Of a DNA stretch of 43,652 nucleotides, positions 1 through 43,652 are shown one piece after another (position 1 is the first letter of the stretch; each line of letters begins with the position of its first letter). The DNA is from Streptomyces sp. MUM 178J (GTDB lineage Bacteria > Actinomycetota > Actinomycetes > Streptomycetales > Streptomycetaceae). The notes under the pieces are model-generated. The model was not told the origin of the DNA and ran no database searches. It worked only from the letters and a program-made list of their open reading frames with translations. A program made the position numbers and the translations under genes. The stretch spans positions 1 to 43,652 of the forward strand of contig NZ_JADWYQ010000051.1 of NCBI RefSeq assembly GCF_022414575.1. Direction: 5' to 3'.

Positions 1-65
1 TAAGCCTTTCAGCGCCGATGGTACTGCAGGGGGGACCCTGTGGGAGAGTAGGACGCCGCCGAACA
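1..65 (+). rRNA. 5S ribosomal RNA, 3' part (cut by window edge)
   Basis: The first 65 bases match the 3' half of a Streptomyces 5S rRNA as I remember it, including the segments GCGCCGATGGTACTGCAGG and GGACGCCGCCGAACA. The 5' half lies outside the window. A terminator hairpin follows within 10 bases, so this is the end of an rRNA operon transcribed rightwards. The 3' boundary is set at the CGAACA end by comparison with known streptomycete 5S genes and could be off by one or two bases. Confidence 0.93.
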
Positions 66-72
66 ATTTTTA

Positions 73-116
73 GCCGTAGGCTCCTGGACTGTTGGTCCGG
101 GAGCCTACGGCCTTTC
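73..116 (+). terminator. rRNA operon terminator
   Basis: A 16-bp stem is formed by 73-88 and 96-111, with one G-T pair and a 7-nt loop, and is followed by a short T-rich tract (CTTTCT). It sits directly after the 5S gene. It also separates the rRNA operon from the converging DUF58 gene, which ends at 152. Confidence 0.88.
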
Positions 117-151
117 TGCGTTGCCCTGCGGGCGGTCGGCGGGGCTCATGC

Positions 152-1465
152 TCAGAGCCGGCCAGCGGCCTTGAGCGCGAGATAGGCATCGGAGAGAGCC
201 GGGGCGAGATTCTCCGGCGTCGCGTCGACCACCGCGGCCCCATGGCGCTCGAGCTGTGCTGCCGTACGGGCTCGCCGGGACTGCTCCTGCGTGGCCGCCG
301 CGGCCTCGTACACGTTCTCGATCGTGCCGCGGCCGCAGTGGCTCATCTCAGAGATCCGGGGATCCGCCACGGAAGCCACCAGCACGGTGTGCCGTTGAGT
401 GAGCAGCGGGAGTACGGGCAGCAGGCCCTCTTCAATGGGGGCGGCGTCCAACGTCGTGAGCAGGACGACGAGCGATCCCCGGGGCGCGCATGCGAGCGCT
501 GCTGCGCTGAGGCCCCGGGCATCCGTCTCGACCAGTTCAGGCTCGATGGTCGCCAGTGCGTTGACCAGGGCGGGCAGAGTGTCCCCGGCGGAGCGGCCCT
601 GGACCTGAGCGCGGATGCGGCGGTCATAGGCCAGTAGGTCGACCCGGTCACCCGCCCGCGAGGCCAGCGCGGCCAGCAGCAGCGCGGCGTCCATGGCCGC
701 GTCGAGTCTGGGGATGTCTCCGACGCGGCCGGCCGAAGTGCGGCCGCTGTCCAGGACGACCAGGATGTGGCGGTCACGCTCGGGACGCCAGGTGCGCACC
801 GCCACGGCGTTCTGCCGGGCTGTCGCCCGCCAGTCGATCGAGCGGGTGTCATCGCCCGGGACGTAGTCGCGGAGGCTGTCGAACTCGGTGCCCTGTCCGC
901 GTGTCAGCACGCTGGTGCGGCCGTCCAGCTCGCGGAGCCGTGCCAGCCGGGACGGCAGGTGCTTGCGGCTGGTGAAGGGCGGCAGGACGCGCAGAACCCA
1001 GGGAACTCGATGGCTGCCTTGGCGGGCGGCGAGACCGAGCGGCCCGTAGGAGCGCACTGTGATGCGGTCTGCTCGCCGCTCGCCGCGGCGGGTGGGGCGC
1101 AAGGCCGTGGTGATCCGGCGGCGCTCTCCTGCGGGGACGGTGACGCTGTGGCGGGACGCCCTCTGATCGGTGCCTGCCGGCCAGCTGCTCGGAGGCCAAG
1201 CGTCCCGGACATGAGCTCGCATACGCCGCCGCGAGGAGTTTGTGATCGTTAGATCGATCTTGGCATCGTCTCCGAGTCGAACTGTTGTGTCACCGGTTCG
1301 GGTGAATCGCAGGGTTCGTACTGGCGCGGCGAGGGCATAGTCGCACAAGATTGCCAGTGACAGGGGGGCGTTCACAGCCAGCATCCCCGTCCAACTGGGC
1401 GCGAGGATGCCCACAGGAAGTGAGCCGAGAGCGGCGAGAAGCGCGGTTCGTCCGGTGAGGGCCAT
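152..1465 (-). CDS. DUF58 domain protein (last gene of MoxR operon)
   Basis: 437 aa. Two hydrophobic segments at residues 7-22 and 27-46 anchor the N-terminus, so the rest should face one side of the membrane. The hallmark DUF58 motif is at residues 192-212 (EFDSLRDYVPGDDTRSIDW). It is followed by a von Willebrand A-like strand, HILVVLDSGRTS, at 233-244. This aligns with the metal-binding DxSxS loop but has Gly where the first Ser is usual. The ATG at 1465 lies 11 bases after the moxR stop. DUF58 proteins accompany MoxR ATPases, which are thought to act as chaperones for metal-dependent vWA partners. The exact substrate is unknown. It is probably transcribed with the four genes upstream of it. 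Confidence 0.9.
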   Translation of the reverse strand: MALTGRTALLAALGSLPVGILAPSWTGMLAVNAPLSLAILCDYALAAPVRTLRFTRTGDTTVRLGDDAKIDLTITNSSRRRMRAHVRDAWPPSSWPAGTDQRASRHSVTVPAGERRRITTALRPTRRGERRADRITVRSYGPLGLAARQGSHRVPWVLRVLPPFTSRKHLPSRLARLRELDGRTSVLTRGQGTEFDSLRDYVPGDDTRSIDWRATARQNAVAVRTWRPERDRHILVVLDSGRTSAGRVGDIPRLDAAMDAALLLAALASRAGDRVDLLAYDRRIRAQVQGRSAGDTLPALVNALATIEPELVETDARGLSAAALACAPRGSLVVLLTTLDAAPIEEGLLPVLPLLTQRHTVLVASVADPRISEMSHCGRGTIENVYEAAAATQEQSRRARTAAQLERHGAAVVDATPENLAPALSDAYLALKAAGRL

Positions 1466-1476
1466 GGGTCAGCGCC

Positions 1477-2460
1477 TCAGCGGGGGACCGGGACGTGGGC
1501 CAGGACTGCGGTGATGACGGAGTCGCTGGTGACTCCTTCCATCTCTGCCTCAGGCCGGAGTTGGATCCTGTGGCGCAGCGTGGGCAAGGCGAGAGCTTTC
1601 ACATCGTCGGGGATGACGTAGTCGCGACCGGTCAGCCAGGCCCAGGCGCGCGCTGTGGAGAGGAGAGCGGTGGCGCCCCGAGGCGAGACACCCAGAGTGA
1701 GCGAGGGGGACTCACGAGTGGCACGACAGATATCGACGACGTAGCCGACGATCTCATCGGAGACCGCGGTCTTGGCGACGGCGGCGCGCGCGGTCTCAAG
1801 GCCGGCGGGGTCGGTGACGGGGCGCACTCCGGCGGCGTGGAGATCGTGTGGATTGAAGCCTTCAGCATGTCGACTGAGGACGTTGATCTCATCCTCGCGC
1901 GATGGCAGAGGGACTGTCAGCTTGAGGAGGAAGCGGTCCAGTTGGGCTTCGGGAAGGGGGTAGGTGCCTTCGTATTCGACCGGGTTCTGTGTCGCGGCGA
2001 CGAGGAAGGGGTCCGGGAGCCGGCGAGGTGTTCCGTCCACCGTGACCTGCCGTTCCTCCATCGCCTCAAGGAGCGAGGACTGGGTCTTGGGAGGGGTCCG
2101 GTTGATCTCGTCGGCAAGGAGGAGGTTGGTGAAGACAGGGCCGGGCTGGAAGGAGAACTCGGCGGTGCGTGCGTCATAGACAAGGGAGCCCGTCACATCA
2201 CTCGGCATCAGGTCGGGCGTGAACTGGACGCGTTTGGTGTCGAGTTCGAGAGAGGCGGCCAGAGCACGGACCAGGAGTGTCTTGGCGACGCCCGGAACCC
2301 CTTCCAGGAGGACATGGCCTCGGCAGAGCAAGGCCACGACGAGCCCGGTGACGGCAGGGTCCTGGCCGACCACAGCCTTGGCGATCTCGGTCCGCACAGC
2401 CTCCAGGGAGGAGCGGGCGCGGTCCGAGCTCTCGGTTGACTCGGGGGTCGGGGCGCTCAT
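1477..2460 (-). CDS. moxR: MoxR-family AAA+ ATPase
   Basis: 327 aa. Walker A is GVPGVAKT at residues 54-61, the Ala-Lys-Thr form typical of MoxR. Walker B is LLLADEIN at 113-120, followed by RTPPKTQSSLLEAMEERQV. Sensor 1 (VAATQNPVEYEGTYPLPEAQ) and the DRFLLK segment come next, and the C-terminal lid carries SPRGATALL. The ATG at 2460 overlaps the TGA of the DUF4350 gene in an ATGA, which fixes the start. An open frame continues upstream to 2808 but lies inside the preceding gene. MoxR ATPases remodel or load metal into vWA/DUF58 proteins, and the DUF58 gene follows directly. The molecular target here is inferred, not seen. Confidence 0.93.
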   Translation of the reverse strand: MSAPTPESTESSDRARSSLEAVRTEIAKAVVGQDPAVTGLVVALLCRGHVLLEGVPGVAKTLLVRALAASLELDTKRVQFTPDLMPSDVTGSLVYDARTAEFSFQPGPVFTNLLLADEINRTPPKTQSSLLEAMEERQVTVDGTPRRLPDPFLVAATQNPVEYEGTYPLPEAQLDRFLLKLTVPLPSREDEINVLSRHAEGFNPHDLHAAGVRPVTDPAGLETARAAVAKTAVSDEIVGYVVDICRATRESPSLTLGVSPRGATALLSTARAWAWLTGRDYVIPDDVKALALPTLRHRIQLRPEAEMEGVTSDSVITAVLAHVPVPR

Positions 2461-3641
2461 GAGGTGCGTACCTCTCTTTCGAGGGCGTCGAGTTGATCGG
2501 CGAGCTGGACGAGTGCGGCGTCGTCGGCCGGAGGCGGACCGAAGAGCAGGCGTCGAAAGTCCGGGTCGCTGTCGGGGAGGCGGGCGGAGAACGCAGCGAG
2601 CAGTACGCCGGGGGAGTCGGCATCGGCTGGAGGCACGCCGAGCAGCGGGGCAAGTCGTCTCCGGCTGGCAGCGCGCAGTGCCGCGGCGGCTCGGCCACGG
2701 GCGTTGACTCTGCGGTAGAGACGGGCGCGGCCCTCCGTCGATTCGGACGCCCTGATGGCGACGGGAAGCTGCTCGGTGACCAGCGGGCCCAGGCGTCGGG
2801 CGCGCCACACGGCGGCGAGGGCTGCGGCGACGCCGAGCTGGAGAGCACCCCAGATCCAGCCGGGCGGAATGAGGTCAAAGAAGGAGCTGTCGCCTTCGGG
2901 CGTGGCGACGCTGTCGCTGAGCGAAGGGAGGTACCAGATCAGATGGGGGCGAGAGCCGAGGAGTTGAAGAGCGAGAGAGGCGTTGCCGCGCTCGTCCAGA
3001 CGGTCGTTGTAGAGGAAATCGGGGGCGCCGAGCAGCACGGTGTCGCCGCCGGGGCCGTCGAGGCGCAGCAGTGTGGGGAAGCCGCCGCTGGGATAGCAGC
3101 TGTCCGCGTCAGGCGTGTCGGTCGAGTAGCGCCGACCGCCGAGGTCGACGCCGCCGGCGCGGACGGCGGCCGACAGGGCGCACTCCGGGGCCCGGGCGGA
3201 CACCGAGGTCGAGCCCTCGGAGCGGACCTCCGGAGCGAGGATGCCGAGAGACGAGTCGGGGGACAGGAGCACGGTCCGCCCGGCGGACGAGGCCATCGCC
3301 GCACGCAGCGCGTCCTGCTGGTTGACCGTCAGCAGATCCGGGTGGGTCACCAGCAGAGTGGTCGTGTCGTTCATCGCGGCAGTGGCTTCATCCAGGGTGG
3401 TCGCCACACTCGTGCTGACGCCGCGATCGTCGAGGAGCTCGGCGACGGCTCGGCTGCCGTACTGGTCGGCAGAGCGGGGGTCGAGGCGGCCGTGCTGATC
3501 CCCGGAGCGCAGCGCGGCCATGGCGACGCCCGCCACGATGAGGAGGGTGAGCGCGACCAGCAGACCGCGGGCGCGCCTCCACATCCTGCGTGTGGTGGGA
3601 GTGGTGGGAGTGGTGGAAGTGGTGCCGACGGCGTCGGTCAT
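2457..3641 (-). CDS. DUF4350 membrane protein
   Basis: 394 aa. A Thr-rich N-terminus is followed by a membrane segment at about 25-44. Then comes an extracytoplasmic domain of about 215 residues that includes LRSGDQHGRLDPRSADQYGS, the characteristic start of DUF4350. A second membrane segment lies at about 262-279 and the cytoplasmic tail is Arg/Ala-rich. The ATG at 3641 overlaps the TGA of the upstream DUF4129 gene by four bases, and its own TGA overlaps the moxR ATG, so translation is coupled on both sides. Such proteins occur in MoxR-DUF58-DUF4129 clusters of actinobacteria. No catalytic motif is visible and no enzymatic role is assigned. Confidence 0.86.
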   Translation of the reverse strand: MTDAVGTTSTTPTTPTTRRMWRRARGLLVALTLLIVAGVAMAALRSGDQHGRLDPRSADQYGSRAVAELLDDRGVSTSVATTLDEATAAMNDTTTLLVTHPDLLTVNQQDALRAAMASSAGRTVLLSPDSSLGILAPEVRSEGSTSVSARAPECALSAAVRAGGVDLGGRRYSTDTPDADSCYPSGGFPTLLRLDGPGGDTVLLGAPDFLYNDRLDERGNASLALQLLGSRPHLIWYLPSLSDSVATPEGDSSFFDLIPPGWIWGALQLGVAAALAAVWRARRLGPLVTEQLPVAIRASESTEGRARLYRRVNARGRAAAALRAASRRRLAPLLGVPPADADSPGVLLAAFSARLPDSDPDFRRLLFGPPPADDAALVQLADQLDALEREVRTS

Positions 3642-4324
3642 GGGACCACCCCTGGGATGGCGTCATCCAGCCGGGGCTTGCTGCGCTCCAGTTCCTGGTC
3701 CAGATCGCGAAGCCGCTGGTACGCCTGGCGGTCCGCAGTGCGCCCGCCGTATGTGACGTCGTCGAACTCGCGGGCGGCGACACGGAGTCGGTCGGCCTGG
3801 TCGGGCAGGGAACGGCCCGCTTCGGCGGCGGCCTCGTCCGCGGTGCGGCCGGGGCGCGGATCGAGGAGGGCACGCTCTTCCAGAGCGCGGACGACGGCCC
3901 GCATCCGTTCCTGGACGGCGTCGTTCCACTGGCCGGCCGCCGCGTGCTCCTCGGCGGCGGTGCGGTGTTCGGCGGCGCTGCGGGGTCTGTCGTCGAAGAG
4001 CGAGTCCGCGGTGGCGGCCGTCCTACGGGGGGCGCCCAGCCGCCACCACAGGGCGGCGATCAGGGCGAGGACGGCCAGGACGATGACGGCGACGCCGAGT
4101 GCGCCGCCCGGAGCGGCGTCTGATGCGGTGTCGAAGAGGTCGCCGACCCATTCCCAGAAGCGGTCGATGGCGCGCTGGAGCAGGTTCGGATCGTCCTCGT
4201 GGTACATCGGCCGGGACAGTTCCCGTTCCGCTGCCTCGCGAGCCGGTACGCGGGGGGTGTCGACCGGGACGTCGTCGCCTGCCCGGAGCAGTGCCCGCGC
4301 GGTGGCCCTGTCCCCCGTGGACAC
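3638..4324 (-). CDS. DUF4129 domain membrane protein
   Basis: 228 aa from a GTG at 4324. I chose this start because GGGAG lies 8 nt upstream and because it begins just 4 nt after the preceding gene's stop. An upstream ATG at 4372 would overlap that gene and lacks a ribosome binding site. One membrane segment sits at about 74-95. The C-terminal part (AAEEHAAAGQWNDAVQERMRA and on to FDDVTYGGRTADRQAYQRL) matches the DUF4129 type, in which the helix pattern and FDDVTYG are typical. In other actinobacteria this domain sits next to transglutaminase or MoxR/DUF58 genes. It probably acts in the same membrane complex. Function is unknown. Confidence 0.86.
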   Translation of the reverse strand: MSTGDRATARALLRAGDDVPVDTPRVPAREAAERELSRPMYHEDDPNLLQRAIDRFWEWVGDLFDTASDAAPGGALGVAVIVLAVLALIAALWWRLGAPRRTAATADSLFDDRPRSAAEHRTAAEEHAAAGQWNDAVQERMRAVVRALEERALLDPRPGRTADEAAAEAGRSLPDQADRLRVAAREFDDVTYGGRTADRQAYQRLRDLDQELERSKPRLDDAIPGVVP

Positions 4325-4328
4325 GGCA

Positions 4329-5558
4329 TCAGCTCCCGGACGCGTCGCTGCCGCCGGGTGGCTCGGAGCCATATCCGGACACGCCGGCCGCCCGTGCGAG
4401 CTCGAGGTCGAGTGCCTCGCGGCGGATGCGCTGGTCGATATAGAGGAGGGCGGTGACACCGGCAGAGATCGGATATGTGATGGCGGAGGCGATGACCGAT
4501 CCGATGCCCGTGATGATCAGGTAAGCCCAGCCGAACTGGGGATCGGAGCCGTTGAGGAGGTCGCCGAACCCATTGCTGTCCGCCATGAGGGCGATCACGA
4601 CGAACGGCACGATGATGATCAACGAGAGGACGAACAACAACGCCATCGTGAGCAGCAGGATGCCGAAAACCCGCCACCAGGTGCCGCGGACCAGCTTGGC
4701 CGAGCGGCGCAGGGAGGGGATGACGCCCTGACGTTCCAGCATCAGCGCGGGCGAGGCGAGAGCGAATCGGATCACCAGCCAGAGGATCACGACGACGGCC
4801 GCGATGCCTCCGAGCATGGTGAGCAGAACGCCGGACCCATTGCCCAGCAACAGCCCCGGGAAGAGGCCGACAGCCATGATGCCGGCGCTCATCAGGGGCA
4901 GCAGCAGTGTCAGGCCGAGCAGTTGCGGAAGCCGTGGCCGTGCCTCGTGCCATGCATCGGTGAGCGTCACCGGCCGGCCGAGCACGGAACGGCTGACCAC
5001 GATCGTCAGCAGGGCCGTCGTGAACAGGGTTCCGATGAGGGTGATGAAGAGTGCGGGCCCGAGGGAGGTGAGGCTGTACTGCAGGGACTCGATGGACTGG
5101 TCGATGGCCTCGGAAGGCGTCGGGTTCGGGTTGACCGCGGGCGGCTCGGGCAGCGCATAGCGCTCGACGAGGATGTTGGCGATCTGGGTGATCACCGACA
5201 CCGTGATGGTGATGCCCAGGACCGTGCGCCAGTGGGCGCGAAGGGTGGACACCGCGCCGTCCAGGATTTCGCCGACGCCGAGTGGGCGAAGGGGAATCAC
5301 GCCCGGCTTTGCCGCCGGGGGTCGACCCCAGGCGCCGTGCGGATGGCCCCCGCCCCAGCCGGGAGCGGGAGGAGGAGGCGGTACCGACTGGCCGGAGGGG
5401 GCGGACCACTGCCCCGGAGGGGGCTGCTCGCTGGACCACGTGGCCCCCGTGCCCTGCTCGGCGGCGGGGCCGGCGGGTCGAGGGGTGCCGGAGGCGCCGG
5501 AGTCCTGTCCGCCGGAGGGGGCAGATCCGGGCGAGGCCCAGCCCGGAGAGTCGTTCAC
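4329..5558 (-). CDS. Pro-rich polytopic membrane protein (glycerophosphodiester phosphodiesterase membrane-domain type)
   Basis: 409 aa. The first 80 or so residues are Gly/Pro/Ser-rich and disordered. They are followed by IPLRPLGVGEILDGAVSTLR, the signature start of the membrane domain seen in glycerophosphoryl diester phosphodiesterase-type membrane proteins. About six hydrophobic segments follow. There is no phosphodiesterase catalytic domain, so enzymatic activity is doubtful. I chose GTG at 5558 because GAGGTGG lies 6 nt upstream; the in-frame ATG at 5573 has no such site. It is the first gene of the minus-strand operon with DUF4129, DUF4350, moxR and DUF58, and is divergent from mtnA. 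The promoter should lie in 5559-5753. Confidence 0.82.
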   Translation of the reverse strand: MNDSPGWASPGSAPSGGQDSGASGTPRPAGPAAEQGTGATWSSEQPPPGQWSAPSGQSVPPPPPAPGWGGGHPHGAWGRPPAAKPGVIPLRPLGVGEILDGAVSTLRAHWRTVLGITITVSVITQIANILVERYALPEPPAVNPNPTPSEAIDQSIESLQYSLTSLGPALFITLIGTLFTTALLTIVVSRSVLGRPVTLTDAWHEARPRLPQLLGLTLLLPLMSAGIMAVGLFPGLLLGNGSGVLLTMLGGIAAVVVILWLVIRFALASPALMLERQGVIPSLRRSAKLVRGTWWRVFGILLLTMALLFVLSLIIIVPFVVIALMADSNGFGDLLNGSDPQFGWAYLIITGIGSVIASAITYPISAGVTALLYIDQRIRREALDLELARAAGVSGYGSEPPGGSDASGS

Positions 5559-5753
5559 GGTCGTCCACCTCATGGATTGGTCGCGGGACCGGCTCCGTGA
5601 GCCGGCACGTTCACGTCTTCCGCCTGTCCGCCGAGGCGGCAGGTTGGCAGCCATCGTGCCACGCGTCGCCTTGCGGCGGACCGGGCCCTGTGTCTCCTTC
5701 GGGTATCTCCTCCGCGCCTTCATTGTCAGTGCGTCACGGGGCAGACTGGGCGG

Positions 5754-6893
5754 ATGGCTGATCAGTACGCGCACAACCCGGCGACTGCCGGGCCCACGCC
5801 GCTGCCGGTGCTGCGCTGGGAGGAGTCGCCGGACGGGCCCGTGCTGGTGCTGCTCGACCAGACGCGGCTGCCCGCCGAAGAGGTCGAGCTGGTCTGCACC
5901 GATGTGCCGATGCTGGTGGGGGCGATCGAGTCGCTGGCCGTGCACGGTGCGCCGCTGCTGGGCATCGCCGGGGCCTACGGAGTGGCTCTGGCGGCCGCCA
6001 GGGGCTTCGACGTCGAGGAGGCGGCGGCCCTGCTGGAGCGGGCGCGGCCGACAGCGGTGAACCTGGGGTATGGGGTGCGGCGCGCGCAGGACGCCCACCG
6101 GGCGGCGGTGGAGTCCGGCGCGGATGCCGTAGAGGCGGCCCGGGCTGCGCTCGCCGCCGCGAAGGAGCTGCACCAGGAGGATGCGCGCGCCGGCACCCGG
6201 ATGGCGGAGTATGGGATGGCGCTGCTCGACGAGCTGCTCCCGGGCGGCGGACTTCGGATTCTGACCCACTGCAACTCCGGAGCGCTGGCTTCCGGGGGCG
6301 AGGGCACGGCGTTCGCCGTGGCGCTGCGGGCGCACCGCAGCGGGCGGCTGCGGCGGCTGTGGGTGGGCGAGACCAGGCCGCTGCTGCAGGGCGCCCGGCT
6401 GACCGCCTATGAAGCGGGCCGCCATGGGATGACGTACACGCTGCTCACGGACAGTGCAGCAGGCTCGCTCTTTGCGGCAGGTGAGGTCGATGCCGTACTG
6501 ATAGGGGCCGACCGGATCGCCGCGGACGGGTCCGTGGTGAGCAAGGCTGGAAGCTATCCGCTGGCGGTGCTCGCCAAGTATCACCATGTGCCGTTCGTCG
6601 TGGTCGCGCCGACTACGACGGTCGATCTCGGTACGGCGGACGGAAAAGCGATAGAGGTGGAGCAGCGACCGGGCCATGAGGTGACGGAGGTCATAGCTCC
6701 GAATGCCCCGGCAGGGGCAGGCGGAGGGCCGGCGGCGGCGCCGGTGGGAGCGCAGGCGTACAACCCCGCGTTCGATGTCACGCCGCCGGATTTGGTGACG
6801 GCCGTCGTCACCGAGCAGGGTGCGGTGTCCCCGGTCACCGGGGGCGCGCTGGCACGTTTGTGTGCCAGGTCACGCCAGGTAACGATTAGCTAA
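5754..6893 (+). CDS. mtnA: S-methyl-5-thioribose-1-phosphate isomerase
   Basis: 379 aa. It converts methylthioribose-1-phosphate to methylthioribulose-1-phosphate in the methionine salvage pathway. Family motifs are present: VHGAPLLGIAGAYG at 63-76, RPTAVNLGYGVRR at 98-110, catalytic Cys173 in THCNSGALAS, and catalytic Asp253 in LIGADRIAADG. Near the C-terminus, before AYNPAFDVTPPDLV, there is an Ala/Gly-rich insert of roughly 10 residues (PAGAGGGPAAAPVGA) that is longer than usual. No S-box or other riboswitch was seen upstream. The stop is 4 nt before the mtrA start, so read-through into mtrA is likely even though the functions are unrelated. Confidence 0.95.
   Translation: MADQYAHNPATAGPTPLPVLRWEESPDGPVLVLLDQTRLPAEEVELVCTDVPMLVGAIESLAVHGAPLLGIAGAYGVALAAARGFDVEEAAALLERARPTAVNLGYGVRRAQDAHRAAVESGADAVEAARAALAAAKELHQEDARAGTRMAEYGMALLDELLPGGGLRILTHCNSGALASGGEGTAFAVALRAHRSGRLRRLWVGETRPLLQGARLTAYEAGRHGMTYTLLTDSAAGSLFAAGEVDAVLIGADRIAADGSVVSKAGSYPLAVLAKYHHVPFVVVAPTTTVDLGTADGKAIEVEQRPGHEVTEVIAPNAPAGAGGGPAAAPVGAQAYNPAFDVTPPDLVTAVVTEQGAVSPVTGGALARLCARSRQVTIS
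6851..6884 (+). promoter_or_regulatory. Candidate MtrA/GlnR-type operator before mtrA
   Basis: Two adjacent 10-bp direct repeats, CCAGGTCACG (6865-6874) and CCAGGTAACG (6875-6884), differ at one base. They are preceded by an inverted repeat GGCAC (6851-6855)/GTGCC (6862-6866). The repeats overlap the mtnA 3' end and stop 13 nt before the mtrA ATG. A one-turn spacing of GTCAC/GTAAC half-sites is what an OmpR-family dimer such as MtrA would bind. This is an inference from pattern, with no binding data. Confidence 0.45.
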
Positions 6894-6897
6894 TGGG

Positions 6898-7587
6898 ATG
6901 ATGTCGTTTATGAAGGGACGAGTCCTTGTCGTCGACGACGACACCGCACTGGCCGAGATGCTCGGCATTGTGCTGCGTGGTGAAGGGTTCGAGCCGTCGT
7001 TCGTAGCGGACGGCGACAAGGCGCTTGCCGCATTCCGGGAGACCAAGCCGGATCTGGTGCTGCTGGATCTCATGCTGCCCGGGCGGGACGGCATCGAGGT
7101 GTGCAGGCTGATCCGGGCAGAGTCCGGAGTGCCGATCGTGATGCTCACGGCCAAGAGCGACACGGTGGACGTGGTGGTCGGTCTGGAGTCCGGCGCCGAC
7201 GACTACATCGTGAAGCCGTTCAAGCCGAAGGAGCTGGTCGCCCGTATCCGGGCCAGGCTCCGCAGGTCCGAGGAGCCCGCTCCGGAGCAGCTGACGATCG
7301 GCGATCTGGTCATCGACGTGGCCGGTCACTCGGTGAAGCGGGACGGCCAGTCGATCGCGCTGACCCCGCTCGAGTTCGATCTGCTGGTCGCCCTGGCGCG
7401 CAAGCCCTGGCAGGTGTTCACCCGCGAGGTCCTGCTCGAGCAGGTGTGGGGCTACCGGCACGCGGCAGACACCCGGCTGGTGAACGTGCATGTGCAGCGG
7501 CTGCGCTCCAAGGTCGAGAAGGACCCGGAGCGCCCGGAGATCGTGGTGACCGTGCGTGGCGTCGGATACAAGGCGGGGCCGAGCTGA
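6898..7587 (+). CDS. mtrA: OmpR-family response regulator MtrA
   Basis: 229 aa. The receiver domain has the acidic pocket D13-D14, the phosphoacceptor D57 in VLLDLMLPGRDG, and the conserved Lys in DDYIVKPFKPKEL. The C-terminal winged helix (LTPLEFDLLVALARKPWQVF through RLRSKVEKDPERPEIVVTVRG) is of OmpR type. It is the partner of MtrB, directly downstream. In actinobacteria MtrA controls cell-wall, division and, in Streptomyces, developmental and antibiotic genes. The start is the first of two tandem ATGs at 6898. An internal ATG (codon 5) is possible and would sit after GGGATG sequence rather than a clear ribosome binding site. Confidence 0.96.
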   Translation: MMSFMKGRVLVVDDDTALAEMLGIVLRGEGFEPSFVADGDKALAAFRETKPDLVLLDLMLPGRDGIEVCRLIRAESGVPIVMLTAKSDTVDVVVGLESGADDYIVKPFKPKELVARIRARLRRSEEPAPEQLTIGDLVIDVAGHSVKRDGQSIALTPLEFDLLVALARKPWQVFTREVLLEQVWGYRHAADTRLVNVHVQRLRSKVEKDPERPEIVVTVRGVGYKAGPS

Positions 7588-7588
7588 C

Positions 7589-9736
7589 ATGCCCCCCGGC
7601 GGCGTTGCTCCGAAGCCCGGGGAGCCGGGAGTCCGTGCGGAGCGGGCTGCCGGTTCCGGGCGTGCGCCCTCGCGCCTCGACCGGCTGAGGCACGGCGGCC
7701 GTCTCCTCCAGGACGGCGCGTCGGGCGGGCCGGTGCTGCGGCTCGTCATGCGCTGGGTGCGTCGGCCGCTGCTGCCCGCCGTGCGGCTCTGGCGGCGGAA
7801 CATCCAGCTCAGGGTCGTGGTGAGCACGCTGCTGATGTCGCTCGGCGTGGTGATCCTGCTGGGCTTCGTCGTCATTGGTCAGGTACGGAACGGACTGCTG
7901 GATGCCAAGGCGAAGGCGGCGCAGAGCCAGGCGGCCGGCGGGTTCGCCGTGGCGCGGGAGAAGGCGAACGCGCCGGTAGCCCCCGGTGCCGGGCAGGACG
8001 GGACAGCCGCGGACGGGCGCACCGCGGGCGCCACCTGGCGGTCCGATCTGGTGGAGCAGCTCGCCAGCGGCGGCCAGGGCTCGTACAACGTGGTGGCGCT
8101 GAGCCCCGAGTCCGACGGGGCGACCGGCTGGGGGCCTCGTACGACGGGCACGGTCGACCCGGCGAGCATCCCGCGTGAGCTGCGGACGGCCGTCGACCAG
8201 GAGACCGGCACCTTCGAGACCTATCTGCAGATCAAGTACAACAGCGACCGCGAGGCCGAGCCCGGGCTGGTCGTCGGCACCCGTCTGAACGACATCGAGG
8301 GCAACCCCTACGAGCTGTACTACGTGTTCCCGCTGGCGCAGGAGGAGCAGTCGCTCAGCCTGGTCCGGGGCACGCTGGCGACCGCGGGGCTGTTCGTGGT
8401 CGTGCTGCTGGGCGCCATCGCCTGGCTGGTGGTGCGGCAGACCGTGACACCCGTGCGGATGGCCGCGGGAATCGCGGAGCGGCTCTCCGCGGGCCGGCTC
8501 CAGGAGCGGATGAAGGTCACCGGCGAGGACGACATCGCACGGCTCGGCGAGGCGTTCAACAAGATGGCGCAGAACCTCCAGCTCAAGATCCAGCAGCTGG
8601 AGGAGCTCTCGCGGATGCAGCGGCGGTTCGTCTCCGACGTCTCCCATGAGCTGCGTACGCCGCTGACGACCGTGCGGATGGCCGCCGACGTCATCCATGA
8701 GGCACGCAGCGACTTCGACCCCGTCACGGCCCGCTCCGCGGAGCTCCTCGGCGATCAGCTCGACCGGTTCGAGTCGCTGCTGTCGGATCTGCTGGAGATC
8801 AGCCGGTTCGACGCGGGCGCGGCAGCCCTGGAGGCCGAGGCGATAGACCTGCGCGAAGTGGTGCGCAGGGTCATCGGCGGGGCGGAGCCGCTGGCCGAAC
8901 GCAAGGGCAGCAGGATCCGGGTCGTCGGCGACGACCAGCCGATCGTGGCAGAAGCCGACGCCCGGAGGGTCGAGCGCGTCCTGCGGAATCTCGTCGTCAA
9001 CGCCGTAGAGCACGGCGAGGGGCGTGATGTGGTGGTGCGCATGGCCGCGGCCGGCGGGGCCGTCGCGGTGGCTGTGCGGGACTATGGCGTGGGTCTGAAG
9101 CCGGGCGAGGCGACCCGGGTGTTCAACCGGTTCTGGCGCGCCGACCCTGCGCGGGCCCGCACCACCGGCGGCACCGGGCTCGGTCTGTCGATCGCCGTCG
9201 AGGACGCCCGTCTGCACGGCGGCTGGCTCCAGGCCTGGGGCGAGCCCGGCGGGGGTTCGCAGTTCCGGCTCACCCTGCCGCGCACGGCGGACGAGCCGCT
9301 GCGCGGATCGCCGATACCGCTGGAGCCCGAGGACTCCCGGCAGAGCAGAGAACGGGCCCGGTCGGCCGAGTCAGCCGCGACGAACGGCGCGAAGGGGCAG
9401 ATGTTCGCCTCCGCGCCCCCGTCGCACCTGTCGGACGGCACACCGCTTCCCGTGCCGCCGCGCGGCCCTCTGCCCGGCTCGGGCACGCCGACCGGGGTGG
9501 ATCCGGCGGCGCTTCCCGGCAGCGGCGGCGCCCGCGTGGTGGCACGGCCCGCAGGGACGTCGCGCACCGGCGCGGCGCCGGCCCCCAGGGAGAAGCGGCA
9601 GCAGGCCCCGCACAAGCAGCAGGCCCCGCACAAGCAGCAGGCCCCGCAGGAGAAGAAGGCCCCGCAGGAGAAGAAGGCATCGGAACGGTCCGCGAACCGT
9701 TCCTCGGAACGGGAGGACACCAGGCGTGGCCGCTGA
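7589..9736 (+). CDS. mtrB: Sensor histidine kinase MtrB
   Basis: 715 aa from ATG 7589, one base after the mtrA stop. A GTG at 7556 overlapping mtrA is the alternative. The N-terminus is basic and cytoplasmic. TM1 lies at about 74-97, followed by an extracytoplasmic sensor of about 160 residues. TM2 lies at about 260-283, then HAMP. The HisKA phosphoacceptor is His353 in SDVSHELRTPLTTVRMAAD. The HATPase has an N box (NLVVNAVEHGEG), DYGVGL, and GGTGLGLSIAVED. The last 140 or so residues are a low-complexity tail with QQAPHK and KKAPQE repeats and many charged residues, beyond the usual kinase end. It phosphorylates MtrA. LpqB, encoded next, is its known extracytoplasmic modulator in mycobacteria. 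Confidence 0.95.
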   Translation: MPPGGVAPKPGEPGVRAERAAGSGRAPSRLDRLRHGGRLLQDGASGGPVLRLVMRWVRRPLLPAVRLWRRNIQLRVVVSTLLMSLGVVILLGFVVIGQVRNGLLDAKAKAAQSQAAGGFAVAREKANAPVAPGAGQDGTAADGRTAGATWRSDLVEQLASGGQGSYNVVALSPESDGATGWGPRTTGTVDPASIPRELRTAVDQETGTFETYLQIKYNSDREAEPGLVVGTRLNDIEGNPYELYYVFPLAQEEQSLSLVRGTLATAGLFVVVLLGAIAWLVVRQTVTPVRMAAGIAERLSAGRLQERMKVTGEDDIARLGEAFNKMAQNLQLKIQQLEELSRMQRRFVSDVSHELRTPLTTVRMAADVIHEARSDFDPVTARSAELLGDQLDRFESLLSDLLEISRFDAGAAALEAEAIDLREVVRRVIGGAEPLAERKGSRIRVVGDDQPIVAEADARRVERVLRNLVVNAVEHGEGRDVVVRMAAAGGAVAVAVRDYGVGLKPGEATRVFNRFWRADPARARTTGGTGLGLSIAVEDARLHGGWLQAWGEPGGGSQFRLTLPRTADEPLRGSPIPLEPEDSRQSRERARSAESAATNGAKGQMFASAPPSHLSDGTPLPVPPRGPLPGSGTPTGVDPAALPGSGGARVVARPAGTSRTGAAPAPREKRQQAPHKQQAPHKQQAPQEKKAPQEKKASERSANRSSEREDTRRGR
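9599..9676 (+). repeat. 18-bp tandem repeat inside mtrB tail
   Basis: Three 18-bp copies starting CAGCAGGCCCCGCA (9599, 9617, 9635) are followed by related AAGAAGGCCCCGCAGGAG units. They encode QQAPHK x2, QQAPQE and KKAPQE. All units keep the reading frame. Copy number is likely to vary between strains. Confidence 0.85.
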
Positions 9737-11576
9737 CCCCCGGCAGTTCGGCCGTCGAGGCGTGCGGCGCGCCCTTGTGCTGCTCGCCGGCGCCGGTGTG
9801 CTGATCAGCGGGTGTGCTTCGATGCCCGACAGCGGCGACATCCACCCGGTGAAGGCCCAGGGCGGGGACTCACAGGTACGGGTGTATGCGGTGCCGCCGC
9901 GTAAGGGAGCGCAGCCCGAGGAGATCGTCACGGGCTTCCTCGAGGCCATGACCAGCGATGACGCGGACTTCGCCACCGCGCGGAAGTATCTGACGGCGAA
10001 GGCGTCGAAGCAGTGGCGTCCGGGGGACGGCACCACGGTCCTGGCGGCCGCGCCGGATGTGGGCCAGCCGGCTTCGGGCAGTCGTGGAGAGCCGGGTATG
10101 GCGTATCCCCTGCGGGGCAGGCAGATCGCCGCCGTGGACGCGCAGCAGGCGTATCAGCCGATGGCTCCCCGGGACTACCGCAGCAGTCTGCATCTGTCCC
10201 TGCAGACCACTCCCGAGGGCAAGGAGTGGCGTATCGACGCACTGCCCGCCGGACTGGTGCTGGGCGCGTCGGACTTCCAGCGCAATTTCGTCTCGATCAA
10301 CAACTACTACTTCGCGTCCGGGCGTGACGTGGTCGTCGCCGACCCCATCTACATCAGACGCAAGCAGGACCCGGTGACGGGGATGGACGCGACCGCGCAG
10401 GCGGTCAAGTCACTGCTCGACGGTCCGACGAACTGGCTGAGACCTGTCGTCGAGTCGCCGTTCCCCACCGGTACTGCGTTGAAGGACGGCGTCACCTCAC
10501 TGACCTTCGACGACCGGAATACCCTGAGGGTGCCGCTCAACGAGAAGGCCTCTCATGTGGGCAGGCCGCAGTGCGTGAAGATGGCGGCGCAGATCCTGTT
10601 CACGGTCAGGGACGTGACGTCCACGCGAGTGGAGCAGGTGGAGCTGGAGCGCAGCGACGGCTCGCAGCTGTGTGTGCTGGGCCGCGGCCAGGCGGAGGAG
10701 TTCGCAGCGGATCAGCTCTCCGGCCGGCCCGACAACCAGTACTTCGTCGATGAGAAGGGCCGTCTGGCGGTGCTCTCGGGCGCGGCCAAGGAGATAACCG
10801 AGCCGGAGCTCGTAACCGGTCCGCTCGGCGACGGCAGGCTGCCCGTCAGTGCCGTCGCCGTGGCGCGCGATGAGCACAACGCCGCGGCCGTCTCCAAGGA
10901 CTCCCGCCGGCTGTTCGTGTCGTCCATCGTCTCGGACGGCGAACCGGGGGCGCCCGTGTTGGAGAGCCGAGGGCAGAACGAGCACGACCGGTTGTCCGCA
11001 CCCAGTTGGGACGGGCGGGGCGATCTGTGGGTCGCCGACCGCAACCCCGCCGATCCGGCGCTGCTGCGGCTCCCGGGAGGCACCGGCGAGCCCCAGAAGG
11101 TGAAGATCGTGCCGGGGCTGGACGGCGGCCGCATCGAGGCGCTGAAGGTGTCCGCCGACGGGGTGCGCATCGCCCTGCTGCTGAAGAAGGGCGACACGAC
11201 CACGCTGAACATCGGCCGGGTGGAGCGCTCGGGCCCGAAGAACGATCCGGTGGTGTCCGTGGCGGAGCTGCGGCCTGCGGCGCCGCAGATGGAGACGGTC
11301 ACCGCCGTCTCCTGGGCCGGGCCCAGCCGGCTGGTCGTGGTCGGCAAGGAGGCGGGCGGTGTGCAGCAGGTTCGCTACCTGCGGACCGACGGCTCCAGCC
11401 CGCCCGACAGCCTGCCCGGGCTGAACGGAGTGAAGTCCGTGGCGGCCTCCGACGATCCGGAGCGTCCGCTGGTGGCCTACTCGGAGGACGACGGCATCGT
11501 GCGCCGGCCCGCGGGCGGGAACTGGCAGACCATGGTGGAGAAGGAGCACGGCTCTTCCCCCGTCTACCCCGGCTAG
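9726..11576 (+). CDS. lpqB: MtrAB-associated lipoprotein LpqB
   Basis: 616 aa, GTG start at 9726 overlapping the mtrB end by 11 bp, with GGGAGGA about 8 nt upstream. The signal peptide runs through RRALVLLAGAGVLISGC, giving a lipobox with lipidated Cys30. PEEIVTGFLEAMTSDDADFA begins the conserved N-terminal LpqB domain. A GerMN-like domain follows in the middle (about 200-330) and a beta-propeller-like C-terminal region after that. In mycobacteria LpqB binds the MtrB extracytoplasmic domain and affects MtrA phosphorylation and cell-wall integrity. Gene order mtrA-mtrB-lpqB is the same here. It should sit on the outer face of the membrane. Confidence 0.94.
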   Translation: MAADPRQFGRRGVRRALVLLAGAGVLISGCASMPDSGDIHPVKAQGGDSQVRVYAVPPRKGAQPEEIVTGFLEAMTSDDADFATARKYLTAKASKQWRPGDGTTVLAAAPDVGQPASGSRGEPGMAYPLRGRQIAAVDAQQAYQPMAPRDYRSSLHLSLQTTPEGKEWRIDALPAGLVLGASDFQRNFVSINNYYFASGRDVVVADPIYIRRKQDPVTGMDATAQAVKSLLDGPTNWLRPVVESPFPTGTALKDGVTSLTFDDRNTLRVPLNEKASHVGRPQCVKMAAQILFTVRDVTSTRVEQVELERSDGSQLCVLGRGQAEEFAADQLSGRPDNQYFVDEKGRLAVLSGAAKEITEPELVTGPLGDGRLPVSAVAVARDEHNAAAVSKDSRRLFVSSIVSDGEPGAPVLESRGQNEHDRLSAPSWDGRGDLWVADRNPADPALLRLPGGTGEPQKVKIVPGLDGGRIEALKVSADGVRIALLLKKGDTTTLNIGRVERSGPKNDPVVSVAELRPAAPQMETVTAVSWAGPSRLVVVGKEAGGVQQVRYLRTDGSSPPDSLPGLNGVKSVAASDDPERPLVAYSEDDGIVRRPAGGNWQTMVEKEHGSSPVYPG

Positions 11577-11628
11577 CAGCCGGTCGCCCCGGGGCGGGTC
11601 GGCCGGGCCGACTGCCCGGCCGCGCCGG

Positions 11629-11637
11629 TTGTCCACA
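11629..11637 (+). promoter_or_regulatory. DnaA box upstream of comF-like gene
   Basis: TTGTCCACA at 11629-11637 matches the preferred Streptomyces DnaA box exactly, in the 100-bp gap between lpqB and the comF-like gene and 40 bp before the latter's ATG. No second box was seen nearby, so this is not an origin. It may be a regulatory or titration site. Confidence 0.6.
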
Positions 11638-11676
11638 GGGGTGGCCGGACGGGGCCGGGCCCGCCATGGTGGAGCC

Positions 11677-12441
11677 ATGCGGGGATGGTGGTGGCGGGAG
11701 TTCTCCTCACTGGTGCTTCCCATGGCCTGCGGCGGCTGCGGCGCTCCTCGTACGCAGCTGTGCGGCAGGTGCGGCGACGCACTGTACGGGGCGGCGGCGC
11801 GATGGGCCCGGCCGCGGCCCGAGCCGGTGGGCCTGCCCGCCGTATACGCGGCGGCGGCGTATGCGGAGCAGGTGCGGGCTGTGCTGCTGGCGCACAAGGA
11901 GCGGGGCACGCTGGGGCTGGCCGGTCCGTTGGGCGTCGCGCTGGCGGGGGCGGTGCGGGCCGCCGTGGGGCGGCCTCCGGGCGGCGCGGGGACGCTGCTG
12001 CTGGTACCGGTGCCGTCGTCGCGGCGAACGGTCAGGGCGCGCGGTCAAGACGCGACGCGGCGCATGGCCCTCGCGGCCGCCCGGGAGCTGCGGCGTACGG
12101 GGACGCGTGCGGCGGTGCTCAGCGTGCTGAGCCAGCGGCGCGCCGTGGCCGACCAGTCCGGTCTGACGGCGTCGCAGCGGCTGTCCAACCTCGCCGGGGC
12201 ACTGCAGGCGCCCGCGGGCGCGGCGCGGCTCCTCGCGGCGGGCAGGCCGGTGCTGGTGGACGATCTCATGACCACGGGGGCGTCGCTGGCGGAGGCGGCA
12301 CGTGCGGTCCGTGCCGTCTTTCCGGGCGTCGACGCAGCGGGAACCGCAGCCGCGGCCGCCGGAGCCGGGACAACCGCAGCTGAGCGGCTCTGCGCCGCGG
12401 TCGTCGCCGTACCTCCTTTGTCCTTCGGCCCTTCGAAATAA
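11677..12441 (+). CDS. comF: ComF-family phosphoribosyltransferase-like protein
   Basis: 254 aa. The N-terminus has the ComF zinc-ribbon pair, CGGCG at about residues 18-22 and CGRC about ten residues later. The C-terminal PRTase fold is marked by VLVDDLMTTGASLAEAARAV, the PRPP-binding loop. In Gram-positive competence, ComFC supports DNA uptake. In Streptomyces, which are not classically competent, the role is unknown. The ATG at 11677 is preceded by GGTGG and is chosen over an in-frame TTG/GTG at 11629, which lies in the DnaA box region and has no ribosome binding site. Its position downstream of lpqB matches the mycobacterial order. Confidence 0.9.
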   Translation: MRGWWWREFSSLVLPMACGGCGAPRTQLCGRCGDALYGAAARWARPRPEPVGLPAVYAAAAYAEQVRAVLLAHKERGTLGLAGPLGVALAGAVRAAVGRPPGGAGTLLLVPVPSSRRTVRARGQDATRRMALAAARELRRTGTRAAVLSVLSQRRAVADQSGLTASQRLSNLAGALQAPAGAARLLAAGRPVLVDDLMTTGASLAEAARAVRAVFPGVDAAGTAAAAAGAGTTAAERLCAAVVAVPPLSFGPSK

Positions 12442-12784
12442 ACCGGAACTCACAGAGAAGTTGCAGCGTTGCAGGTGATGAGAGGCGAATAGCCCCTGAA
12501 TGGAGGTACGTGCTGGTAGCGGGTGCCGCGAACCGTCCGATCGAGCTATGTTCGGTTGAGAGGCATGGCGAACGCTGTACCTCCCCCAGTGCACTCCTGG
12601 GTTTCCGGAAAGTGAAGTATCGCGCCGGAGAGTCGGGAAGTCAGTGGGTGGGGATCTTGTCGACTGGGGAGGAGGAGGTGAGACTCGCCAAGTCCGAGAC
12701 TCCGGCGACCACCGGAGTCTGGTGCAAGAGGGAGATGCTCCGCAGCCGACGCGTATGCGGAGCGATCCGGGAACGGAGTTCTGC
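12442..12784 (+). other. Intergenic leader region of hpf (343 bp)
   Basis: No convincing gene is present. The distal half holds two hairpins, annotated separately. A TATGTT hexamer at 12547-12552 could be a -10 element but has no good -35. The frame of hpf stays open back to 12644 but without a start site that has a ribosome binding site, so this is treated as untranslated leader. Confidence 0.6.
12697..12763 (+). promoter_or_regulatory. Two hairpins in hpf 5' leader
   Basis: The first is a perfect 9-bp inverted repeat, AGACTCCGG (12697-12705)/CCGGAGTCT (12712-12720), with a 6-nt loop. The second is GCTCCGC (12737-12743)/GCGGAGC (12757-12763), with a 13-nt loop, ending 21 nt before the GTG start. 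Both lie in the probable untranslated leader of a stress-induced ribosome factor, which suggests post-transcriptional or operator function. None is proven. Confidence 0.5.
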
Positions 12785-13474
12785 GTGGACATCGTCGTCA
12801 AGGGCCGCAAGACCGAGGTGCCCCAGCGGTTCCGCAAGCACGTGGCCGAGAAGCTGAACCTGGAGAAGATCCAGAAGCTCGACGCCAAGGTGATCAGCCT
12901 GGATGTCGAGGTGTCCAAGGAACACAACCCACGGCAGGCCGACCGTTCCGACCGCGTGGAGATCACTCTCCGCTCCCGAGGCCCGGTGATCCGGGCGGAG
13001 GCCGCGGCCGGCGACCCGTACGCGGCGCTGGACCTCGCCACCGGCAAGCTGGAGGCCCGGCTGCGCAGGCAGCACGACAAGCGCCACACCCGCCGGGGCA
13101 ACGGCCGTCTGACGGCCGCGGAGGTACCCGACGCGGTCCCCGGCGTCGCCGCCCTGAACGGCAACGGCAAGCCGCTCTCCGAAGAAGCGACGGAATCCAT
13201 TCCCACCACCAGGATCGGCTCGCTCGAAATCCAGGGCGAAGGGCCGCTTGTGGTCCGCGAGAAGGTCCACACCGCGGCTCCGATGACACTCGACCAGGCT
13301 CTCTACGAGATGGAGCTGGTCGGGCACGACTTCTATCTCTTCGTCGACTCCGAGACGAAGCAGCCCAGTGTCGTCTACCGGCGGCACGCGTACGACTACG
13401 GCGTCATCCACCTGGAGACGGACCCGCTCGCCGGCTCCGAGGCAGGCGGAGCGGGAGGCGCCCTCGGCGGCTGA
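12785..13474 (+). CDS. hpf: Long-form ribosome hibernation promoting factor
   Basis: 229 aa. The GTG at 12785 has GGAG 6 nt upstream. The N-terminal S30AE/RaiA domain (VDIVVKGRKTEVPQRFRKHV through PYAALDLATGKLEARLRR, about 1-105) binds the 30S decoding channel. After a linker, the C-terminal domain (MTLDQALYEMELVGHDFYLF through RHAYDYGVIHLE, about 165-215) is the long-HPF dimerisation module that makes 100S ribosomes. The length matches other actinobacterial long HPFs. Expression is probably controlled through the 300-nt upstream region, which has hairpins. A stem-loop at 13498-13533 probably ends transcription. Confidence 0.93.
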   Translation: MDIVVKGRKTEVPQRFRKHVAEKLNLEKIQKLDAKVISLDVEVSKEHNPRQADRSDRVEITLRSRGPVIRAEAAAGDPYAALDLATGKLEARLRRQHDKRHTRRGNGRLTAAEVPDAVPGVAALNGNGKPLSEEATESIPTTRIGSLEIQGEGPLVVREKVHTAAPMTLDQALYEMELVGHDFYLFVDSETKQPSVVYRRHAYDYGVIHLETDPLAGSEAGGAGGALGG

Positions 13475-13497
13475 TCCCCCGCTGTCAGAAGGTGTGA

Positions 13498-13533
13498 GTG
13501 CCCCTGGAGCGCCCTGTGCGCCCCCAGGGGCAC
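13498..13533 (+). terminator. hpf terminator hairpin
   Basis: A perfect 10-bp stem GTGCCCCTGG (13498-13507)/CCAGGGGCAC (13524-13533) with a 16-nt loop lies 24 nt after the hpf stop. There is no T-run, as is usual for Streptomyces terminators. Confidence 0.6.
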
Positions 13534-13639
13534 CACCGTGCCACCACGGGATCACCGCTGTGTCGTCCGGGCATGAAAGCATGGCGTCCCAGGCCAACAT
13601 ATGCGCGATGCACTGATGTTGGCTTCACCGCGAACCACC

Positions 13640-13645
13640 TATGCT
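13640..13645 (+). promoter_or_regulatory. Possible -10 element for the orphan regulator
   Basis: TATGCT at 13640-13645 fits a TAnnnT -10 box, 30 nt before the start codon. The best -35 match (TTGGCT) is only 15 nt upstream, so this is a weak call. Confidence 0.3.
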
Positions 13646-13674
13646 CTTCAGGCCAGGCCTTCAGGGGGAGAACG

Positions 13675-14427
13675 ATGGCGGACAGCTTCGGGCCCGTGCA
13701 CGGCGGCTCGGCCGACGTGGACGGCACGGTCGTCGACGCCGGGACGGACGCGGGAGCATCCCGCAAGGAGCCGATCCGGGTCCTCGTGGTGGACGACCAC
13801 GCCCTCTTCCGCAGGGGACTGGAGATCGTCCTCAAACAGGAGGAGGACATCCAGGTCGTCGGCGAGGCCGGCGACGGCGCGGAGGCCGTGGACAAGGCCG
13901 CGGATCTGCTGCCGGACATCGTGCTGATGGACGTGCGCATGCCCAAACGAGGCGGCATCGAGGCCTGCACCTCCATCAAGGAGGTCGCCCCCAGCGCAAA
14001 GATCATCATGCTGACGATCAGCGATGAGGAGGCCGACCTCTACGACGCGATCAAGGCGGGCGCCACGGGCTATCTCCTCAAGGAGATCTCCACGGACGAG
14101 GTCGCCACCGCGATCCGCGCCGTGGCGGACGGCCAGTCCCAGATCAGCCCGTCCATGGCGTCCAAGCTGTTGACGGAGTTCAAGTCGATGATCCAGCGCA
14201 CCGACGAGCGACGGCTGGTGCCCGCGCCCCGGCTGACCGACCGGGAGCTGGAGGTGCTCAAGCTGGTCGCCACCGGTATGAACAACCGGGACATCGCCAA
14301 GGAGTTGTTCATCTCCGAGAACACCGTCAAGAACCATGTGCGCAACATCCTGGAGAAGCTGCAGCTGCACTCCAGGATGGAGGCGGTGGTGTATGCGATG
14401 CGGGAGAAGATCCTCGAGATCAGATGA
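13675..14427 (+). CDS. NarL/FixJ-family response regulator (no adjacent kinase)
   Basis: 250 aa; ATG at 13675 with GGGGGAG 4 nt upstream. A 32-residue N-terminal extension precedes the receiver domain, which has D40-D41, phosphoacceptor D86 in IVLMDVRMPKRGG, and YLLKE. The LuxR-type helix-turn-helix (LTDRELEVLKLVATGMNNRD, then TVKNHVRNILEKLQLHSRME) is at about 195-245. No histidine kinase is encoded nearby, so it is an orphan regulator. Its partner must be elsewhere, or it acts without phosphorylation. Placement between hpf and secA appears conserved in Streptomyces as far as I recall. Confidence 0.9.
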   Translation: MADSFGPVHGGSADVDGTVVDAGTDAGASRKEPIRVLVVDDHALFRRGLEIVLKQEEDIQVVGEAGDGAEAVDKAADLLPDIVLMDVRMPKRGGIEACTSIKEVAPSAKIIMLTISDEEADLYDAIKAGATGYLLKEISTDEVATAIRAVADGQSQISPSMASKLLTEFKSMIQRTDERRLVPAPRLTDRELEVLKLVATGMNNRDIAKELFISENTVKNHVRNILEKLQLHSRMEAVVYAMREKILEIR

Positions 14428-14430
14428 GCG

Positions 14431-15594
14431 TCAGGTGAGGTCGGCGACCAGGGGCGCGGCCAGCTCGGGCGGGTCGACCCGCTCCACCCGCACCGCGTCG
14501 CAGCCCACCCACCCGGCCGCCTCGCGCAGCGCCTGGGCCATCGGCGCCACCGCCTTGGGGCCGTCCAGCGAGACCTGTCGGGCCACCAGCGTCCTGCCGT
14601 CGCGGGCCGGGTCCACCCGGCCCAGCAGCCTGCCGCCGGACAGCAGCGGCATCGCGAAGTACCCGTGCACCCGCTTCGCCTTGGGCACATACGCCTCCAG
14701 GCGGTGAGTGAAGCCGAAGATCCGCTCGGTCCGCGGCCGCTCCCAGATCAGCGAGTCGAACGGCGACAGCAGAGTCGTACGGTGCCGTCCGCGGGGCACG
14801 CTCTCCAGCGCCGCGGGGTCGGCCCAGGCCGGCTTCTCCCAGCCCTCCACCCGCACCGGCACCAGTCCGGAACCGGCGACTGCCGCGTCGAACTGCTCGC
14901 CCCTGAGGCGGTGGTAGTCGGCGATGTCGGACCGGGTGCCCACACCGAGCGCCTCGCCGGCCAGGCGCACCAGACGGCGCAGGCACTCGGCGTCGTCCAG
15001 TTCGTCGTGCAGCAGCCCGTCCGGCACCGCGCGCTCGGCCAGGTCGTACACGCGCTTCCAGCCGCGCCGCTCGGTGCACACCACCTCGCCGTACATCAGC
15101 GCCCGCTCGACGGCGACCTTGGCCTCCGACCAGTCCCACCACGGGCCGCCGTTCTTCGCGCCGCCCAGTTCCGTGGCCGTCAGGGGACCTTGGGAGCGCA
15201 ACTGCCTGATCACCGTGTCGTAGGCGCCGTCGCTCAGTTCGTGGTGCCACTGCGGTCGGGAGCGGTAGGCGCGACGCCGGAAGGCGAAGTGCGGCCACTC
15301 CTCGATGGGGAGGATGCATGCCGCATGCGACCAGTACTCGAAGCTGTGGCCCTCGGTCCAGTACGCCTCCTCGACCGTGCGGCGGCCCACCGCACCCAGC
15401 CGTGCGTACGGAATCAGCTCATGTGAGCGGGCCAGCACGGAGATCGTGTCGAGCTGTACCGCCCCCAGACGGCGCAGCACCCCCCGCACCCCGGCCTTCC
15501 GGTCGGGCGCGCCCAGGAAGCCCTGGGCGCGCAGGGCTATCCGGCGGGCCTCGTCGGCGGAGAGTTCGGCGGCGGGAGGCGGCAGCGTGGTCAT
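14431..15594 (-). CDS. AlkZ/YcaQ-like winged-helix DNA glycosylase (HTH_42 family)
   Basis: 387 aa; ATG at 15594. The protein matches the winged helix DNA-binding family that includes Streptomyces AlkZ and E. coli YcaQ. Seen features are LRAQGFLG near the N-terminus; the Q-Phi-D motif Q47-L48-D49 in GAVQLDTISVLARSHELI; EYWSHAACILPIEEW; and LLSPFDSLIWERPRTERIFG. The C-terminal part contains PKAKRVHGYFAMPLLSGGRL. In this family the Q-Phi-Q/D residues are catalytic, and YcaQ-type enzymes unhook DNA interstrand crosslinks. Activity here is inferred from the motif. It converges with the regulator gene, ending 3 nt from it (14427/14431), so the two transcripts meet with almost no spacer. Confidence 0.85.
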   Translation of the reverse strand: MTTLPPPAAELSADEARRIALRAQGFLGAPDRKAGVRGVLRRLGAVQLDTISVLARSHELIPYARLGAVGRRTVEEAYWTEGHSFEYWSHAACILPIEEWPHFAFRRRAYRSRPQWHHELSDGAYDTVIRQLRSQGPLTATELGGAKNGGPWWDWSEAKVAVERALMYGEVVCTERRGWKRVYDLAERAVPDGLLHDELDDAECLRRLVRLAGEALGVGTRSDIADYHRLRGEQFDAAVAGSGLVPVRVEGWEKPAWADPAALESVPRGRHRTTLLSPFDSLIWERPRTERIFGFTHRLEAYVPKAKRVHGYFAMPLLSGGRLLGRVDPARDGRTLVARQVSLDGPKAVAPMAQALREAAGWVGCDAVRVERVDPPELAAPLVADLT

Positions 15595-15724
15595 GCTCGG
15601 CACCCTAGACGGCGGCACTGACAGCCCGGCCGGACGGAGCAGCGCGGGCCGGGTAGAGCAGCCCGGGCCGGACGAGGCGGCGCGTGCGGGGTAGCGCAGC
15701 CCCGCCGCACCGAGCAGCCCGGCC

Positions 15725-15769
15725 GGCCCGGGCCGAGGAGACCCGTCGGCCCGGGCCGAGGAGACCGTC
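15725..15769. repeat. Tandem 22-23-bp duplication
   Basis: GGCCCGGGCCGAGGAGACC occurs twice in direct tandem (15725 and 15748) in the 212-bp gap between the YcaQ-like and GNAT genes. It is probably a replication slippage product. It is not coding in any supported frame. Confidence 0.7.
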
Positions 15770-15806
15770 GGCCGGCTCCGGGGTGGTTTCGGGCGGGCGC
15801 GGGGCG

Positions 15807-16385
15807 TCATTCTCGCGGGGCGGGCAGATAGGGGCAGGGCGCCGGCAGCCCGAGATCGGAGGGGAGCAGCGCGCCGATCCAGGCGTCCCGGAGTGTGTCC
15901 TTGTTCATGAGGGCGGCCCGCAGCGTCCCCTCGTGGGTGAATCCTGCTCTTTCCGCGACGGCCCTGGAGCCCGTGTTGCCGACTTCCGCGCGCCACTCCA
16001 GCCGGGTGGCCCTGAGCCGGGTGAAGGTCCAGTGGGCCACCGCGCCCAGGGCCTCGGTCGTCGCGCCCCGCCCCCGGTGCTCCTTCGCCGTCCAGAACCC
16101 GACCTCCCATGTGCCCGAGAGGGTGCGCAGAGTGACGCCGATGGAGCCGATGAGCGTTCCGCCGTCGCGGGTCAGCACCGCGAAGGTGCACATCGTGCCG
16201 GTCTGCCAGCCGTCGGGGACCATCTGCCCGGTGAACTCCTCGGCGTGCCGGTGTGCGTACGGAGAGGGGACCGTCGTCCAGCGCTGGATGTCGGGATCCT
16301 GACAAGCCTGGTACACCGCCTCCGCGTCCTCGGGGGTGAAGCTGCGCAGCAGCAGACGCCGGGTGGTGAGGGTGATGGGCTCCAT
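15807..16385 (-). CDS. GNAT-family N-acetyltransferase (RimJ/RimL-like)
   Basis: 192 aa from ATG 16385 ([20 protein letters not shown]). An earlier in-frame start at 16424 has no support. The first strand [20 protein letters not shown] is the usual opening of RimJ/RimL-type acetyltransferases. The acetyl-CoA loop is [12 protein letters not shown], followed by [20 protein letters not shown]. Such proteins acetylate ribosomal protein N-termini, other proteins or small amines; the substrate cannot be told from sequence. It is divergent from secA. Confidence 0.88.
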
Positions 16386-16514
16386 GCCGGGATTCTGGTC
16401 AGCCGCACAGGCGGATGCGAGCACTTTTCACGCTCCCCGGCACCTTCCGTGCACTCCGTGCGTTCTCCTTGAGGGCGAGCAGGAGGGCCCGAGTGACGAC
16501 CGTGCACCGGCGGG

Positions 16515-16546
16515 CCTCCCGGCCCGGGAGGGTCCTCGCTTACGAT
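16515..16546 (+). promoter_or_regulatory. Candidate secA promoter with overlapping inverted repeat
   Basis: TACGAT at 16541-16546 fits the -10 of housekeeping promoters. A 7-bp inverted repeat CCTCCCG (16515-16521)/CGGGAGG (16525-16531) covers the place where a -35 would be, and no canonical -35 is seen. The leader to the secA start would be about 85 nt. Confidence 0.35.
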
Positions 16547-16636
16547 GGCCGTTGCGGTGGGGCCCGCCTGCCGTGCCCGTGCCAGTGTCCGATACACATC
16601 CAGTGCCAGGCCCGACCGGCAAGGAGACCAGCCTCA

Positions 16637-19456
16637 GTGTCCGTCTTCAACAAGCTCATGCGTGCAGGCGAAGGCAAGATCCTGCGCAAACTGCACCGCA
16701 TCGCGGACCAGGTCAACTCCATCGAAGAGGACTTCATCAACCTCTCCGACGCCGAGTTGCGGGCGCTCACCGACGAGTACAAGCAGCGCTACGCAGACGG
16801 CGAGTCCCTGGACGACCTGCTCCCCGAGGCATTCGCCACCGTCCGAGAGGCGGCCAAGCGGGTCCTCGGCCAGCGCCACTACGACGTCCAGCTGATGGGC
16901 GGCGCAGCGCTGCACCTCGGCTATGTGGCCGAGATGAAGACCGGTGAGGGCAAGACCCTCGTCGGCACCCTGCCCACGTACCTCAATGCGCTCTCCGGCA
17001 AGGGCGTCCACCTGATCACGGTCAACGACTACCTGGCCGAGCGCGACTCCGAGATGATGGGACGGGTCCACAAGTTCCTGGGCCTGACCGTCGGCTGCAT
17101 CATCGCGAACATGACGCCCGCGCAGCGCCGCGAGCAGTACAACTGCGACATCACCTACGGCACGAACAACGAGTTCGGCTTTGACTATCTGCGCGACAAC
17201 ATGGCGTGGTCCAAGGACGAGCTCGTCCAGCGCGGCCACAACTTCGCCGTGGTCGACGAGGTCGACTCGATCCTCGTCGACGAGGCCCGTACGCCGCTGA
17301 TCATCTCCGGTCCGGCCGACCAGGCCACCAAGTGGTACGGCGACTTCGCCAAGCTGGTCACCCGGCTCACCCGGGGTGAGGCCGGCAACCCCCTCAAGGG
17401 CATCGAGGAGACCGGCGACTACGAGGTCGACGAGAAGAAGCGCACCGTCGGCATCCACGAGCCGGGCGTGTCGAAGGTCGAGGACTGGCTGGGCATCGAC
17501 AATCTCTACGAGTCGGTCAACACCCCGCTCGTCGGCTATCTGAACAACGCCATCAAGGCCAAGGAACTGTTCAAGAAGGACAAGGACTACGTCGTCATCG
17601 ACGGCGAGGTCATGATCGTCGACGAGCACACCGGCCGTATCCTCGCCGGCCGCCGCTACAACGAGGGCATGCACCAGGCGATCGAGGCGAAGGAGGGGGT
17701 GCCGATCAAGGACGAGAACCAGACCCTCGCCACGATCACCCTGCAGAACTTCTTCCGCCTCTACGACAAGCTCGCCGGCATGACCGGTACGGCCATGACC
17801 GAGGCGGCCGAGTTCCACCAGATCTACAAACTCGGCGTCGTCCCGATCCCGACCAACCGCCCGATGGTCCGCAAGGACCAGTCGGACCTGATCTACCGCA
17901 CCGAGGTCGCCAAGTTCGCGGCGGTCGTCGACGACATCGCGGAGAAGCACGAGAAGGGGCAGCCGATCCTCGTCGGCACCACCTCGGTCGAGAAGTCCGA
18001 ATACCTCTCGCAGCAGCTCAGCAAGCGCGGCATCCCGCACGAGGTGCTCAACGCCAAGCAGCACGACCGCGAGGCCGTGATCGTCGCCCAGGCCGGGCGC
18101 AGAGGCGCGGTCACCGTGGCCACGAACATGGCCGGCCGTGGCACCGACATCAAGCTCGGCGGCAACCCGGACGACCTCGCCGAGGCGGAGCTGAAGCAGC
18201 AGGGCCTCGACCCCGTCGAGCACGTCGAAGAGTGGGCGGCCGCGCTGCCCGCCGCGCTGGAGCGCGCCGAGGCGGCGGTGAAGGCCGAATTCGAAGACGT
18301 CAAGTCGCTCGGCGGGCTCTACGTCCTGGGCACCGAGCGCCATGAGTCGCGGCGTATCGACAACCAGCTCCGCGGCCGTTCCGGCCGTCAGGGAGACCCG
18401 GGCGAGTCGCGCTTCTACCTCTCCCTCGGCGACGATCTGATGCGCCTGTTCAAGGCCCAGATGGTCGAGCGCGTGATGGCCATGGCCAACGTCCCGGACG
18501 ATGTGCCGATCGAGAACAAGATGGTGACGCGCGCGATCGCGTCGGCACAGTCCCAGGTCGAGCAGCAGAACTTTGAGACGCGGAAGAACGTCCTCAAGTA
18601 CGACGAGGTGCTCAACCGCCAGCGCGAGGTCATCTACGGTGAGCGGCGCCGGGTGCTCGAGGGCGAGGATCTGCACGAGCAGATCCGCCACTTCATGGAC
18701 GACACCATCGACGCCTACATCCAGGCGGAGACCGTCGAGGGCTTCGCGGAGGAGTGGGACCTGGACCGGCTGTGGGGCGCGTTCAAGCAGCTCTACCCGG
18801 TGAAGGTCACCACCGAGGAACTGGAGGAGGCGGCCGGCGACCGGGCCGGCATCACCGCCGAATTCATCGCGGAGTCCATCAAGGACGACATCCACGAGCA
18901 GTACGACGAGCGGGAGAAGCAGCTCGGCTCCGAGATCATGCGTGAGCTGGAGCGGCGGGTCGTGCTGTCCGTGCTGGACCGCAAGTGGCGCGAGCACCTC
19001 TACGAGATGGACTACCTCCAGGAGGGCATCGGCCTGCGTGCGATGGCGCAGAAGGACCCGCTGGTCGAGTACCAGCGTGAGGGCTTCGACATGTTCACCG
19101 CGATGATGGAGGGCATCAAGGAGGAGTCCGTCGGCTATCTGTTCAACCTGGAGGTCCAGGTCGAGCAGCAGGTCGAGGAGGTCCCGGTGGAGGAGGCGGC
19201 GGAGCGGACGTCGCTGGAGAAGCGGGACACGGTGCCCGCGGGGGCGGGCCGCCCGGAGATCCGGGCCAAGGGGCTCGATGCGCCGCAGCGGCCGGACCGG
19301 CTGCACTTCTCCGCGCCGACGGTGGACGGCGAGGGCGGTGTCGTCGAAGGCGACTTTGACACGGACGGCCGGCCGGCGCGGCCGGAGGGGGACGGGATGA
19401 CCCGCGCGGAGCGGCGCAAGGCGCAGAAGGGCGGGGGGCGTCGCCGCAAGAAGTAG
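16637..19456 (+). CDS. secA: Preprotein translocase motor subunit SecA
   Basis: 939 aa; GTG at 16637 with AAGGAG 10 nt upstream. The frame is open back to 16415, but that stretch lacks SecA homology. Walker A is MKTGEGKT at 100-107, and the DEAD-like Walker B is [18 protein letters not shown] near 205-222. Later come [33 protein letters not shown] and [20 protein letters not shown] of the second ATPase fold. The C-terminus ends [20 protein letters not shown] and lacks the CxCx8C(H/C) zinc/SecB-binding tail, as usual in actinobacterial SecA1. It drives Sec-dependent export through SecYEG. Confidence 0.98.
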
Positions 19457-19785
19457 CGTCCCGCGGGGTGGTACCCGCGATGTGACCCGGGCCGGGGCCG
19501 GACACATGGTGTCCGGCCCCGGCCGTGTTCTGCGGCGCGGCCGCGGAGGGGCGTCAGGCGGGTGCTGAGACGGTGACGGGGTGGGGCCGACTCCATTGGT
19601 CGTCGCCCCGGCGGGACGCGCCTGAGAGGCGCGACAGGGCCGTCGTGAAGGGTCCGTGGCCCGGGGTGAGGACAGACGTTGCCGGGTGCCGGGCGCGCAG
19701 TGACCGTACGGCGGCCGGGGGACGAGGAGGGCCCTGCACTCGGGGCCCGTGCCATGGCGAGGGTCCGGGCCCCGAAGGCGCGTCG
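19457..19785. other. Convergent intergenic region after secA (329 bp)
   Basis: It holds the secA terminator (19490-19524) and a small hairpin CGCGCCT/AGGCGCG at 19617-19633 that might serve the minus-strand gene ending at 19786. Short open frames here have no ribosome binding site or recognisable product. Confidence 0.6.
19490..19524 (+). terminator. secA terminator
   Basis: A perfect 16-bp stem (19490-19505/19509-19524) with a 3-nt ATG loop lies 34 nt after the secA stop. The stem is nearly all G-C. It has no T-run, so it may act in both directions. Confidence 0.85.
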
Positions 19786-20241
19786 TCAGGAGAAGTGCGA
19801 GGTGTGGGAGCCGCCCAGTTCGACGGCAGTGCAGCGCCAGCGCTGGTCCGGGCAGAGTTCGAGGCGGAAAGCCATCGCGCTGAGGCGATCGCCGGCCGAG
19901 ATGCGGGCGAAAGCCTCGATCACGCCGGGCACCGGATGGAACTCGTCACACGCGCGGACCACCGGGGTCACCCGCTCCGCCGGGCGCAGCGGAGCCCCCG
20001 GCGCCAGGCGGGCCAACTGGTCGTACGCCTCGCCGACGGTGTGGCCCAGCATCCAGTGCACCGGCCGCTGCCCGCTCAGGACCGCGAGAAGGCGGTCGGC
20101 GAACCAGTACCGGGGTGTCGACTGACGCCGGGCCCGCGCCAGGGCCGCAGTCGCCACTGTGGCCGCCGGGCGACGCCCGTCCCTTCGCCCGGGCGGCCTG
20201 GTCCGGCTGCCGCGGGTCGTGCGGTTCATGGTCCTGTCCAT
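19786..20241 (-). CDS. Rv3235-family protein
   Basis: 151 aa. The N-terminal 40 residues are Arg-rich and basic. The conserved core is ADRLLAVLSGQRPVHWMLGH, followed by PVVRACDEFHPVPGVIEAFA and FRLELCPDQRWRCTAVELG. This resembles the mycobacterial Rv3235 group, which is also found close to secA1. The GRAMMATICAL family role is unknown; no catalytic motif is seen. The ATG at 20241 has GGGGG about 8 nt upstream; a second ATG four codons in is possible. It converges on secA and is divergent from the gene at 20534. Confidence 0.75.
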   Translation of the reverse strand: MDRTMNRTTRGSRTRPPGRRDGRRPAATVATAALARARRQSTPRYWFADRLLAVLSGQRPVHWMLGHTVGEAYDQLARLAPGAPLRPAERVTPVVRACDEFHPVPGVIEAFARISAGDRLSAMAFRLELCPDQRWRCTAVELGGSHTSHFS

Positions 20242-20533
20242 GCGGATCGCCCCCGATGCGAGGTCGGGCCCGGATCGATACCAGGCGGTAACTTCGGTGG
20301 TGATCTTCTACGGGGCCGAAAGGCGGTCCGCAACGCGAGCGCCGGCCGGGGCGCGCCTGCCGGAGGTTCGCCTATCAGAGTGAGGGGAACCGTGGAACTC
20401 CCGGCCGCGGCGGCCGCCCGACGGCGCGAGGTGGACGTCCCGCGGCCCGGCGGACGCACCACGAAAGGGGACGCCCGAAACGATCGCCGCACGTATCCTG
20501 AAGGGCGTTTCCCGACGAAGAAAGCGGCCAGTC

Positions 20534-21040
20534 ATGCGCGTGTACGTCCCCCTGACCCTGCCCGGTCTCGCCAAGGCGTACAGGACGGGCGAGCTGGGCC
20601 CCGCCCCGCTGGCGGCCTTCGCCGTCACCCCGGGGCTGCGCGAGTGGTACGTCTCCGACGACATCGAGGAACTCGAGTACGCGGCGCTCAACCGGGCCGC
20701 GGCCGCGTCGCTGCGGCTGCTCGCCGGGGACCCCGGGGCTGCGCGCCGCCGCGTCGTCGTCGCCGTCGACGTACCGGATCAGCAGGCCGTCGTCGACCCC
20801 GACCGGGCGCTCGACGCAAACGCCGTCGGCGAGGTGCGCGTCGGGGCCGCGGCGCCGCTGGCCAAGGCCGCCGCCGTGCACATCGACGCCGAGGACGCCG
20901 TCGCGGACGTCTCCGCCGCGGCCGAGGCGCTCGGCGCGGCGGACCAGGGTGACGACGACGCCCGGTTCACGGTCGACGGCGCGGAGGACCACGAACTGCT
21001 CTGGTACGGGGTCCAGGAGATCCCGAACCTGATCGGCTGA
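20534..21040 (+). CDS. Small actinobacterial protein (DUF6912-like)
   Basis: 168 aa, starting MRVYVPLTLPGLAKAYRTGE, a typical opening for this group. It ends YGVQEIPNLIG. The sequence is acidic and Ala-rich, soluble, and has no membrane segment or catalytic motif I can name. I recall homologues as uncharacterised proteins of Streptomyces and relatives. It lies 35 nt upstream of the HAD gene on the same strand and is probably cotranscribed. Function unknown. Confidence 0.75.
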   Translation: MRVYVPLTLPGLAKAYRTGELGPAPLAAFAVTPGLREWYVSDDIEELEYAALNRAAAASLRLLAGDPGAARRRVVVAVDVPDQQAVVDPDRALDANAVGEVRVGAAAPLAKAAAVHIDAEDAVADVSAAAEALGAADQGDDDARFTVDGAEDHELLWYGVQEIPNLIG

Positions 21041-21075
21041 GCGATTGTCGGCGCCCCCCGGTACGGTTTGTCGGC

Positions 21076-21744
21076 ATGGGGAAGCACCGCACGCATCTGG
21101 TCTGGGACTGGAACGGCACGCTGCTCGATGACATCAGCGCGGTCATCGGGGCGACCAATGCCGCGTTCGCGGAGATCGGTCTGGAGCCGATCGCGCTGGA
21201 GCAGTACCGGGAGATGTACTGCGTGCCGATTCCCCGCTTCTACGAGCGGCTCACCGGGCGGCTGCCCTCCGACGCCGAGTGGGAGGTCATGGACGAGATC
21301 TTCCACCGGCACTACAGCGAGCACCGGCTCGGCTGCGGGCTGACACAGGGTGTGGATGAGCTGCTCGCGGAGTGGCGGCGGGCCGGGCGCAGCCAGTCGC
21401 TGCTGAGCATGTACGGGCACGAGGAACTGGTTCCGGTCGTGCGGGGCTATGGGATCGAGGACCACTTCATACGCGTCGACGGGCGCACGGGTCCCTCGGG
21501 CGGCACCAAGGCGCTCCACATGGAGCGGCACATCTCGGCGTTGCGCGGCGTCGTCGACCCCGAGCGGACGGTCGTGATCGGCGACGCGGCCGACGATGCG
21601 CTGGCGGCAGCGCACGTGGGGGCGCGGGCCGTCCTGTACACGGGTGGGTCGCACAGCCGCGCCAGTCTGGAGGCGGTGGGGGACGGGGTGCCGGTCGTGG
21701 ACAGCCTGGAGGAAGCGGTGGACGCGGCGCTGCGGTTCGTCTGA
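21076..21744 (+). CDS. HAD-superfamily hydrolase (phosphoglycolate phosphatase-like)
   Basis: 222 aa. Motif I is WDWNGTLLDD at about residues 10-19, where the usual DxDGT is DWNGT: the nucleophile Asp is kept and the second Asp is replaced by Asn, as in some PGP-like members. Motif IV is VVIGDAADDALAAAHVGAR. The cap resembles the PGP/Gph subfamily. It probably removes phosphate from a small metabolite; the substrate is unknown. Loss of the second motif-I Asp would weaken acid-base catalysis, but this DWNGT form is common in the subgroup. Confidence 0.88.
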   Translation: MGKHRTHLVWDWNGTLLDDISAVIGATNAAFAEIGLEPIALEQYREMYCVPIPRFYERLTGRLPSDAEWEVMDEIFHRHYSEHRLGCGLTQGVDELLAEWRRAGRSQSLLSMYGHEELVPVVRGYGIEDHFIRVDGRTGPSGGTKALHMERHISALRGVVDPERTVVIGDAADDALAAAHVGARAVLYTGGSHSRASLEAVGDGVPVVDSLEEAVDAALRFV

Positions 21745-21772
21745 GCGGGTTCGCCTGCGGCCTTCCCGAACC

Positions 21773-21817
21773 TGGGGCTCCGCCCCAGACCCCGTTTCCA
21801 CGGGGGCTCCGCCCCCG
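21773..21817 (+). terminator. Paired GC hairpins after the HAD gene
   Basis: TGGGGCTCCGCCCCA (21773-21787) and CGGGGGCTCCGCCCCCG (21801-21817) form 6- and 7-bp stems with a 3-nt loop. They begin 29 nt after the HAD stop. The same GGGGCTCCGCCCC hairpin recurs after the gene ending at 32305, so it belongs to a dispersed repeat that probably also terminates transcription. Confidence 0.7.
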
Positions 21818-21824
21818 GACCCCC

Positions 21825-22340
21825 GCGCCTCAATCGCCGGCGAGGCTCGATTGCGCGGCTTCGCCTCGGGCCGGCGGGGGCTGATTGTGCGGCTCCACCC
21901 CGACCGGCGGGGCTCGGTTGCGTGGCTTCGCCTCGGGTGGGCGGGGGTTGATTGTGTGGCTTCGCCTCGACTGGTGAGGCTCGGTTGCGTGGCTTCGCCT
22001 CGGGTGGGCGGGGGTTGTGCGGCTCCACCCCGACCGGCGGGGGTTGCGCGGCTTTGCCCCGGGCTGGCGGGGGTTGATTGTGTGGCTTCGCCCCGACCGG
22101 CGAGGCTCGATTGCGCGGCTTTGCCCCGGGCGGGCGGGGGTTGATTGCGTGCCCTTGCCCCGACTGGCGGGGCTGATTGTGCGGCTCCACCCCGACCGGC
22201 GGGGGTTGCGCGGCTTCGCCCCGGGCCGGCGGGGGGCGATTGTGCGGCTTCGCCCCGACCGGCAACCGTCGATTGTGCGGCTTTGCCCGGGCCAGCCGGG
22301 TTGGTTTGCGCGCCCTCGCCCCCGGCCGGCGGGGCGGGTA
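21825..22340. repeat. Degenerate tandem array, about 15 units of 29-34 bp
   Basis: A core of G(C/T)GGCTTCGCCCCG or G(C/T)GGCTCCACCCCG recurs near 21855, 21889, 21922, 21956, 21989, 22019, 22048, 22082, 22115, 22149, 22181, 22210, 22244, 22277 and 22310, that is every 29-34 bp. Each unit usually continues GACCGGCGGGG and then GGTTGATTGTGC, making a CCCCG/CGGGG stem around ACCGG. It starts with GCGCCTCAATCGCCGGCG (21825-21842), found again at 32464. It fills the space between two convergent genes. Long frames run through it because the unit lacks stops, but they are not genes. Confidence 0.85.
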
Positions 22341-22349
22341 TTCGGGGGT

Positions 22350-22367
22350 CCGGGGGCTCGCCCCCGG
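22350..22367 (-). terminator. Hairpin abutting the PfpI-like gene stop
   Basis: CCGGGGGC (22350-22357) and GCCCCCGG (22360-22367) form a tight stem directly after the TAA of the minus-strand gene. It is part of the same dispersed GC-hairpin family. Confidence 0.6.
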
Positions 22368-22934
22368 TTACGCCACCGGCGCCTTCTCGCGCAGGACGCG
22401 GAGGAAGGCACGCATCCAGGACGGGTGGTCGGGCCAGGCGCGGGACGAGACCAGGGTGCCGTCGACGACTGCCTCCTGGTCCTGGAAGGAGGCGCCCGCG
22501 GCCTGCATGTCGAGTTCGAGGGCGGGGTAGGAGGTCACCCGGCGACCCTCCAGGGAGCCGATCGCCGCCGTCAGCAGGGGGCCGTGGCAGATCTGGGCCA
22601 CCGGCTTGTCGGCGTCGAAGAAGGACTTGAGGATCTTGCGGAGCTCGGGGTCGTTGCGGAGGTACTCGGGGGCCCGGCCGCCCGGGATGACCACGGCCGC
22701 GTACTGTCCGGGGTCGACCTCGGAGAAGGCGAGGTCGGCCTGGTAGGTGTAGCCCGGCTTCTCGGTGTACGTGTCGAAGCCCGGTTCGAAGTCATGCACC
22801 ACGAACTGCAGCTTCTTCCGGGCCGGAGCGGCGATGTCGACCTCGTATCCCTCCTCCCTCAGGCGCTGGTACGGGTAGAGGACCTCGAGGGACTCGGCGG
22901 CGTCGCCGGTGACGATCAGGATCTTCGCTGTCAT
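22368..22934 (-). CDS. DJ-1/PfpI-family protein
   Basis: 188 aa; ATG at 22934 with AGGAG about 5 nt upstream. The nucleophile elbow is QICHGPLLTA, with Cys116. The oxyanion region is VVIPGGRAPEYLRND at 81-95. An N-terminal Glu in GDAAESLEVLYPYQRL completes the usual Cys-His-acid arrangement. The family includes intracellular protease/deglycase-like and chaperone-like proteins; which activity applies is not clear. Divergent from the NAD-GDH gene, with a 533-bp region between them. Confidence 0.9.
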   Translation of the reverse strand: MTAKILIVTGDAAESLEVLYPYQRLREEGYEVDIAAPARKKLQFVVHDFEPGFDTYTEKPGYTYQADLAFSEVDPGQYAAVVIPGGRAPEYLRNDPELRKILKSFFDADKPVAQICHGPLLTAAIGSLEGRRVTSYPALELDMQAAGASFQDQEAVVDGTLVSSRAWPDHPSWMRAFLRVLREKAPVA

Positions 22935-23008
22935 GGCCGCTCCTGGTCTTGAGTCCGGCCCGTCAGCCGTTGCGCCCGGCCGCGCTGGGGCGCCCTGCGT
23001 CGAACGGG

Positions 23009-23035
23009 CCAATATGTGCATCACGGGCATATGGG
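23009..23035 (-). promoter_or_regulatory. Possible operator upstream of PfpI-like gene
   Basis: CCAATATG (23009-23016) and CATATGGG (23028-23035) form an imperfect inverted repeat (7 of 8) with an 11-bp spacer, so half-sites are two helical turns apart. It sits about 75 bp upstream of the ATG at 22934, in the only AT-rich patch of the region. Confidence 0.4.
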
Positions 23036-23422
23036 GTATATAGGTGAAGATACGCATCCGTAGTCGATTCGGAGGCGTGTCGCGCGACGTCAACCTGCAC
23101 CGCCCCGCGTGGTTTGCCAAGAGGGCCTGTGTCGCTGTCCAGAGTGTCAAACTTCCGGGCCGTCTTTTGTACACATACGGCTCATGACGGGCCGGGGGTG
23201 TGGGGCGTTAGCCTTATCCCGTGATCAGCGCGATATGCCGTGGGGGCAGCGAAGCCCCCGGCCTGCGCCCGGACCGCCACCGCGCCCGGGCGATCGCTGA
23301 CCTTTTCGATCCGATCCGGCCAGTCTGGCTGCCAGAATTGGCCGATAACGGCTCGGACATCTCCCACCGCGGCATACCGTCGACTCCGACCGGACACTCC
23401 GCGTCGTGGCGTTGTGTCGCTT

Positions 23423-23438
23423 CTTTCACCTACGTCAC
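23423..23438 (-). promoter_or_regulatory. GlnR-like box near gdh start
   Basis: On the minus strand the sequence reads GTGAC-GTAGGT-GAAAG, 9 of 10 fixed positions of the actinobacterial GlnR pattern GTnAC-n6-GAAAC. It ends 29 nt before the gdh ATG. A match of this kind to a short motif can arise by chance. Confidence 0.35.
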
Positions 23439-23467
23439 GCAACGGCGCGCGACAGGAGCCAGAGGAC

Positions 23468-26400
23468 ATGCAGACCAAGCTGGACGATGCCAAGGCCGAG
23501 CTGCTCGAGAGGGCCGCCCGGGTAGCTGAGCACAGCCCTGTCGGGGGAAGCCTTCCGACCGGTGCCGAGCAGGGGGAGCGTCCGGACCAGGACACCGTGC
23601 TCTCGTACCTCCAGCGCTACTACCTGCACACCGCCCCCGAGGACCTGGCCGACCGCGACCCGGTCGACGTCTTCGGCGCCGCGCTCTCGCACTACCGCCT
23701 CGCCGAGAACCGCCCGCAGGGCACGGCCAACGTCCGGGTCCACACGCCCACCGTCGAGGAGAACGGCTGGACCTGCAGCCACTCCGTCGTCGAGGTCGTC
23801 ACCGACGACATGCCGTTCCTGGTCGACTCGGTCACCAATGAGCTCTCCCGTCAGGGCCGCGGCATCCACCTGGTGGTCCACCCCCAGGTCGTCGTCCGCC
23901 GCGACGTGACCGGCAAGCTCATCGAGGTGCTGCCGGACCGGAGCAGGGGCCACCTCGGCGAGGCCGCCGCCAAGACCCTTCCGCACGACGCGCTCGTCGA
24001 GTCCTGGATCCACGTCGAGATCGACCGGGAGACCGACCGCGCCGACCTCAAGCAGATCACCTCCGATCTCCTGCGCGTGCTGTCGGACGTCCGCGAGGCC
24101 GTCGAGGACTGGGAGAAGATGCGCGACGCCGTGCTGCGCGTCGCCGAGAGCCTGTCCGGCGAGCCCATGGCCGACGATCTGCGCGAAGGCGAGGTCGAAG
24201 AGGCGCGCGAGCTGCTGCGCTGGCTTGCCGACGACCACTTCACCTTCCTCGGTTACCGCGAGTACGACCTGGTGGACGGCGATGCGCTGGCCGCCGTGCC
24301 CGGCACCGGCCTCGGCATCCTGCGCGCCGACCCCGACCACACCGGGGACGACGACACCCACGGCCACCCGGTGAGCCCGTCCTTCAACCGGCTGCCGGCC
24401 GACGCCCGCGCCAAGGCCCGCGAGCACAAGCTGCTGGTGCTCACCAAGGCGAACAGCCGGGCCACCGTGCACCGGCCCAGCTACCTCGACTACATCGGCG
24501 TCAAGAAGTTCGACAAGGACGGCAACGTCGTAGGCGAGCGCCGATTCCTCGGCCTGTTCTCCTCCGCCGCGTACACCGAGTCCGTGCGCCGGGTCCCTGT
24601 GATCCGCCGCAAGGTGGACGAGGTCCTCAAGCAGGCCGGCTTCTCGCCCAACAGCCACGACGGCCGCGATCTGCTCCAGATCCTGGAGACCTACCCCCGC
24701 GACGAGCTGTTCCAGACGCCCGTCGACCAGCTGCGCTCCATCGTCACCTCCGTCCTCTACCTCCAGGAGCGCCGCAAGCTGCGGCTCTACCTGCGCCAGG
24801 ACGAGTACGGCCGCTACTACTCCGCGCTGATCTACCTGCCCCGCGACCGCTACACCACCGGTGTGCGGCTGCGGCTGATCGACATCCTCAAGGAGGAGCT
24901 CGGCGGCACCAGCGTTGACTTCACCGCCTGGAACACGGAGTCGATCCTCTCCCGCCTGCACTTCGTGGTCCGCGTCCCGGCGGGCACCGAACTGCCCGAC
25001 CTCACCGACGCCGACAAGGAGCGCATCGAGGCCAGGCTGGCCGAGGCCGCCCGCTCCTGGGCCGACGGCTTCGCCGAGGCCCTCAACGCCGAACTGGGCG
25101 AGGAGCGCGCCGCCGAGCTGCTGCGCCGCTACTCGAACGCCTTCCCGGAGGGCTACAAGGCCGACCACTCGCCCCGCGCCGCCGTGGCCGACCTGGTCCA
25201 CCTCGAACAGCTCGTCCACTCCGACAAGGACTTCGCGCTCTCCCTCTACGAGCCGGTCGGCGCAGGCCCCGGCGAGCGCCGGTTCAAGATCTACCGCAGC
25301 GGTGAGCAGGTCTCTCTGACCGCCGTGCTGCCGGTGCTCCAGCGGCTCGGCTGCGAGGTCGTCGACGAGCGCCCGTACGAGCTGCGCTGCGCCGACCGCA
25401 CCACGGCCTGGATCTACGACTTCGGTCTGCGCATGCCGCAGACCGGCAGCAGCGGCAACGGCGGCGACTACCTCGCCGACGACGCCCGCGACCGCTTCCA
25501 GGACGCGTTCGCCGCCGTGTGGAAGGGCGAGGCGGAGAACGACGGCTTCAACGCCCTGGTGCTGCGCGCCGGGCTGACCTGGCGGCAGGCCGTCGTGCTG
25601 CGCGCCTACGCCAAGTACCTGCGCCAGGCCGGCTCCACCTTCAGCCAGGACTACATGGAGGACACCCTCCGCAACAACGTCCACACCACCCGGCTGCTGG
25701 TCTCCCTCTTCGAGGCGAGGATGTCGCCCGGCCGCCAGGCCGCCGGCACCGAGCTGACCGACGGGCTGCTGGAGGAGTTGGACGGCGCACTGGACCAGGT
25801 CGCCTCCCTCGACGAGGACCGCATCCTGCGTGCGTTCCTGACCGTCATCAAGGCCACTCTGCGCACCAACTTCTTCCAGAAGGCCGCGGACGGCGGCGAC
25901 CACGCCTATGTGTCGATGAAGTTCGACCCGCAGGCCATTCCGGAGCTGCCCGCCCCCCGCCCCGCGTACGAGATCTGGGTCTACTCGCCACGCGTCGAGG
26001 GCGTGCACCTGCGCTTCGGCAAGGTCGCCCGCGGCGGACTGCGCTGGTCCGACCGCCGAGAGGACTTCCGCACGGAGATCCTCGGTCTGGTCAAGGCGCA
26101 GATGGTCAAGAACACGGTGATCGTGCCGGTCGGCGCGAAGGGCGGCTTCGTCGCCAAGCACCTGCCGGACCCGTCCGTCGACCGCGACGCCTGGCTCGCC
26201 GAGGGCATCTCCTGCTACCGCATCTTCATCTCCGCCCTCCTCGACATCACCGACAACATGGTCGCGGGCGAGGTCGTCCCGCCGGCCGGCGTGGTCCGCC
26301 ATGACGAGGACGACACATATCTGGTCGTCGCCGCCGACAAGGGCACCGCGACCTTCTCCGACATCGCCAACGAGGTCGCCGTCGCGTACGGCTTCTGGCT

Positions 26401-28441
26401 CGGAGACGCCTTCGCCTCCGGCGGCTCCGCCGGCTACGACCACAAGGGCATGGGCATCACCGCCCGCGGCGCCTGGGAGTCCGTCAAGCGGCACTTCCGC
26501 GAGCTGGGCCACGACACCCAGACCCAGGACTTCACGGTCGTCGGCGTCGGCGACATGTCCGGCGACGTGTTCGGCAACGGCATGCTGCTCAGCGAGCACA
26601 TCCGGCTGGTCGCGGCCTTCGACCACCGCCATATCTTCATCGACCCGACGCCGGACGCGGCCGTCTCCTACGCGGAGCGCCGCCGGCTGTTCGAGCTGAC
26701 CCGCTCCTCCTGGGCCGACTACAACACGGAGCTGCTGTCGCCCGGCGGCGGCATCCACCCGCGCACCGCGAAGTCGATCCCGGTCAACGCCCATATGCGG
26801 GCGGCCCTCGGCATCGGGTCCAAGGTCACCAAGATGACCCCTGCCGAGCTGATGCAGACGATCCTCAGGGCCCCGGTGGACCTGCTGTGGAACGGCGGCA
26901 TCGGCACCTACGTCAAGGCGTCGACCGAGACCCACGCCGACGTCGGCGACAAGGCCAACGACGCCATCCGCGTCAACGGCCAGGACCTGCGGGTCAAGGT
27001 CGTCGGCGAGGGCGGCAACCTGGGCCTCACCCAGCTCGGCCGGATCGAGTTCGACCGCAGCGGCGGCAAGGTCAACACCGACGCCATCGACAACAGCGCG
27101 GGCGTGGACACCTCCGACCACGAGGTGAACATCAAGATCCTGCTCAACGGTCTGGTCGCCGACGGCGATCTGACCGTCAAGCAGCGGAACAAGCTGCTCG
27201 CCGAGATGACCGACGAGGTCGGCGCGCTGGTGCTGCGCAACAACTACGCCCAGAACGTGGCCCTGACCAACGCGGTCACCCAGTCGCCCTCCCTGCTCCA
27301 CGCCCACCAGCGCTTCATGCGGCGGCTCACCCGCGACGGGCGACTGGACCGGGCGTTGGAGTTCCTGCCCGCCGACCGCCAGATCCGTGAACTGCTCGCC
27401 GCGGGCAAGGGGCTGAGCCAGCCGGAACTTGCGGTGCTCTTCGCCTACACCAAGATCATGGTGGCCGAGGAGCTGATCGCCACCCGGCTGCCGGACGACC
27501 CGTACCTGTTCAAGCTGCTGCACGCGTACTTCCCCAAGCCGCTGCGCGAGAAGTTCCCCGAGGCGGTCGACGGCCATGCGCTGCGCCGGGAGATCATCAC
27601 CACGGTCCTGGTCAACGACACCGTGAACACGGGCGGTTCGACCTTCCTCCACCGGCTGCGCGAGGAGACCGGGGCGTCGATCGAGGAGATCGTCCGGGCG
27701 CAGACCGCCGCCCGGGAGATCTTCGGCCTCGGCGCGGTCTGGGACGCCGTCGAGGACCTCGACAACAAGGTCGCCGCCGACGTCCAGACCCGCATCAGGC
27801 TGCACTCGCGCCGCCTCGTCGAGCGCGGCACCCGCTGGCTGCTGGGCAACCGACCGCAGCCGCTGGAGCTGGCCGGCACCGTCGAATTCTTCGCCGACCG
27901 GGTCGAGCAGGTCTGGGCCGAGCTGCCGAAGATGCTGCGCGGCGCGGACCTGGACTGGTACCAGGGGATCCTGGAGGAGCTTGTCGAGGTGGGCGTGCCC
28001 GAGGAACTCGCCATGCGCGTCGCGGGCTTCTCCGCCGCGTTCCCGACACTGGACATCGTCGCCATCGCCGACCGCACACAGAAGGAGCCGATGGCGGTCG
28101 CCGAGGTGTACTACGACCTCGCGGACCGGCTGCGGGTCAGCCAGCTGATGGACCGAATCATCGAACTGCCGCGGGCGGACCGCTGGCAGTCGATGGCCCG
28201 CGCCTCCATCCGTGAGGACCTGTACGCGGCGCACGCGGCGCTGACCGCGGACATCCTGTCGGTCGGCGACGGCGCGGCGACGCCCGAGGAGCGGTTCACG
28301 GCCTGGGAGGAGCAGAACGCGGCCATCCTGGGCCGGGCCCGCACCACGTTGGAGGAGATCCAGGGCTCCGACACCTTCGACCTGGCGAACCTGTCGGTGG
28401 CGATGCGCACGATGCGCCAGCTGCTGCGCACCCACAGCTGA
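23468..28441 (+). CDS. gdhB: NAD-dependent glutamate dehydrogenase, large (L_180) class
   Basis: 1657 aa, the size of the 180-kDa class known from Streptomyces clavuligerus. The ATG at 23468 is preceded by AGAGGAC. It oxidises glutamate to 2-oxoglutarate and ammonia using NAD. The N-terminal half (about 1-700) carries regulatory ACT-like domains (DMPFLVDSVTNELSRQGRGI). The catalytic domain has GGLRWSDRREDFRTEILGLV and KNTVIVPVGAKGGFV near 856-900, with the KGGF active-site Lys. The Rossmann-like segment FTVVGVGDMSGDVFGNGMLL is near 1025-1041, and VKVVGEGGNLGLTQLGRIEF follows. A GlnR-like motif lies just upstream. Two strong hairpins end the transcript. Confidence 0.96.
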   Translation: MQTKLDDAKAELLERAARVAEHSPVGGSLPTGAEQGERPDQDTVLSYLQRYYLHTAPEDLADRDPVDVFGAALSHYRLAENRPQGTANVRVHTPTVEENGWTCSHSVVEVVTDDMPFLVDSVTNELSRQGRGIHLVVHPQVVVRRDVTGKLIEVLPDRSRGHLGEAAAKTLPHDALVESWIHVEIDRETDRADLKQITSDLLRVLSDVREAVEDWEKMRDAVLRVAESLSGEPMADDLREGEVEEARELLRWLADDHFTFLGYREYDLVDGDALAAVPGTGLGILRADPDHTGDDDTHGHPVSPSFNRLPADARAKAREHKLLVLTKANSRATVHRPSYLDYIGVKKFDKDGNVVGERRFLGLFSSAAYTESVRRVPVIRRKVDEVLKQAGFSPNSHDGRDLLQILETYPRDELFQTPVDQLRSIVTSVLYLQERRKLRLYLRQDEYGRYYSALIYLPRDRYTTGVRLRLIDILKEELGGTSVDFTAWNTESILSRLHFVVRVPAGTELPDLTDADKERIEARLAEAARSWADGFAEALNAELGEERAAELLRRYSNAFPEGYKADHSPRAAVADLVHLEQLVHSDKDFALSLYEPVGAGPGERRFKIYRSGEQVSLTAVLPVLQRLGCEVVDERPYELRCADRTTAWIYDFGLRMPQTGSSGNGGDYLADDARDRFQDAFAAVWKGEAENDGFNALVLRAGLTWRQAVVLRAYAKYLRQAGSTFSQDYMEDTLRNNVHTTRLLVSLFEARMSPGRQAAGTELTDGLLEELDGALDQVASLDEDRILRAFLTVIKATLRTNFFQKAADGGDHAYVSMKFDPQAIPELPAPRPAYEIWVYSPRVEGVHLRFGKVARGGLRWSDRREDFRTEILGLVKAQMVKNTVIVPVGAKGGFVAKHLPDPSVDRDAWLAEGISCYRIFISALLDITDNMVAGEVVPPAGVVRHDEDDTYLVVAADKGTATFSDIANEVAVAYGFWLGDAFASGGSAGYDHKGMGITARGAWESVKRHFRELGHDTQTQDFTVVGVGDMSGDVFGNGMLLSEHIRLVAAFDHRHIFIDPTPDAAVSYAERRRLFELTRSSWADYNTELLSPGGGIHPRTAKSIPVNAHMRAALGIGSKVTKMTPAELMQTILRAPVDLLWNGGIGTYVKASTETHADVGDKANDAIRVNGQDLRVKVVGEGGNLGLTQLGRIEFDRSGGKVNTDAIDNSAGVDTSDHEVNIKILLNGLVADGDLTVKQRNKLLAEMTDEVGALVLRNNYAQNVALTNAVTQSPSLLHAHQRFMRRLTRDGRLDRALEFLPADRQIRELLAAGKGLSQPELAVLFAYTKIMVAEELIATRLPDDPYLFKLLHAYFPKPLREKFPEAVDGHALRREIITTVLVNDTVNTGGSTFLHRLREETGASIEEIVRAQTAAREIFGLGAVWDAVEDLDNKVAADVQTRIRLHSRRLVERGTRWLLGNRPQPLELAGTVEFFADRVEQVWAELPKMLRGADLDWYQGILEELVEVGVPEELAMRVAGFSAAFPTLDIVAIADRTQKEPMAVAEVYYDLADRLRVSQLMDRIIELPRADRWQSMARASIREDLYAAHAALTADILSVGDGAATPEERFTAWEEQNAAILGRARTTLEEIQGSDTFDLANLSVAMRTMRQLLRTHS

Positions 28442-28492
28442 GCCCTCCGAGGAGGTGCCGCGACCGGCCCCCTCCAAGGTGGCGCTGCGACC

Positions 28493-28524
28493 GGTCCCCG
28501 CGCCCTTCAAGGGGCGCGGGGACC
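28493..28524 (+). terminator. First gdh terminator hairpin
   Basis: A perfect 13-bp stem (28493-28505/28512-28524) with loop TTCAAG lies 52 nt after the gdh stop. Confidence 0.8.
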
Positions 28525-28578
28525 GAGCCGCGCCGGGACGGGACCAGGCCCCTCTGGCCAGGCGCCGTCCGCCGACGC

Positions 28579-28610
28579 AAGGGGCGTCCGGAGCGATCCG
28601 GACGCCCCTT
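28579..28610 (+). terminator. Second gdh terminator hairpin
   Basis: A perfect 13-bp stem AAGGGGCGTCCGG (28579-28591)/CCGGACGCCCCTT (28598-28610) with a 6-nt loop is followed by a T-containing tract. It backs up the first hairpin and insulates the next gene. Confidence 0.82.
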
Positions 28611-28726
28611 CGCCGTTCTCCGCGGCCGCGTCACCCACACGGGCGTTGAGGGGTGACTGCAAGCGCCGGGAGAGGTTGTTCTCCGCGCAACCTGTGAGCA
28701 ACCCACCGGCCATCCGCCGCTGTTGA

Positions 28727-31700
28727 ATGGACGTGCGCACCATGACGATTCGGCTCAGTGTCGTCGTACCCGTGTACAACGTGGCGGACTATCTCGACGC
28801 ATGTCTGCGGTCGTTGGCCGAGCAGACCCTCCAGGACCTGGAAGTCGTCATGGTCGACGACGGCTCCACCGACGAAAGCGCCGACATCGCCCGAGCGTTC
28901 GCCGCACGGGACGAGCGCTTCCGGCTGCTGTCACAGCGGAACGCGGGCCTCGGCGCGGCGCGCAACGCGGGCGCGCGCGAAGCCGTCGGCACGCATCTCG
29001 CCTTCGTCGACAGCGACGACATGGTCCCCGAGGACGCCTACGCGCGCATGGTGGCCTCGCTCGAAGGGTCCGGCTCGGACTTCGCCACGGGCAATGTGCT
29101 CCGGCTGCGGGCGAGCGGAAAGCGTGAGCAGTCGCCCATGTTCCGCGAGCCGATGGCGAAGACCCGCACCGCCACGCACGTCACCCGCCACTGGCCTCTC
29201 CTGTACGACCGGATCGCCTGCAACAAGGTCTTCCGCAGGGACTTCTGGGACCGGCACGGCTTCGCCTTCCCCGAGGGCGTGCTGTTCGAGGACATCCCGG
29301 TGATCGTGCCCGCGCACTTCCTCGCCGCCTCCGTCGACGTGCTGCACGACGCCGTCTACCTCTGGCGCGACCGGGACGGCTCCATCACCACCCGCAGGGC
29401 GCGCCCCGCGGCGGTGCGCGACCGGGCCCGTTCCGTGGCTTCGGCGAGCGGGTTCCTCGCCGCGCAGGCGAAGTGGCCGGAGGGGAAGCGCCGCTACGAC
29501 TCCAGCGCCCTGAGCAGCGATCTGAAGCTGTTCATGGACGTGCTGCCGGACGGCGACACGGAGTACCACCGGGCGTTCCTCGACCACGCCGGGGAGTTCG
29601 CCCGCGGGGTCGAGCAGTCCGTCCTCGACGGACTGCCGTTCACCCTGCGCGCCGCATGGCATCTCGTCCGCGAACGCCGTGTCGAAGAACTCCTCGCGCT
29701 CCTCGCCCACCAGCGGCAGAGCCGCGACGCCTTCCACATCCGCGGCCGCCGCGGCCCGCGCCTGCCCGGCGGAAAGACCTACGCCGAGCACCCCGCCGTG
29801 ACCGGCGGTCTGCCGAAGGACGTCAGCAGGCTGGGCACGTCCGACCTGCCTGTGCTGTCGGACGTGGTGGAAGCCGTGTGGCGTGACGGACGGCTGCGGC
29901 TGCGCGGCTACGCCTACGTCCGCAACCTCCCCGCCGAGCAGGGGAGCCGGCCCCGCGTCCTCGGCTGGCTGCGCCGCGGCCGGCGGAGGATCGCACCCCT
30001 GCGGCTGCAGCCGGCCGAACTGCCCGAGGCGACCGCCGCCTCCCGGCAGAGCCTGCACCGCTACGACCTGGCGGGCTTTGAGACGGTCGTCGACCCGGCC
30101 CGGCTCAGGCCGCGCGACGGACGCGCCGCGATCTGGAACGTGGAGGTCGGCGTCCTCGGCGGAGGGGTGCTGCGTCGGGGGCCGCTGCGCATGCGGGGCA
30201 ACCCGGCCCCGCCCGCCGTCCACTACCTCGACGACTCCACGCGCATCGTGCCCGAACTGTCCGGGAACAAGCTGCGCCTCAAGGCGGAACGCGTCCCCGC
30301 CCTCCTGACCGGCCACGGCCCCGCGGACGGCCGGGCCGCGTCCGTACGCATCACATGGCGGGGCCGACAGCCGTTCACCGCCCTCCGCATCGAGAACCGG
30401 CGCACCAAGGACGCTCACGAGGTGCCGGCCGACGCGGCGGACGAGGCGGGCGCATGGCGCGCCGATGTGCCCCTGGAGTTCTTCACGGCCGAGGGGGGCG
30501 AGGGCACGGGTGAAGAGGGCGCCGGCACGGCGGAGACGGCGACGCCATGGACCGTGCGGCTCGTCCGAGCCGACGGCGGACGGGTCGCGCTGGGCGTACG
30601 CGACAGCCTGGCCCCCGGCCGCTACCGCGTCCCCGACGGGCGCGAGCTCGTCCTCACCGCCACCGCCACCGCCGCCGGCAACCTCGCCCTCAGCAGCCAG
30701 TGCCCCCACCCGATCGCCGACGCCTTCGCCTGGACCTTCTCCGGCGGACTCGTCATCGAAGGCAGCCACCCCGCGCCCGCCGCCCGCCGCCCCGCGCCCG
30801 AGCTGGTGCTCCGGCACAGCGCCACCCAGGAGGAAGCGGTCTTCGACGTCCGGTTCGAGGAGGAAGGCCGGTTCCGCGCCGAGCTCACCCCCGCCGCGGT
30901 CGGCGTCGCCGACGGAACCGCCGGAGTCGGCGGAGTCGGCGGTGAGACGCCGCTGGCCGAGGGCCGCTGGTACCTCTTCTTCCGCGACACCGGCGAGCAC
31001 GACCCCGAGCGGTGCCGCCCCGTGCGACTCGCCGCCGCCAAGCACGCGGCAGTCCCCGCCGTACAGCGGGTCCGCGGCCGCGACTTCACCTTCACCCGGC
31101 GCTTCCACGACCAACTCGTCGTGGAGTCGGGGTCCGTGCTGGACGTGCGCGAGCGCGGAGCGTACGGCGAGCGGCGACTGCGCGAGCGGTACACGGCACT
31201 CAACCAGGCCCCCGAGCGCCGCGACACCCTGCTCTTCAGCAGCTTCGACGGCCGCCAGTACTCCGACTCGCCGCGCGCCGTGCACGAGGAGCTGCTCCGC
31301 CGCGGCAGCCCCTTCGAGCATCTGTGGACGGTACGCGACCAGCAGGTGCAACTGCCCGAAGGCGCCCGGCCCGTGGCGTTCGGCAGCACCGAGTGGCACG
31401 AGGCCCTGGCGTGTTCCCGGGCCGTCGTCACCAACACCCAGCTCCCCGAGTGGTACGAGCGAGGCACGGGCCGCTGCACCGTGCAGACGTGGCACGGCAC
31501 ACCGCTCAAGCGCATCGGGCGGGATCTGCTCGACACGGCCCAGGCCAACCGCCCGTACATCGACTCCCTGCCCCGCCGGGCCGCCCAGTGGGATCTGCTG
31601 ATCTCCCCGAACCGCTTCTCGACACCCATCCTGCGCCGGGCCTTCGGCTACGAGGGCGAGGTGCTGGAGTCCGGCTATCCGCGCAACGCACTGCTGCACA

Positions 31701-32305
31701 GCGAGGACCGGCACAAGATCGCGGCGAGTGTGCGGGAGCGTCTGGGCATCGAACCCGGCCGCACGGTCGTGCTCTACGCGCCCACCTGGCGCGAGGACCG
31801 CCCCAAGGGCGCCGGCCGCTACGCACTCGACCTGCGGCTCGACCTCGCCGCGGCGCGGCGCGCGCTGGGCGGCAGCCATGTGCTCCTCGTCCGCCGCCAC
31901 TACCTGGTCGGCGACCGGCTGCCGCAGACGGGCGGCTTCGTCCGCGACGTCTCCCGCTACCCGGACGTCGCCGAGCTGCTGCTCATCAGCGATGTGCTGG
32001 TGACCGACTACTCGTCTCTGATGTTCGACTTCGCCCACACGGGCAGGCCGATGCTGTTCCACACGTACGACCTGGAGCACTACCGGGACACGCTGCGCGG
32101 CTTCTACTTCGACTTCGAGGCGAAGGCGCCGGGGCCGTTGGTGCCGGACGGCGGGGAGCTGATCGAGGCGCTGAGGGAGCCGGAGGTGGCCGTTGCGGGG
32201 CATGTGCGGGCGTATGAGGCCTTTCGCGAGGCCTTCTGCGATCTGGATGACGGACGGGCCGCCGCGGTGGTAGCCGACCGGTTGCTCGACCTCACCTTCC
32301 CGTGA
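28727..32305 (+). CDS. GT2 glycosyltransferase fused to CDP-glycerol glycerophosphotransferase
   Basis: 1192 aa. The N-terminal GT2 domain (about 8-330) has VVVPVYNVADYLDACLRSL, donor motif RNAGLGAARNAG and an intact DxD (D95-S-D97-D98). A middle region of about 400 residues is beta-rich and resembles extensions in teichoic-acid enzymes. The C-terminal domain (about 830-1190) is TagB/TagF-type: TWHGTPLKRIG with His923, SGYPRN, VLYAPTWRE, RRHYLVG with the second His, and TDYSSLMFDF. It probably adds glycosyl and glycerol-phosphate or polyol-phosphate units to a wall glycopolymer at the inner membrane face. Starts at 28727 or 28742 both lack a strong ribosome binding site. Of the three related proteins here, only this one keeps both catalytic halves intact. 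Confidence 0.88.
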   Translation: MDVRTMTIRLSVVVPVYNVADYLDACLRSLAEQTLQDLEVVMVDDGSTDESADIARAFAARDERFRLLSQRNAGLGAARNAGAREAVGTHLAFVDSDDMVPEDAYARMVASLEGSGSDFATGNVLRLRASGKREQSPMFREPMAKTRTATHVTRHWPLLYDRIACNKVFRRDFWDRHGFAFPEGVLFEDIPVIVPAHFLAASVDVLHDAVYLWRDRDGSITTRRARPAAVRDRARSVASASGFLAAQAKWPEGKRRYDSSALSSDLKLFMDVLPDGDTEYHRAFLDHAGEFARGVEQSVLDGLPFTLRAAWHLVRERRVEELLALLAHQRQSRDAFHIRGRRGPRLPGGKTYAEHPAVTGGLPKDVSRLGTSDLPVLSDVVEAVWRDGRLRLRGYAYVRNLPAEQGSRPRVLGWLRRGRRRIAPLRLQPAELPEATAASRQSLHRYDLAGFETVVDPARLRPRDGRAAIWNVEVGVLGGGVLRRGPLRMRGNPAPPAVHYLDDSTRIVPELSGNKLRLKAERVPALLTGHGPADGRAASVRITWRGRQPFTALRIENRRTKDAHEVPADAADEAGAWRADVPLEFFTAEGGEGTGEEGAGTAETATPWTVRLVRADGGRVALGVRDSLAPGRYRVPDGRELVLTATATAAGNLALSSQCPHPIADAFAWTFSGGLVIEGSHPAPAARRPAPELVLRHSATQEEAVFDVRFEEEGRFRAELTPAAVGVADGTAGVGGVGGETPLAEGRWYLFFRDTGEHDPERCRPVRLAAAKHAAVPAVQRVRGRDFTFTRRFHDQLVVESGSVLDVRERGAYGERRLRERYTALNQAPERRDTLLFSSFDGRQYSDSPRAVHEELLRRGSPFEHLWTVRDQQVQLPEGARPVAFGSTEWHEALACSRAVVTNTQLPEWYERGTGRCTVQTWHGTPLKRIGRDLLDTAQANRPYIDSLPRRAAQWDLLISPNRFSTPILRRAFGYEGEVLESGYPRNALLHSEDRHKIAASVRERLGIEPGRTVVLYAPTWREDRPKGAGRYALDLRLDLAAARRALGGSHVLLVRRHYLVGDRLPQTGGFVRDVSRYPDVAELLLISDVLVTDYSSLMFDFAHTGRPMLFHTYDLEHYRDTLRGFYFDFEAKAPGPLVPDGGELIEALREPEVAVAGHVRAYEAFREAFCDLDDGRAAAVVADRLLDLTFP

Positions 32306-32540
32306 CCGGGGCTCCGCCCCAGGACCCGCGCCTCAACCTCCCCCGGCTACCTCCCCCGGCTACCTCCCCCAGCTACCTCCCCCAGCTACCGCTGGGAGGT
32401 GCCCCCATGGAGGTGCCCCCATGGAGGTGCCCCCATGGAGGTGCCCCCAGCGGGGCTGGGTTTGCGCCTCAATCGCCGGCGGGGCTGGAATTTCCAGCCC
32501 GTTGGGGCACCTCCCAGAGGTAGCCGGGGGAGATCGAGGG
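32306..32540. repeat. Composite repeat island with 29-bp inverted repeats
   Basis: In order: hairpin GGGGCTCCGCCCC (32308-32320); four 13-bp units CTCCCCC(G/A)GCTAC (32338-32389); four 14-bp units GGAGGTGCCCCCAT (32395-32450); GCGCCTCAATCGCCGGCG (32464-32481), shared exactly with 21825; a 9-bp palindromic stem GGGCTGGAA/TTCCAGCCC (32482-32500); and an arm at 32504-32532 that is the inverted copy of 32377-32405 (27 of 29 bases). It lies between convergent genes. The parts look like a nested member of the genus-wide GC-rich intergenic repeats. Confidence 0.85.
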
Positions 32541-32693
32541 CACGGCCGTCAGGCCGTACGGGGGGTCTGGGGGCCTGCCCCCAGTTTCGGGAAGGGGCGG
32601 GGAGGGGAAAGGACACCGCCCGTGGCCGAAGGCCACGGGGAGAGTGGCCGCGCGGGCACGCGGAGCGGCGCGACAGGGTAGGCGTCGGCGCGG

Positions 32694-32815
32694 GGCCCGG
32701 TGTTCACCGCGGCGGCGGGATGACGGAGCCCATGACCCGGGGGCCCTGGTGCTCAGCGTGGTGCGTGGGCCCTGGTGTTCACCGCGGTGGCGGGACGACG
32801 GAGCCCACGACCCGC
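32694..32815. repeat. 75-bp-spaced direct repeat duplicating a gene 3' end
   Basis: GGTGTTCACCGCGG followed by CGGGA(T/C)GACGGAGCCCA occurs near 32699 and 32774, offset by 75 bp (GGTGTTCACC at both, 36 of about 40 bases alike). The right copy contains the stop and last 11 codons of the minus-strand gene. The left copy would encode RVMGSVIPPPR plus stop in the same frame, against RVVGSVVPPPR in the gene. A weaker third partial copy lies between (GGGGGCCCTGGTGCTCAGCG). Confidence 0.8.
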
Positions 32816-35097
32816 GGCTCGGCCGGCTCCTCCGCCGCGGCGGCCGTCTGCTGGTGCGGGACGGCGGCGAGCGGCCCCGCGGCTCCCCGCTCCGCCGGAG
32901 GCGCCACCGGCAGCACCGTCTCCTCGCCGAGCAGCACATGGCGCACCACTCGCTCCGCGGCCCGCCCGTCGTCGAAGGCGCAGAACCGCTCCCGGAACGC
33001 GGCACGCAGCGTGCGGCTCCGTTCCCCGTCCCAGGAGCCGTCCGTGAAGGCCCGTACGACGTCCTCGGTCGTGCGCGTCACCTCGCCCGGGGTGTCGCCG
33101 GGCAGGCCCGACAGCAGGTCGAAGGTGACGCCGCGGACCGCGCGGTAGATCTCCCAGTCGGGGGCGTGGATGATGATCGGACGGTCCAGCAGGGCGTAGT
33201 CGAACATCAGCGACGAGTAGTCGGTGATCAGCGCGTCGGCCGCAAGGAACAGCTCCTCGACGCCGGGGTGGCCGGAGACGTCGATCAGCCCCGAGCGGCC
33301 GTCCAGCCCGAAGGGGCCGTCCAGCTCCGACCCGTCGTGGAAGTAGTGGGCGCGGACCAGGAACACCGTGTCCTCGCCGCGTTCGCCCAGTTCCCGCACC
33401 ACCCGGTCCAGATCGAGCCGGCAGCTGAAGGTCCGCTCGTAGTCGCGGAAGGTCGGCGCGTAGAGCACGGCTCGCTGTCCCCGGGCGAGGCCGAGCCGCT
33501 CCCGCGCCGCCTCGACCTCGTCGGGGCCCGCGTTGACCAGGACGTCATTGCGCGGATAGCCGGACTCCAGATGGCGCACGGCCCCGGGGTAGGCCCGTGA
33601 CCAGACCTCCGTGGAGTGCGGATTGGACGACAGGCTGAGATCCCACCGGTCGACGCGGCGCAGCAGGCCGCGGAAGTTCATGCCCTGCGCCGCGGCCGGG
33701 TAGTCCTGCTGGCCCATGCCCATCACCTTCAGCGGAGTGCCGTGGTGGGTCATCACATGGATCTGGCCGCGCCGTTTGACCAGGTGGTTGTGGAAGTTGA
33801 CGTTGCTGATGAAGTACGTGCCGCGGGCGAGCACCGACCAATAGCGGAGGGTGCCGGGCACCACATGGTCCACGCCCGGCGGCAGCCCGGCGGCCGCGGC
33901 CTTGGCGGAGACGATCCACACCCCGCGGATGTGCGGGGCCAGTTCGGCCGCCTTGCGGTGGACCGCCGCCGGATTGCAGCTCACGCCGCGGTTCCAGTAC
34001 GCGGTGTAGACGGCCAGCCGCCGGTCGAGCGGACGCAGCCGCTGCAACCGGTAGTACAGCGGCGTCAGTCGCCGTACGGCACGGGCGCGGGCCGCGGCCG
34101 TGAGCGTCAGCAGCCCGCGGCGGGCCGCGAACGCCGCGTCGAGTCCCGTGAGCAGCGCCCCCCGGCCGCCGCACAGCAGTCGCAGCCGCAGCGCCGCGAA
34201 GCCGCGCCGCTGCTGGTGCCCGTGTGGCCGGTGCACCCGGCAGAACGCGGCGACCGCCCGCCTGTAGCGGCGTCTTTGGGTCGCCCTCGGATACGCCTCC
34301 AGCAGCTCCCGGGCCGCCACGTCGAACAGCGCGCCGTGCACCTTTGCGAAGCGCGGTGTGTCGCGCAGCGCCGTGAACAGCTCTCCGAACTGTTCGATGA
34401 GGTCGGCAGACGACGTCTCGGCCTCTTCCGGTTCGGCGACCGCCGGGAGATGGCGCTGTACGCGGTGTTCCACGCACGGCGTCGGCAGCACGGCGACCGA
34501 CTCCGCGGTGACCAGGGTGGCGAGGGCGTACATCCGGTCGCCCTCCGGTCCGGACGCGAAGCCGATCCGCTGTGCGCGATGGACGTCGCTGCGCACGGCA
34601 CGGTTCCAGCACACCGCCGCGACGCCCAGAAGTTCGGGGTGTTCGGCGAGGGTGCACACCTGTGAGGCGCCCGTCTCACGCAGCAGCTGGAGCGAGCGCG
34701 TGGGCTGCGGAACGCCGCGGAACGGGGTGCGCAGATGCCCAAAGAGCAGGACCTCCGGATCCTTGGCCGACTCCAGCCGCTCGGCGATGCGCTCCAGTGC
34801 GCCGGGCAGCAGCACATGGGCGCCTTCGAGGAAGAGGAGATAGTCGCCTGTGGCCCGCTCCGCTCCTGCGGTGCGGCGGTCCTCGGCGCCCGCGGGCTCC
34901 GGCAGATGCACTGCCCGCAGGCGTGGGTCGCCGTCGGCGATCTCGTCGAGCAGCCGGTCCGAGCCGTCCGGGGACCCGTCGGCCACGCCGATGACTTCGA
35001 TGTCCCGGAAGGACTGCGAGAGCACGGATCGGAGGCATTCCCGCAGGGTTCCGCGCACACGGCGGACGGGGACGATGATGCTGAGGCGGGGCGGCAT
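32779..35097 (-). CDS. GT2-like domain (degenerate) fused to CDP-glycerol glycerophosphotransferase
   Basis: 772 aa; ATG at 35097, 51 nt after the neighbouring paralogue's stop. The N-terminus keeps the GT2 opening (LSIIVPVRRVRGTLRECLRS). Where active relatives have D-x-D-D it reads FLEGAH at 89-94, and the donor RNAGLGPARNAG segment is replaced by PEPAGAEDRRTAGAERA. The GT2 half is therefore probably inactive. The C-terminal half is intact: THHGTPLKVMG with His452, ESGYPRNDVL, VLYAPTFRDY, LVRAHYF and TDYSSLMFDY. The C-terminal tail is Ala/Pro-rich and ends in the duplicated 75-bp repeat. It likely polymerises or primes glycerol-phosphate-type wall polymer. Confidence 0.88.
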   Translation of the reverse strand: MPPRLSIIVPVRRVRGTLRECLRSVLSQSFRDIEVIGVADGSPDGSDRLLDEIADGDPRLRAVHLPEPAGAEDRRTAGAERATGDYLLFLEGAHVLLPGALERIAERLESAKDPEVLLFGHLRTPFRGVPQPTRSLQLLRETGASQVCTLAEHPELLGVAAVCWNRAVRSDVHRAQRIGFASGPEGDRMYALATLVTAESVAVLPTPCVEHRVQRHLPAVAEPEEAETSSADLIEQFGELFTALRDTPRFAKVHGALFDVAARELLEAYPRATQRRRYRRAVAAFCRVHRPHGHQQRRGFAALRLRLLCGGRGALLTGLDAAFAARRGLLTLTAAARARAVRRLTPLYYRLQRLRPLDRRLAVYTAYWNRGVSCNPAAVHRKAAELAPHIRGVWIVSAKAAAAGLPPGVDHVVPGTLRYWSVLARGTYFISNVNFHNHLVKRRGQIHVMTHHGTPLKVMGMGQQDYPAAAQGMNFRGLLRRVDRWDLSLSSNPHSTEVWSRAYPGAVRHLESGYPRNDVLVNAGPDEVEAARERLGLARGQRAVLYAPTFRDYERTFSCRLDLDRVVRELGERGEDTVFLVRAHYFHDGSELDGPFGLDGRSGLIDVSGHPGVEELFLAADALITDYSSLMFDYALLDRPIIIHAPDWEIYRAVRGVTFDLLSGLPGDTPGEVTRTTEDVVRAFTDGSWDGERSRTLRAAFRERFCAFDDGRAAERVVRHVLLGEETVLPVAPPAERGAAGPLAAVPHQQTAAAAEEPAEPRVVGSVVPPPR

Positions 35098-35147
35098 GCG
35101 CGGGCTCTTTCTCAAGGGTCGGGCGGACGGAGGGGACGCTGTGGGGC

Positions 35148-37454
35148 TCACGGCCCGGGGACGGTGGACACGGCGGTCGAGGCGTCGCGCTCTGCGCCCT
35201 GTGCCTGGTGGGGCAGCACCCGCGGCCGGTGCGCCGGCGACGGGGCCGGCCGGCGCTCGGCGAGGGGGACGACGGCCGGCAGCCCCGCCGTCTCGTTCAG
35301 GAAGACGCGGCGCACCACGCGCTCCGCGGCGAGCCCGTCGTCGTTCGGGCAGAACCGCTCTCGGAAGGAGGCGCGCAGCTGCGCCGAGCGTGAGCCCTGC
35401 CAGTGCCCGCTGGTGAAGATGTCGATCAGCTCGTCCTCGTCGCGGGCGACCGCTCCCGGCGGTGTGGCCCGTACGTCGAAGTACAGCCCGCGGGCGGCCT
35501 CGTACGCCTCCCAGTCGCCGGTGTGCAGCACGATGGGCCGGTCCAGGTTGGCGTAGTCGAACATCAGGGACGAGTAGTCGGTGAGCAGCGTGTCGGAGGC
35601 GAGGCACAGCTCCTCGACGCTGGGGTGGTCCGTTACGTCGAGGATGCGCGGCGGCTTCCCGGTGGCGGCCGGGGCCGGCAGCCCGTCGCCGAGGTGGTGC
35701 GAGCGGGTGAGCAGTGTGAAACGGGGGCCGAGCGCCGTCGCGAGCCGCTCCAGGTCCAGCGGGGAGCGCTGGGTGCGGCGGTAGTCGCGGTGGGCAGGCG
35801 CGTACAGCACGGCCACGGCGTCCTCCGGCAGGCCCAGGGACGCGCGCGCCGCGGCCACGTCGTCGGCGTCGGCGCGCTGGAACACGTCGTTGCGCGGAGC
35901 GCCGTACTCCAGGACGGTGGCGGCGGCCGGGTAGACCCGCTCCCACACCAGCGTGGAGTGTCGGTTCGCGGAGAGCGAGTAGTCCCATGTGTCGGCGTCG
36001 GCGAGGAGCTGCTCGAAATCCGTGCGACCGCCCGCCGCCGGGCGCTCCTGGAGGTCGAGTCCCATGGACTTCAATGGGGTGCCGCAGTGGGTCTGGAGGA
36101 TGATCTGCCCGCGCCGTTTGGCCGGCCGCCGGTCGAGGCCGGTGTCGCTGACCAGGCCGGTGTTGCCGACCAGGTAGGTGGCGCGGGCCAGGGCGGTGAG
36201 GTAGGCGAAGCCGCCGGGCCGCAGCCGGCGGGCGGCCGCGGGGACGGTGTGCGCGTGCTCGGGGTCGCAGACCCAGGCGGTGCGCAGCCTCGGGACGAGT
36301 TCCCGGGCTTTCGCCTCGATCGCGGCGGGGTGGCAGGTGTAGCCGCGGCTCCCGTACGCGGAGAAGACGGCGTGTCCCGGCCGCAGCGGCAGCCGGAGCT
36401 GGATGCGGTAGTGCAGCCGCAGCGCGGCGGCGCGCAGCGCCTGTACGCCCGTGGCCGCGGCCCTGCGCGTCCGGGCGCGCAGCCGGTTCAGGCTCCGCAG
36501 GGTGGTGAAGGTGCGGCGCAGACCGAGTCCGAGGAGGGCGTGGCGCAGCCGGTCGCGGCCCGCGGGGGCCGCGCCGGGACAGCGGTGGCGGCGGCAGTGG
36601 GCGCGGGCCCGGCGGAAGAACTCGGGGCGGCTGCCGCGCGGCAGCCGCCCCGGGGAGGCGGCGATCGCCGCGAAGTGGTCCAGCATCCGGCGGAAGAGGA
36701 TGGGCCGCCACCGGGCGAGTGCGGGCCGGTCGGCGAGGAAGGCGAAGACCCGGTCGTACTGGTCGAAGACGTCGAAGTGCCTGCGGTCGGCGGTGGCCAG
36801 GATGTTGCCGCCCTGGCGGCGCTGCCGGTAGTGGACGCAGACCTGGTCGAGTGTGGCGAGGGAGTCGGCGGTCAGCAGCGCCGGATAGGTCCAGGGGGTG
36901 TCCTCGTAGTAGCCGGGTGGGAAGGTCAGGCCCTCGCGTTCGATGAACTCCCGCTTGTACGCCTTGTTCCACACGACCATCAGCAGTTTCAGCAGTTCCG
37001 GGCGGTCGGTGAGCCGGAAGGGGGCCGGGCCCTGTTCGGTGAGGAGGGCGGCGAGCTTGTTGCGCACCGTCCGGCCCGTCCAGTAGGTGCGGGCGTAGTC
37101 AAAGACCAGCACCTCGGGTGCACCGGTCGCCTCGATCCGGTCGGCGATGGCGCGCAGTGCGCCGGGGACCAGGGTGTCGTCGCCGTCGAGGAAGATGACG
37201 TAGTCGCCGTGGGCCTGCTTGAGTCCGGCGTTGCGGGCCGGGCCGAGGCCCGCGTTCCGCGGCAGATGCACGGGGCGCACCCGGGGGTCGCGGGCCGCGA
37301 ACTCGTCGATGATCGCTCCGCAGGCGTCGGGGGAGCAGTCGTCGACGGCGATCAGTTCGAGACCGTCGTAGCTCTGGCTCAGCACCGACTCCAGGCATGC
37401 GTGCAGATAGGCCTGGACCTTGAACGCGGGGACGATGACGCTGAACCGGGGCAC
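35148..37454 (-). CDS. GT2 glycosyltransferase fused to CDP-glycerol glycerophosphotransferase-like domain (HGTP His to Cys)
   Basis: 768 aa from GTG 37454; GGA lies about 8 nt upstream, a weak site. The GT2 half is complete: FSVIVPAFKVQAYLHACLES, AVDDCSPDACG, RNAGLGPARNAGL and DxDD at D90-G-D92-D93. The C-terminal half has YSLSANRHST, APRNDVF, VLYAPAHRDY, TRSHHLG and TDYSSLMFDY, but the HGTP motif is THCGTPLKSMG. Cys457 thus replaces the histidine found essential in TagF-like enzymes. The polymerase half may be inactive, altered or a lectin-like remnant. It is the first gene of a likely two-gene operon with the paralogue at 32779-35097. Confidence 0.87.
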   Translation of the reverse strand: MPRFSVIVPAFKVQAYLHACLESVLSQSYDGLELIAVDDCSPDACGAIIDEFAARDPRVRPVHLPRNAGLGPARNAGLKQAHGDYVIFLDGDDTLVPGALRAIADRIEATGAPEVLVFDYARTYWTGRTVRNKLAALLTEQGPAPFRLTDRPELLKLLMVVWNKAYKREFIEREGLTFPPGYYEDTPWTYPALLTADSLATLDQVCVHYRQRRQGGNILATADRRHFDVFDQYDRVFAFLADRPALARWRPILFRRMLDHFAAIAASPGRLPRGSRPEFFRRARAHCRRHRCPGAAPAGRDRLRHALLGLGLRRTFTTLRSLNRLRARTRRAAATGVQALRAAALRLHYRIQLRLPLRPGHAVFSAYGSRGYTCHPAAIEAKARELVPRLRTAWVCDPEHAHTVPAAARRLRPGGFAYLTALARATYLVGNTGLVSDTGLDRRPAKRRGQIILQTHCGTPLKSMGLDLQERPAAGGRTDFEQLLADADTWDYSLSANRHSTLVWERVYPAAATVLEYGAPRNDVFQRADADDVAAARASLGLPEDAVAVLYAPAHRDYRRTQRSPLDLERLATALGPRFTLLTRSHHLGDGLPAPAATGKPPRILDVTDHPSVEELCLASDTLLTDYSSLMFDYANLDRPIVLHTGDWEAYEAARGLYFDVRATPPGAVARDEDELIDIFTSGHWQGSRSAQLRASFRERFCPNDDGLAAERVVRRVFLNETAGLPAVVPLAERRPAPSPAHRPRVLPHQAQGAERDASTAVSTVPGP

Positions 37455-37521
37455 GGCACATATCCAGTCGTTTGGCGCGGGCAGTTGGCCCGAGAACGTC
37501 TGATGGGATGACCTGGTTACG

Positions 37522-37538
37522 CCGTCTGCTGCAGACGG
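37522..37538 (-). promoter_or_regulatory. Palindrome upstream of the 37454 gene
   Basis: CCGTCTGC-T-GCAGACGG is a perfect 8-bp inverted repeat with a 1-bp centre, 68 bp before the GTG at 37454. It has the form of a repressor operator, but no matching regulator gene is in the window. Confidence 0.4.
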
Positions 37539-37548
37539 GGGACGTACA

Positions 37549-37591
37549 GCGGGCGACGGCCCGGTGAACAGGCCTCAAGGCCGTCGCCCGC
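37549..37591 (-). terminator. Terminator of the sugar ABC operon
   Basis: A perfect 13-bp stem GCGGGCGACGGCC (37549-37561)/GGCCGTCGCCCGC (37579-37591) with a 17-nt loop lies 89 bp after the last permease stop (37680) on the minus strand. Confidence 0.75.
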
Positions 37592-37679
37592 GTCAACTCG
37601 TCGTCGGTGCGACAAATTTACGCACGCGGTTGACGCTTCACGGCTCCGGTGCACCGCTCCGGTGCGGGTCGTGCGCCGC

Positions 37680-38591
37680 TCATTTGACCGCTCCCGCCAT
37701 GACGCCGGAGACGAACTGGCGCTGGAAGGCGAAGAACACGGCCAGCGGAATGACCATGGAGAGAAACGCTCCCGGGGCGAGGACGTCGATGTTGTTGCCG
37801 AACTGCCGTACCTGGCGCTGCAGGGCGACCGTGATGGGCGCGCTCTCGGAGTCCGCGAAGATCAGCGCGACGAGCATGTCGTTCCACACCCACAGGAACT
37901 GGAAGATCCCCAGTGAGGCGATCGCGGGTGCGCCCAGTGGCAGCACGACCCGGGCGAACAGCCGTATCTCGCCCGCTCCGTCGAGGCGTGCGGCCTCCAG
38001 CAGCTCCCGCGGGATCTCCGCGAAGAAGTTGCGCAGCAGGAAGATCGCGAAGGGGAGGCCGAAGGCGACATGGAACAGGACCACTCCGAGTGTGGTCTCG
38101 AAGATCCCGACGACGCCGAACAGCTTGGAAACCGGCACCAGGGCGACCTGCACGGGGACCACCAGGAGGCCGACGACGACCAGGAACCACCAGTCGCGGC
38201 CGGGGAAGTCCATCCAGGCGAAGGCATATCCGGCGAGAGCGCCGATCATCACCACCAGCACCGTGGCCGGGACGGTGATCATGACGGTGGAGAGCAGGGA
38301 GTCGGTGATCGCCTCGTTCTCCAGCAGCTGCCGGTAGTTCTCCGTGGTGAGCTGCGCGGGCCGGGTGAAGACCTGCCACCAGCCGCTGCCGGCGATGTCG
38401 CTCGAGCCGCGCAGCGAGGAGATCAGCAGTCCGAAGGCGGGCATCAGCCAGAACAGGCCGACGAGCACGAGGAAGGCGCGGACGGCCCCGCCGCCGGCGC
38501 GGGCCGCGGCGCGCGCGGCCGGGGACTGCCGCGCCTTGGGGTGCTGTGCCGTCCGCACTCGCGTCGTCACGGTGTCGGGCTGCGCGGTCAT
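37680..38591 (-). CDS. Carbohydrate ABC transporter permease (MalG-type)
   Basis: 303 aa. The ATG at 38591 overlaps the stop of the other permease (ATGA) and has GGGAG about 9 nt upstream. Six membrane segments are visible, starting with AFLVLVGLFWLMPAFGLLIS. The EAA loop that contacts the ATPase is EIPRELLEAARLDGAGEIRL followed by FARVVLPLGAPA, and WNDMLVALIFADSESAPITV is typical of CUT1 sugar permeases. It forms the membrane channel with the protein encoded at 38588-39940. No ATPase gene is next to it. In Streptomyces a shared ATPase (MsiK) usually serves such importers. Confidence 0.92.
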   Translation of the reverse strand: MTAQPDTVTTRVRTAQHPKARQSPAARAAARAGGGAVRAFLVLVGLFWLMPAFGLLISSLRGSSDIAGSGWWQVFTRPAQLTTENYRQLLENEAITDSLLSTVMITVPATVLVVMIGALAGYAFAWMDFPGRDWWFLVVVGLLVVPVQVALVPVSKLFGVVGIFETTLGVVLFHVAFGLPFAIFLLRNFFAEIPRELLEAARLDGAGEIRLFARVVLPLGAPAIASLGIFQFLWVWNDMLVALIFADSESAPITVALQRQVRQFGNNIDVLAPGAFLSMVIPLAVFFAFQRQFVSGVMAGAVK

Positions 38592-39940
38592 CGGCGGCTC
38601 TCCCTTCGCAGCCTGCGGATGTTGACGAGCATCACCGGGACGACGAGCAGGAGCAGCAGGACGGCGATGGCGCTGCCGAGGCCGAGGTCCGCGTCCGTGC
38701 CGAACGAGGAGCGGTACAGCTGCAGCGCCAGCACATTGGCGTCGTCCTGTGCGGAGCCGGGCGCGATGACGAAGACCAGGTCGAAGATCTTCATCACATT
38801 GATCATCAGCGTGACCAGCACCACGACCAGGACGGGCGCGAGCAGTGGGACGGTGACCTTGCGGAACACCTGCCACTCGTTCGCTCCGTCGACGCGCGCC
38901 GCCTCCAGCAGCTCACGCGGCACGCTCGCCAGACCAGCCGCGATGAGCACCATCGCGAAGCCCGCCCACATCCACACATAGCTGCCGATGATCGCCGGGG
39001 TGACGAGCGTCGGGCCGAGCCAGTTGACGCCGTTGTACGGCTCGCGGAAGTTCTCGCCGGGCAGCCGAAGCGTCGCGCCGTCGGCGGACGCGGGCAGGGT
39101 GAACACCCCGTCCGGCCCGGCCCGCGTGGAGGCGACGACCTCACCGTCCTTGACGGCCTCCACCTTGATGCCTTTCAGGCCCAGCTCCGCCGGGTCGACG
39201 GCGTTGGGGGCCCCGCCGCCGCCCCGGGTGAAGTCCAGCCAGGCGGTGCCGGTCACCGTGCCGTCGGCGGCGGGCTCCGCCTCACGCGCGGGCCGGGCGT
39301 CCGACGGCATCCTCGCCGGGGAGACCCCGATCAGCGGCAGCCGGACCGAAACGCTCGCGGACACCGGCTCCTTGGTGACAAAAGCCCCGTCCTCGCCCGC
39401 CTCGAGCGGATGGACGGGCAGCGGACGGGCCTTGGGGAAGCCGGCCGACTCGGAGAAGGTGTCATGGACGCCCACCCATACCGCGTTGGCGACCCCGCGG
39501 TCCGGGTCCTGCTCGTAGACCAGCCGGAAGATGATGCCTGCGGCCAGCATCGAGATCGCCATCGGCATGAAGACGATCAGCTTGAACGCCGTGCCCCAGC
39601 GGACGCGTTCGGTCAGCACGGCGAAGATCAGACCGAGCGCGGTGGCGACGGTCGGGGCCAGCACCACCCAGATGGCCGTGTTCTTCACCGCGGTGAAGGT
39701 CGTGTCGTCGGAGAAGATCGCCGCGTAGTTGTCGAGCCCGGCGAACGAGTCCCCGGTCCGGTCGAGGAACGAGCGATACAGCGAGTACCCGATCGGGTAG
39801 ACCACGAGCGCGCCCAGCAGCACCAGCGCGGGCAGCAGGAACGCCGCCGCGACCGCCCGGTGCCTGCGGGCCGTGCTCCTGCGCTTGTCCACGGGGGGCG
39901 CCGGTGCGCCGGCCGGGCCCCCGGAGGCGGTCGGTGCCAC
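38588..39940 (-). CDS. Carbohydrate ABC transporter permease (MalF-type) with large extracytoplasmic insert
   Basis: 450 aa, about 140 longer than usual; GTG at 39940, 4 nt after the binding-protein stop. TM1 lies at about 29-52, TM2 at about 86-108 and TM3 at about 119-141. An insert at about 143-308 follows, before TM4 (LVTPAIIGSYVWMWAGFAMV). The EAA loop is SVPRELLEAARVDGANEWQV at 339-358. The insert contains GLKGIKVEAVKDGEVVAST, then GPDGVFTLPA, the strand-and-turn pattern of a carboxypeptidase-regulatory/CnaB-like beta sandwich. MalF of E. coli also has an extracytoplasmic loop (P2) at this place, which contacts the binding protein. The sugar is unknown. Confidence 0.9.
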   Translation of the reverse strand: MAPTASGGPAGAPAPPVDKRRSTARRHRAVAAAFLLPALVLLGALVVYPIGYSLYRSFLDRTGDSFAGLDNYAAIFSDDTTFTAVKNTAIWVVLAPTVATALGLIFAVLTERVRWGTAFKLIVFMPMAISMLAAGIIFRLVYEQDPDRGVANAVWVGVHDTFSESAGFPKARPLPVHPLEAGEDGAFVTKEPVSASVSVRLPLIGVSPARMPSDARPAREAEPAADGTVTGTAWLDFTRGGGGAPNAVDPAELGLKGIKVEAVKDGEVVASTRAGPDGVFTLPASADGATLRLPGENFREPYNGVNWLGPTLVTPAIIGSYVWMWAGFAMVLIAAGLASVPRELLEAARVDGANEWQVFRKVTVPLLAPVLVVVLVTLMINVMKIFDLVFVIAPGSAQDDANVLALQLYRSSFGTDADLGLGSAIAVLLLLLVVPVMLVNIRRLRRESRR

Positions 39941-39944
39941 CGCG

Positions 39945-41312
39945 TCAGCTCTTGAACGCCTTGGCGGCCTCCGACTCCAGCTTCTGCTGGGCGCCCGCCA
40001 CGTCGTCGGGGTTCTTCAGGAAGTCCTGGAGGATCTTCCACTCGCCCTTGCCGGGCGTGCCGCCGAACGACTGCGGCATCTGGTCCGACATGTCAAAGCG
40101 GACGTCGTCTCCCGCGTCGATCAGCGCCTCGGCGATGCCCCGCTGGACGTCGTTCGGGTACGCGGCCGGATCAAGCGCCTTGTTGGGGGAGAGGAAGCCG
40201 CCCGCGCCCGCCGAGATCGCGGCCGCGTCCGGGGAGGCCAGGAAGGTCAGCAGCGCCTGGGCGCCCTTGCTGTCCGTCAGCGCCACCGCCGCGTCGCCGC
40301 CCGTCACCACCGGCGGCTCGGACCCGACCGCGGGGAACGGGAACACCTTGGCGTCCGTGCCGATCTTCGCCTCGGTCTGGGCGATGTTGACGGTCACGAA
40401 GTCGCCTTCGAAGACCATCGCGCCCTTGGGCTGGTCGCCGCCGGTGAAGGTCTGGGTGACGGACGCCGGGAACTCCGTCTGGAGCGCGCCGTCCGCGCCG
40501 CCCGCGATCAGCTCGGGCCTGCCGAACAGTTCGCCCAGCGTGGTCAGCGCGTCCTTCACGGAGGCATCGGTCCACTTGATCTCGTGCTTGGCCAGCTGGT
40601 CGTACTTCTCGGGGCCCGCCTGGGAGAGATACACGTTCTCGAACCAGTCGGTGAGCGTCCAGCCGTCCGCGCCGGCCACCGAGACGGGGGTGACGCCCGA
40701 CGCGGAGATCGTCTCGGCCGTGGTGAGGAAGTCCTTCCAGGTGCTCGGCGGGGTCACGCCCGCGTTCTCGAAGGCCGTGTTGTTGTACCAGACCAGGGAC
40801 TTGTTGGCGGCCTTGTAGTACACGCCGTACTGGGCTCCGTCCACCGCGCCGAGATCCCGCCAGACCTGGGCGTAGTTCTTCTCCAGCTGCGCCATGGCCT
40901 CCGGGCCGACCGGCTTGGCCCACTTGCGCTGCACGGCCTGCCGGATCGCCCCGACCTGCGGGAGCATGGCCACATCCGGGGGACTGCCGCCCGCGATCTT
41001 CGTACCGAGGAAGTTGACGATCGGGTCCTGAGCCGGGACGAAGGTCACTTCGGCTCCGGTGCGCTTCTCGAACTCGTCGAGGACCTTGGTGAAGTTCTCC
41101 TGTTCCGGGCCGCTCCAGACCGCGGCGACCTGGACCGTCTCACCGTCCAGCTTGGGGAGTTGGACGGTGGCCGCCGCGGAGGTCTGGTTGTCGCCGGGCG
41201 ATACGCCGTCCTTGTCGCCGTCGCCGTCGCCGTCCCCACAGCCGGTGAGGGTGAGCGCGCCTATGGCGCAGAGCACCACGGCGGCCTTGCTCGTACGAAG
41301 AGTTGTGCGCAT
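39945..41312 (-). CDS. Carbohydrate ABC transporter substrate-binding lipoprotein
   Basis: 455 aa from ATG 41312, with GAAGGAG upstream. The signal peptide ends in a lipobox, GALTLTGC with Cys25, followed by an Asp/Gly-rich linker (DGDGDGDKDG). The mature part starts VQVAAVWSGPEQENFTKVLD, typical of the family 1 sugar-binding proteins, with WYNNTAFENAG and TPPSTWKDF. It binds a sugar or oligosaccharide outside the membrane and hands it to the two permeases. It is the first gene of the operon, so the promoter lies in 41313-41536. No clear operator of LacI type was found there. Confidence 0.93.
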   Translation of the reverse strand: MRTTLRTSKAAVVLCAIGALTLTGCGDGDGDGDKDGVSPGDNQTSAAATVQLPKLDGETVQVAAVWSGPEQENFTKVLDEFEKRTGAEVTFVPAQDPIVNFLGTKIAGGSPPDVAMLPQVGAIRQAVQRKWAKPVGPEAMAQLEKNYAQVWRDLGAVDGAQYGVYYKAANKSLVWYNNTAFENAGVTPPSTWKDFLTTAETISASGVTPVSVAGADGWTLTDWFENVYLSQAGPEKYDQLAKHEIKWTDASVKDALTTLGELFGRPELIAGGADGALQTEFPASVTQTFTGGDQPKGAMVFEGDFVTVNIAQTEAKIGTDAKVFPFPAVGSEPPVVTGGDAAVALTDSKGAQALLTFLASPDAAAISAGAGGFLSPNKALDPAAYPNDVQRGIAEALIDAGDDVRFDMSDQMPQSFGGTPGKGEWKILQDFLKNPDDVAGAQQKLESEAAKAFKS

Positions 41313-41536
41313 CTCTGCCCCGTCTCCTTCGTGCGCGTGCATCCCATGCGCCGTTTCGCGGGTCGAGCGTGCTGGTGACCGAAACCGGCGCGTCCCGTGA
41401 CCGACAGGTGTACGCCCGGCCCGTCGCACGCCGCAATACCGCGCCGGCAGTCAGCCCGCCTTCTGTGATGCCCTTGTGACGCTCTGCCTCCGGCTGCACG
41501 GTGATCCGCCGCTCTCGGCGGCGACTGGACCCCGGC

Positions 41537-43652
41537 TCAAGGGGAGTTGACCGGGGCGAGAGGCGCCGCGGGAACGGCTGCCACGGAGCGTGCGGCACGC
41601 TCCAGGGCGCTGGCGAGCAGCGCCAGGTCCGTCGGGCCGTTGCCCAGTTCGCGCACGGGGCGGCGGGTGGGCGGATCGCCCATCCGCTCCCACTCGAGGG
41701 GGACGACCGTGGGGCGCAGGGTGGCCGTACGGGGGATGCGGCCGGTCACCCTGCCGCCCTGGAACGGGGTCACCCGGCCGTCCGGATGCCCCAGCCTGCC
41801 CCGGCCGGGCGCGGGGTCGTCGGGCCCCGCGCCGGTCGGCGAGGGAGGCTGGTCCAGCACGACGCGCAGCCGCGCCCCGCGCGCCAGGTCGGTGTCCGCC
41901 GTGCGGTCCGGGCGGGCCGAGGCCGCGACCAGATGCACTCCCAGCCGCTCGCCGTCCCGTGCCACGGCCTCCAGCGCCCGTACGACGGACCCGGCGGCGG
42001 GGCGCCCCGCACTGCCCAGGGAGGGGGCGACCAGTGCGTCGAAGTCGTCGACGAGGACGATGAGCCGGGGGAGGCGCGCGGTGTGCGGGGCGTCGGACGC
42101 CTCCGGCTGGGGTGCGTCCGGGGGCGGGGCCGCCTCGCCGGGGCGTCCGGCCGGGGCTGCCGGTGATGCGGACAGGGCTGCATCGGACAGGGCTGCATCG
42201 GACGGCGATGTGGACACGGACGCGGGTGTGAAGGCGGACGGGGATTCGGGCGGCGCATCTGCCTGGCGCGGGACCGTGGGCCGGGCCGCCGGGGGCTCCG
42301 CCGCCCGGCGTCGGCCCGCACGACGCTCCGCTGCCCCGGGCCGGGCGCTCGTGCCGTCCTCCCGGCCGGCGCCGTCCTCCCGGCCTTGCTCGGCCCGGGC
42401 GTTGAGGGTGTGCCAGTCGGTGAACGCGACGCTGCCCAGAAGCTCGGCCCGGCGCTTCAGCTCCGCCCCCAGGGCCTGGGCGAAGGCCCGCATGCGCAGC
42501 GGGTCGGAGGCGGACAAGTGGTCCGTGACGTGGGGGAGTTCGACGCAGGCCGACAGGCCCGCCCGCGGCGCTACGCCATCGGCGCCCCCGCCCCCGCCCG
42601 CGCCGTCGACGAGCAGCAGCGCGAGCCGGTCGGGGCGGTCCCCGGCCGCGAGCGAGGCCGTCAGGGAGCGCAGCAGCTCGGTGCGGCCGCTGCCCGGGGG
42701 TCCCTCGATCAGCAGATGCGGGCCCTCCGCGGTCAGGTCCACGGCGAGCGGGCCGTGCGGGCCCGCGCCGAGGACGGCCGTCGCATCGCCCGCGGGATGC
42801 GCCGCGGCGGCCCAGCGTGCCAGCAGCGAAGCGGGTGTGGCGCGGGCCAGCCCCAACTCGTCCAGCAGTCGCGCGGTCCGGGGCAACGGTGCGGCATGCC
42901 CCGGCCGGACCGCCGCACCCTCTGTCCGCAGCGGGGCCAGCGCCCGGGCGAACCGCTCCGCCCAGGCCGCCGAGACCGCGTCCACCGTGCCCACCGTGCC
43001 GTGCCCGGCGGGCTGTCCGCCGGCCGTGCGCATCACCCGAAGCGCCGTGGCGACGTCTCCGCTGAGCAGTCCGACGGCTCCGCACTCGCGGAACGGCTGG
43101 GACAGCGCGCACGCGCTCTCATATGTCACCGCCACCGGAGAGGCCGGCGACGCGGCCGCCGTCTCGGCCAGAGCGATCAGATGGATGCCGGCGGCCGCCC
43201 CGGCCGCGGCCAGCCGGGCCGCGGTCTCGCGCAGCGCGGCCGTGCCGGGGTCGCCGTCGACGACGACCACCGTGCGCGGGCCCGTGTACCGGGCGGCCGC
43301 TTCGGCGACGGCCTGCCGCTCGGCGTTCGCCCAGCCCGGACCCAGCGGCCCGTCGTCCAGACGGCGCGTCAGCTCCGCGCCGCGCGCCGCCGCCTGCTCG
43401 CCGTCGTAGGCGAGCAGCAGGCGGCAGTCCTGGCCGTGCCCCGGACGCAGCTGCGGCAGCCAGCCGAGCCACGCCCACTCCGCCTTGCGCTCCGTAAGGC
43501 TCCTCGCCCGGTCCGCACTGATCAGCACGATCTCCAGGTCCGTCGGCGGGTGCAGCGCCGCGAGCTGGGCCAGCACCCATCGGGTGAGCGGCTCGGCCGG
43601 CTGCGGGAGGTCGCCGGCGAGCGCCGGACGCTGGTCTACTTCGAAGCCCCGC
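41537..43652 (-). CDS. FtsK/SpoIIIE-type ATPase, N-terminus outside window
   Basis: C-terminal 705 residues of a larger protein; the frame is open to the right edge. The last codons before the edge read RGFEVDQRPALAGDLPQPAE, so the true start is beyond 43652. The segment resembles the multi-domain FHA/FtsK-SpoIIIE proteins of Streptomyces. A P-loop IEGPPGSGRTELLRSL has Arg where Lys is invariant in Walker A. Walker B-like RLIVLVDDFDALV lies about 190 residues later, separated by a Pro/Ala/Ser-rich insert of about 110 residues. It could act in DNA or protein translocation, or as an ATPase-dead regulator. Substrate unknown. The gene upstream of the window is needed for a firm name. Confidence 0.78.
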   Translation of the reverse strand, partial: RGFEVDQRPALAGDLPQPAEPLTRWVLAQLAALHPPTDLEIVLISADRARSLTERKAEWAWLGWLPQLRPGHGQDCRLLLAYDGEQAAARGAELTRRLDDGPLGPGWANAERQAVAEAAARYTGPRTVVVVDGDPGTAALRETAARLAAAGAAAGIHLIALAETAAASPASPVAVTYESACALSQPFRECGAVGLLSGDVATALRVMRTAGGQPAGHGTVGTVDAVSAAWAERFARALAPLRTEGAAVRPGHAAPLPRTARLLDELGLARATPASLLARWAAAAHPAGDATAVLGAGPHGPLAVDLTAEGPHLLIEGPPGSGRTELLRSLTASLAAGDRPDRLALLLVDGAGGGGGADGVAPRAGLSACVELPHVTDHLSASDPLRMRAFAQALGAELKRRAELLGSVAFTDWHTLNARAEQGREDGAGREDGTSARPGAAERRAGRRRAAEPPAARPTVPRQADAPPESPSAFTPASVSTSPSDAALSDAALSASPAAPAGRPGEAAPPPDAPQPEASDAPHTARLPRLIVLVDDFDALVAPSLGSAGRPAAGSVVRALEAVARDGERLGVHLVAASARPDRTADTDLARGARLRVVLDQPPSPTGAGPDDPAPGRGRLGHPDGRVTPFQGGRVTGRIPRTATLRPTVVPLEWERMGDPPTRRPVRELGNGPTDLALLASALERAARSVAAVPAAPLAPVNSP
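42171..42200 (-). repeat. 15-bp tandem duplication in the low-complexity insert
   Basis: GACAGGGCTGCATCG occurs twice in tandem (42171-42185 and 42186-42200), encoding SDAAL twice on the minus strand, with a partial third copy (GACGGCGATG). It lies in the disordered insert of the FtsK-like protein and keeps frame. Confidence 0.75.

Follow-up and report, generated by a model that had tools for sequence, protein, structure and literature searches.

The locus described here raises the question of whether two neighboring fusion proteins, each apparently damaged in the opposite half, make up a single split enzyme or are paralogs that have specialized separately. Both genes, P0002 and P0001, lie in a stretch of 43,652 nt from Streptomyces sp. 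MUM 178J (contig NZ_JADWYQ010000051.1), which in its entirety we call the window (Table 1). An earlier note on this DNA had placed two co-directional reading frames at exactly these positions, leaving their strand unstated, had assigned a GT2 and a TagF-type domain to each, and had proposed that the two products, each supplying one active half, form a heteromeric enzyme; homologues intact in both halves, or either gene occurring alone, were what it named as contrary evidence. Its domain assignment is borne out by Pfam, in which PF00535 (GT2) and PF04464 (Glyphos_transf) match both proteins far over the cut-off (for PF04464, 387.8 bits in P0001 and 353.8 bits in P0002, with a cut-off of 22.1), and its spacing of 51 nt is to be corrected as in the table.

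Table 1. Fusion genes of the window and the gap between the paired ones.
Feature	Coordinates	Strand	Description
P0002 (family A), GT2 + TagF-like fusion	35148..37454	minus	768 aa, GTG start; upstream gene
P0001 (family K), GT2 + TagF-like fusion	32779..35097	minus	772 aa, ATG start; downstream gene
Gap between the co-directional P0002 and P0001 genes	35098..35147	minus	50 nt, by coordinates
Third fusion gene (family E), GT2 + TagF-like	28727..32305	plus	1192 aa; convergent; both active sites intact

The third fusion protein of the window carries the motifs VDSDDM, VFEDIP, QTWHGTPLK and VRRHYL (and a weak, sub-cut-off match to TarS_linker), and two more fusion copies on contigs C31 and C34 have both motifs visible in their sequences, so that the host genome has other possible sources of either activity. 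A family D gene was not found in the window. Beside the locus lie NAD-GDH, secA and a two-component/lpqB cluster. Genes for two ABC permeases of sugar type, for a solute-binding protein and for an EccC/FtsK-like protein lie upstream of P0002 (37680-43576), every one of them on the minus strand.

In P0002 we find DGDD at residues 90-93, RNAGLGPARNAGL and Cys457 within THCGTP, the GT2 motifs (DGDD, and YYEDTPW from residue 182) being intact. In P0001, EGAH at 91-94 replaces DxDD, and His452 stands within HHGTP in an intact TagF half. The residue numbers in the earlier note were exact, and its supposition that Cys457 and EGAH occupy catalytic positions agrees with HMMER alignments to Staphylococcus epidermidis TagF (3l7i, 3l7j, 3l7m), in which Cys457 aligns with His444 and EGAH with DADD; 3l7j and 3l7m themselves differ from 3l7i at His444 and His584. 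The second TagF histidine (H584) is present in both proteins, and the catalytic pair of PF04464 (H444, H584) is thus complete in P0001, while P0002 has Cys457 for the first of them. The GT2 metal motif DxD(D) and base Asp are both found in P0002; P0001 keeps of these only the Asp at the base position (D185 of P0002), and also retains the Asp that corresponds to D39 of P0002. The alignments support the reading that each protein has one apparently intact and one apparently damaged active site, and neither is intact at both, as 60 of 98 family A proteins are. Of the relatives seen, Streptomyces sp. PR69 is the nearest (83% identity in P0002, 87% in P0001), and it has the same gene order with the histidine intact. 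The TagF half of P0002 also has six inserted residues and a number of changes clustered near Cys457. We reject a sequencing error at Cys457, since its codon departs from that of PR69 at two bases amid this cluster.

Homologue searches for both proteins scored the 8000 candidates sharing most words and listed the best 120, lists which favor close, His-kept proteins because only the best-scoring candidates enter them. Among the best 120 homologues of P0002, itself counted, DxDD and base Asp are intact in 120/120 and the TagF catalytic histidine is kept in 115/120. Homologues intact in both halves, the first of the contrary observations, are therefore common among the best-matching P0002-type proteins. 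The other four losses among these 120 are to Gln or Ala; Cys at position 457 occurs in no other sequence seen, one of the 2 member sequences of the window protein's own 90% cluster (P0003) being among those seen. The source records of several family A orthologues (P0008, P0010, P0040, P0045 and others) give the name 'CRISPR system Cascade subunit CasB' to proteins with GT2 and Glyphos_transf domains, a propagated error.

The family of P0001 is more uniform at the corresponding positions. Across 60 P0001-type proteins, 57-97% identical to P0001, DxDD is intact in none and both TagF histidines are present in all, so the EGAH-type loss characterizes the family as a whole. A conserved alternative metal site at the histidine of EGAH is ruled out, the fourth position being H, Y, Q, F, L, I or S among the 60 relatives. 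Because an Asp is retained at the D39 position in 59/60 and at the base position in 14/60 (P0001 among them), a 'dead GT2' half in family K is read from the metal motif, and because the GT2 half of P0001 is in addition under purifying selection, loss of GT2 activity in K is unproven. These same observations would be expected if the altered sites were changed rather than dead, with Cys457 in P0002 or EGAH in P0001 supporting a different transfer chemistry or donor. The replacing residues are, however, unconserved in either family, and alanine mutants of the equivalent residues in Cps1B and Cps7D gave no polymer (PMC5974469); we regard a change of chemistry as the least probable of the explanations weighed here.

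If P0001 and P0002 were obligate partners in a heteromeric, split bifunctional polymerase, with glycosylation done by one chain and polyol-phosphate transfer by the other, the pair and its reciprocal losses should recur together. The co-directional genes, their close spacing and the complementary motif damage speak for such an arrangement, as does the ability of the domains of such enzymes to act in trans (PMC5974469). P0001-type genes were found in 16 of 392 Streptomyces genomes (E of 1e-228 or better). In 7 of the 16, the window included, the gene directly follows a P0002-type gene; in the remaining 9 there is no P0002-type gene within the fetched stretch. Conversely, P0002-type genes have no P0001-type neighbor in 96/98 loci within the stretch read, counts to be taken with the proviso that some fetched stretches stop at contig ends and a neighbor may be missed. 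Either gene alone is therefore frequent, contrary to what the heteromer proposal would lead one to expect. The 392-genome sample, the named loci and the window together yielded 16 pair loci, of which 14 were left as distinct once two identical ones had been removed, and the P0002-type protein keeps its histidine in 13 of these 14; the window alone has lost it, leaving reciprocal loss, supposed to be conserved across genomes, in 1/14. The histidine is lost in 1/14 proteins with a P0001-type neighbor vs 37/96 without (Fisher p 0.03, kinship ignored), so that a P0001-type neighbor goes, if anything, with keeping the P0002-type histidine.

These observations make an obligate heteromer very unlikely, and a dedicated P0001-P0002 complex is neither required nor indicated by the comparative data. 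What stands of the earlier interpretation is one intact and one damaged site per protein; a conserved reciprocal pair or obligate heteromer does not. The comparison suggests that the exact reciprocal match is a particularity of the MUM 178J strain, whereas loss of one half recurs across the enzyme family, and we favor, as part of our best explanation and with the same degree of confidence, a lineage-specific coincidence in the P0002/P0001 pairing over a conserved heteromeric enzyme, the halves being complementary in effect.

The recurrence of one-half loss becomes apparent in a wider sample. A match was obtained in 127 of 150 genomes; besides the window itself we took the best place of 96 others and one more, giving 97 fetched places in all, each of 831 bits or more. 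This 150-genome sample overlaps in species with the 392-genome, named-locus and class-wide samples, and counts are kept separate save for the 14 pair loci. On a tree of 238 TagF domains from 97 loci around P0002-type genes, family A has 98 members, of which 60 keep the histidine and 38 have a damaged TagF site; three basal rows (L127, L130, L131) are probably another paralog, like the C31 copy, and without them 57 of 95 keep the histidine and 38 have lost it. GT2 sites are intact in 96/98; the damage extends to both halves in 2 of the 38 His-lost proteins. In 43 loci families A, B and C follow one another on the same strand, an order held in 43/43. Both TagF histidines are present in 44/44 family B proteins. 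Family B mostly has Cys for the first Asp of the VDD motif; by analogy with SpsA, the second is the important one. Family B as GT2-dead is ruled out: its score is low, yet DxDD and base Asp are intact in 39/43. Family C has the GT2 half intact in 44/44 and the TagF site damaged in 42 of 43 scorable proteins, Gln or Arg replacing the histidine.

The lone His-bearing family C protein among the 43 (L125 4221-6443, HTHHGTPLK) could represent a retained ancestral state, a reversal or gene conversion. In L096 (10860-13646) a B-like GT2 half and a C-like TagF half (HTPQGTPLK) share a single open frame, which suggests a B-C fusion by deletion. Families D and E form a second set of neighboring fusion proteins (for example L038 1103-7566), E being intact at both sites. 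Family D, adjoining E, has both TagF histidines in 20/20 (motif QTWHGSAYK); its GT2 motifs are absent in 10/20, and the GT2 half was unrecognised in the other 10/20, which are hence not counted as dead.

Of the 215 proteins scorable for both halves, only 2 are damaged in both (Fisher p 0.02, kinship ignored). The named loci give a similar division, the histidine being kept in 68/80 A proteins and 0/40 C proteins. In a class-wide search with a family C protein, 26 of 296 genomes matched, and the five matches outside the genus (L289, L290, L292, L294, L299) reach no more than 49% identity, each with the histidine kept. That opposite halves appear to be dying in neighboring paralogs is supported within the genus sample. 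A B or C neighbor as the driver of histidine loss in A is ruled out: kinship-aware independent pairs have no direction, despite Fisher p of 0.006 and 0.002.

The histidine of family A has been lost repeatedly. A tree built from the region before the TagF domain, and thus without the TagF half itself, requires no fewer than 12 changes (14 if losses are irreversible), and ten residues (Q, R, E, P, A, Y, N, D, G and C) have replaced it. Further damage accompanies the first: the second histidine is lost in 13/38 His-lost vs 0/60 His-kept proteins, and the lysine of GTPLK in 19/38 vs 1/60. Where GT2 identity is 80-85%, TagF identity is 80% in pairs that keep the histidine (n=113) and 70% in pairs that have lost it (n=178). 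In close pairs the TagF half has a median dN/dS of 0.43 if the histidine is lost vs 0.21 if it is kept (98 and 114 pairs, non-independent); for the GT2 half of the same non-independent pairs it is 0.26 vs 0.19, so that relaxation in family A reaches somewhat beyond the TagF half. Across A-B-C loci (903 locus pairs) identities of GT2 vs TagF halves are 81% vs 73% in A, 71% vs 78% in B and 73% each in C. Between the window and PR69, dN/dS for P0002 is 0.435 in the TagF half and 0.244 in the GT2 half, and for P0001 it is 0.299 in the TagF half and 0.267 in the GT2 half; because the linkers of both proteins, at 0.45 each, resemble the TagF half of P0002, this single pair cannot alone prove relaxation. 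Taken together, the damaged halves are relaxed or repurposed, yet they are no free pseudogene sequence.

A simpler account would have the TagF half of P0002 merely decaying, made redundant by other copies (P0001, E, C31, C34), with no division of labor at all. The insertion and changes clustered around Cys457, the relaxed dN/dS among His-lost A proteins and the fact that three further fusion proteins encoded by the genome look intact at both sites all speak for decay. On the other hand, the reading frame and the remaining TagF half are kept with dN/dS well under 1, and His-lost TagF halves persist in many species, in conserved form in family C. Genomes in which the A protein has lost the histidine and stands without a B neighbor bear on this directly. 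There are 14, the window's own among them; the other 13 were searched for PF04464, and in 3 of the 13 the His-lost A protein is the only match. One of these genomes is a single contig and 99% complete (G091), the second is 78% complete (G079) and the third is fragmented (G028); the A protein of the third is damaged in both halves and may be a decayed gene for that reason. We consider mere decay rather unlikely, though less so than either a heteromer or a change of chemistry.

The sole-copy proteins also count against obligate dependence on a partner, and the TagF half of A in such genomes may be a non-catalytic module. In two of them (L109 8816-11122 in G091, L112 8764-11190 in G079) Ala or Tyr stands in place of the catalytic histidine, with high scores (606 and 608 bits) for the remainder of the TagF half.

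One-way specialization of fused GT2/TagF enzymes is to our mind the best reading, with a probability of roughly 0.6. P0001 and P0002 would be paralogous enzymes of a Streptomyces wall-glycopolymer locus, each with an N-terminal GT-A/GT2 domain and a C-terminal TagF-like polyol-phosphate transferase, and after duplication such families would drift toward using one half. Family A, to which P0002 belongs, would be GT2-led, keeping its GT2 site and losing the TagF histidine many times; family K, that of P0001, would be TagF-led, with the GT2 metal motif gone from every member seen. Both fates would then meet in one operon in MUM 178J, where P0002 is the probable sugar transferase and P0001 the probable polyol-phosphate transferase, alternating on one chain in trans or acting on separate acceptors. 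Catalytic activity, donors, acceptors and cooperation are what we infer here, from observed motif states, their recurrence, the relaxed TagF half and gene order.

Engineered enzymes offer a precedent for action in trans. Mutants of the GT-A/TagF-like polymerase Cps1B dead in either domain are polymer-less alone and reach wild-type level together (PMC5974469), and P0001 and P0002 could work likewise. Cps1B has the same two kinds of domain per chain and needs DxD and two TagF histidines, although its mutants were engineered from a wild type intact at both sites, and it has a TPR domain (PMC5974469), of which Pfam matched none in P0001 or P0002. S. epidermidis TagF (3l7i) likewise has an N-terminal GT-A-like and a C-terminal TagF domain, with an alignment spanning both, but it has both motifs, is a glycerol-phosphate polymerase by annotation and is a distant relative. 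A useful non-catalytic TagF domain has a precedent in the TagF-like transition transferase Cps7A, inactive mutants of which still stimulate long-chain synthesis (PMC11666461); those, however, are engineered mutants of a capsule system with separate polypeptides.

With its NAD-GDH, secA and two-component/lpqB neighbors, the window locus is presumably the same chromosomal region as SCO2981-2983/SCO2997 of S. coelicolor, genes that we take, as a guess from synteny, to be families A, B, C and E. They are named among the wall-teichoic-acid glycosyltransferases of that species in a passage that contains no motif analysis (PMC3937824). A literature search found no description of these reciprocal motif losses, an absence that is unproven since most subscription papers lay outside its reach. 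While the enzyme families are known, what is new is that tandem paralogs have each lost one half, and opposite ones.

Streptomyces wall glycopolymers vary between species. A glycan on wall teichoic acid is an umbrella-toxin receptor (PMC13274773). The literature search turned up no assignment of enzymes to individual bonds for the loci treated here. As a tentative extension, which we hold to be possible and clearly less probable than specialization itself, Streptomyces wall-polymer loci may be assembly lines of fused GT2/TagF paralogs with catalysis parcelled out among them: K, and perhaps D, would transfer polyol phosphate only, C and many A proteins would be glycosyltransferases only, a disabled half would be kept to bind polymer or dock a partner, and the live sites would set the repeating unit, with the window pair as the minimal two-gene case in trans. 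The live and dead sites of each array would then predict which sugar and polyol-phosphate transfers are possible in a strain. Such arrays would also be the natural equivalent of the trans-complementation engineered in Cps1B, and they include a tandem paralog, C, with a TagF half still conserved after loss of its catalytic histidine.
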